Shown: one piece after another, positions 1 through 40,055 of the stretch | How the letters are laid out: every line of letters starts with the position of its first letter | Position numbering within the stretch: the first letter of the stretch is position 1 | Source of the DNA: a virus | Virus record (IMG/VR): IMGVR_UViG_3300045125_000022 | Location: 1 to 40,055 of that record | Reading direction: 5' to 3' (one strand) | DNA: 40,055 bases | The notes under the pieces: model-generated | Told to the model about the DNA's origin: nothing | Databases searched by the model: none | The model's input: the letters and a program-made list of their open reading frames with translations, nothing else | Position numbers and translations under genes: made by a program

Positions 1-22
1 CCCGGAAGGACCCGCAGCGGCG

Positions 23-712
23 TCAGCGTGCCGTTGCAAGGGCCTTCTCCAGGCTGCTGCGTAGGTAGCCGCCGAAGCGGCGCTGCACGGCCTTGCTGCC
101 GATCTCTGCCATGGGCAGGCGTGGCTTGTAGCTGCCGCGGTCGGTGGTGGCGATGAAGTAGGGGAACAGCTGCTCGCGTGAGCGGCGATAGATGCCGGGT
201 GGACGATCGCCGCCCTTGGGTGTGCCGATGAAGAAGCCACCGCGTGCCTTGCCGCTCAGTCCCTTCTGGATGCGCTTGATGGTGCTGAGGCTGACGTTGC
301 CTGAGCCATCCAGCTTGACCAGCGAGGTGGGCACCAGCTGGGCAGTGGCGGGGATGGTGCGTGTGCCGACGATCTCAGCGAGGAACTTCTTCTCAAAGCC
401 CTTCTGTTGTCGCGCACCGCCCTGGATGCCATAGCGCAGGTAGCGCGCACGATCGCGGCCTTGCTGTGCGTTGGCGTAGACGATGGCCTCCAGCTCGCGC
501 TTGTTGGTCTTCTGCACAAGGAAGGCGGACTGGGTGAATCGGTTGGGTCTGTCGAAGTATTGGCGAGTCGAGCCGTTGAGTGCGGTGCGTGCGTCAAAGG
601 CTGAGGCGTTGAGCGCCTGGCTAATGGCGAACGGGAGCTGCTTGGTCATGGCATCCGTCCAGCGGATGGCCATAGGCAGCTCTGACTTGATGTCGAGGGT
701 GAGGGTTGCCAT
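23..712 (-). CDS. Minor tail/structural protein, gpZ-like
   Basis: About 229 residues from the ATG at 712; an upstream in-frame GTG at 736 is also possible, and neither has a clear Shine-Dalgarno. The protein is basic with a helical N-terminal part (AIRWTDAMTKQLPFAISQAL) followed by a conserved-looking RYLRYGIQGGARQ segment and a C-terminal region rich in Arg/Lys. Lambda gpZ and related minor tail proteins share this layout: an N-terminal helix over many Ala residues, then basic beta segments. The gene sits apart from the other tail genes at the left end, reading off it. If the molecule is circular it lies just before the small terminase gene. The gpZ assignment is by resemblance only; a generic virion protein is the alternative. 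Confidence 0.5.
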   Translation of the reverse strand: MATLTLDIKSELPMAIRWTDAMTKQLPFAISQALNASAFDARTALNGSTRQYFDRPNRFTQSAFLVQKTNKRELEAIVYANAQQGRDRARYLRYGIQGGARQQKGFEKKFLAEIVGTRTIPATAQLVPTSLVKLDGSGNVSLSTIKRIQKGLSGKARGGFFIGTPKGGDRPPGIYRRSREQLFPYFIATTDRGSYKPRLPMAEIGSKAVQRRFGGYLRSSLEKALATAR

Positions 713-781
713 GGGTTCAAGGGTAGGGGCGGCCACCTAGCCAGGCGAGTGGGAAGCGGTGACCTTGCGGGGTGTTGCGGC

Positions 782-1114
782 TGTAACGCGGTGTAACCGC
801 GACCGTTACACCCGAAACCCTTGCCCTGCAGCGGCTTAGCTGCCCTGTAACGTTGTAACGACTGTTTCTAAAAATAGATATTTATATAGAGGGGGTGAGA
901 GAGGAGGGACACACACACACACACCTATAAGAGAGAGAGGCTATGTCCGCCAAAAACCGTTACAGCGTTACAAGATGGGCAAACCCCTTGCGGCGCAACG
1001 GTTTTCGGCTGTAACCGGCCTCGTTACAGGGCGTCCAGTTGTAACGCCAGAGCCCTTGAAACGGCCCCTGCACCCTGAAATCGAACGGCTCCGGCCTTGC
1101 TCGCACCCTGTAAC
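782..1114. other. Candidate replication origin: TGTAAC/GTTACA iterons with AT-rich island
   Basis: Eleven copies of TGTAAC or its complement GTTACA start at 782, 792, 805, 846, 854, 959, 967, 1010, 1023, 1040 and 1109, often extended to TGTAACG or TGTAACCG. Between the two clusters lies the only strongly AT-rich run nearby, at 865-890 (TTTCTAAAAATAGATATTTA and on), followed by a purine run and an (AC)8 tract. Iterons beside an AT-rich unwinding element and next to a primase-helicase gene are the usual architecture of theta-type origins. The last three copies lie inside the 3' end of the primase gene. Replication function is inferred; the repeats could also be operator sites. Confidence 0.55.
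891..940. repeat. Purine run, (AC)8 and (GA)n simple-sequence tracts
   Basis: A GGGGGTGAGAGAGGAGGG purine run (891-908) is followed by eight AC dinucleotides (909-924) and then GAGAGAGAGG (931-940). Simple repeats of this length are rare in compact phage genomes. The tract sits inside the candidate origin, so it may be structural; it could also be length-miscalled. Confidence 0.7.
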
Positions 1115-3535
1115 CGGCTGAGCACCGTTGCCCAGCTGTGCGACCACGGGGTGTCCTTCAGGATGCTGGCCAAGGCATCCGCGGTGTTACTGACGAACAG
1201 CAGCTGCTGGTCTGAATCAACCCTCAGGCCATGGCGCTCGAGGGTGTCCTTGGCTTGGCGCGATTCCACGTCGCGATCGTTCAGGCGGTGCGCTCCGATC
1301 TCCACCAGCTCGCCGAGCGTGCGGGTGAGGGTCTTGCTGTCGCCTTCAACGCGAACCTGGTGCTGCAGGATGCGCTGGATGCAGCGCTGCTCATCTGGCA
1401 CCTCAGTGGTCTGGCTGTAGGGCTCCCAGTCGTTCTGATCGATCAGCGAGCGTGCCTGCTGGTCGGTGGGCACATCACTGGACATGAGCGACCATGCACC
1501 GGCGAGCAGGGTGCCGTACTGATCACCAAGGCGCTGGGAATCGAACCGTTCAGCTGCCACACGGGTAAACACCCTGATCGAGGCGCGGATGGTGGGGATG
1601 AGCGCCACGGTGCGAGCGATCAGGCGCCGGCCAGTGTCGGCGGTGATCTGGCGATCGAGATCACGATCAAGCGCTTCCCAGTGCTGCAGGCGCTGCTCCT
1701 TGGGCAGCTCAGCGGGTGAGCGCAGGGTGAGCTGGGCAAAGCGTGAGCGGTCGGCGCCTTGCTTCAGCGCGGTGGCGATGGACGACATGAGGAACATCGA
1801 GCGGATGGTGAAGCGTGTGACATCACCACCAGGCGAACCTTTGAGCAGGGTTGCGTGCGACTCACTGGACGCAACCCGTGCCAGCGGAGAGGATGTTCTG
1901 CATCCTCACCTGGTCGGCCTTCTCGTTGGACTCCGGCCTCATCGAAAACCACGGGCATGGCATCAGAGCGCAAGGTCTGACGCAGGCCTGCCTCGGTGGT
2001 GTTGCCAGCCACGATCAGCCCCATGTCAGCCAGCAGCGGTGCGACATAGCGATCGAGGATGGCCGACTTACCTGAGCCTGCTGCTGCGGTGAGCCAGGAC
2101 ATGAGGCCGCCATGGCAGGGCACCACAGATCGGCGCGAGGGTGACCCAGCCAGCGAGCAGGAGTCCGGATGCTGGCACTTCCCAGTGGAACCGTTCGGCG
2201 AGCTCGCACAGTGCCATTGCTTCGGTGTCGGTGAGCGGCTGAGCGTCACCGGGTCCGATCCAGCTCGGACATGCGCTGGTACAGGTAGTTGGAGCGCAGT
2301 GGCTTGGAGCACCGGCCTGCGGCTGCCATCAATGATCAGCTGATCACCGAGGTGAAGGATGGTGCGCTTGTCGTCCCACCATGCGCCGCGGCCACGGATG
2401 CGGTTGGGGTTGTAGACGCCACGGTCGGCATTGATCGCGAACAGGGTGGCTGCTGCTTGCGTCCAGTCCACTGCTGAGCGCTGGCCGGGGCAGAGCTGCG
2501 CCCAATAGTCGAGCGGAGCTAGGGCAACCAGGTTGGTGGCAGTGTGCCCAGAGCGTGAGAGGCGAATGATCTGGCCGGTGCTGTGGGGTTGGTAGTAGTA
2601 GGCATCACCATCGAAGCCAAGGCATGTGAAATGGCCGTTGGGATCGAGATCAGGCAGATCGGGCTCGGTGTCGGGCTCAGGTTCTGACGCGGTGAGCTCT
2701 GGGATGAGCTCATCAAGCTCGAGGGGCTGTGACAGGTTGCCCTTGAGATGGTCGAGCGCTTGGGCTTCGCTCCATGTGGCATCAGCCAGATCCCAGCCTT
2801 CAGGGCTGCCGGCTGGTGGTGTGACCATCTGAACGCGATCGACCAGGAAGGCGCAGGAGCTTCTGCGCAAGGCGATCCATGGCCTGCTGGCCAACGGCAT
2901 CAGCATCCGGCCAAAGGATGACGCGGCGACCTGTGAGCGGTGACCAGTCGGCTTTGTCGATCGCTTTGCAACCTGATGGCCATGTGGTGATGACGGCCTT
3001 GGGGTAGAGCTTGACTGCAGCATCAGCGGCCTTCGCCTTCCACCACCAAGACGGTGCCGGTGTGGGTGCGCAGCTGGGCAAGGTTCAGCAGCGGGCGCGG
3101 TGCTGGCGGGGCCTTCCACTCCCAGCGGCTGCCGTTCCAGTGAAGGGGTCGGATCTTCTTGCCGGGGAAGCGGCAGACCAGAAAATCAGCCGAGTAGTTC
3201 CAGACGTGCTCAGCACCCTTGGTGGGTGGTTCTGGGCGCTGCGGCGTGATGCCGAGATGTTGTTCGATGCGTTGTGCAGCAGTGCGGAAGTCCCAGCCGG
3301 TGCGACGTAGGAGCAGCTCCATGCCGTTGCCAGCACCACCGGCCTGCTGCGGTCCACCGCACTGATTGCAGAACCATGAGCCAGAACCGTTCTGATCATC
3401 GAAGCGGTAGCGGTCCTTGCCGCCACAGAGCGGACAGGGCTGATGCTTGTCAGTGAGCTGCTCGGCTGTGAGGCCTGCCAAGGCGCCAAGAATCGACGGC
3501 CAGTGGCCGTGGGCGAGGTCAGTGATCTTGCTCAT
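1024..3535 (-). CDS. Primase-helicase (P4-alpha-like: Zn ribbon, TOPRIM, P-loop ATPase), several frame breaks
   Basis: Starts with MSKITDLAHGHWPSIL at 3535 and overlaps the preceding gene's end. Domains in order: a primase zinc ribbon (CPLCGGKDRYRFDD, then WFCNQCGG), a TOPRIM-type segment (TVLVVEGE, then VILWPDADAVGQQA), a variable middle, and a C-terminal ATPase with Walker A WLTAAAGSGKSAIL and an acidic VVFDEAESNE segment. The expected product is about 830 residues, typical of phage/plasmid primase-helicases that prime and unwind at the origin. The frame changes near 3060, 2840, 2310, 2100 and 1900, while the protein pieces abut in the right order. That fits indel errors better than decay. 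The 3' end carries part of the TGTAAC repeats. Confidence 0.8.
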
Positions 3536-3804
3536 GGCTTGAGGCCGAGAACGAACTGCGTGACTGCTTGCTTGGATTGCTGGCGCTCGATCCGGCGTGC
3601 ATCTGCAACACGTTGCAGGTAAGCAGGCCATTCACGCTCCGCCTTGTTCAGCAAGGGCTCAAGAAGCGATGGATCGAGTTTGGCGATGTGCGCGAGGCGA
3701 TAGGCATCGTCTTCGCCGGTGAAGCAGTGATAGAGCAGATCTGGCGTGAGCCAGCGGTTGAGATCTGCGATGAAGCGATCGCGGACGATGTTGGAGCTGC
3801 TCAT
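3532..3804 (-). CDS. Small unknown protein upstream of primase
   Basis: 90 residues, intact, beginning MSSSNIVRDRFIADLNRWLT. Its start overlaps the stop of the ribbon-helix-helix gene (ATGA) and its stop overlaps the primase start, so the three genes are probably translationally coupled. The protein is helical and charged, with a motif NKAEREWPAYLQRVADARR, and has no signal or membrane segment. No family is recognised. Its position suggests a replication accessory or loader role, which is inference only. Confidence 0.75.
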   Translation of the reverse strand: MSSSNIVRDRFIADLNRWLTPDLLYHCFTGEDDAYRLAHIAKLDPSLLEPLLNKAEREWPAYLQRVADARRIERQQSKQAVTQFVLGLKP

Positions 3805-3956
3805 TGTGCGGCCTGCTGATGCATGGCTTCGGCGATGAGCTGCCGCACGAAGGCTGAACGCGAAACGATGCCTGCTGCTTGCTGATCAAGCCAGACGATC
3901 TGATCAGTGGGCAGATCGAGAGTGATGGTGCGGCGCTGTGGGCGCTTAGGTTGCAT
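3801..3956 (-). CDS. Ribbon-helix-helix (CopG/Arc-like) DNA-binding protein
   Basis: 51 residues, starting MQPKRPQRRTITLDLPTDQI. The pattern is a short beta strand (RRTITLDLP), a helix (TDQIVWLDQQAAG), the turn IVSRS, and a second helix (AFVRQLIAEAMHQ), the classic ribbon-helix-helix fold of small dimeric repressors. Stop and next start overlap as ATGA. Such proteins bind short inverted repeats, so it is a candidate reader of the dyads or TGTAAC repeats in this window; target and role are inferred. Confidence 0.7.
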   Translation of the reverse strand: MQPKRPQRRTITLDLPTDQIVWLDQQAAGIVSRSAFVRQLIAEAMHQQAAQ

Positions 3957-4355
3957 GGGAAGCGCTGGGGGATCGCTGGGGAAAGCCTAGCGGTGATTCC
4001 ATGATCTGCAACGCATCCGGCACTGACCGCGCCACGCCAGCGATGCCGCCAGCGGTGCGCACGGCATGGAGCCAGTGGGTCTGCGCAGGTGAGAGCCGGC
4101 CGGTGGGTGTCTTGACTCTCAACGGAGGTGAAGACCGCGAGCCGCGGTGCCCACCATGTCGGGGGTGACGGCGACGGTGCGCCAACCGATGAGATCTGCG
4201 GAGCCGCGTGCGAGGCCGAACTGCACGAGGCGGCCGGAGCGTGGATCGGGAGGCTGCCGACCTGATTGCGGAACAGCCTCGCTTCAGGATGCGTGCCGAG
4301 CGCCAGGCGGATCACGCTGCTGCAGGTCGGTCTCGGCGTTGGGCACGAGCGGCAT
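3946..4355 (-). CDS. VRR-NUC domain nuclease, frame-broken
   Basis: Reconstructed from three frames. The N-terminal piece starts MPLVPNAETDLQQR at 4355, the middle reads VQFGLARGSADLIGW, and the C-terminal piece reads FTSVEVKTPTGRLSPAQTHW. The G-x-SD-L-I-G core followed by E-V-K, then Q and W, is the VRR-NUC (PD-(D/E)XK-like) signature; about 110-130 residues is normal for standalone phage versions. These nucleases often accompany phage helicases and are thought to act on branched DNA. It overlaps the 3' end of the SF2 helicase gene by about 45 bases. Frame changes near 4300 and 4125 look like indels. Confidence 0.65.
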
Positions 4356-5686
4356 CGCTGGCGGTCCCATTCTGCTGCCGTGCACAGTAGACGTGCTTGG
4401 CCCATGCGACTGGGTTCTTCATGCCGCGGGCTTGGCCGACGTGGATCAGCTCCTGCAGGGTGCGCGCCTTGCGGCGTTCGGCGACACGCTGGCGCACGGC
4501 TTCACGCTGCAGCTCCTTGAGCTCACCATCCACCTGGCGCAGCTGGCGTGCGGGCTGAACCGGCACGGGTGTGCCGCAGCACGGGCAGGCTGGCTGTGGT
4601 GCAAATGCAGCAAAGCAGGTCCCACATGTGCGAACGCACGGCGCTGCTGGACCACCGGCACGGGTGCGGCGCAGGCGATCATCGAGCGACCAGTCGCGAT
4701 GATCATCGGGGAAGCCATGGCGGTGGACGTTGCCCACGTGATCGAGGATCACGGCGGCATCCTTGCCCGGTGCTGGGCGGAGGACGCGGCCGACCTGCTG
4801 CAGGTAGAGGCTGAGCGACTGCGTGGGGCGCAGCAGGATGGCGCAGCTAGCGGCTGGGACATCGAAGCCCTCGCTCACCACGTCAACGGTGACCAGAACG
4901 CGAGTGCGATGGCTGGCGAAGTCGGCCACCACCTGCTCGCGGTCTGGAGTATTGCCTAGCAGCAGCTGCGCGCCAATACCTGCCGTCTTAAATGCGTTGC
5001 ACACTGAGACGGCATGTTTGACATTGCAGCAGAAGGCGATGGCCTGCTGGCCTGCTGCCAGGCGCTGGTAATGGCTGATGGCGTCGCCGGTCACTGTTGG
5101 CCGATCCATGGCCGCGGCGGCCTGATCGTTGGCATAGTCGCCAGCGCGTGATACGGACACCAGCCAGATCAGCGACGACTGGCGGCGCATAGATCCGTGC
5201 GGGTGATAGGTGACCGGTGAAGACAAGATCAGCAACACTGGGGCCGAGCACCTGTCGGTGAAGTAGCCGCCGGACCTCGCCTAAACCTTCACCGCTGAGC
5301 CTGCATGGCGTTGCTGTTGTTGCCGATGAGGTAGGCATTTGGCCAAGCATCCACGATGCGTGCCATTTGCCGCGAATCAGATGGTGCGCTTCATCGTTGA
5401 CAATCAGGCATGGTTGCCAGGCTATGCGGTAAATCCTGCGCACAACAGTCTGCACACTGCCGACTTGAACTGGTGCTTATCAGATTTCTGCATACCGGCC
5501 GCAATAATGCCGTGATCAATGCCAAGCCAACTGTGCGCTGGAAAGATCGCTATCAGCTTGCGATGCGCAAGGATCAGCCACCTTGCCGCGGTCTGCTGCG
5601 CTTTGCACCATTACAGCGATAGTTGTGCCCTTGCCAGCGCCAGTCGGCATTGCGGCAAGAATCGCCGGTGGCCAGCGCAGTGGCGC
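4312..5686 (-). CDS. SF2 (DEAD/DEAH-type) helicase, frame-broken and N-terminally short
   Basis: Walker A is AAMPTGAGKGTT (about 5650-5615). The frame then shifts to ILAHRKLIAIF and SWLGIDHGIIAAGMQ. Motif II is LIVNDEAHH (about 5400). The second RecA lobe holds AIAFCCNVKHAVSVCNAF, SEGFDVPAASCAILLRPTQS and the motif VI QQVGRVLRPAPGK. A four-Cys zinc element (CGTCFAAF, CPCCGTP) and a basic tail follow. This is the phage replication/recombination helicase family related to type III restriction and UvsW-like enzymes. Only about ten residues precede Walker A before an in-frame TAA at 5687, so the usual N-terminal Q-motif region is missing or lost to a miscall in the seven-T run at about 5690. Confidence 0.75.
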
Positions 5687-5722
5687 TTAAAAAAACTGGC
5701 GCCCGTCGTGCGCCGCCGCCCA

Positions 5723-6073
5723 TCAGAGCCCAGCAACTCTGATGCCGCGTCCGCCATAGCAATCCCAGCGTTTATCGGTCGGATCAGTGCATCGGCGCAG
5801 CATGTTGCGATAGCAGTTTTTCAGGCCTGAGCGCAGCTGTTCCGGTATGTGTTCGTTTCGCATCCGCCATTTCTGGCAGTTCAGCCGAGCCTGTTTGCGC
5901 GATCCGCATCCGCAGCTTGCGACTGTGCCATTTCTAAGAAGGGCAGCCCGAACCACGGTTGAGCTGCCGCATTCGCATTGGCAGCTCCAATAAGCGCCGT
6001 TGCGGCGAAAGGCAATTGAGGTTGCCACCAAGCGTCCAAAACGCTGGTTGGCAAGATCTACGGCTTGTGCCAT
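5723..6073 (-). CDS. HNH/AP2-type endonuclease-like protein, C-terminally truncated
   Basis: 116 residues. It contains two Cys pairs (CQCECGSSTVV, SCGCGSRKQ), a basic linker, then MLRRCTDPTDKRWDCYGGRG. The RC-x-P...Y-GGRGI element is shared by many small phage endonuclease-like selfish proteins, in which it is followed by a Trp/Phe-rich C-terminal half. Here the frame closes right after GGRGIRVAGL, at the point where the helicase begins. This suggests truncation, or invasion of the helicase 5' end. It is divergent from the exonuclease gene across a 94-base promoter region. Confidence 0.5.
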   Translation of the reverse strand: MAQAVDLANQRFGRLVATSIAFRRNGAYWSCQCECGSSTVVRAALLRNGTVASCGCGSRKQARLNCQKWRMRNEHIPEQLRSGLKNCYRNMLRRCTDPTDKRWDCYGGRGIRVAGL

Positions 6074-6115
6074 GCAGTCTTTCTAGCGACTTGACGGAAT
6101 CCTAGCATCTATCGA

Positions 6116-6144
6116 TTGGCGCATCCCGCCGCAACTGCTAGTAT
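6116..6144 (+). promoter_or_regulatory. Sigma70-type promoter for recombination genes
   Basis: TTGGCG (6116-6121), a 17-base spacer, and TAGTAT (6139-6144). It lies 24 bases before the exonuclease ATG in the gap between divergent genes. Each hexamer is close to consensus, which would suit an early promoter read by the host polymerase. Confidence 0.55.
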
Positions 6145-6167
6145 TTGCCCGCAAACCGCCACAACCT

Positions 6168-7008
6168 ATGGACAACGCCTCCTATCACGCGCACCCTGCT
6201 GTCTCAAAGTCTCATTTGGATCTCATCGCAAGATCACCGCTGCACTACTGGGCGCGGTACCTAGACCCGAACCGCGTGGCACCAGAGCCCACTGCAGCGA
6301 TGCGGCTCGGCACTGCGCTGCATACCCATGTGCTCGAGCTGAACCGATGGGATGAGCAGATTGCGGTTGCACCTGCATGTGATCGCCGCACCAAGGCCGG
6401 CAAAGAAGCGTTTGCCGCATTTGAGGCAGATGCTGCCGGCAAGACCGTGATCACCGCCGACGATGCCGAGGTGGTGATGGCAATGGGCCGCAGCGTGCTG
6501 CGTCACCCGGGCGCTGCAATGCTGCTGGGTCATGGCCGGCAAGTCTGAGACCACGCACATGTGGACGGATGCCGACCTATGACCTGCAGTGCAAGTGCAG
6601 GCCGGATTGGCTCACCGATGATGGCTCGATCATCGTTGACCTAAAGACCACGCGTGACGCCAGCCCACGGGGCTTCAAGCGCAGCATTGCTGATTACCGC
6701 TACCACGTGCAGGCCGGTTGGTATATGCACGGGGTCGAGCAGGCCACCGGCAAGCGGCCCGATCAGTTCATCTTCATTTGCGTTGAATCCACGGCGCCTT
6801 ATGCATGTGCGGTCTACGCCGCTGATGCAGAGATGATTGAGCGTGGCTACGAGCAAGCCATGAAGGATCTTGGCAAGCTTGCTGTATGCACGTGCCGCCG
6901 ATAGCTGGCCGAGCTACAGCGATCAGATCGAGCACGATCAGCCTGCCCAGTTGGATGACGGGCGCCACAGGGGCGCAGCAACAGATCACTGAGATCGAGA
7001 TGTATTGA
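6168..7008 (+). CDS. RecE/exonuclease VIII-like PD-(D/E)XK exonuclease, frame-broken
   Basis: The N-terminal piece begins MDNASYHAHPAVSKSHLDLI and includes MRLGTALHTHVLE; the second piece holds CRPDWLTDDGSIIVDLKTTR and YRYHVQAGWYMHGVEQATG. The H near the front, D in RPDWL, D-L-K-T-T and the Q...Y are the catalytic pattern of the RecE/DUF3799 exonuclease family (5'-3' resection producing ssDNA). Total length about 280 residues is normal. The frame changes near 6540, 6585 and 6885, with the pieces abutting. The stop overlaps the RecT start (TGATG), so the two are coupled as a phage recombination pair. Confidence 0.8.
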
Positions 7009-7676
7009 TGACGAACAGCACAGCACTCACCACCACCCAGCCCGCAGGCTCGGTGTTCAGTGGCATTCAGGCTTTCGAGGATGCGCAGCGCATCGCCAAG
7101 GCGCTCGCCAGCAGCACGCTGATACCGCCGCAGTTCCAGGGGCAGCAGGGTTTCGCCAACTGCCTTGTCGCGCTTGAGATCGCAGGCCGGATGGGGATTA
7201 GCCCGTTCTTGGCGATGCAGCACCTGCACGTGATCCATGGCCGCCCATCGTGGAGCAGCAGCTTTATCATCGCGATGGTCAATGGCTGCGGCCGGTTTAG
7301 CCCATTGCGGTTTGAGATGAGCGGTGAAGGCGATGGCCTGGCCTGCTATGCAGTGGCCACCGATCTGGCCAGCAGCCAAGAACTGAAAGGTCCAGCGGTC
7401 ACTATGGCGATGGCGAAGAAGGAAGGATGGGCCACCAAGAGCGGCAGCAAGTGGCAGACCATGCCGGAGCTGATGATCCGCTACCGCGCTGCGGCCTTCT
7501 GGGGCCGTTTGTATGCAAGTGACATGCTGCTCGGTATGCAGAGCCAAGAGGAGGTGCTCGACGTGCAGCCGGTAACGGTGAGCGCAGCACCTGCAACTAC
7601 AAGCGTGGCCGATCTGAATGCCAAGCTGCAGCCCGAAACAGCAGCCGCTGCAACGGATGACGATGAGATCTTCTAA
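7008..7676 (+). CDS. recT: RecT-family single-strand annealing protein
   Basis: 222 residues from the ATG at 7008, which overlaps the exonuclease stop; a TTG just upstream is less likely. The family core is clear: GFANCLVALEIAGRMGISPF, HVIHGRPSWSSSFIIAM, then KWQTMPELMIRYRAAAFWGR. The protein should anneal ssDNA exposed by the neighbouring exonuclease during replication-coupled recombination. The C-terminus is a flexible Ala/Thr linker ending in TDDDEIF, an acidic tip like that of SSB. The reading frame is intact. Confidence 0.88.
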   Translation: MTNSTALTTTQPAGSVFSGIQAFEDAQRIAKALASSTLIPPQFQGQQGFANCLVALEIAGRMGISPFLAMQHLHVIHGRPSWSSSFIIAMVNGCGRFSPLRFEMSGEGDGLACYAVATDLASSQELKGPAVTMAMAKKEGWATKSGSKWQTMPELMIRYRAAAFWGRLYASDMLLGMQSQEEVLDVQPVTVSAAPATTSVADLNAKLQPETAAAATDDDEIF

Positions 7677-7848
7677 CTACTTAACCGCCACGCAGTTATG
7701 CGAGCGGTGGGGTGTCAGTCGTGACACGCTGCTGCGATGGCGCAAGACCGGTAAGGGGCCTGCGTACTTCCGCACGCCCGGTTTCGTGCGCTACCTCTTG
7801 GCCGAGGTGGAGCAATACGAACAGGCCAACACCATTACCCCCGATTGA
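7663..7848 (+). CDS. HTH (MerR/excisionase-like) small DNA-binding protein
   Basis: 61 residues from the ATG at 7663, overlapping the RecT end. YLTATQLCERWGVSRDTLLR and WRKTGKGPAYFRTPGFVRY form the HTH_17 fold: helix-turn-helix, then a two-strand wing. Such proteins occur as phage excisionases or small transcription regulators. No integrase is visible, so a regulator role is more likely than excision. Confidence 0.75.
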   Translation: MRSSNYLTATQLCERWGVSRDTLLRWRKTGKGPAYFRTPGFVRYLLAEVEQYEQANTITPD

Positions 7849-7850
7849 TC

Positions 7851-8177
7851 ATGAGCTTCAAGCTGAACTTGGCGATCTTCAAGTCCACCAAGCCTGAGAG
7901 CAAGGTGGATTTCAGCGGAATGATGAGCGTGAAGGTGGAGGAGCTGGACGCGTTCTGCGCGTTCGTGATGAGTCAGACGCCGGATCAGTACGGCAGCGTG
8001 CAGGTGCCGATCAGCGGCTGGAAGAAGACCAGCAGCAAGGGGTTGGCGTATGTGAGCGCTGTGGCGCAGCCGCCGCGTGACTGGGTGCCGCCTGTGACTG
8101 CACAGAGCGCCGCTCAGAGCCTGGCTGCTGCGACCGATGGCGTGGTGACCGAGATCACTGAGGCCGATCTGTTCTAG
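7851..8177 (+). CDS. Unknown protein with SSB-like acidic C-terminus
   Basis: 108 residues beginning MSFKLNLAIFKSTKPESKVD. It is intact and follows the HTH gene after two bases. A compact N-terminal half with beta-type alternation (GMMSVKVEELDAFCAFVM, VQVPISGWKKTS) leads to an Ala/Ser-rich linker and the tip EITEADLF. The plan of one folded domain, linker and acidic tip ending in Phe matches ssDNA-binding proteins that recruit partners, and the gene lies directly after the exonuclease/RecT pair. No SSB signature is recognised, so the function remains an inference. Confidence 0.7.
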   Translation: MSFKLNLAIFKSTKPESKVDFSGMMSVKVEELDAFCAFVMSQTPDQYGSVQVPISGWKKTSSKGLAYVSAVAQPPRDWVPPVTAQSAAQSLAAATDGVVTEITEADLF

Positions 8178-8361
8178 GCCAGCCCATCAGCTCGCACTCA
8201 AGGCGTGCGATCTCGTTGACGGCCTGCTGCAGCAGCTGCTGCTGGTAGCAGGTCTGTTTGAGGAGAGAAGCAGCGAGGAGGCCCGCGTCTTTGCTTTCGA
8301 GCAGGGCGCGGGCTTGTTTTTCGATCTCGAACTGCTGCTCGGTGGAGAGTTCCACCGCCAT
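8155..8361 (-). CDS. Small helical unknown protein
   Basis: 68 residues from the ATG at 8361, preceded by GGTGAG. A nearly continuous amphipathic helix spans STEQQFEIEKQARALLESKD through LLKQTCYQQQLLQQAVNEI, and it should form a coiled coil. The strand is opposite to both neighbours; its end overlaps the preceding plus-strand gene by 23 bases. I recall similar proteins in cyanophages but no function. Confidence 0.6.
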   Translation of the reverse strand: MAVELSTEQQFEIEKQARALLESKDAGLLAASLLKQTCYQQQLLQQAVNEIARLECELMGWPRTDRPQ

Positions 8362-8415
8362 CCACTCACCGAAGTTCACTGTGCCATAGTGGCGGGGTAC
8401 AAGTTCAGGATACCG

Positions 8416-8649
8416 ATGGAGTGCCCACGCTGCGGTAGCAGGGAGATTCGGGCCATTGCCACCAATGGGAAGGATGCGGACAAGGTGATTCGCCAGCGCA
8501 GGTGCGTGGACTGCAAGCACGTCTGGTACACGGTTGAGCTGCCTGTGAGCGTCGCGGTGATCGGCTGGGGGCGCACGCCGGACACGAATAAAAGCGTGCC
8601 CGTTCTGCGGGTGCCTGCGCAGCTGGCCGTGGGCACCAACGCAGTGTGA
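8416..8649 (+). CDS. Zinc-ribbon protein resembling the NrdR N-terminus
   Basis: 77 residues from the ATG at 8416, with AGGA six bases upstream. MECPRCGSREIRAIAT and VIRQRRCVDCKHVWYTVE give two CxxC knuckles spaced as in the zinc ribbon of NrdR, including the R-R-C and C-K-x-x-W-x-T features. The ATP-cone domain of NrdR is absent; the rest is short and not recognised. It may bind DNA as a free-standing regulator. Confidence 0.7.
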   Translation: MECPRCGSREIRAIATNGKDADKVIRQRRCVDCKHVWYTVELPVSVAVIGWGRTPDTNKSVPVLRVPAQLAVGTNAV

Positions 8650-8668
8650 AGGAATGTTGCACTAGCCG

Positions 8669-8696
8669 CTGACGTACACCGCCGACGGTGTAGGAT
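8669..8696 (+). promoter_or_regulatory. Promoter with embedded operator dyad
   Basis: CTGACG (8669-8674), 16 bases, TAGGAT (8691-8696). The spacer holds a perfect inverted repeat TACACCG-CCGA-CGGTGTA (8675-8692). A dyad between -35 and -10 is a typical repressor site. It precedes the chain of small genes starting at 8832 by about 135 bases, which hold no other gene. Confidence 0.5.
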
Positions 8697-8831
8697 GACG
8701 GAACGAGGGGAGCGGTCCACTCGCAAAACTCAACCGCCGCGGAACCGGGCACACGACGCGTCACCACGAGCCCAACACGGCCTGAGTAAGCCCACACCGC
8801 CGGTTGGTCCGGCTCACCCATCTACACCACC

Positions 8832-9026
8832 ATGCTCACCGCCACTCTGCTGGTGATCTGGAAGCTGATCCTGCCGCTGCTGTTCGTAGTGGCAGTGATC
8901 GACTGGCTCACTGCATCCGAAACCCGCCGCGTTCGCATCCTGCGTCGCACGGGTCTCAGCCAGCGACAGATCGCCGCCCGCCTCAACCTGTCCCGTTACC
9001 GCGTCCGTGTGGCGCTCGCATCATGA
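8832..9026 (+). CDS. Membrane-anchored small HTH protein
   Basis: 64 residues. Residues 1-27 (MLTATLLVIWKLILPLLFVV and on) are a strong membrane segment. Residues 30-62 are basic, with a resolvase/LuxR-like helix-turn-helix: RRTGLSQRQIAARLNLSRYR. A transmembrane helix joined directly to an HTH is unusual. The intact frame and ATGA overlap with the next gene support it as real. Confidence 0.75.
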   Translation: MLTATLLVIWKLILPLLFVVAVIDWLTASETRRVRILRRTGLSQRQIAARLNLSRYRVRVALAS

Positions 9027-9154
9027 TCAACCGCATCAACAACGCCATCTGCCTACTGATTGCCGCGGCTGTGTTCGCCATGATCGGCATCGAGTCCGGC
9101 GCACACCACAGCCCCACTCACTCCGGCACGCAGCAGGTGGTGCGTCATGACTGA
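9023..9154 (+). CDS. Small membrane peptide
   Basis: 43 residues beginning MINRINNAICLLIAAAVFAM. One hydrophobic helix is followed by a short polar His/Ser/Thr tail. ATGA overlap with the gene before and overlap with the gene after indicate coupled translation. Function unknown. Confidence 0.6.
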   Translation: MINRINNAICLLIAAAVFAMIGIESGAHHSPTHSGTQQVVRHD

Positions 9155-9308
9155 GCGCCGCTTCTACTTCCAGATCAAAGCCGCCAACGTGATTGAGTGC
9201 GTGCAGGCGCGCAGCCTGTGCGAGGCCAAGCTGATCGCCGCCGACACATGGCTCGAGTGGTGGTCGCAAATTGAATGGATCAACACTGAAGCCGATTGCC
9301 ATGCCTGA
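9147..9308 (+). CDS. Small unknown protein
   Basis: 53 residues beginning MTERRFYFQIKAANVIECVQ and ending with a Trp-rich segment (DTWLEWWSQIEW). It overlaps both neighbours by eight bases. No family is recognised; likely a member of the small early-gene set. Confidence 0.6.
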   Translation: MTERRFYFQIKAANVIECVQARSLCEAKLIAADTWLEWWSQIEWINTEADCHA

Positions 9309-9537
9309 GATCACTGGCGCCATGCTTCCTTGGCAATGGCGTGAAGACCTGCCCACCAGCAAGCACGGCGACGGCATCAGCCGGCCGCGGACTAAGACCC
9401 GCACCCGTGAGTATCGGCTGATCGTCTACCCGCAGAGTGCCAGCCCGATGACGTGGATCACCCGCGCCGAGAGCAAGCGCCACGCGATCAAATACGCGCA
9501 AGCACGCTGGCCTGGTGCCACGGTGGAGGTGGCGTGA
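9301..9537 (+). CDS. Small unknown protein
   Basis: 78 residues from the ATG at 9301. It is basic in the middle (SRPRTKTRTREYRLIV) and ends with WITRAESKRHAIKYAQARWP, like a small alpha-beta protein. It shares the ESKRHAIKYA-type end with other short phage proteins that I cannot name. Intact frame, coupled to the preceding gene. Confidence 0.6.
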   Translation: MPEITGAMLPWQWREDLPTSKHGDGISRPRTKTRTREYRLIVYPQSASPMTWITRAESKRHAIKYAQARWPGATVEVA

Positions 9538-9955
9538 TGGACTGCAAAGCAAAGCCGGAAGATTGGGAGCTGCAAAGCGCAACGGGCGAGTGACCGTGCA
9601 GACGCTCGCTGCCTGACTTGAACTCCGCGCCAGGGTGGAGGCGCTGGAAGCTGACCATGCCGACGCCTAGATCCACGCCAAATTAGGAGTTCGCTGGTGG
9701 AGCGGGTGCTGGTATCCGAACTGGATCGCGACACGCAGCTGCGCCAAGTCCAGCGCGTACAAGTGGCTCGGGATTCTACATGATTCGGCCCCGCCGTGAG
9801 GTTGAGTCCGCGCCACCAAGCAAGCTGAAGAGCTGGCTCACTGATGAGCAGGCCGCTACGCTCACCGCCTACGCCGATGCGTTAGTCGCAGCGGATCACT
9901 AATCTGCTCACGCCGATGCTCGGGACATGGCTAACAACTGTCGGTCGCTGGTGCT
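9537..9955 (+). pseudogene. Decayed paralogue of the coiled-coil gene at 10533
   Basis: A start (MDCKAKPEDWELQSATGE) resembles the MTDYKATPEQW start downstream, and LNSAPGWRRW is the shifted version of its LELRARVEAL segment. Several stops and frame changes follow, then the first copy of the 200-base repeat. No continuous product is possible. Unlike other breaks in the window, this region has many substitutions relative to its intact paralogue, so genuine decay is likely. Confidence 0.55.
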
Positions 9956-10185
9956 TCTGAGGCATTGGATCAAGGACCGCGGCTGCGCCATCGTCATCGC
10001 GTACAAGTGGCTCGGGATTCTTGGGATTCGGCCCCGCCGTGAGGTGAACCGCGCCACCGGCAAGGTGGAGAGCTGGCTCACTGATGAGCAGGCCGCTACG
10101 CTCACCGCCTACGCCGATGCGTTATTTGCTGGGCACAAGTCCAACGATGCTCGGGACATGGCAACAACTCGTCGGTCGCTGGTAG
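9755..10185. repeat. Imperfect tandem duplication, two copies offset by about 244 bases
   Basis: Copy 1 (about 9755-9955) and copy 2 (about 9999-10185) share long identical runs: GCGTACAAGTGGCTCGGGAT, ATTCGGCCCCGCCGTGAGGT and CACTGATGAGCAGGCCGCTA, plus GATGCTCGGGACATGG. Copy 1 has indels and stops; copy 2 is inside an open gene. Confidence 0.85.
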
Positions 10186-10358
10186 AGCGTGTGGCGAGCG
10201 CAATCACTGACGACGACGCTTTGTCGGAGTTGTGGCACGACGATGCCCGCGCCGCGATCCGCGAGGTGGCGGCGTGGCTGATCGACCGAAGACGCGACGA
10301 CGACTGGCTGGCACCTTTTGAAGAGCTTGCTGAACTATTGCAAGAGGAGGCCAAGTGA
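9927..10358 (+). CDS. Unknown early protein with shared C-terminal module
   Basis: 143 residues. The N-terminal 25 residues overlap the end of repeat copy 1 and are doubtful as the true start. The clear part is YKWLGILGIRPRREVNRATG, WLTDEQAATLTAYADALF, then RSLVERVASAITDD and ARAAIREVAAWL. The last two motifs recur in the gene ending at 11058, so these proteins share a C-terminal module. It is followed by a strong AGAGGAGG ribosome site for the next gene. Function unknown. Confidence 0.6.
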   Translation: MANNCRSLVLLRHWIKDRGCAIVIAYKWLGILGIRPRREVNRATGKVESWLTDEQAATLTAYADALFAGHKSNDARDMATTRRSLVERVASAITDDDALSELWHDDARAAIREVAAWLIDRRRDDDWLAPFEELAELLQEEAK

Positions 10359-10540
10359 TGACTCGCTTTCACCCCGCTCCGTTTGATGCCTTCTCCACGG
10401 AGCTATCTGATCCCTGGCCAGTCGTTGAGCGACTGCGGTTGGCGCTAGTCGAAGCGCAGTATTACACGCCCGGCGCGGAGAACACCACCGGGCTTGCCAT
10501 CGACTCACTCCTAGAACTTCTGCCCAATGAAGATGACTGA
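10358..10540 (+). CDS. Small unknown protein
   Basis: 60 residues beginning MTRFHPAPFDAFSTELSDPW. Its ATG overlaps the preceding TGA, with AGAGGAGG seven bases upstream, the best ribosome site in this region. An acidic C-terminus (LLELLPNEDD) overlaps the next gene. Unrecognised. Confidence 0.65.
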   Translation: MTRFHPAPFDAFSTELSDPWPVVERLRLALVEAQYYTPGAENTTGLAIDSLLELLPNEDD

Positions 10541-11058
10541 CTACAAAGCAACCCCCGAACAGTGGGCAAATGTGCAGAAATTCGCCGCTGTTGCCACTGA
10601 GTCCTGCCTTCTCGAACTCCGCGCCAGGGTCGAGGCGCTGGAGGCTGCGGCGCACAAGCACATCGTCGAAACCAGCGCCAACATTCTGGCTCTTGCGAGT
10701 CGGGTTGAAGCACTGGAAGCCACCAAGCGTCCAACACCAAAGGTTTACGAGATCAACGAGCCGCTGCAACTGACACCAGAGCAGCGCGCAGCAGATCACC
10801 GATCTGCTCACGCCCAACTCATCAGCGCCACTTTCAAGTTCCAACTATCCGACCAAACCAGACAGTTCGCTGGTGCGGCGGGTAGCGCTTGCTATCAGCG
10901 GGATCGAATACGGTTTGGAGCGCGATGAGGAAGCCGTCAACTGGGCATCCGAAGCCCGCGCCGCGATCCGCGAAGTGGCAGCGTGGATGACAAGCAATCC
11001 AGACCACCACTTCCCGCCAGCTCTTGTATTTGCGCTTGAGCAGGAGGCGGAGATATGA
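10533..11058 (+). CDS. Coiled-coil protein with shared AIREVAAWL module, one frame break
   Basis: Starts MTDYKATPEQWANVQKFAAV (an ATG at 10527 is also in frame). LELRARVEALEAAAHKH and LALASRVEALEAT are heptad-like coiled-coil repeats. After about 10785 the frame shifts by one and continues QQITDLLTPNSSAP, SSLVRRVALAISGI and EARAAIREVAAWMTS to the stop at 11058, about 175 residues in all. I recall this MTDYKA...LELRARVEAL design as a recurrent cyanophage accessory protein of unknown role. The paralogues at 9537 and 9927 show local duplication and shuffling. Confidence 0.65.
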
Positions 11059-11237
11059 CCGAATACAAGTTCACCCCACTCGACAGCCTTGAGGATCGCC
11101 TTGGCAACGCCCTTGGTCTTGCCATTGGCATGATCCGCAACCCTGAAACCATCGACAACAAAACCATGACTCAGATCGAAGCGCCATTCAAAGAGTGGTG
11201 CGATGCCCTTGTGGATGGAGGGCTGCTCAATGACTGA
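11055..11237 (+). CDS. Small unknown protein
   Basis: 60 residues beginning MTEYKFTPLDSLEDRLGNAL. ATGA overlap upstream and eight-base overlap downstream. Helical, with no family recognised. It shares the MT(E/D)YK opening with its upstream neighbour, perhaps only a common leader. Confidence 0.6.
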   Translation: MTEYKFTPLDSLEDRLGNALGLAIGMIRNPETIDNKTMTQIEAPFKEWCDALVDGGLLND

Positions 11238-11593
11238 CCAACACCCCATCACCCCACCGCCGGAGCTGGTGCGGCAGTGGGCAGCTAGCAATGGTACTCA
11301 TTACGAAGATCTAGCTGATTTATGTCGGCACGTTGCCACTTATTGCCGCCCAATGGGGCGCAGATCAGGAGCTGGAGGCGTGTCTGCTCTTTCTTACTCA
11401 AGCAAAAGAGTGGAACACTGCCGGTCTTCTACGAGAACTCCGCGCCGCTCGCCGCCCCAAACCGTCAAGCTTGAAGGAGCAGGCGCTGGAGACACTACGG
11501 CGGATTTCCAAGGATAAATACCCTTGCAACTTTCAAGAAGATTCTGACTGGGACACCATCCGCCGCGCATTGGAGGCGTTGCCTGATGAGTGA
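11230..11593 (+). CDS. Conserved small-gene-set protein, one frame break
   Basis: The N-terminal piece MTDQHPITPPPELVRQWAAS runs until about 11335. The frame then shifts to QWGADQELEACLLFL, LLRELRAARRPKPSSLKEQA and DTIRRALEALPDE, giving about 120 residues. A proline-led start, a Cys/Leu helix and the RPKPxSLKEQAL linker recur, in my memory, in many Synechococcus phage proteins of unknown role. The frame break is local and the pieces abut. Confidence 0.6.
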
Positions 11594-11783
11594 CATCCGC
11601 CACCGCCTCGAGCAGCTGCTCAGCGACACCGGCGCCTACCGGCAGGGGAGGCAGGATGAACGCGAGCGGCTGCAGCAGCTGATCGACATCAGAATCGACC
11701 AGCTGAGCACCGTGCCCGGCATCCGTAACCGCCAGCAGCTCTGCGCTGAGCTGCTCCACGTCCGCCAATTTCTAGACCCATGA
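11586..11783 (+). CDS. Small coiled-coil protein
   Basis: 65 residues, nearly all helix: MSDIRHRLEQLLSDTGAYRQ, then GRQDERERLQQLIDIRIDQL. Overlaps the preceding gene by eight bases and the next by ATGA. Unrecognised. Confidence 0.65.
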   Translation: MSDIRHRLEQLLSDTGAYRQGRQDERERLQQLIDIRIDQLSTVPGIRNRQQLCAELLHVRQFLDP

Positions 11784-12045
11784 ACCGAGTCCAGCTGGAT
11801 CAACAACGCGCCGACATGATGGATGCGCTCTATGAACGCAGCGGCCGGACCTGCAGCACCTACACCGGACTGTGGGAGGAGTTCTGCGGTGACATCGCCG
11901 CTAACTTCCGCGACACCTACTACCCCGATCTGCTCGACCGCGTGGTGCGTGCCATGGATGCCACCGAGTCGGTGATGACGCAGAAGAACGCGCAGCAAGC
12001 CATCCAGGTGTGCCGCGCTCAGCTGCTGGGGAGAAGTGGGCGTGA
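11780..12045 (+). CDS. Small unknown protein, 3' frame slip
   Basis: Begins MNRVQLDQQRADMMDALYER and continues TYTGLWEEFCGDIAANFRDT to QAIQVCRAQLLG. A one-base loss in GGGGAGAAG near 12030 hides the likely end GEKWA and a stop overlapping the next GTG (GTGA). About 87 residues, helical. Function unknown. Confidence 0.6.
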
Positions 12046-12239
12046 GCACCTTCAAGGCTGGCCACATCCCCAGCACTGCAGTATTGACACCGCAGAACGC
12101 GATCGAGATCCGGCAGCTGTACGCCAAGGGTGAGACGATGCTCAGCATTGCCATCACCTACGGCATCAGCGTGCCGCACGTCAGCGAGATCGTGAACCGC
12201 AAGAAGTGGAAGAACGCCGAGCAGCAGGTGGCGGCATGA
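12042..12239 (+). CDS. HTH DNA-binding protein
   Basis: 65 residues from the GTG at 12042 (MSTFKAGHIPSTAVLTPQNA). The core EIRQLYAKGETMLSIAITYG followed by SVPHVSEIVNRKKW is a homeodomain-like helix-turn-helix as in resolvase tails and DUF-type phage regulators. GTGA and ATGA overlaps tie it to both neighbours. Likely an early regulator or a homing-endonuclease HTH relic. Confidence 0.65.
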   Translation: MSTFKAGHIPSTAVLTPQNAIEIRQLYAKGETMLSIAITYGISVPHVSEIVNRKKWKNAEQQVAA

Positions 12240-12448
12240 GCGATCCGATCAACCCAGACCACTACAAGCAGGGTGGTGTCGAGTGCATCGACGCCATCGA
12301 GGCTGCCCTGACGCCTGAGGAGTTCCGCGGCTACTGCAAGGGGAACGTGATCAAATACACCTGGCGTGAGCGCCACAAGGGTGAGGCGGTGTCTCTAGCC
12401 AAGGCGCAGTGGTATCTACGGCGACTGCTCGGCAAACTGGAGGGATGA
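12236..12448 (+). CDS. DUF3310 protein
   Basis: 70 residues from the ATG at 12236. INPDHYKQGGVECIDAIEAA, then YCKGNVIKYTWRERHKG and AKAQWYLRRL are the DUF3310 signature of many phage genomes. The family is sometimes found fused or next to nucleotide-metabolism genes, but its reaction is not established. Intact, with overlapped start and stop. Confidence 0.88.
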   Translation: MSDPINPDHYKQGGVECIDAIEAALTPEEFRGYCKGNVIKYTWRERHKGEAVSLAKAQWYLRRLLGKLEG

Positions 12449-12680
12449 TGCGTCTGCTGCCCGGCTTGAGCCTGATCGAGCGTCTTGCGTTGTGGGTGCT
12501 GGTGCGCAGCCCCCGCACCAGTCTGGTGGTGGTGAAGGAGATGGTTCTGGCCGACCGTGTTCACGGCCGCCGATCCAGCGGATCCTGTGGCGGCACTACG
12601 TCACCAACGGCCAGTCAGAGCCAGCCTCAATGCAGCTGGAGCGAATCTTCCATCAGCCGGCCTACGGCGAGGAAGAGTGA
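12448..12680 (+). CDS. Small unknown protein, one frame break
   Basis: MRLLPGLSLIERLALWVLVR then SPRTSLVVVKEMVLADRV. After about 12560 the frame shifts to PPIQRILWRHYVTNGQSEPA and HQPAYGEEE. The total is about 77 residues. The first helix is hydrophobic but Arg/Glu-interrupted. Function unknown. Confidence 0.5.
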
Positions 12681-13000
12681 TCAGTCTGCACGCCGGCCGT
12701 TTGCTGCTGGTGTGCAGCCGCTCCGATCGCAACTGGCACGCGCGCGTGGTGCTCGGTCCAAAGCCAGAGCTGCAGATCGAGGCCGACACTGGCACCGTGC
12801 AGCTGCAGGAAGCCTTGCTGCGGGCGCAATCGATCTATCGCGCAGCGGTCACCAACCTGCGGCCTGTAGGTGGTGCACCAATGTGTTGGGATTGCCGTTT
12901 CTGGGAGATGGGGCACCAGCGCTGCGGGTATGAGTTGCCAGAATCAAAGAGAAGCGGCGGCCGTTATGCGGCCAGGTGTGATCTCTATGTTCGGTCCTGA
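12677..13000 (+). CDS. Cys-rich small protein, possible zinc binder
   Basis: 107 residues from the GTG at 12677 that overlaps the previous stop (GTGA). The N-terminal half is beta-like (LHAGRLLLVCSRSDRNWHAR). The C-terminus has MCWDCRFWEMGHQRCGYELP and RYAARCDLY, i.e. four Cys with CxxC-x8-C-x13-C spacing, probably a zinc or structural knot. Unrecognised family. Confidence 0.65.
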   Translation: MISLHAGRLLLVCSRSDRNWHARVVLGPKPELQIEADTGTVQLQEALLRAQSIYRAAVTNLRPVGGAPMCWDCRFWEMGHQRCGYELPESKRSGGRYAARCDLYVRS

Positions 13001-13157
13001 GGTGCTCAGCCGCACCGAGCGCGATGGCGGCAGCATTGAGACGCTCATGCCTGTGAAGGGCGAGGTCTACTACCGCAGCTGCGTTGGCGGCACATGCCGC
13101 TACAGCTCCGACCTGTGGCAGGCCGAGCTGTATCTGGACCACATGCTCGGCCGCTGA
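12987..13157 (+). CDS. Small unknown protein
   Basis: 56 residues beginning MFGPEVLSRTERDGGSIETL. EVYYRSCVGGTCRYSSDLWQ resembles a short beta hairpin with a Cys pair. Overlaps both neighbours. Confidence 0.6.
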   Translation: MFGPEVLSRTERDGGSIETLMPVKGEVYYRSCVGGTCRYSSDLWQAELYLDHMLGR

Positions 13158-13243
13158 TGCTCCACGACGTGCTGGTGCTGGTGGTGGAGTATTGGGCGAC
13201 GTGCCTGATCGCGCTGTGGGTGTGCAGCCGGATCCTGCCGTAG
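13157..13243 (+). CDS. 28-residue membrane peptide
   Basis: MLHDVLVLVVEYWATCLIAL then WVCSRILP: a single hydrophobic helix. The start overlaps the preceding TGA (TGATG). Size and context fit the small early proteins here; coding is supported only by the overlap and hydrophobic pattern. The 126 bases after it hold nothing I recognise. Confidence 0.4.
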   Translation: MLHDVLVLVVEYWATCLIALWVCSRILP

Positions 13244-13369
13244 CCTGACTGTGTTCCCGCTCTGCCTCGGCATCGGGCTGTGCAATGGGTTGCCCGGTGG
13301 CTGGTCCTCACGCGGTGCCAGCCTCACCGCAGCCGGGCGCTGCGGTACCGCCTAGCCCTCGAAAAAGGT

Positions 13370-13687
13370 CTAGGCCGCAAGATTAGCGCCATCCGACAGC
13401 CACTGCGCGATCGCCCACTCACCGAGTGCTGTCCAGAAAGGCTGTGCGCGATACCAGTCCACCCATGGCTTGTGGCCTTTGGAGCAGTTGCAGCCCATGC
13501 AGCAGGCCACGAGGTTGCTCGGCACCGTGGTGCCACCGTGCGCCTTGGGGATGATGTGATCGATGGTGGGGCTCCGGCCGAGATCATCGCCGCAGTAGGC
13601 GCAGCGGTAGTTCCAGGCGAGGAGGATCTGATCACGGGCTGATCGCCGGGTGACCAGCCGGGTTTCGTCAATCCGGTGTCGATCCAC
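13370..13687 (-). CDS. HNH endonuclease
   Basis: 105 residues from a GTG at 13687. YRCAYCGDDLGRSPTIDHII, then NLVACCMGCNCSKGHKP give the zinc-ribbon-supported HNH motif (CxxC, DH, N, CxxC). These small HNH proteins serve as homing or packaging nucleases. Its opposite strand within the accessory block suggests insertion as a mobile unit, together with the two short genes upstream. An alternative is a terminase-assisting HNH, but those normally adjoin terminase genes. Confidence 0.85.
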   Translation of the reverse strand: MDRHRIDETRLVTRRSARDQILLAWNYRCAYCGDDLGRSPTIDHIIPKAHGGTTVPSNLVACCMGCNCSKGHKPWVDWYRAQPFWTALGEWAIAQWLSDGANLAA

Positions 13688-13853
13688 AGATGTCCGGCGG
13701 CAGGGGGACAGCGTTCACCTCGATGTCGATGATGTCCTCATCGGAGGGGATGAACTCGGCCAGCTGGGAGTAGATGTCCGCTGGCAGGTCGTCGGGGTCG
13801 GTGTCCGATCGGATGATGAGCTTGGCGGTGATCTCTAGGTAGAACGCCCGCAT
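13668..13853 (-). CDS. Small acidic protein
   Basis: 61 residues: MRAFYLEITAKLIIRSDTDP, then DIYSQLAEFIPSDEDIIDIE. Strongly acidic with beta-strand alternation at its start, it overlaps the HNH gene by 20 bases. The fold may resemble small phage DNA-mimic or ATP-binding inhibitors; that is speculation from charge alone. Confidence 0.6.
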   Translation of the reverse strand: MRAFYLEITAKLIIRSDTDPDDLPADIYSQLAEFIPSDEDIIDIEVNAVPLPPDICGSTPD

Positions 13854-13895
13854 GGGCTGGCCGCCGCTGCGGTAACGGTAGCGGGCGCGACTGGA

Positions 13896-14081
13896 TCAGT
13901 CCGGCTGATCGCAGTGCTCGGCCAGCAGCTCCAAGAATATGAACAGCATGTTGGCCTGAGCCAAGGTCTCGGAGTAGGACACTGATGCGTCCACATCGTT
14001 GCACCGGCAGGCCAATGGCAGCAGGTGATCGGTGATCCAACAAGAAAGCGCGGCTTCTGCAGCGGAGACCGGGTTTGCCAT
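13896..14081 (-). CDS. Small helical protein
   Basis: 61 residues from the ATG at 14081: MANPVSAAEAALSCWITDHL and SETLAQANMLFIFLELLAEH. Mostly helix with an acidic end. Same strand as the next two genes; the promoter for this minus-strand trio would lie in 14082-14230. Function unknown. Confidence 0.55.
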   Translation of the reverse strand: MANPVSAAEAALSCWITDHLLPLACRCNDVDASVSYSETLAQANMLFIFLELLAEHCDQPD

Positions 14082-14118
14082 GAGTAGGTGGTGGCTGCTT
14101 CCTATTGCCGAGCAGCCC

Positions 14119-14144
14119 GTCAGAAAGGAGTGCAAGTTTCTGAC
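14119..14144. promoter_or_regulatory. Inverted repeat, operator candidate
   Basis: GTCAGAAA (14119-14126) and TTTCTGAC (14137-14144) form a perfect 8-base dyad with a 10-base spacer, in the 152-base gap between divergent genes. Half-site spacing of about two helical turns suits a dimeric regulator. A second, different dyad lies 40 bases away. Confidence 0.5.
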
Positions 14145-14180
14145 ACTTGTGTGACGGATTGTGAACAGGCCGGCGCTGAT

Positions 14181-14210
14181 CCGCAGGGTGCACCGTCTGC
14201 GGGGTATAGT
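14181..14210 (+). promoter_or_regulatory. Promoter -10 with upstream dyad
   Basis: CCGCAGGGTGCACC (14181-14194) and CTGCGG (14197-14202) give outer arms CCGCAG/CTGCGG around a palindromic GGTGCACC. TATAGT (14205-14210) follows at once, 24 bases before the ATG at 14234. The -35 is poor, so activation or an overlapping operator is likely. Confidence 0.5.
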
Positions 14211-14233
14211 TAGTTCAACAACGCAACCGACCG

Positions 14234-14395
14234 ATGCGCATCCCCACCCGCACCCTCTCCGACGCCAGCCTGGCCATGCAGATCGCTGACCTGTGCGCTC
14301 AGCACCCAAAGCTCACCGGCATCCACAAGGAGCGCAACGCCGCCTACCTGAAGGAGCTGGTGATCGAGCAAGAGCGCCGGGGTGCCCTCAAGTGA
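14234..14395 (+). CDS. Small helical protein
   Basis: 53 residues beginning MRIPTRTLSDASLAMQIADL. The stretch HPKLTGIHKERNAAYLKELV is basic and helical. First gene after the 14181-14210 promoter; its stop overlaps the next GTG. Unknown. Confidence 0.6.
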   Translation: MRIPTRTLSDASLAMQIADLCAQHPKLTGIHKERNAAYLKELVIEQERRGALK

Positions 14396-14525
14396 ACGAC
14401 ACCCTTCTGGGCCGCTGCACCGCGGCCCTTTCTGAAGCCCACGAACTGGCCGGACCGTTTGATGATTGGACCGAGATGTGCGCTGGCGCCGTTCTGGAGC
14501 ACCTGGCGGCCGAGATCATCGCTGA
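14392..14525 (+). CDS. Small unknown protein, 3' frame slip
   Basis: From the GTG at 14392: NDTLLGRCTAALSEAHELAG, then DDWTEMCAGAVLEHLAAEII. The same frame continues as an Arg-rich stretch of out-of-frame character into the DUF6378 gene. A one-base slip before 14525 would place the stop on the next start (TGATG), the usual junction style in this block. About 44 residues. Confidence 0.5.
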
Positions 14526-14623
14526 TGCACCAGCGCGAGCCGCGTCTGAGCGTTCACGAGCTGGCGCGCATACTGACGCTCGAAGCCGCCGGCGAGCTGG
14601 CCGGCTGGGAGGTGGACGAGTGA
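14525..14623 (+). CDS. 32-residue helical peptide
   Basis: MHQREPRLSVHELARILTLE then AAGELAGWEVDE. An amphipathic helix; TGATG at its start and GTGA at its end couple it to both neighbours. Supported by architecture rather than homology. Confidence 0.45.
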   Translation: MHQREPRLSVHELARILTLEAAGELAGWEVDE

Positions 14624-14898
14624 CCACCGACATCACCACCACGCTCACCGAGCGGGGCCAGCGTTACGGCCGCTTCATCGGCCATGCGTTCGTGACCCAG
14701 CAGCTCAAGTGCGTCATCCGTCATGCGCTGGAAGCACGCGAAAAGCAGCTGGCCGATGACCAGCAGGAGGCCCTCGACATGATCTGCCACAAGATCGCCC
14801 GGATCATCAACGGCGATCCCGACTATGCGGACAGCTGGCACGACATCGCTGGCTATGCGCAGCTGGTGGCTGATCGCCTCAACGGCATCGAGCGATGA
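14620..14898 (+). CDS. DUF6378 protein
   Basis: 92 residues from the GTG at 14620. LTERGQRYGRFIGHAFVTQQ, then EALDMICHKIARIINGDPDY and ADSWHDIAGYAQLVADRL match the DUF6378 family of phage proteins, all-helical with conserved H-K-I-x-R and D-x-W-x-D-I-x-G-Y motifs (as in MazG-like helical folds). Possible nucleotide-pool role; the reaction is unknown. Confidence 0.8.
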   Translation: MTTDITTTLTERGQRYGRFIGHAFVTQQLKCVIRHALEAREKQLADDQQEALDMICHKIARIINGDPDYADSWHDIAGYAQLVADRLNGIER

Positions 14899-15122
14899 GC
14901 ACCACCGATCACTGCGTCGTCGATCTCACCAGCCAGCCGCCGTGTTTTCGCTGCGAGCTGTGCGGCGCTGAGCAAGCGCTGCAGCTGCCGATCTCACTGC
15001 ATGAAGCCGCATGGCTGGGTGAGCAGTGGATCGAGCAGCACGCCGCCTGCGCTGAGCCTGAAGACGACTGGGACAGCCACCCGAGCCTGACCGCTGAACA
15101 ACGCAACCCATCCCTGAAATGA
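14895..15122 (+). CDS. Small unknown protein
   Basis: 75 residues: MSTTDHCVVDLTSQPPCFRC then ELCGAEQALQLPISLHEAAW. The CFRCELCG element could hold a metal. ATGA overlaps at both ends. No family recognised. Confidence 0.6.
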   Translation: MSTTDHCVVDLTSQPPCFRCELCGAEQALQLPISLHEAAWLGEQWIEQHAACAEPEDDWDSHPSLTAEQRNPSLK

Positions 15123-15307
15123 CCTACATCCTCCGCATCGGCCCGTGGCATGTCGGGCCGTTCCCGACGCACGTGGCCGCGCAGCACTGGGCAGAGCGAC
15201 ACGGGTGCGACGATTACACGATGATCCCGCTCGATGACCCGGCCGAAGCGCCGATCAGGATCCACCGGCTGCGCATGGCAGAGCTAAAGCATCCAATGGC
15301 CAAATAA
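15119..15307 (+). CDS. Small unknown protein, last of the plus-strand chain
   Basis: 62 residues: MTYILRIGPWHVGPFPTHVA then WAERHGCDDYTMIPLDDPAE. Alpha-beta alternation; intact. It ends at the hairpin shared with the facing dCTP deaminase gene. Confidence 0.65.
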   Translation: MTYILRIGPWHVGPFPTHVAAQHWAERHGCDDYTMIPLDDPAEAPIRIHRLRMAELKHPMAK

Positions 15308-15333
15308 AAGCCCCAGCTGCGCAGGCCGGGGCT
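15303..15333 (-). terminator. Rho-independent terminator after dCTP deaminase
   Basis: On the minus strand AGCCCC and GGGGCT (15309-15314 with 15328-15333) form a stem, partly extended by an inner CTG/CAG pairing, followed by TTTTATTTG. On the plus strand no T-run follows, so it mainly stops leftward transcripts. Confidence 0.65.
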
Positions 15334-15364
15334 CTGTCCCACAGGATCGTTCTCCGCGATCAGG

Positions 15365-15883
15365 CTAGCCCTTGCTGGCGGTCACAGCGAGGTCGCCGTT
15401 GTACCTGCCGGTGACGGCGTAGCTGCGGCCGGGGATGCCCTCCATTTTGTGGAACACCATCTGGCCGATCTTCATGCCGGGCCAGATCGCGACGGGGTGC
15501 TTCCTGCGCGCGTTGCTGAGCTCCAGCGTCAGCCGGCTGCCATGCCAGCCAGGATCGCACCACCCGGCTAGCAGGTGCTCGAGGCCCTCGCGCGCGCGGC
15601 TCGACTTCAGCACGAACTGCGCAGCGATGCAGTCGGGCAAGTTGAAGATCTCGCGGGTTTCGGCCAAGCAGAACTCACCCGGCTGCAGCAGGTACGGATC
15701 CTCTGCGGTGTGACCGGCGATGCCGTGGATCTGCAGCTGCGGGGTCTCGGCCACCTCGATCATGATGCGATCGCCCAGCAGCACATCGATGCTGGCCGGG
15801 TTCACCAGGTTGGGGTCAAAGGGCACCACCATCGCGTGCCGCTTGCACAGGTCGTGGATCTCGTAGTCGGGCAGGGGAGCCAT
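15365..15883 (-). CDS. dcd: dCTP deaminase
   Basis: 172 residues from the ATG at 15883 (MAPLPDYEIHDLCKRHAMVV); upstream in-frame codons precede the likely start. VNPASIDVLLGDRI, VLKSSRAREGLEHLL, GWCDPGWHGSRLTLELSN and IWPGMKIGQMVFHKM are the dCTP deaminase/dUTPase trimer motifs, with the catalytic Glu in TLELSN. It converts dCTP to dUTP (or dUMP if bifunctional), supplying thymidylate synthesis in the host cytoplasm. Ends at a hairpin terminator. Intact and slightly shorter than bacterial Dcd. Confidence 0.9.
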   Translation of the reverse strand: MAPLPDYEIHDLCKRHAMVVPFDPNLVNPASIDVLLGDRIMIEVAETPQLQIHGIAGHTAEDPYLLQPGEFCLAETREIFNLPDCIAAQFVLKSSRAREGLEHLLAGWCDPGWHGSRLTLELSNARRKHPVAIWPGMKIGQMVFHKMEGIPGRSYAVTGRYNGDLAVTASKG

Positions 15884-15956
15884 GCACCAGCAGTAAGATT
15901 TGGGTGCCCCAGCGGGTTGCCGCCCCTGGAGCGTGACCACCTGCAGATCCCAGGCG

Positions 15957-16457
15957 ATGATCACCAGCGTAGAGGTGTGGAAGCCCGTTGTCGGCTACGA
16001 AGGGCTTTACGAAGTGTCAAACCAAGGCAGAGTGCGGAGCTTGCAAAGCGCAAGGATTTTGAGCACTAAGCCAAGCAAGCATTTGGGCTACGTCTCCTAC
16101 AACCTCAGGCGCGCAGGTGCCGCGCGGGCTTGCTACGCCCATTCGCTTGTGCTTGAGGCGTTTGTTGGTCCAAGACAAAGCTCAAAACACCAAGCCTGCC
16201 ATGGCAACGGAAACCGAGCAGATAACCGCGTTGAAAACCTTCGATGGGGAACACGGGCTGAGAACTACGAAGACGCCCGCCGGCATGGCACCAACTCAAA
16301 AGGCAAGCGCCATGGCGGTGCAAAGCTGACGGAGCAAGCCGTTTTAGCCATCAGGGCAGACACTCGACTTCACCGAGAAATTGCGTTGGATTATGGGGTC
16401 AGTCGGTCGCGCGTCAGCACTATCAAGAGCCGCAGGGATTGGGCTTGGCTGCCCTAA
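15957..16457 (+). CDS. NUMOD4-HNH homing-type endonuclease
   Basis: About 166 residues from MITSVEVWKPVVGYEGLYEV at 15957. Domains: NUMOD4 (WKPVVGYEGLYEVSNQGRVR), HNH_3 (HGNGNRADNRVENLRWGTRA, then ENYEDARRHG), and a C-terminal HTH (HREIALDYGVSRSRVSTIKS). It runs against the flanking minus-strand genes and overlaps the endolysin 3' end by four bases, as expected for a free-standing mobile endonuclease. The NUMOD4 and HTH parts bind DNA; HNH nicks or cuts it. Confidence 0.88.
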   Translation: MITSVEVWKPVVGYEGLYEVSNQGRVRSLQSARILSTKPSKHLGYVSYNLRRAGAARACYAHSLVLEAFVGPRQSSKHQACHGNGNRADNRVENLRWGTRAENYEDARRHGTNSKGKRHGGAKLTEQAVLAIRADTRLHREIALDYGVSRSRVSTIKSRRDWAWLP

Positions 16458-17533
16458 TACGTCCACCTGACGCGAGGAGCACCGCGCCGGATTCCAAGAT
16501 GGATGAATTTTGGCGCCGCGTACCCGAGGCTGTACGGCCAGTTCTGATCGACCCAGCGTTGCACGGCCATCATGTCCACTCCCTCAATCACGAAATCCAC
16601 CGCCCCCACGCCGGGATCGTCGTACAGGTGCTCTGATCCCGAGGCGCCACCCACCAGTTTGTTGATCGCTGCTGGCCGGTAGCCGGAGGTGATCACCACC
16701 GGCCGGCCGCCGAACTGCGCGCGCGCACGCTCTAGGAACTGCGCCAGCCGCATCGCTGTGTCGCACTGGTGCTGGTGATCGAAGCGGCGGGCCTCCTGGT
16801 TCAGCGCAAACTCGCCGTAGGTGATGTGCGGCGTGAGCTTGTGGGAGAAGGGCGACTCCGGCGTGAACATCGCGGAGATCGGTCCGGTGGTCTGCCGCTC
16901 ACGCCCCCACAGGTCACCTTCTGCGATGCGGCGCCGCTTAAGGCCAGCCTCCACGTTGGTACCGGGGTTGCGGTAGAGCAGCAGGGCATCGGGAACGCCG
17001 GGCCAATCTTTCTCGCGTAGGCGCTTGCTGATCGTCTCGAACCCGGCCGCGCCGTAGAACCCGCTGCCGAGGTTGTAGGCGAAGCTCACCAGTGCGCACT
17101 TCTGATGGTCGGCCATCTCGCGCCAGTAGGGCACCGTCGCGCGCAGCTTTTCGGTGATCCGGTCCACCTCTTGCCGCAGCAGCATGTCTGCCTCGACGCG
17201 GTTGGTGCGGTCGCCTTTCTGCACCTTGCGGCCGTCGCTGTAACGCGTCGTGCCCCAGCCGATCGTCCACGGCTCGCCGCCGCTGGCCGGGTCGGGGTAG
17301 GCGTCGAGGTGACAGCCCTCGAACTGCTGGATCAGCTTCAGCGCATCGCCGAGGTCCACCTGCCTGCCGTCCTGGCTCCAGGTCTGGAACCAGGGCCGAT
17401 CACGCCGCATCGCAGCCGCGTAACCGTTGACGGCCAGATCCTGCTCGAGCTGCTCGATCGCTGCCAGCTGGTGCGGCAGCCCGCGGTTGAACCGGAACAG
17501 CTGCTCGAGCGTGATCGGTGCGGTGTTGGCCAT
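16454..17533 (-). CDS. Endolysin: GH24 muramidase plus M15 D,D-peptidase
   Basis: 359 residues, intact. After a 60-residue helical lead, the GH24 domain shows LKLIQQFEGCHLDAYPDPAS, EPWTIGWGTTRYSDG and SFAYNLGSGFYGAAGF, with the catalytic Glu in FEG and the downstream Asp/Thr region. The C-terminal part has SPFSHKLTPHITYGEF, PVVITSGYRPAAINKL, GASGSEHLYDDPGVGAVDF and FIHLGIRRG: the Peptidase_M15_3 zinc site (H, D, H). It should cut both glycan and peptide bonds of peptidoglycan. No signal peptide, so release needs the holin-like neighbours. Confidence 0.9.
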   Translation of the reverse strand: MANTAPITLEQLFRFNRGLPHQLAAIEQLEQDLAVNGYAAAMRRDRPWFQTWSQDGRQVDLGDALKLIQQFEGCHLDAYPDPASGGEPWTIGWGTTRYSDGRKVQKGDRTNRVEADMLLRQEVDRITEKLRATVPYWREMADHQKCALVSFAYNLGSGFYGAAGFETISKRLREKDWPGVPDALLLYRNPGTNVEAGLKRRRIAEGDLWGRERQTTGPISAMFTPESPFSHKLTPHITYGEFALNQEARRFDHQHQCDTAMRLAQFLERARAQFGGRPVVITSGYRPAAINKLVGGASGSEHLYDDPGVGAVDFVIEGVDMMAVQRWVDQNWPYSLGYAAPKFIHLGIRRGAPRVRWTY

Positions 17534-17536
17534 GAG

Positions 17537-17683
17537 TCAGCGCTTGGGGAACAGCAGCCGCAGCGCCTGAAGGACGAGCTGCACCCAGCTGTTGGACCTG
17601 AGCGGACTGATGGCGATGATCTCGCTGCCGGCTGCGATGACGATCGCGATCACCGCGGCTGTCTGAGCGTCCATGTCGAGCAT
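17537..17683 (-). CDS. Small membrane protein, holin-like
   Basis: 48 residues from the ATG at 17683, with GAGGG nine bases upstream (an ATG at 17674 is also possible). MLDMDAQTAAVIAIVIAAGS then EIIAISPLRSNSWVQLVLQA and LRLLFPKR: one strong membrane helix and a basic amphipathic tail. It lies just before the endolysin gene. I recall near-identical designs in cyanophages, function unproven; a pinholin or class III holin role is inferred. Confidence 0.6.
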   Translation of the reverse strand: MLDMDAQTAAVIAIVIAAGSEIIAISPLRSNSWVQLVLQALRLLFPKR

Positions 17684-17700
17684 GAGCTGATGCCCTCAGG

Positions 17701-17934
17701 TTAGTTCTTGATCTCGAGCACGCGCACCCGCTTGTCGAGGTCAGCGAGCTGAGAGCGTGCGTCGGTCTTCAGCTCTTGGATGGCGCTTGCTGTTGCCTGC
17801 ACGGTCGCCTCGATCCGCGCGGCCTGCACCTGCATGGAGACCAGGAGTGCCCCGATGGCAAACAGGCCAGCGGCGATGGCTGCCGGAAGGGAAGCAGTCA
17901 GAACGCTGCCTACCGTCTTAGGGTCGTCTGCCAT
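17701..17934 (-). CDS. Membrane plus coiled-coil protein, holin/spanin-like
   Basis: 77 residues. Residues about 10-35 (VLTASLPAAIAAGLFAIGAL) form a membrane helix; residues about 38-77 (IEATVQATASAIQELKTDAR, LADLDKRVRVLEIKN) form a coiled coil. This matches an inner-membrane spanin (Rz-like) or a hemolysin-XhlA-type holin, fitting its place in the lysis block. Confidence 0.65.
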   Translation of the reverse strand: MADDPKTVGSVLTASLPAAIAAGLFAIGALLVSMQVQAARIEATVQATASAIQELKTDARSQLADLDKRVRVLEIKN

Positions 17935-18091
17935 CGGGGCGGCCCGCGTCGATCACATCGTAGCGATCGAATGGGTCGGGCATCCCGGCCAGGATGGCAA
18001 GCGCCCGCCGGTAGTAGTGATTGTCAGTTTTCCCTGCCCGCTCTAGCGCGTCCTTGACCTTGCGCCAGTTTTCGTGGGTCTGGGCATCCAT
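17918..18091 (-). CDS. Small unknown protein
   Basis: 57 residues from the ATG at 18091: MDAQTHENWRKVKDALERAG, YRRALAILAGMPDPFDRYDV. Helical and charged. The start overlaps the previous stop (TAATG) and the end overlaps the next gene by 17 bases. Confidence 0.65.
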   Translation of the reverse strand: MDAQTHENWRKVKDALERAGKTDNHYYRRALAILAGMPDPFDRYDVIDAGRPDGRRP

Positions 18092-18228
18092 TACCGGCCC
18101 TGCCCTCTGAGCGGTTTCTTGCCCCGGCGCCGGGGCCGTGACCGTGTGCCGTACCCGATGCTGGTGGTCTTGGGCGGCCCGGCCTGGTGGTCGATCCGAG
18201 CGGTGCCTTGTTTGCTGCGGACTGCCAT
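18091..18228 (-). CDS. 45-residue basic protein
   Basis: MAVRSKQGTARIDHQAGPPK, TTSIGYGTRSRPRRRGKKPL, RGQGR. It is extremely basic and Gly/Arg-rich. The TGATG and TAATG overlaps at either end make coding likely. I recall the R-I-D-x-x-x-G-P-P-K...RGQG(R/K) pattern from small cyanophage virion-region genes; the role is unknown. Confidence 0.6.
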   Translation of the reverse strand: MAVRSKQGTARIDHQAGPPKTTSIGYGTRSRPRRRGKKPLRGQGR

Positions 18229-18794
18229 CAGCCTTCGTAAATGATGCCGATCGAGCCGGCGTCGAATGTGTCGGTGCTGGTCGAGGTGATGCGCACCCGC
18301 TCCAGCGTGGCAGCCAGTGTCTTGGTGCCGCCCCCGGTGTTGCTTGACGCAACGCCGCCGTCACTGCGACAGCCGGCAAACGATGCAACCCAGATATTGC
18401 CGCTCACGTTGGTGAGCTGCAGCAGGCCACTGGTCGCCGCAGCAGCTGCACCGGCGCGGATGACAAACCCGGATGTGGACGATGCAGCGCCGCTATCCAC
18501 GCTGCTGCCGGCATAAGAGCTGGCGCTGGCGTAGCTGCTGGTCTCAAAGCCGGTAGATGGTCCAATCTGTACCAGCAGGTTGGCGGTGGCCGACAGCGAA
18601 ACACCGTTGAAGATCACCTGAATCCGCTTCACCCAGACGGGGATCCCGGTGAAGTCGATGGCGGTGCCGCTGGTGCTGGCGACCGCTGCCGGCTGCGCTT
18701 CGCGGAAGTATGAGCTGATGTCCTGAAACGCCATGCCGCCGAGCATGGAATTCATCGGAACCTGGTTCAGGCCAGTGCCTACGAGCTTGGGCAT
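18228..18794 (-). CDS. Tail-fibre-region protein
   Basis: 188 residues beginning MPKLVGTGLNQVPMNSMLGG. A beta-rich, Ser/Ala/Gly-rich sequence (TGIPVWVKRIQVIFNGVSLS, LLVQIGPSTGFETSSYASAS) ends with RVRITSTSTDTFDAGSIGII. The pattern resembles phage fibre C-terminal or appendage domains. Adjacent to the fibre gene and intact; a receptor-binding partner is plausible. Confidence 0.6.
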   Translation of the reverse strand: MPKLVGTGLNQVPMNSMLGGMAFQDISSYFREAQPAAVASTSGTAIDFTGIPVWVKRIQVIFNGVSLSATANLLVQIGPSTGFETSSYASASSYAGSSVDSGAASSTSGFVIRAGAAAAATSGLLQLTNVSGNIWVASFAGCRSDGGVASSNTGGGTKTLAATLERVRITSTSTDTFDAGSIGIIYEG

Positions 18795-19102
18795 CAGACG
18801 TTACCTGCAAAGACGCGGATGGGATTGGTTGGATGCACGACGAAATCCGCCCATGCTTCTGGCAGATCACCGATGTAGTTGACGTGCCAGCCGGGCAGGT
18901 AGGTCGCTGGGGTGATGACGTTGCCGTCATCGTCCAGCTCGGCCGGGGTGTCCACGATCAGGCCGACCACATCCAGGGCGTAGTCAAGCGTTGCTGAGAT
19001 CGGCCCGCCGGGGTCTTCCTCGGTTGCGGGTCGATACATGCCGGCAGCTTCCAGGGCGGCGATGCCAGCGATCTCGTCAAGGAATCGGAGGTAGTGCGTC
19101 AT
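18794..19102 (-). CDS. Small tail-fibre-adjacent protein
   Basis: 102 residues beginning MTHYLRFLDEIAGIAALEAA. It is acidic, with a central SATLDYALDVVGLIVDTPAE and a Trp-containing ATYLPGWHVNYIGDLPEAWA. Similar short proteins follow fibres in other phages and may be chaperones or tail-tip decorations. Unrecognised. Confidence 0.6.
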   Translation of the reverse strand: MTHYLRFLDEIAGIAALEAAGMYRPATEEDPGGPISATLDYALDVVGLIVDTPAELDDDGNVITPATYLPGWHVNYIGDLPEAWADFVVHPTNPIRVFAGNV

Positions 19103-19104
19103 GG

Positions 19105-20691
19105 TCAGACGGCCGTGAGGTTTTGGATTTGGGCGTCAGCAAGGCGCTTCGGCCAGTAAACCAAGCGAGTAATTGTGCCGCACAGGATCTCTGTACCCGC
19201 AACATTCTTGCCGATGTGCAAGATAGTGTCGCTAAGGGCTGCGAATGTTCCAGTCCCGCTTGTCGCCAAGGTGCCATCAAAGGCTGCTCGATGGCTGCCA
19301 TTTGCTACTGCATAGGCAATTTTGCCTCTGCTGCTAGTCATTGCTTGGCTAACAGAGTATTGACCAGCCGACGACACCCTTGTTTCTGCGTACAAAGAGC
19401 TTGCGCCTATCTTGCCGATGATGAACGCGTTGGGTCCGGTTGTTGTCGTACTTCCAAACTGCGCTGCCCATCTGGTTGCGTTGCTTGTGCGCTCGGGGGA
19501 AAAGTCGCAGAACACGGTTCCTTCGTTCTGGTTGTACCAGCTGCTGAAATTCGTCCCCGTCATCTGCGCCACGTCAGCGCTGCGGGTGACGGTGGCAGCA
19601 ACGGTGGGGATGTAGCTGGTGGGGAAGGCGCCGGCTTCTAGCTGTGCGCCCCAGATAAGAACGGAAGATGCAGGCCCAAAAATCGTCCAGTAGGTGGAAC
19701 TGCCGCTTGCTGTGCTCACGCTGACTGGCAGTAGCACTCTGTACCACCCGTTTGGATACTTCTCAATTGTTGCACCTGTAAAGCCGGAAACAGTCCCGCT
19801 GGAAAGGTTGACAGTTGCTGTTGCGCTGGGCGACATGCTACCTATTGATCTTATTTCCAGCGACGTTCCCGCATTAGCCTTAGCAAAAATTGAAAAGACC
19901 TTGCTTCCGGTTACTCCAGAGTTGTCAAAATGATAGGTCCGGTTGTTGGCAGTGCCTTGAACAATAGAGGTAGCCGTATTTGTTCCGTCAGGTGCTGTGC
20001 CTGCGCTCGCTGTAAGCGAAATGCCATCCTGGTTCCAGCCGCCGGAGTTAAAAGATTGCGAGCTGACGATGATGTTTGTCCTCGCCTCCTCAATCAACAA
20101 CCCCAAGCTCTCGCCCGTGCTGGGGCTGTGATCAAAGCGCGGCTCGTTAATCGCAGCCGTCTTGATCAGCCCATCCGCGCCGACATAGGTGGCCGTCGTT
20201 GCCCGCGAGAACGACACCCTCGGATCCAACGCCTTGCTGTTGGCGAAGTCCAGCAGCAGCGACGGCCGCACGCTGGGGAAATCAGCCGTATAGGTGTAGT
20301 CGGTCGCGCTGAGCGGTCCCGCGCCACTGAGCGAGTTTGCGGTTGTGGCCGTCGTCGCCGTTGCCGCGTTGCCACTAATGCTGATCGGCCAGGTGCCCGA
20401 CGCGCCGGTGCCGGTCAGTGGCGCATAGGTCGATGCTGCAGTGGCAGCCGGCAGCAGGCCCCAGTTCACCGTATCAGCGGTGCCAACAACGATCCAGGCG
20501 CTGTTGGCGCCGTTGCGCTGCTTGATGGTCGCCGGGCTGGTGCTGGTGTCCGCCCACAGCATGTAAGCGTACGTCGTGCTCGGCGCTGATGACCCGCTCA
20601 TCAGCGTGCCAAGCGCCAGCAGCTGATTGTTCAGGTCTTGCCTAAATGCCAGCCCTGACTGGTTGGCGACGTTGAGATCAGCCTGTGGCAC
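19105..20691 (-). CDS. Tail fibre / receptor-binding protein with carbohydrate-binding module
   Basis: 528 residues from a GTG that overlaps the J stop. The N-terminal part (FRQDLNNQLLALGTLMSGSS, YMLWADTSTSPATIKQRNGA) is a common cyanophage and siphophage fibre-attachment segment, followed by an NAATATTATTANSL collagen-like/low-complexity stretch. The middle has SFSRATTATYVGADGLIKTA and GLLIEEARTNII, the opening of the phage CBM-like/concanavalin fold. The C-terminus (AFDGTLATSGTGTF, ILHIGKNVAGTEILCG, ITRLVYWPKRLADAQIQNL) is LamG-like. It probably binds surface glycans of the host. Confidence 0.8.
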   Translation of the reverse strand: MPQADLNVANQSGLAFRQDLNNQLLALGTLMSGSSAPSTTYAYMLWADTSTSPATIKQRNGANSAWIVVGTADTVNWGLLPAATAASTYAPLTGTGASGTWPISISGNAATATTATTANSLSGAGPLSATDYTYTADFPSVRPSLLLDFANSKALDPRVSFSRATTATYVGADGLIKTAAINEPRFDHSPSTGESLGLLIEEARTNIIVSSQSFNSGGWNQDGISLTASAGTAPDGTNTATSIVQGTANNRTYHFDNSGVTGSKVFSIFAKANAGTSLEIRSIGSMSPSATATVNLSSGTVSGFTGATIEKYPNGWYRVLLPVSVSTASGSSTYWTIFGPASSVLIWGAQLEAGAFPTSYIPTVAATVTRSADVAQMTGTNFSSWYNQNEGTVFCDFSPERTSNATRWAAQFGSTTTTGPNAFIIGKIGASSLYAETRVSSAGQYSVSQAMTSSRGKIAYAVANGSHRAAFDGTLATSGTGTFAALSDTILHIGKNVAGTEILCGTITRLVYWPKRLADAQIQNLTAV

Positions 20692-23600
20692 TAGATCTGC
20701 CTCCCGAACCCGATGGCGGTGTAGGTGAACTGACGGCTCACGGCGCTGCCGGCACTGTTCCTAAAGGTTACCGCGAACCCGGTGCGCGTCACGGATGCGA
20801 TCGTGAAATAATCGCCGGTTGCCATGTTGAAGCCCGTCACGCCAACACTCGGCGCAGCAAAGAACGCATTGCTGAAGGTGACCGTATAGGTGCCCGCGCC
20901 GCTTGTCAGCGTTGCTGATTGCTCGGTGCGTTGCTGTAGCTCCATGTCAACGCCGAGCTGCTCGATGACGATGTTCTGCGCCGGGTCGTCGCTAGTGGCA
21001 ATCGTCTTGAACTGAAAGCCACGTCCGCGCACGATCGCGTTGCTGAACTCACGCCATGCGCTCCAGGTTGGTGTCCCGGCCGGATCATCCTGCGTCGTGC
21101 GCACATAGGTCAGTGCGTTGACGCGATCGCCGCCGTTCCCGTCGATGAAGTCCCAGCTGTCGATGGGGTCGGTCTTGTCGTCGATGAAGTCGCCCGGCAG
21201 GTACGGTTGCGACACCAGCCGGCGCCGCAGGTTGGCATCGAACACGCCGGGGAAGCTGTAGGTCGAGCCGAACTCGTATTCGCCGGTGCTGAGGACGCCG
21301 CCGATGCTGTCGATCGACGCCAGGCCATCCCAGTTGCCATCGGTGGCCATCGAGTCAACCGCAACACCGTTGCTCAGCACGATGCCGCTGGCGCCGCCCA
21401 GCTCAGCCAGACTGCCGACATAGAACATGTCGGTGTAGTTGCCGCTGAATGGCGGGGTCTCGGTGTCTTCGGCGTAGGTCTGCACCATCAGCCGTGGTTG
21501 AGGCGTCGGCAGGTCCACCACCACTGTGCTGGCCACCAACGAACGCCGGCCGCCGTCATCCTCAAACTTGATCAGATAGGTGCCCTCGAGCAGCGGCACC
21601 TGCTTCTGCGTCTGGCTGCCGGCTGCGGCTGCGACAATCTCTTGCGATTCCTCCCACAACGCGCCGGTCAGCGCGACGCTGTGACGGATGAGCACCTTGC
21701 CACCCAGCAGTACGTCCAGCTCGGTGCTGCGGTCCCAGCTCAGGATTGCGCTGGCGCTGTCGATCGGGATCAGGGAGATGCCGGTGGGGCTGATCGGCAA
21801 TGCGGTCTTGCCGAAGGCGTTAAACGTCAGACTGGCCGGTGAGACGGACTGCTTCAGGCCAGCGTTGAGGCTGTAGACCTCGATCTGATACAGGCCGGCG
21901 CTGGTGTCGAGGATCTCGTAGTCAAGCCGCGTCTGCGTTGAGCTGGTCCAGTTGCCGTTTTGCGGCCTCCATCGCACCCGGTATTGGCTCACGCCCGCCA
22001 CGGCCTGCCAGCTGAGCACCAGCTTGGACAGCGCTCGGCCGTTGTTCTCGTAAAGCGCCTCGATCGCCTGCAGGTTTGTCGGTGCTGCCGGGATCACGTT
22101 CAGATCGGAAACGTCGCGCTGCTCCAGCCGCAGGTCGCGCTCGATGTAGCCGTATTTGCTGGCGTTGTAGGACAGCGCCGTCACCGTGTAGCTGGCGCCG
22201 TCCTGCTCCTGCACCGACAGCACCCGCCAGGTGGAGGTCTGCAGCGTCGAGGTCTGGTAGATCCAAATGCTGTTGCTGTTCGGCGCGGCGCTGAACGCCG
22301 AGCTGACCGTGAGCACGTTGCCGGCGATGTTGGTAACCGTCCGGCTCTGCACCGTGCCGTTGGGCAAGATCACCGACAGGGTTGAGGCCGCGCCGATCGT
22401 CAGGCCGGTCGCGTCGTCCACTGTGACGGCGGTGGTCGTGGCCGAGCTGATGCGCCCGCCGCGGCGGCTGCCGGCCCGCATCGGATCGCTGATCTCGATG
22501 ATCTGCCCCGGCCGCACGATGACGCCAGCGTCGATCGACGCGGTGAAGCTGACCACCTCGGACTCGTACCACTCGGAATAGAGCAGCCATTCACCCAGCC
22601 GATGCGCCTGTCCGCGTGAGGTGCAGGCGAACGCCGAGATCTCGCGGGTGATCACGCCGTACTTGGCGATCGCGTCTTGGTCCTCGACCACCTCGTAGTC
22701 GATGTCGCGCTTGTCGAGGTTCAGCCAGCTGATCACCGCCACGGTCGGCCGGGTCTTCAAGCTGCCGCTCTGGTAGCTGAACCCTTCCTCGCTGACGTTG
22801 GCGTAGGTGAACAGGTAGGCCGAGTCGGCCGGCCGGTCCTGGCTGACGGTGAGCGCGCCGGTGGACCAGTAGGGCATGGCTCGGAAGATCGAGCACATGT
22901 CGTTGATCAGCTTGTAGGCGTCTTCCTGCGTCTGGATGTTGACGTTGCAGCTGAACCGCGGTTCCTGCCCGCCGAAGCCGTTGGGCACCAGCGCCGAGGC
23001 GTATTGGCTGGCGGCATAGAACGCCCATTTGTCGAGCTGGCTGGCGCTGATGTGATCGCCGAACCCGTAGCGGGTCGAGGTGAGTAGGTCCCACAGGATC
23101 CAAGCCGGATCCGTCGTCCACCGGGCTGCACCAAACGATCCATTCCAGATGCCTGCATAGGTCAGCCGGCCGGTGGTCGAGTCCACCGTTGCGTTGCTCG
23201 GGATGGCGACCTTGATGCCGCGCACCAGATAGCTGCGGCTCGGGATCGAGTTGAACTGCTCGGCATCAACCCGCAGCGCCACCAGAGCGCTGTTGGGATA
23301 GCGCAGCTTGGCGTAAGTGATCTCGGTGAAGCTCGACCAGCTGAAGGCGTTCTGAATCTTGGCGCTGCCGCTGTCGGCCGCCGTCCGCACCACCTTCACG
23401 TCCACCGGGAACGCGCCGGTCAGGTTGATCAGGTAGTCGCGTTGAAATTGGTCGCCGCTGCGGCCTTCCACCCGGTCGCTGATGGCTGTCGTATAGCCGC
23501 CGCCGTTGTACTGAACCTGAATCTGCAGGTTGAAGTTGGAGCCGGCGATGTCGCCGTTGTCCTTGAACTCCTGCAGCTGCGGCACCGTGATGGTCACCCT

Positions 23601-24412
23601 GACCGCGTTGACGGTGTTGCTGGTGATGCTGCGCACCACAGGCGTGGCCTGCAGCACCTGCACGCCGACGGGTTTCTCGTTCTCAACGTCGGCCGCGATC
23701 GGGATGTAGGACTGCGCCTGTGTGCCGTTGCGCGTCGTGACGGTGACGTTCTTGAAGTTGTAGGAGCCGTCGGCGTTCTGCAGCGGGGTGTTGTCAACAA
23801 AGATCGACCGATGGCCGTTCTTGAGGCCTTCGATCTCGCCCTCGCTGATCAGATCGACCAGATTGGCGTACTGGGTGCTGTTGAGCGTGTCGCCGGCTTC
23901 GGTCGGTGTGTAGGTCGTGCCGCCGCCACCCTTGCCGCCGCCTCCGCCGCCGGCCCCTGCAATGGCGCCCAGGCCGAGGCCAGCGTTGTGGACGCGGATC
24001 CCGCCAGCGATGAAGGTGTGGTGCCCCTCGACCGTCAGGTTGTAGACCGTGCCGGTGCCCTTCTCCTCGCGCCCCACGATCGGCCGGAGGTGGCCGTTCT
24101 CATCCACCAGGCAGTCGTCGGGGCCCAGCGTGCCGATCTCGACGAAGGCGTTGAACTGGTTCAGCACCCAGTGGTTCGGCGTTGCATCGAGCACCGCGCC
24201 ACCCCACAGCCGGTAGCACATCACGCGCTCGCCGTCGTGGACGTGCACCCTCAGCACCTGCGCCTGATGCAAGGTGCCCTGATCGTCGAAGCTCAGGACC
24301 AGATCGCCAGGCTGCAGCTCATCTATCCGGCACAGCCCGCCAGGGGTGCGGACCAACGTGTGGCCCAGGAAGCACCCCCGCCACCACCACCAGCGCCGAC
24401 AATCCTGCTCAT
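20691..24412 (-). CDS. Tail tip attachment protein J with N-terminal intein-like insertion
   Basis: About 1240 residues. It starts MSRIVGAGGG at 24412 (ATG overlapping the gpI stop). A one-base loss in the GGGGG run at about 24378 shifts the frame; after correction the reading is open to 20691. A Hint domain occupies about residues 14-143. The lambda gpJ body follows: YTPTEAGDTLNSTQYANLVD, LISEGEIEGLKNGHRSIFVD, WNGSFGAARWTTDPAWILWD, NGFGGQEPRFSCNVNIQTQE and CTSRGQAHRLGEWL, then a fibronectin-type III-like domain (LSKLVLSWQAVAGVSQYRVR) and a beta-rich C-terminus. J forms the tip spike and recognises the receptor. The +1 residue after the Hint is Ala, see the separate entry. Confidence 0.9.
23985..24374 (-). 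other. Intein-like Hint (BIL-type) domain inside J
   Basis: 130 codons. Block A: CFLGHTLVRTPGG with Cys1. Block B: GGAVLDATPNHWVL with the TxxH pair. Block F/G: GTVYNLTVEGHHTFIAGGIR then VHN at the end. There is no homing-endonuclease insert, so it is a minimal Hint. Exteins on both sides are Gly-rich (GAGGGGGG before, AGLGLGAIAGAGGGGGG after). Cys1, the block-B His, and the terminal His-Asn needed for N-S acyl shift and Asn cyclisation are all present. The +1 residue is Ala, not Cys/Ser/Thr, as in bacterial intein-like domains. Cleavage rather than normal splicing is therefore expected. Confidence 0.85.
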
Positions 24413-24976
24413 GTCTGCACCGTGTCGATTCCGGCTGAAATCACGACCGAGCCGACCAGTGTCTCGCCGTAAACGATCGGAACCGGCACTCCAGCTCGGC
24501 TCGTCTGCTGGATGCCGCTGGAAGCTGTAGGACTTGCGTGGGTCCTTGTTGGTGTCTGTCGTGCTGGCCCCGTTCAGCGTTGGCACTGGCGTCAGCAGCT
24601 GCGCCACACCGCCCAGGACAAGGCTGGCGCCGACGCCAACCAACAGCTGGACACCGAGAGCGCCGATGCCTGGCACCAGCAGCCCGACCGCCAGCAGGGC
24701 GACACCAGCGATGATCCGCCCCACGGCGCCGGCACCGGCCACCACGGGAACGATCTTGATCTCTTGCTGGCCGGCCGGATCGTTCAGCTCGCTGAGCGCC
24801 AGGTCATAGCCGCCGACGCTGACCCGGTAGTGCTGATCGGCCATGTGCCGCTCGAGCTGCGGGAAATTGGTCAGCAGGAAGCGCACGGCCTCAGCCGCGC
24901 TGCTCACCTCGGCCTCGAACTTGCGCCGCCCGAGAAACTTGGCCAGGCGCCCGTAAATGCGAATGGTTCGCAACAT
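24409..24976 (-). CDS. Tail assembly protein gpI-like, one frame break
   Basis: Starts [20 protein letters not shown] at 24976, overlapping the gpK-like stop. It is a ubiquitin-like first half (AAEAVRFLLTNFPQLERHMA, GGYDLALSELNDPAGQQEIK) followed by a hydrophobic Gly-rich segment (GRIIAGVALLAVGLLVPGIG) and PRKSYSFQ. At about 24510 the frame slips and continues GIQQTSRAGVPVPIVYGETL, VGSVVISAGIDTVQT to a stop overlapping the J start. This is the lambda gpI layout; gpI acts with K in tail-tip assembly and is not kept in the finished tail. Confidence 0.82.
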
Positions 24977-25699
24977 CAGCCCAGCATGAGCCTCCCTGCA
25001 TCGTAGTGCCGCAGTCGGCGCCCAGTGCACTTCTGCAACCACCCGCCATAGAGGTCGCGGCTGCTCAGCCGGCCGCGGATGTGATGCAGGATCAGCTGAT
25101 CGCCGAGGTAGACCCCGACGTGATTGAGCCCCGGCCCGCTGATGCTCATCAGCACCGCGTCGCCGGGCTGCAGCTCATCATCCTCGGCCAGCTCGCTGGA
25201 AGCCGGCCGCCGTCCAGCAGCCGTCGAACATCGGGTCAGCCTCGAACTGCTCAGGCGTCAGCGGCCGTTCCCAGTCCGGCAGTTGCAGACCGTTCTCGCC
25301 GTACCAGTCGCGCGCCAGCGTCCAGCAGTCGGTCAGCCCCCACACCCACTCGCGGCCGATAAGCGGCGCCTTGTAGCCCGATGGCCGCAGCTCAGGGCTC
25401 CATGCCCCGGTCTTGGGGTTGACGATCCACCACGGCAGCCCGGTGCGCTCGATGCCCAGCAGGTCGGCCTGGCTCGGCACTGGCGGGGTGACGGGGTGAC
25501 TGTGAACCACCGCGAGGATCTCGCCGGCATCCTCGGCTGCCGCGAAGTCGTTAGGGTCGAGGATGAACTGCTCGGTGCCGGCCGACAGGTTGCGGCACGG
25601 CCAGTAGCGCTCGCGGCCTTTAACCACCACCAGCAGTCCGCAGGCTTCGCGGGGGTCGTCCTGCTGCGCGTGCTCGAGCGCTGCGGCCTGCCAGCTCAT
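24976..25699 (-). CDS. gpK-like tail protein: JAMM protease plus NlpC/P60, one frame break
   Basis: [20 protein letters not shown] begins a JAB/MPN domain with the metal motif [20 protein letters not shown] (H-S-H...S...D). The second domain is NlpC/P60: [18 protein letters not shown] (catalytic Cys), then, after a slip at about 25195, [20 protein letters not shown] and [17 protein letters not shown] (His). Lambda gpK has the same two domains; one trims tail proteins or acts on peptidoglycan at the tip. Overlaps L by four bases and I by one. Confidence 0.85.
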
Positions 25700-26418
25700 G
25701 TGAAGTAGGTTCCGATGCCCGGCATAGAGCCGAACGGCAGTTCAGCCGTGCTGCCGAATCGCGCTTTGCAGCTGCTGAGCTTCTTGCCGCACACGTCGGC
25801 CGCCAGCGAGGCCACGGCTTGGTCGTTCTCGTTGAAATAGTTGGTCCCCGTGTAACCGCACTCGGTCGAGCGGTACTCCCATTGGCAGATGTTGCCGATG
25901 CACTGCCGCTTCGGTGCGCGCACGCCGGCGAGGTCGAACGCTGCCGCCAGCTCGAACTCGACCACATCGCGCGTCTCGGTGGACTTGCGGTCGATGAAGT
26001 AGATCTCGCGCGGGAACTCGGCGGTTGGGTCCGGTGTGCCGTAGGGATTGACGCCGCCGGGGAAGTTGACCGCATCGATGTAGCGCGCCAGCGTGCGGAT
26101 GCGCGTCACCTTGGCTCCGTCGAGCCCCTTGGGCAGGCTGAGCAGCAGCGCCGTGATCGTGCCAAGGATGTTGCTGACGCGCACCTTCGGCCGCGGCAGC
26201 GTGCCCTGGCCGTTGTACTCGAACCCCTCGGCCTCGACCGGAAACCGCAGGTAGGCGTTGCCGGCCCAGACCAGCTCGCCGTTGCTGTTGAGGCTGGTCC
26301 CGGCATGGAACCGATAGGTGTCATTGGAGCCATGCTGCGCTGCATTGAGTTGCAGCTCAAATAGCTCGATGATGGCGCTGGGCGCGATCTGCTGCAGCTC
26401 TGAGACGGGAACACTCAC
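25696..26418 (-). CDS. Minor tail protein L
   Basis: 240 residues from a GTG at 26418. N-terminal beta domain [20 protein letters not shown] and [21 protein letters not shown]-terminal [20 protein letters not shown] and [17 protein letters not shown]. The four-Cys C-terminal domain corresponds to the iron-sulfur domain reported for lambda gpL, which joins the tip complex to the tube. Intact; overlaps M and K by four bases. Confidence 0.88.
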
Positions 26419-26751
26419 GGCTCAAACACCTCGCGGAAGGTGGCCTGGATCTGGTTGTTGTTGCAGTTGCTCAGCGTGGTCTGCCATTCCTCGCAGACGT
26501 ATTTCCCGGCAATGCCGCGTGGTGAGGTCCAGTCGAAGCTCTCAACACCGCCACGCGCTTCAAGGAAGGCCAGGATCTCGTCTCGCTCGGTGTCGGTCGC
26601 GGTTGGCGAACGTCAGGCTCCACTCCTTTGGATCAGTGTGCAGACCAAACCGCACTCGCTGCTCATAGCCATCGCCAGCTTGGAACTTCCGCACCCGAGG
26701 CTGGCTGCTCTCGGTGGCTTCAAAGCTCGGTGTGTAAGTGAAGGTCGCCAT
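26415..26751 (-). CDS. Minor tail protein M-like, one frame break
   Basis: Starts MATFTYTPSFEATESSQPRV at 26751, then RKFQAGDGYEQRVRFGLHTD and PKEWSLTFANRD. A slip near 26600 leads to EILAFLEARGGVESFDWTSP and YVCEEWQTTLSNC, then [12 protein letters not shown]. This is the short beta-sandwich minor tail protein family of lambda gpM (about 110 residues) that connects the tape measure end to L. Confidence 0.8.
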
Positions 26752-26754
26752 GGG

Positions 26755-28970
26755 TTACGCCGCCAATAGGCCGCCAGGCCGCTTCTGCTTGATCAATTCT
26801 GCCTGCACTGCCTGCGAGATCGCGCGTCCCGAGCTGCTCGCCGCGTCCGCTGTCGCCCTGCACCTGACTGCCCTTGGCGTCCACGTTGACCATCACGCTG
26901 GTGCCGCCGCCACCCGCCACGCCCAGCTTGCCGTCCGCGGCCACGTTTCAGCGGGATAATCGCTTCAGGTCCGGCCTCCCCCATCAGACCGAGGCGGCCG
27001 GCGCCACCGTTGGCGAAGGGGAAGATGGTGGGGCGGTTGACCACGCCGCCCATGGCGAACGCTTGGATGCCAGCGCGGTCGAAGGCTGCGCCGTTGCCGA
27101 AGATCCCGCCGGGGAACAACTTGCCTTTGGAGAGCAGGCCAGCGCCGCTGGGGAAGTTGGCGCCGATGCCGCCGCCGGGGATAAGGCTCTGGATCGCTTG
27201 CAGGATCGGCGCGATTATCAGCAGCCGCGTCACCATCCGGGTCATTTCTTCAACAACGGACAGGGCAAACTGCCGGAAGTTGAAGGTGCCGGTCGTGGTC
27301 AGCGACACGATGGCATCTTCCAGGCCCTTGATGGAGTTTTGCGTCAGGTTGCTGATGCCTTCGCCCAGCGTGCCGATGCTCTCTAGGTAGGAGCTGATGC
27401 CGCCTTTTGCGCCTTGGATGGCTTGGCTTTGTAGCTCCGCAGCATCAGTGAACTCAAGCAGGCCGATCGCAGCCTCAGCCGCACGGTCGCCAATCTCCTT
27501 CAGGCCCTGCTGATACTCCTTGTCCGCCAGCGCGACGTTGCCCTCTGAGATCGCGTTGATCAGATCCTCAAAAGGCTTGATGTCGATCTGGCCGCCGGCC
27601 TCGTTGATCTCCAGCGCCAGCTTCACCACGTCGCGGGTGAGCTGATCTACCAACCGGTTGTTCTCGGTGATCGCTTGGCTGCGCCGAAGCTCCAGCGTCT
27701 CAAACTCATTGGCGCCAACACCGGCATAGGCAGCGTTCACATCCTCCACGCTGCGGCGTAGCTGCTCCTGCAGGTCAAGCGCTTGTTGGCCCAATGTTTG
27801 CCGGCGCTCCGCCAAGCGCTCTGCTTCAGCCGCTGCCTTCTTGGCTTCCAGCCGCTGCCTTGCGCGCAGCTGCATCGCTTGCCTTGTCAGCAGCGGTTGT
27901 ATCAAGCCCCAGGCTGCGCCCGCCGCGGCGCATCCCGGTGCCGGGTGATGGGGCATCGGTCCAGAGTTTCTGGATCTGCTGGAAATCACGCTTGGCTTGC
28001 TCGATGCCTTGCGTGAGCCCTTGATAAAGCGCCCGGCCAGCACCAGCGAAGTCGCCCTGCCTCGCCTTATTGAGTGCGTCGAACGTCGCGCCCCATGCCT
28101 TCAAGAACTGATCGACCAGTTTGATGGTTGCGTAAAGCGCCGTGGCAATAGTGCGCAGGCCAACCTTGATCACCTCAAACAGGACCGTCCAGTCCTGATC
28201 AGTGTCAAACAGATCGCCAAACACCTCAAGGATTGATTGCAGCGCCGGCAGCAGTGCATCAGTCAGCTCCATGCCAAAGCCGTTCACCTTGATGCCGAAC
28301 TTGGTGATCGTGTCGTTGAACAGATCCGATCGCGCTGCAAAATCATCGCTCACCTTGTAGGTGAACTCTTCCATCGCCGCAGCCGCCTTCGTTCAGCAGC
28401 GGGATCAGGTCAGCACCCGACTTGCCGAATAGCGCCACCGCCGCGGCGGCCTTCTGCGCACCGTCCGGCATGTCAGCAAAGCGATCACGCGATCTGCTTC
28501 AGCGCTTTGTCGCTGGAGATCACCTGCCCGTCAGTGCCCTTCACCTGAACGCCAAGCGCCTGGAACTTGCGCGCCAGATCATCGTTGCCTTCAGCGGCCT
28601 TGACCAAGTTGATGTTCAGCTTGGTAAGGCGCTTGCCAAGGGTGCCAAGGTCCACGTCAGCCAGCTTGGCTGCGTTGCCGATGCCGATCAGCGCACTGGC
28701 CGCCACGCCGGTCTTGGCCTGCAGATTGAACAGCTCATCGCCTGCGTCGATCGACTTCTTCACAACAGCAGTGAGCGCCAGCCACGATCGCGCTGCCAGC
28801 GATCGCTGCACCAAAGCCGGCAACAGCACCCTTCAAGCTGCTGAACTCCAGCGGCCGCGTTCTTGGCCTGCCCCTGCAGCCCCTGCATCGAGTTGCCGAG
28901 CCGGCGAATGTTGTTCTCGCCCTGAACGTCCGCCTTGATGCGGAGCATGGCTTCGCAGGTTCATCGCCAT
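26755..28970 (-). CDS. Tail tape measure protein, several frame breaks
   Basis: About 735 residues assembled in order: LRIKADVQGENNIRRLGNSM (start at 28970 or 28948), SIDAGDELFNLQAKTGVAAS, ALFGKSGADLIPLLNEGG, NDTITKFGIKVNGFGMELTD, RSQAITENNRLVDQLTRDVV, then MVTRLLIIAPILQAIQSLIP and the typical C-terminus LGLMGEAGPEAIIPLKRG, AISQAVQAELIKQKRPGGLL. Coiled-coil and membrane-prone helices are as expected for the protein that sets tail length and enters the cell envelope. Frame changes near 28950, 28830, 28480, 28380, 27850, 26930 and 26820. Confidence 0.88.
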
Positions 28971-28971
28971 G

Positions 28972-29253
28972 TCAGCTGCTCCGGCTGTTGATGCTCAGTA
29001 ACGCCGCGGCCTCCATCACCTGCAGATCCTCCAGCAGAGCGCGCGGGTCTTCCACTTCGTACAGTCTAAGCAGCCACGCCACAGCTCCATAGTCGAGGCC
29101 CAACAGGCCGCTCATTGTGGTGCGCCACTGCGTCTGGAGGCGTAGGAACATCTGCACCGCTGGCCAGTTTTCCTCAAGCACCTCGAAATCCTCCGGCGGC
29201 TGCTCCGGCATCACGATGCCAAGGGCTGCCGCGTCTGCTTGCGTTTCATCCAC
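28972..29253 (-). CDS. gpT-like segment of the tail chaperone (DUF1799-like)
   Basis: 93 codons of the -1 frame, with a GTG possible at 29253, but open back to the slip site at 29290. QADAAALGIVMPEQPPEDFE, VLEENWPAVQMFLRLQTQWR, then TMSGLLGLDYGAVAWLLRLY form the DUF1799 family, the T part of siphophage G/GT chaperones. It is probably made mainly as the C-terminal part of a G-T fusion that brings tube protein to the tape measure. Confidence 0.8.
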   Translation of the reverse strand: MDETQADAAALGIVMPEQPPEDFEVLEENWPAVQMFLRLQTQWRTTMSGLLGLDYGAVAWLLRLYEVEDPRALLEDLQVMEAAALLSINSRSS

Positions 29254-29288
29254 TACGCCGCCGCTTGCCCAGTGCTCGGCGGCCTCGA

Positions 29289-29299
29289 TCAGCTTTTTC
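29289..29299 (-). promoter_or_regulatory. Likely programmed -1 frameshift site for G/GT
   Basis: The G frame ends GCC AAG CGA AAA AGC TGA. A -1 shift on the A5 run gives ...AAA AAG CTG ATC GAG GCC..., opening the T frame (LIEAAEHWASGG and on) without a stop. G and T in a -1 relation, with a slippery A-run immediately before the G stop, is the conserved siphophage arrangement. Confidence 0.65.
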
Positions 29300-29648
29300 G
29301 CTTGGCTCCCTTGATGCTGTCCATGTAAGCCTTCAACACCGCCACGGCGAGGAAGGGCACCTCTAGCAGCTGTTCGAGCGCCTTCTGGCTGTAGGGGATC
29401 TCCTTGCCGTCGTCGCCGGTCACGCCGGACCAGCCGACCAGCACCTCAGCAGCAATCTCATTCAATCGATCGAGATCACCCAGATCCTCCAGCTTCATCA
29501 TCTCGGCCACCATCGGGCCGATCTTGCTCTGCGGTAGGCGTTTGAACTCACCGTCGAACGTCTGTTTTTCGTGGCGGCCACCATCGACGGGGAGATCAAA
29601 AGTGACCGGCCAGATGTAGGTGTCGGACTGTTTGAGAACAAACGCCAT
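29289..29648 (-). CDS. Tail assembly chaperone gpG-like
   Basis: 119 residues: MAFVLKQSDTYIWPVTFDLP, KRLPQSKIGPMVAEMMKLED, then ALEQLLEVPFLAVAVLKAYM. A small beta N-terminal part with a helical C-terminal part. Position between the tube protein and the tape measure and the -1 relation to the next frame identify it. It coats the tape measure during tail assembly and is absent from the virion. Confidence 0.85.
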   Translation of the reverse strand: MAFVLKQSDTYIWPVTFDLPVDGGRHEKQTFDGEFKRLPQSKIGPMVAEMMKLEDLGDLDRLNEIAAEVLVGWSGVTGDDGKEIPYSQKALEQLLEVPFLAVAVLKAYMDSIKGAKRKS

Positions 29649-29660
29649 GCAGGGCTCCTA

Positions 29661-30722
29661 TCAGGTGAAGGCGAGGCTCAGCTCATCATTGCCGGCCGTG
29701 GTCGGCACCGCAACGTAAGGGATGCTCAGCATCTGCACGCCATCCTGATCCGCGTAGGTCGGGTTGGCGATATCGCACTGTCCAGCCGTGAAGGTGACGC
29801 GGTTGCCGGCAGTGGTGCCGTGCAGGAAGGTGAGGTTTCCGGTGGTCTCGGTCTGGGCGATGTTGAAGTAGTCCTTGGTCGCCAGCGCCGGGGCCTCGAT
29901 CAACACGGTGCCGCTGGGGGCACGGTTGGTGATCAGGATCTCCTTGGTGCAGCCAACCAGCTCGCGGTAGACGGTCTCATTCGCCATGTCGAAGCTGACT
30001 GACTGGAGACATCCGGCATAGCTGAAGAACTGGAACGCCGAGGTATTGCCCTGCTTGAAGATCAGCGGGCTGGCCTGCGCGCTGTAGGTAGTCGTGGGCA
30101 GTGCCGTGTCGGTCGGTGCGTTGTAGACGCCCACCATCGTGAAGTCGATCGTGGGGATCTGGCCTACTTCACCGTTGAGCGTGAAGGTGCCGCGGCAGCC
30201 GGTCATGATGTGGCGGATGCCGTCGTTGTTGAAGTAGATCGTGGCGGAGCTGAACGCAGCGCTCACCGGCGCGTAGGTCACGCTGGTGCTGGCAACAATG
30301 GTCTCGCTCATGCCGCAAGCCTGCAGCAGGGAGCCATAGCGGGGCGCCGTGCCAGCGGTACCGGAACCGGCCAGCTCCACCTGGAAGGTGATGCTCACGC
30401 GGCTGTTGGCCAGCAGCTGGGGGCTGTTGCCGAGATAGTTGCGGATCAGATCGCGGCTGACGACATCAGCCTCGATCGGAGTGATCTCCAGGTTGCGCAC
30501 CAGCAGCGCATCGGTGCCGACAGGGGCGCTATCAGTCCCGTAGGTGGTCTCGCGCTTAACCTGGATCAGTCTCTGCGTGTCAGAGCCATCGCTCTCTACC
30601 TCTGTTGGGGGTTGTGAGGGATTGGCCGGCTCTGTCCGCTCGATGAGCTTCCGTTTGCCGGTTTTCGGGTCCAGCAGGTAGGTCCCGCCTTGCCCGTGGT
30701 ATTCGTCCACCATCGTAGCCAT
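29661..30722 (-). CDS. Major tail tube protein
   Basis: 353 residues from the ATG at 30722 (TGATG with the U-like gene). After a 60-residue lead, the family pattern is RETTYGTDSAPVGTDALLVR, NLEITPIEADVVSRDLIRNY, ISWQ-like ISITFQVELAGSGTAGTAPR (read as VSITFQVELA), then GSLLQACGMSETIV and CRGTFTLNGEVGQIPTIDFT. This is the Phage_tail_tube_2-type gpV fold, stacking as hexamers around the tape measure. Intact. Confidence 0.88.
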   Translation of the reverse strand: MATMVDEYHGQGGTYLLDPKTGKRKLIERTEPANPSQPPTEVESDGSDTQRLIQVKRETTYGTDSAPVGTDALLVRNLEITPIEADVVSRDLIRNYLGNSPQLLANSRVSITFQVELAGSGTAGTAPRYGSLLQACGMSETIVASTSVTYAPVSAAFSSATIYFNNDGIRHIMTGCRGTFTLNGEVGQIPTIDFTMVGVYNAPTDTALPTTTYSAQASPLIFKQGNTSAFQFFSYAGCLQSVSFDMANETVYRELVGCTKEILITNRAPSGTVLIEAPALATKDYFNIAQTETTGNLTFLHGTTAGNRVTFTAGQCDIANPTYADQDGVQMLSIPYVAVPTTAGNDELSLAFT

Positions 30723-31150
30723 CACGCTGTTGCCAGATTAGTCACACTGGTGCGATAGCGGATCAGATAGTCGCAGCTGATCACGCCAGCCGGTTGATCA
30801 GCTTCCACCATCTCAAAGCTCACACTCTGCGGTTGGATGTCGATCGCGTAACCGCCCAGCGTCAGGTCTGCCATCAGCCGGCTGTGCAGGCTCTCCACGA
30901 TCGGGTCCGCCTGCTGGTCTGGGATCGCGCCGCGCACGATCACAGCCACCCGCACCGTCAGGCTCCAGTCCAGCGTAGGAAGGCTGGTGTTCTGCTCGGC
31001 CGTGTCGTTGATCGGCTCCACCACGATCGCCGGGCTCTCAGCCCGTGCCATGGGTTCAACGCGGCTGCGGTAAATCCGTGTGCTGACGCCGGTGGTGCCG
31101 GTAAGCGCCGTGCGCACTGCGGCCAGAATGGTCTCGCGGCGTGTCGTCAT
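30722..31150 (-). CDS. Tail terminator, gpU-like
   Basis: 142 residues: MTTRRETILAAVRTALTGTT, YRSRVEPMARAESPAIVVEP, LPTLDWSLTVRVAVIVRGAI, then VESLHSRLMADLTLGGYAID. A helix-then-beta pattern typical of gpU/tail-terminator proteins that cap the tube and join the head. Overlaps both neighbours (ATGA, TGATG). Intact. Confidence 0.75.
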   Translation of the reverse strand: MTTRRETILAAVRTALTGTTGVSTRIYRSRVEPMARAESPAIVVEPINDTAEQNTSLPTLDWSLTVRVAVIVRGAIPDQQADPIVESLHSRLMADLTLGGYAIDIQPQSVSFEMVEADQPAGVISCDYLIRYRTSVTNLATA

Positions 31151-31425
31151 ACCTTCTGCAGCCCTATCTCTACGAAAGCACCATCATCAAGCTGGCGCGT
31201 TTCACGCACCTGATAGTTGGTGCCGGCAACGGTGATCGGGTCGCCATAGTTCAACCCGCCAAAATCAGCAAAGCGTGCCGTCAGCGTGTAGTCGGTGCTG
31301 AGCACCATCTCGCCCGCCAGCACCTGCGTCGGCATGTCGAGGATCCCCAGCGCCGTCACAGCGCCAGCTGTGCAGCTCACGCCGAAGTCGTTGAGGAAGA
31401 CGTTCAGATCTTCAGTTAGCGCCAT
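31147..31425 (-). CDS. Head-tail joining protein, gpFII-like
   Basis: 92 residues from the ATG at 31425: MALTEDLNVFLNDFGVSCTA, GILDMPTQVLAGEMVLSTDY, then DPITVAGTNYQVRETRQLDD. Order (helix, beta roll, GD-x-I-x-x-xGxxYxVRE) matches lambda gpFII, the last connector ring under the portal. Overlaps the previous gene by 14 bases and U by four. Confidence 0.78.
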   Translation of the reverse strand: MALTEDLNVFLNDFGVSCTAGAVTALGILDMPTQVLAGEMVLSTDYTLTARFADFGGLNYGDPITVAGTNYQVRETRQLDDGAFVEIGLQKV

Positions 31426-31663
31426 CAGGCACCCCCGCCACAAACGGCGTCCCGTCAGCGTTGAACTGCGGCTCAATAGGACCGATGTAGTACGGACCCA
31501 CCTTGTAATCCACGCAAGCACCAGAGCAAAGGCTGGTGGCAAAGTCCGTCAGGAACTCGTCCAGATCGGCGTAGGGCACCTCGCGGGTGCGGTTCATGTC
31601 GTACATCTTGGCGACAGCGCCAGGTACGAACTCGTCAGGGATAGTGATTGTGATGTCAGCCAT
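31412..31663 (-). CDS. Small structural protein between fibre and FII
   Basis: 83 residues: MADITITIPDEFVPGAVAKM, YADLDEFLTDFATSLCSGAC, then YIGPIEPQFNADGTPFVAGV. The DEFVPGAVAKM...TREVPYADLDEFLTD pattern is one I know only as an unnamed head-completion-region protein. Its strong coupling to FII supports a virion role. Confidence 0.65.
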   Translation of the reverse strand: MADITITIPDEFVPGAVAKMYDMNRTREVPYADLDEFLTDFATSLCSGACVDYKVGPYYIGPIEPQFNADGTPFVAGVPDGAN

Positions 31664-31668
31664 GAGGG

Positions 31669-32901
31669 TTAAAACTCCGATAACGGTCCAGTTGGTGCCG
31701 TTGTACCAAACGAGGGCAGCGGCAGATCCACCACCCGTGACGGTTGCACCGACAAGCGGGGTGCAGTTGCGTCAGTGACGCGAGCAATCATCCCGACCGT
31801 TGGTGTGGCGGGCAGTGTGTTAACGGTATGCGCAGTAGCAGCTTGGAAAAACAGAAGCAGCGTGCTGCGCGTAGGCACTATCGTCAGCAAGCTTGGTTTC
31901 AAGAACAGCGCTGTTGCGTTTCAGTGCTGGGAAGCTGCTGGTGGTTCCGCCAAACTGAAGGCGGTTAAAGTCATTGACTGCGTAATTACTAATACGCATC
32001 ACCCCATCTGCAGGGCTTGAGAGTATTGACCTCTGGTTGCAGCCAATAAAGGCACTAGACCCACAGTAAACATCGTTACTGCTTGTCAAATGACCGGATG
32101 TAGCGCCGATTGTTACTCGTGTCGTCCCATCCGTCTGTAACTCAAGGTTGCGTGCCGTGCCACCGCCGGAACCTTCTCGGTACCGATGCGGAACGCATTG
32201 CTACTCCACTCCAGCTTGCCAAGCTCGTAGTTGGTGCTGCTGGTGTATGTGTTGTAGACCCGGAAGACTTGTGCGCTAGTGCCGTTGCGCTGGGCGAGGG
32301 TGTTGGCAGCGTCGCGGAGGATGACAAGATCACTGGAAGAGTTTCCTGCATCTCCTGTTGCCCAGCCGAGACCCCACCCGCTCCTGACCTGCATTCCATC
32401 AATCGCCATGTACGAGATAACTTCCGCTCCTGATGAGAAGTTTCCGTTTCTCGTAACGCGAATGCTAGTGCCACTAGTTGATATGTAGTTAGCAAATACT
32501 GGATAACCAGAATTGTTAACCCTAAACAGGCTGCTCCCATTCACCTGCAAATCAAGCAGGTTCCCAGCAAAACCACTCGCAGCATTAACACCAAGACCAG
32601 TACCGCTCGTGTTCCAGTTAGTGCTGGTTGTGCCTGTGGGTTCAATCAGGAAGTGCGGCTTGGTCGTTGTTGCCGTGCCACCGGTGAACCAAATGCCGGT
32701 GAAGACCTTGGCAGGTGAGCTAGCAACGCTGGTATAGCTATTGATCAGACGACCAGCGAGAGTGACGCTAGTGCCGTCAAACGTCATTGTGCTGACGCCG
32801 CCAAAAGCGCCAGCATTGTTGTATTGCAGTTGGCCGTTGCTTCCGGCGGCGGATGCTCCGCTACCGCCAGACCCTAGAACAGTTGGCAGAAGTGCTTCCA
32901 T
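31669..32901 (-). CDS. Fibre/spike-like protein in the head-connector region, frame-broken
   Basis: About 410 residues. MEALLPTVLGSGGSGASAAG, NGQLQYNNAGAFGGVSTMTF and DGTSVTLAGRLINSYTSVAS open it. The middle is beta-rich (FLIEPTGTTSTNWNTSGTGL, LQVNGSSLFRVNNSGYPVFA) and ends GGGTARNLELQTDGTTRVTI, then ATPTVGMIARVTDATA and GGGSAAALVWYNGTNWTVIG. The NGQLQYNNAG...GS and VTDAT...WYNGTNWTV elements are standard for trimeric phage fibres and head spikes. Slips near 32155, 31850, 31757 and 31673 are at short homopolymers. Confidence 0.7.
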
Positions 32902-32903
32902 GA

Positions 32904-33236
32904 TCAGAGTGCTCCAACCTTTGTTGCAACGCTAGGGGTGCCGCCCGAAAAACTCACCAGCCGCAAGCGGATGTGCTTCACCGAAATGCCAGATAGCGCG
33001 TAAGCGTAGGTGCCGTTCGCGGTGATCGTGTAATCCACCGAACCGGCGGCAAGGTTGAAAAAGCTTGTGTCGTCCAAGCTGCCTTCAAGCCTGATAACGA
33101 CGTTGGTTCCAATGCTGCTAACCGTCACCTGGAAGGTGACCGATTGCGCGTAAACCTCGATGCTGCTAGTGACACCAGCAGCCGTAAGAGTCGTCAAGCT
33201 CTGGACTTCAAACGCAGCTATGTCACCGAGCGCCAT
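32904..33236 (-). CDS. Small beta-rich protein, possible head decoration
   Basis: 110 residues: MALGDIAAFEVQSLTTLTAA, QSVTFQVTVSSIGTNVVIRL, EGSLDDTSFFNLAAGSVDYT. Alternating beta pattern with LEGSLDD-x-xFFNL, common in small phage decoration proteins. Intact; sits between the capsid and spike genes. Confidence 0.65.
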   Translation of the reverse strand: MALGDIAAFEVQSLTTLTAAGVTSSIEVYAQSVTFQVTVSSIGTNVVIRLEGSLDDTSFFNLAAGSVDYTITANGTYAYALSGISVKHIRLRLVSFSGGTPSVATKVGAL

Positions 33237-33250
33237 GGATCAGTCTCCGG

Positions 33251-33442
33251 TTATTCAGAAAGCGTAGCGGGAGCCTCGGGCTTCTTCCGCGTGGTTTTGG
33301 TTTTGGAATCCTCTGCCGGCGCCTCGACAGCGCGGCCGTAACGGATCAGCTCAGCTGCCACGTTTGAGTCCAGCTCGAACACCTTGCCGGCTTCAAGGTA
33401 TTCACCCCCAGCGGCGCAGTCAGTCGTGATCAGAACCTTCAT
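33251..33442 (-). CDS. Small head-region protein
   Basis: 63 residues: MKVLITTDCAAGGEYLEAGK then VFELDSNVAAELIRYGRAVE and a Lys/Thr-rich tail. The first 40 residues resemble the small beta domain (xV-x-G...ELD-x-x-A-x-x-L-I-x-x-GRA) seen in many short head proteins. It starts four bases past a terminator, so it must be read through or have its own weak start. Confidence 0.7.
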   Translation of the reverse strand: MKVLITTDCAAGGEYLEAGKVFELDSNVAAELIRYGRAVEAPAEDSKTKTTRKKPEAPATLSE

Positions 33443-33445
33443 ACG

Positions 33446-33471
33446 AAAAAGGGGGGCGGTTGCCCGCCCCC
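33446..33471 (-). terminator. Rho-independent terminator after the capsid gene
   Basis: Minus strand GGGGGCGG-GCAA-CCGCCCCC, one C, then TTTTT: an 8-bp GC stem with a 4-base loop. It lies right after the corrected capsid stop at 33481, and would set capsid mRNA above that of downstream tail genes. No T-run on the plus side. Confidence 0.82.
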
Positions 33472-33480
33472 GCCTCCTTA

Positions 33481-35374
33481 TCAGGTGGTGATGTCGAGGA
33501 TGGCCGCGAAGCTCTTGGGATCGCGCACGGCCACGTCATAGGTGACAATGCCGCGAACGCTGGTCAGAGCCTTGCTGGAAGTCGTCCTGGTCCTCGCCCA
33601 CGGTGATCTCCAGGCCGTTGCCCCAGAAGCCCACCATGGCCTGGCTGAAGTCGCCCATCAGCAGTGCAGAGCACACGCCGGAGCTGGAGCCCTTGGTCAG
33701 GGTGTTGGGGACCTGGTTGGAAGCGGCCAGAGGGTAGCCGTTCAGGATGCCGGGGGTGGGACCGCGGCCGATGGTGGCGCCATCGATGTTGAACAGGAAC
33801 GGACCGTCGCCGGTGGTGGAGCCACCTGCGCGGAGTTTCTTCAGCGCAGCCAGCACCCGGTAGTTGGTGAGGTAGGACACGGCACCGGGGTTCACCACGC
33901 CGTTGACGTTCATCACGGCAGCTTCCAGATCCACCACCGTCTCCATGGTGATGGCGCCACCGTTGGTGCCCATCGCCACCGAGCCGATGCCGGAGGTCTG
34001 CATGATGCCCGTGGGCTGACCGGAGGAACCGGAACCGTTCAGGATGCCCAGGTCGATGGCGAGGTTGATGCCATCGGTCAGGTCACGGCGCACCAGCTCC
34101 TCGATGCCAGGGGTGCCCTGCAGCAGGGTCTGGCGGCTGTACTTAGACAGCGCGGCCAGGTTCTTGGGCGCCATGGTCACCTGGTCGAAGAGGGACTCCG
34201 ACTGGGTGATCGCGGTGGTCTGGGTGCTCAGGTAGTAGGTCGAGGCGACACCGGAGCGGCGGGGGATCGCCACGTTGCCGACCAGGCCGGACATGGTGCG
34301 CACGCCGAGCTGCAGCAGCACTGCGTTGTTACGCAGAAACTCGATGAACTCATCGGCCAGCAGATCGGTGGCAACCAGGTTGCCGCCGGTGGTGGCGCCG
34401 GAGGTCACATAGGTGGCACGCTGGCCGCCCAGTGCAGAGAAGGGAACAAAGAAGCTGCGCTCAGCGCTCTTGTTCACGCCGGACTTCTCCACCTCGCGGG
34501 AGAGGTCACGCACCAGCCCAGCCTCGCGGCTCGACCAGTCGCCGGTCAGCATCGCGCGGATACCTGCGGTGATGCTGTAGCTGGCCCGCTCCTGGGCAGC
34601 CATCTCGATCGGAGCCACGGTCTCAACAGGCTTGGCGCCCAGCTTGTCGAGCACAACGGCGCGGGCCTCATCAAGGCTGCGGCCGCCGTCGATCAGCTGA
34701 CGGCCAAGGTCGGCCATGTCGTACTTCTCGGTCAGGGCAGTGATGCCAGCGATGCGGGTGCGCTCGGCTTTTGCAGCCTCAGCAGCCGCTTCAGCCCGCA
34801 CCGCCGAGATGTCGGGGGTGTTTTCCATCGGAACCTCAGGTTCTGTTTCGGGGGTTGGTGATGCGGCGGAGGCCGCAGGATCAGTCTCAAGAGACCGACC
34901 CACACCCACAGTGGGGTCTGCAGGTATGCTAACCACGCTGATCTCGTAGGGAGCCCAGCTGGTAGCGACAAAATCACCGCTGCCGCGTTGCTCCATTTCG
35001 TTGATCGCGTAGCCAAAGGATACATTCCGAAGAACGCCATCCTTCACGTCAGCCAGCACCTCCTGGGCGAAGGCATTGCGGCTGAACTTCACCGTGGCGT
35101 AGCCACGTTTCTTCTGCCCATCAATCCACGCGCGCTCCACCACGCCGATCACCTTGTTGGGGTCGTGGTTGAACAGCAGCGGTGCCGAGTCATTCAGACG
35201 GGTCAGATCAGCACTGCGCGCATCATGCTGCAGCACCTCATTCCCGAAATAACGGGCGACGGGATACTCACTAGAGAAGGGGAACTCAATCGAACGCTCG
35301 TCTTCGCTGACCGTGAAGTCAGCTACTTCGGCGCGCTTCAATAGCTGCCCTTCAAGATCACGCGATAGGTCCAT
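33481..35374 (-). CDS. Fused prohead protease and HK97-fold major capsid protein, 3' frame slip
   Basis: About 630 residues from the ATG at 35374 (GAGG six bases upstream). Protease: SEDERSIEFPFSSEYPVARY, PLLFNHDPNKVIGVVERAWI (His) and VLRNVSFGYAINEMEQRG (Ser). Scaffold-like helix: VRAEAAAEAAKAERTRIAGI. Capsid: YVTSGATTGGNLVATDLLAD, EFIEFLRNNAVLLQLGVRTM, LVRRDL-type IEELVRRDLTDGINLAIDLG and MGDFSQAMVGFWGNGLEITV. Near 33570 an extra C shifts the frame; corrected, it ends SFAAILDITT. Protease, scaffold and coat in one polypeptide is a known but less common HK97-type variant. Confidence 0.9.
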
Positions 35375-36932
35375 CGGTGTCCTCGATGTCATCTTGTCCA
35401 TTATCGGGTGCAGCAGCGTCATCAGCCTCAGCGGCACTCTCCGCCGGCTCCGCTGCAGGATCCTCCATTGCTTCGTGCTCGTTCTCAGGGTTGGTGTCGA
35501 AGTAAAGGTCCAGCTCCTCAGCGCGATCCACCTCGGCCTTGCGCGCCAGCAGCAGCTCCTCAAGGTCGCCGCCTTGCTCGGCCACCACGTCCGCCTGCGT
35601 CTTGAACCCGCAGCGCACCGCCTCCTTGTACGCCTCAACCTCCTTGGCCGGATCCACCCATGCCCAGCCGCGCGGCATCCACCGCACACGCCGGTAGCGA
35701 TCGGGATCGGTCTCGTAGGCCGGCAGGTTCAGCGCACCGCCGAGCACTGCCATCTCAAGCCATGCCTCAAACACCGGCCGGTGGAAGTTCTCGATCATGT
35801 ACTGCTGCAGCGCCTTCCAGTTCTCCCGGTCTTCCAGCAGGCTCAGCCGGCTGCTGCTGTAGTTCGTCTGGCTGAAGTCCCGGCTGATCGTTTCGTAGCT
35901 GCAGCCCACACCGGCCGCCATCGCGCGCAACATCGCGCGCAGGAACGGCTCCAGCTGGCCATCAGGTGCATCAAGCTGCGGCACCGTCACGCTTTCGCCG
36001 GGTGCCAGGTACTTGAAGACGCCGGGCTCGAAGTTGCTCACCCGTTCGTTGTCGTACACCTCATCACCCAGCAGCTCGCCCTCGGGGCTGGTGATGAAAC
36101 CCATCAGGCTGCTGCTGGCCCGTGCGCGCACCACCTCCGCCTGCTCATAGCCCTGCAGCATGTGCAGCCGCTGGATCGCGCTCGCCAGCCAGGGCACGCC
36201 TCTGGTCTGGCCGGGGCGTTCCTGCTGGTAAAGATGAAGCACCTCAGCAGCAGGCACCAGCCGGTGCCGTGCCGTGGTGCTAGGCCCAAACGACGAATCA
36301 CCGGGATGCTTCGTCAAGAACGCATACTGCACCGGCCGACCCCAGCGGTTCAGCTCGACGCCCATCCGCCACTCATTCCCATCGACCGTGCTGCCGCCGG
36401 TGTAGTTGTCGTCCAGCAGATCGCTCTCGATGATCTCCAGCGCGAACGGCACCCGGCTGGCACCGAACGGCTGGCGCACCATCCGCACGAACACCTCGCC
36501 GGACTCAGCCACTGCACCGATCAGCAGCCGCTCGATGTCGGTGAAGCTCAGCCGGCCGGCCGTGTGGCAGCTGTCCTTGCGCCCCCAGTCAGACCACGCC
36601 AGCTCGATCGCATCGTTCACCGCTTGATCCAGACGCCCGCCGCCGCGCTGCATCCGCACCTGCGCCTGCATCCTGATGCCGGTGCCGATCACGTTGTTGC
36701 GCACCGCACGGATCGCCTGGCGCGCGTAGTCGTTGTCGCGCACCAGCTGGCGCGAACGGTTCCGTAACCGCGGCAGGCTGCCCTTAATCTCCGCATCGGC
36801 GCTGGTGCCGCCCGTCACCCAGTCGCTGGTCAGCCGGCTGACCCGCGCGCCCTCATACATCCGGCGTCGTGGTGCTGGCATCGGGGCGGCGCCCTGCTGC
36901 AGCCAGCCAAGTATCGAGGATCGGATGCCCAT
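35358..36932 (-). CDS. Portal protein, lambda gpB family
   Basis: 524 residues, intact. SRQLVRDNDYARQAIRAVRN, NVIGTGIRMQAQVRMQRGGG, FTDIERLLIGAVAESGEVFV, RGVPWLASAIQRLHMLQGYE and DFSQTNYSSSRLSLLEDREN are family motifs of the dodecameric DNA entry ring. The C-terminal 50 residues are highly acidic (AEPAESAAEADDAAAPDNGQ). Overlaps the gpW-like stop by one base and the protease start by 17. Confidence 0.92.
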   Translation of the reverse strand: MGIRSSILGWLQQGAAPMPAPRRRMYEGARVSRLTSDWVTGGTSADAEIKGSLPRLRNRSRQLVRDNDYARQAIRAVRNNVIGTGIRMQAQVRMQRGGGRLDQAVNDAIELAWSDWGRKDSCHTAGRLSFTDIERLLIGAVAESGEVFVRMVRQPFGASRVPFALEIIESDLLDDNYTGGSTVDGNEWRMGVELNRWGRPVQYAFLTKHPGDSSFGPSTTARHRLVPAAEVLHLYQQERPGQTRGVPWLASAIQRLHMLQGYEQAEVVRARASSSLMGFITSPEGELLGDEVYDNERVSNFEPGVFKYLAPGESVTVPQLDAPDGQLEPFLRAMLRAMAAGVGCSYETISRDFSQTNYSSSRLSLLEDRENWKALQQYMIENFHRPVFEAWLEMAVLGGALNLPAYETDPDRYRRVRWMPRGWAWVDPAKEVEAYKEAVRCGFKTQADVVAEQGGDLEELLLARKAEVDRAEELDLYFDTNPENEHEAMEDPAAEPAESAAEADDAAAPDNGQDDIEDTDGPIA

Positions 36933-37507
36933 CAGAAGCGCACGAACAGGTTGTGCGGGTTGCCAAGCCCATTGGCGTGCAGCTGGGCTGCCTGCTCACG
37001 CTTGACCGCTGCCTTAAGACTAGATTCCAGCGCAAGCAGGTCGGCCAGCTCCATCTTCTTCAGCCGCCGGCTGCCGATGCTGTACTCAGCAACAGCGCCG
37101 CCCGAGATCATCGCGCGGATCGCAGCCTGCACCGCGTCGAGATCCTTCTGCGACTGGCTCCTGTTGTCGAGCGCCGCCGGTGTGCCGGTGTAGGCAAGGT
37201 TGGCGTCGATCTCAAACTGACCCGAGCCGATCGTTACCGCCTCGCTGGCCTTGGTCGCTACCGCCTGCCAGTAACCCGTGTCATCCGCGTGAAAGCCCTC
37301 GGTCGTTGTGGCCGACAGGCTGAACTCCCAACCCGTGCCAAAGGCCGTGCCCACAGCAGTCGCGCCGTGGTTGTTCCGGTTGAATCGGAAGTAGTACGTC
37401 AGCGTCCAGCCAGCTGTGCTGCTGATCGGATTGCCCAGCTGGTCGGTGCTGGCGTTCGTCCGCCACTTCACCGTGTCGCCTTCGGTGATCCTCGCAGGAA
37501 AGTTCAC
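36932..37507 (-). CDS. gpW-like head-tail joining protein with N-terminal beta domain
   Basis: 191 residues from the GTG at 37507, with GGTGAGG just upstream. The first 120 residues are a beta domain (ARITEGDTVKWRTNASTDQL, AGWTLTYYFRFNRNNHGATA), and the last 70 (KDLDAVQAAIRAMISGGAVA, EYSIGSRRLKKMELADLLAL) match gpW, which plugs the portal. Lambda gpW is only 68 residues, so the front is an extra domain. Confidence 0.75.
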   Translation of the reverse strand: MNFPARITEGDTVKWRTNASTDQLGNPISSTAGWTLTYYFRFNRNNHGATAVGTAFGTGWEFSLSATTTEGFHADDTGYWQAVATKASEAVTIGSGQFEIDANLAYTGTPAALDNRSQSQKDLDAVQAAIRAMISGGAVAEYSIGSRRLKKMELADLLALESSLKAAVKREQAAQLHANGLGNPHNLFVRF

Positions 37508-37511
37508 GGCC

Positions 37512-39385
37512 TCACCAGCTGTTGACGAACGCCGACGCCGCGGCTCCACCTGATCTTAGGCGCGGCTTTGCAGGCTTCGCATCTCCGTTCTCCAGCCGCT
37601 TCTCCAGCTGATCCCAGATTGTTCTCCGGTCGTACCGCTGGTACATCCGATGTACCGCTGCGTATGCGTACACCAAACAATCCAGCGCCTCATTGCGCGC
37701 GCTTGGTTTCTTCACCCACTCACGCACCGGGAAGCCCTTCACATACCTGAGCGCCTGCTTCTCAGCCGTCAGCTGCTCGAAATACTCACCACCCGTCTGC
37801 GCGTGGAAGTGCAGGTAACCAGGCCCTGGCTCGTTGTGCTTCAACCGTCCGAACAATGTCGTCTTCACTGTGTCGCCACCCACCGGCCACACCTGCGCAC
37901 CACGCTTCAGCGTCTGACCCTTGGCGTTGATGTCCACCTTCGTCGGCTTGCCGATCGGCGCCTTGCCCCTCTGGCTCTGGCCCTTGATTGCAATCACCCC
38001 CACGCTCTGCCGCTCACGCGCGTATTGGTACACCTCAGCCGTCGCATGACCGCCGGAGTCCACCGCCGTCACATCCGCACGCAGCTTGCGCCCGCTCACG
38101 TGCTCCCACTCATGCAGCACCAGCACGTCCAGCTGCTTCCACACTTCCGGTTTGCACGGGTCGCCATAGATCTCCTGGTGGTCGATCAACCAGCCCTCTT
38201 CCTCGCGACCCCACGCCCACACGCTCACCGCCAAGCGATCACCAGCGGATCCGCCGCCGCCCTGCACGTCCACGCCGATCGTTACCAGCAGCGCGCCCTC
38301 CGGCAGGCTGCCCTGCGGATACGCCTCGCACCGCTCCAGCAGCGCGCTCGCGCTCACCTTGCTGGCGAAGTCCTCCTCCCACGTCTCAGCCAGCCGCGTG
38401 TTGACGAAGCTCTTCAGCATCGGCGCGTCCGACTTCGCTCGCAAAAGTCGTCCACCATGTCCGCCCAGCTCAGCCAGCCCAGCGGGGAATACAGCCCCGA
38501 CAGCTGGAAGCCAGCAGTCTTCCCATCGCTCGGTGCCGTCGCCCGCCACTCGCCCTGCCGCAGCATTGCCGGCTTGTGGATCTCAGCGAACCGCTCACCG
38601 CAGTGCTCGCACTCATACACCGCCGTCGCCGGGTCGTTGTTCTCCCACTTCAGCTGCGGCCACTTCAGCCACTGCATCTCCCCGCAGCTCGGGCATGGCA
38701 CGAAGTAACGCCGCTGATCGCTCCGCTCGTATTCCGCCTCAATCCGGCTGAAGTCCTTCACCGTGGGCGTGCTGGTCAGCAGGATCTTGCGCCGCGCGAA
38801 CGTCGTCGCCCGCTTCTCCGCCAGGCTCACCGGGTCGCCTTCGCCATCCACATCGAGCGGGAAGGCGTCCACCTCATCGCAGAAGATGTAGCGGCACGGT
38901 GTCGAGCGCAGGCCGGTGGCGCTATTGGCACCGGTCAGCAGCATCATCCCGCCGGGGAACTCCTTGCTGAACATCGTGTTTCCTGAGTCCCGGCTCCTGC
39001 TCGGCGCGATCTTGGCCGCCAACGCGGGCGTCTCCGTTACCAGCGACTCGAGCCGCTGCTTGCTCAGCCGCTTGGCCATCTCCACCGTTGGCTGCACCAG
39101 CAGCATCGGCCCCGGCGCGTGCGCGATCACGTACCCCAGCCAGTTACTGCCGCTCTCTGTCTTGCCCGTCTGCGCCGCAAACATCATCACCACCCGCTGC
39201 ACCGGGCTGTTGCTGCTCAGGCAGTCCATCGGCTCCCGCAGGTAGGGCGTCCTGCTGGTGCGCCACGGTCCAGGCTCCGCGCTCGCCTTGCTGCTCAGCC
39301 GCCGGTGCTTATCCGCCCACTCACTCACCGTCAGCGGCTGCTCCGGCCGCAGGCCATCCATGAACGCAGCACGCCACACGCTCAT
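37512..39385 (-). CDS. Terminase large subunit, GpA family, one frame break
   Basis: About 624 residues. The N-terminal ATPase carries LTVSEWADKHRRLSSKASAE, VVMMFAAQTGKTESGSNWLG (Walker A-like), YIFCDEVDAFPLDVDGEGDP (Walker B, DE) and TSTPTVKDFSRIEAEYERSD. A zinc element (CPSCGEMQWL, CEHCGERF) follows. After a one-T loss at about 38455 (DDFLRAKSDAPML expected), the C-terminal nuclease has LLVTIGVDVQGGGGSAGDRL, VTAVDSGGHATAEVYQYARE and PSARNEALDCLVYAYAAVHR. It cuts concatemers at cos and drives packaging. Confidence 0.92.
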
Positions 39386-39924
39386 GGCTCCACCTCCGCC
39401 AGCGCCGACAGCGCATCACGGTGCTCATCGCTCAGCAGCTGATGGATCACCGCAGGGTCCGTCTCACACGCTAGCTGGTGCGAGAGCCGATCAGCCAAGT
39501 TCGCCAGCGCCTCGCGGATGCTGCGCCCCACCTGAAACGCTTCCTTCTTCACCTCATCAGCTGGCACCAGCTCACGCCGCTGCTGCGCCACCTGCAGCTT
39601 GCTCAGCTCCGCCTGGTAATGCTCGCGTCTCGCGCGACTCTCGTTGAGATCCGGGATTGCATCATCCGGCAGCGCCTCGATCCGCTGCCGCAGCTCCCGC
39701 GGTGTCCTAGGTGCCGGCTCCTCAACCGGGTCCGCCTGACTCACCTTCGCGTTGTGCGTCGCCTTCGTGTTCCGGTTCCACAGCTCCAGCGCCAGATCAC
39801 GATCCAGCCACCGCTTCCCGTCCTTCTCTACTACCGCCGCGGCGATGCGGGTCTTGGTCGCCGCAGTCACGGTGCCCTTAGCGCAGCCCTTCAGCGCAGC
39901 GAACTCGCTAAACGTGACCAGCAC
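39382..39924 (-). CDS. Terminase small subunit, Nu1-like
   Basis: 180 residues from a GTG. The N-terminal winged HTH is FSEFAALKGCAKGTVTAATK and GKRWLDRDLALELWNRNTKA. The C-terminal helices (REHYQAELSKLQVAQQRREL, AFQVGRSIREALANLADRLS) pair with the large subunit. ATGA overlap with the terminase large gene confirms the pair. It recognises packaging sites, possibly the repeats just upstream. Confidence 0.85.
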   Translation of the reverse strand: MLVTFSEFAALKGCAKGTVTAATKTRIAAAVVEKDGKRWLDRDLALELWNRNTKATHNAKVSQADPVEEPAPRTPRELRQRIEALPDDAIPDLNESRARREHYQAELSKLQVAQQRRELVPADEVKKEAFQVGRSIREALANLADRLSHQLACETDPAVIHQLLSDEHRDALSALAEVEP

Positions 39925-39954
39925 TAGGTTTGCGCGCTCTTAGCGTTCGACAAA

Positions 39955-39960
39955 ATCATA
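39955..39960 (-). promoter_or_regulatory. Late promoter -10 element, tentative
   Basis: TATGAT on the minus strand, about 30 bases before the small terminase GTG. No good -35 at 17 bases, so it would need activation or a phage factor if real. Confidence 0.35.
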
Positions 39961-39984
39961 GTGAACTATTGATGAAGCGGCGCA

Positions 39985-40023
39985 CGAAAAACGCGAAAGC
40001 GTTTCACGATAAATGCGAAAACG
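39985..40023 (-). repeat. Three CG(T/C)TTT(T)CG repeats and a hairpin, cos/TerS-site candidate
   Basis: Minus strand copies: CGTTTTCG (40023-40016), CGCTTTCG (40001-39994) and CGTTTTTCG (39993-39985). AAACGC-GAAA-GCGTTT (39989-40004) is a perfect stem with a GAAA loop. They lie 60-100 bases upstream of the terminase genes, where lambda keeps cosB R-sites (CGTTTCCTTTCT-like). Function inferred from position and similarity. The 31 bases between here and 40055 show nothing else. Confidence 0.45.
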
Positions 40024-40055
40024 GTTAAACACCCGCATCTGAAATGAAAGAAGCG

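Follow-up and report, generated by a model that had tools for sequence, protein, structure and literature searches.

A-type bacterial intein-like (BIL) domains combine a Hint fold of about 130-155 amino acids, without an endonuclease, with Cys1, a TxxH motif in block B, a C-terminal His-Asn and a non-nucleophilic residue at +1. Their hosts are hypervariable, non-conserved bacterial proteins, in which they occupy varied places (PMC7765530), and those without a +1 nucleophile mainly cleave (PMC7664689; PMC7765530). Class 1 inteins carry Cys, Ser or Thr at +1, and class 3 inteins are defined by the absence of Cys1 and by a WCT motif with a block F Cys. In phage lambda, the last tail ring is formed by L and the N-terminal part of tail-tip protein J, while the lumen is plugged by I (PMC10721106). 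TAP-I has been predicted to hold a ubiquitin-like domain that K processes with its JAB peptidase (Iyer and colleagues, PMC1779556).

A 40,055-nt stretch of viral DNA (IMG/VR record IMGVR_UViG_3300045125_000022, positions 1 to 40,055), further called the window, was analyzed following a preliminary description made from its sequence alone. The features concerned, all on the minus strand, are as follows.

20691..24412 (-): tail-tip protein J, with FNIII-A, Phage-tail_3 and later fn3 domains downstream of the Hint
24375..24412 (-): N-terminal leader, corrected reading MSRIVGAGGGGGG; 38 nt here, one base short in the G-run
23985..24374 (-): Hint domain, 130 aa (translation, Pfam, PDB phmmer, Foldseek, family alignment)
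24374-24372 (-): Hint Cys1 codon
24182-24180 (-): Hint T65 codon
24173-24171 (-): Hint H68 codon
24113-24111 (-): invariant Hint Cys88 codon
24020-24018 (-): Hint H119 codon
23990-23988 (-): Hint H129 codon
23987-23985 (-): Hint N130 codon
23919..23984 (-): post-Hint segment, with AGLG past the predicted cleavage site, the second copy of the J motif IxG[AS]GGGG and the KGGGG linker
24409..24976 (-): tail assembly protein I orthologue, frameshifted near 24518-24549
24979..25699 (-): tail protein K orthologue (JAB + NlpC/P60), frameshifted near 25195
25696..26418 (-): minor tail protein L

The Hint domain of the window

Translation of 24374..23985 (-) yielded 130 aa running from CFLGHTLVRTPGG over DATPNHWVLNQ to GHHTFIAGGIRVHN, followed in frame by AGLGLGAIAGAGGGGGGKGGGG; the fuller translation reads CFLGHTLVRTPGGLCRIDELQPGDLVLSFDD...LDATPNHWVLNQFNAFVEIGTLGPDDCLVDENGHLRPIV...TVYNLTVEGHHTFIAGGIRVHN. 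Cys1, the TPNH of block B and the terminal HN, all named in the preliminary description, were read in this translation; Cys1, the T and H of the TxxH pattern and HN recur without exception in relatives. The best Pfam model was PT-HINT (3.7e-7, 30.9 bits, with a cut-off of 27.7 bits). Using phmmer against the PDB, the domain matched the Mtu RecA mini-intein (4.5e-8) and the C. thermocellum BIL domain (2.7e-7), and a family-profile search against solved structures returned the same two (8.4e-10 and 1.2e-8, respectively). In an AF2 model of the orthologue L003, pLDDT exceeded 90 across the Hint, while the leader and the Gly linker were disordered. Foldseek with this model gave the gp41-1 intein (TM 0.90) and BIL 2lwy (TM 0.87), and the Tetrahymena BUBL BIL2 (6tmm) was the top structural match by E-value. 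The domain is thus complete and not a chance similarity: the BIL-type Hint proposed at 23985-24374 was confirmed by PT-HINT, the PDB sequence matches and the predicted fold, and the comparison with the Hint, intein and BIL families that had been suggested matched PT-HINT, mini-intein and BIL alike. No homing endonuclease is present, as had been claimed, since 130 aa leaves no room for such a domain.

Relatives and invariant residues

At least 525 IMG/VR stretches encode a match. Three overlapping scans gave 450, 525 and 444 encoding stretches, of which the best 80 of each were kept; none of Cys1, HN and the +1 residue formed part of the search patterns of the first scan. The family set examined comprised 277 loci with 163 distinct Hints. 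Hint length was 130 aa throughout, with no indel in any locus, and about 46 of the 130 positions were fixed. Cys1, T65, H68, Cys88, H119, H129, N130, Gly-1, Ala+1 and Gly+2 were invariant, and positions +1 to +4 read AG[LI]G in 276 of the 277 loci. J followed the Hint in all but three loci; in these, the contigs stop at most 45 residues past the Hint, the sequence continuing J-like.

Isolate phages gave 18 matching records, none of them in J, with a best full-length match of 33%; Hint-less J proteins at 40-50% identity were common in isolates. Literature searches turned up no Hint in J. The J Hint is a widespread BIL variant of uncultured water phages, hundreds of which carry it, in a new place.

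For the cyanobacterial metagenome-assembled genome (MAG) carrying the Hint, an order-wide check matched 1 of 299 genomes, namely that MAG only. Its contig (L083) appears to be the same viral contig as locus L048. Together with a cyanophage-like capsid protein (39%), the MAG contig hints at a freshwater Synechococcus/Cyanobium host, but the single match among 299 genomes and the likeness to L048 weaken this hint. The window further encodes a 717-aa ORF fusing S78 prohead protease and HK97-type capsid domains (33536-35689, -), with Synechococcus phage S-LBS1 as nearest isolate (39%), and an ORF in which a peptidase M15 domain comes after a phage lysozyme domain, possibly a two-domain endolysin (16454-17533, -).

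Comparison with known Hint systems

With A-type BILs (C. thermocellum 2lwy and the Hints of Roseibium and Trichormus), the J Hint shares fold, Cys1, TxxH, His-Asn end, non-nucleophilic +1 and lack of endonuclease. Its size of 130 aa and its fold (AF2 and Foldseek) lie within the A-type description, Cys1 and TxxH are invariant in the 163 distinct Hints, and both the C-terminal His-Asn and a non-nucleophilic +1 occur in 277/277 loci. Unlike BILs, it occupies a single fixed site in a structural protein of the phage and is followed by a fixed AGLG, rather than sitting in a hypervariable bacterial host. On account of this conserved site in phage J, we call the domain A-type-BIL-like, a variant rather than a plain member. 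The nearest non-phage Hints found were those of large calcium-binding proteins of Roseibium and Trichormus, with Asp or Glu at +1. The C-terminal block TVYN.TVE..HT..AG..RVHN is common to these and the J Hint, which fits an A-type BIL origin of the latter.

Class 1 mini-inteins (Mtu RecA, gp41-1) resemble the J Hint in fold (TM 0.77-0.90), in blocks A, B, F and G, in a conserved insertion site and in horizontal exchange. They differ in that the J Hint lacks Cys/Ser/Thr at +1 and a homing endonuclease, and its host is not a replication protein. The non-nucleophilic Ala at +1, noted in the preliminary description, is fixed in all 277 loci. A class 3 intein acting via Cys88 was rejected: Cys1 is invariant, the block F position is His119 and Cys88 lies outside block F. 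Hedgehog autoprocessing and pretoxin HINT domains share the Gly|Cys-Phe start, PT-HINT being the best Pfam model; the J Hint differs from them by ending in HN and by having neither a sterol-recognition region nor a downstream toxin. A Hedgehog Hog domain was likewise rejected, as the HN end is present and J follows instead of a sterol-recognition region. The Tetrahymena BUBL BIL2 is 21% identical to the J Hint; J has no fused ubiquitin-like domain, and the family of the adjoining gene I is predicted to carry one (PMC1779556).

The invariant Cys88 and the motifs DDC.VD and VHxHxxE stand outside the splicing blocks. Cys88, with H44, H46 and E49, is a possible metal or redox site.

Host protein and duplicated motif

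The host protein is of the lambda J type. It matched NCBIfam lambda_TipJ (1.3e-138), its L003 orthologue matched the PHROG 'central tail fiber J' (6e-255), and gene order L-K-I-J was accompanied by TipJ, FNIII-A and Phage-tail_3 domains. The Hint lies near the N-terminus of J, as originally described. The stop codon of I and the start codon of J overlap (ATGA), from which it follows that J would be made as leader-Hint-J. No accessory gene lies between K, I and J and no partner gene tracks the Hint, since K and I occur with and without it.

Hint-less relatives open with a single motif, M-x(n)-I-x-G-[AS]-G(n)-K-GGGG. In Hint-bearing J, the motif IxG[AS]GGGG is present twice, on either side of the Hint: the leader copy, ending at Gly-1, in 165/176 (strict) and the copy after HN-AGLGxx in 173/176. 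The Gly-rich exteins that had been described on both sides of the Hint carry copies of J's own motif. With the motif on both sides, C-terminal cleavage and ligation would each leave J with a normal N-terminal motif, and we read this duplication as the best anatomical sign of a Hint that departs from J.

Exchange and constraint

In locus L086, J is 87% identical to that of the window and has no Hint, the gap being in frame between Gly codons. In a J tree of 98 sequences, Hint presence required 12 changes, at least seven of them forced by well supported branches. This patchy presence and the close Hint-less J show that this J type can do without the cassette. Agreement between the Hint and J trees was weak (Mantel rho 0.29, against a maximum of 0.13 in 999 permutations). 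Between L185 and L173, nucleotide identity was 89% for the Hint, 66-68% for J and 63% for I; between L185 and L164, it was 69% for the Hint and 86-87% for J. Clear swaps of this kind show that the Hint moves between J alleles as a cassette, by recombination. Horizontal mobility at a conserved site, as in class 1 inteins, was thus found, through recombination and with no endonuclease seen.

At far distances, where pS had reached saturation in Hint and J alike, pN was about 0.22 for the Hint and 0.39 for J. The extreme Hint conservation in the first 80 loci was toned down as partly a matter of sampling, as identity drops to about 60% across the wider set of loci. The substitution pattern nevertheless indicates strong purifying selection on a Hint that is dispensable in principle.

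Proposed processing and alternatives

The residues for the N-S acyl shift and Asn cyclization are present and fixed; the residue for trans-esterification is absent, its position being fixed as Ala. We propose that the Hint is an autoprocessing cassette, A-type-BIL-like, that takes itself out of J, a reading we hold to be probable, its chemistry, products and role being predicted. It is favored because the residues of both half-reactions, together with Gly-1, are invariant in 163 distinct Hints. The near-constant AG[LI]G, the fold matches to BILs and inteins, the constant Hint length, the lower pN of the Hint and the motif on both sides likewise speak for it, as does the tendency of BILs without a +1 nucleophile to cleave. 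In short, J would be synthesized as a leader of 11-18 aa, the Hint (130 aa) and J proper, and the Hint would fold between two flexible Gly linkers. Attack of Cys1 on Gly-1, assisted by T65 and H68, would form a thioester, and cyclization of Asn130, assisted by H129 and H119, would release J at AGLG. As position +1 offers no nucleophile, the leader would be lost by hydrolysis or else ligated to J when the newly exposed Ala amine attacks directly. By either route, the 130-aa Hint would depart, leaving J with an IxG[AS]GGGG-K-GGGG N-terminus for the tail-tip ring. The preferred role is that of a removable J cap, shed during tail-tip assembly; it is suggested by position, as the ring location of the J N-terminus in lambda (PMC10721106) would make such a departing cap sensible, though unproved. 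The auto-processing of J put forward in the preliminary description thus stands as the best explanation of a Hint in J, with the reaction itself a prediction and the suggested timing of assembly or cross-linking end conjectural. Conservation of the leader motif exceeds what plain discard of the leader would need, which counts against autoprocessing, as does the dispensability seen in the patchy presence and in the Hint-less L086, and retention of the Hint in the virion is conceivable.

That leader motif, retained in 165/176, speaks for true splicing without a side-chain nucleophile, in which leader and J would be ligated to M..IxGAGGGG-AGLGxxIxGAGGGG-KGGGG. G-1, A+1 and G+2 are small and flexible, and the title of a study on a BIL domain (FEBS J 2013, cited in PMC7664689) names ligation in the absence of a +1 nucleophile as its subject. 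Such BILs yield mostly cleavage (PMC7664689), however, and the leader motif may persist through translation coupling with I or recombination with Hint-less J, so we regard splicing as possible but somewhat doubtful.

The exchange data also raise the possibility of a selfish, mini-intein-like cassette that uses the Gly-codon tracts of J to spread by homologous recombination, is tolerated through self-removal and brings the phage no benefit. The separate phylogeny of the Hint (Mantel rho 0.29 against the J tree), allele swaps such as L185, the empty allele in L086 and the lack of an accessory gene between K, I and J agree with this. Yet the Hint persists in hundreds of contigs with no homing endonuclease and with short direct repeats permitting loss, and the fixation of AGLG at +1 to +4 and of about 46/130 positions is more than self-removal should need; a purely selfish cassette therefore seems rather unlikely.

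Strong conservation beyond the active site (the invariant non-catalytic Cys88, DDC.VD and VHxHxxE) would suit a Hint that stays in J, unreactive, and serves the tail tip in structure or binding, but all catalytic residues of both half-reactions are invariant and would be unneeded for binding, which makes this improbable. More improbable still is a conjugation device, suggested by the operon neighbors K (JAB de-ubiquitinase-type + NlpC/P60) and I (of a family predicted to carry a ubiquitin-like domain), in which the Gly-ended leader would be loaded as a thioester and passed to an amine of another tail protein, marking the tail tip with a covalent tag in the style of ubiquitin, open to trimming by K.

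Reading frame of the record

From the ATG of MSRIVGAG to Cys1, the record counts 38 nt, one base out of frame. In the 277 related loci, the Hint is in frame from the start codon wherever the contig reaches one, and relative to them the frame of the window is broken in M, K, I and J, at 26596, 25195, 24518-24549 and 24375, respectively. Gene predictions on this record would come out fragmented as a result. An exact 50-bp phage Mu right end was found at 39973-40022, near the contig end, followed by ggttaaacaccc. The Mu end serves as the transposon end of Oxford Nanopore rapid adapters; its presence in a public UViG record is very likely due to an untrimmed adapter, and homopolymer indels are then to be expected. 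With the relatives in frame and M, K and I broken as well, the G-run break before Cys1 is assigned to sequencing error. The need for a frame correction in the G-run, foreseen in the preliminary description, was borne out, and judged from the in-frame relatives, Cys1 would not be left out of frame with MSRIVGAG after correction. A programmed frameshift making J a minor product, to which the out-of-frame MSRIVGAG and Cys1 of this record would point, was rejected as having next to no likelihood, given that every relative is in frame, that M, K and I carry further indels and that the Mu end is consistent with an uncut nanopore adapter.

Implications

Beyond the preliminary description, comparison of the loci indicates that the Hint is an exchangeable, dispensable cassette flanked by a duplicated N-terminal motif of J. 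If J self-processes, this would be a new maturation step of the siphophage tail tip, one that would have escaped notice because no cultured phage searched carries a Hint in J. It would also give a BIL domain a fixed host protein and, with it, a function open to testing, which BILs have long lacked. Exchange at Gly-codon tracts without a homing endonuclease offers a clean case for what maintains a non-homing, self-removing domain in populations.
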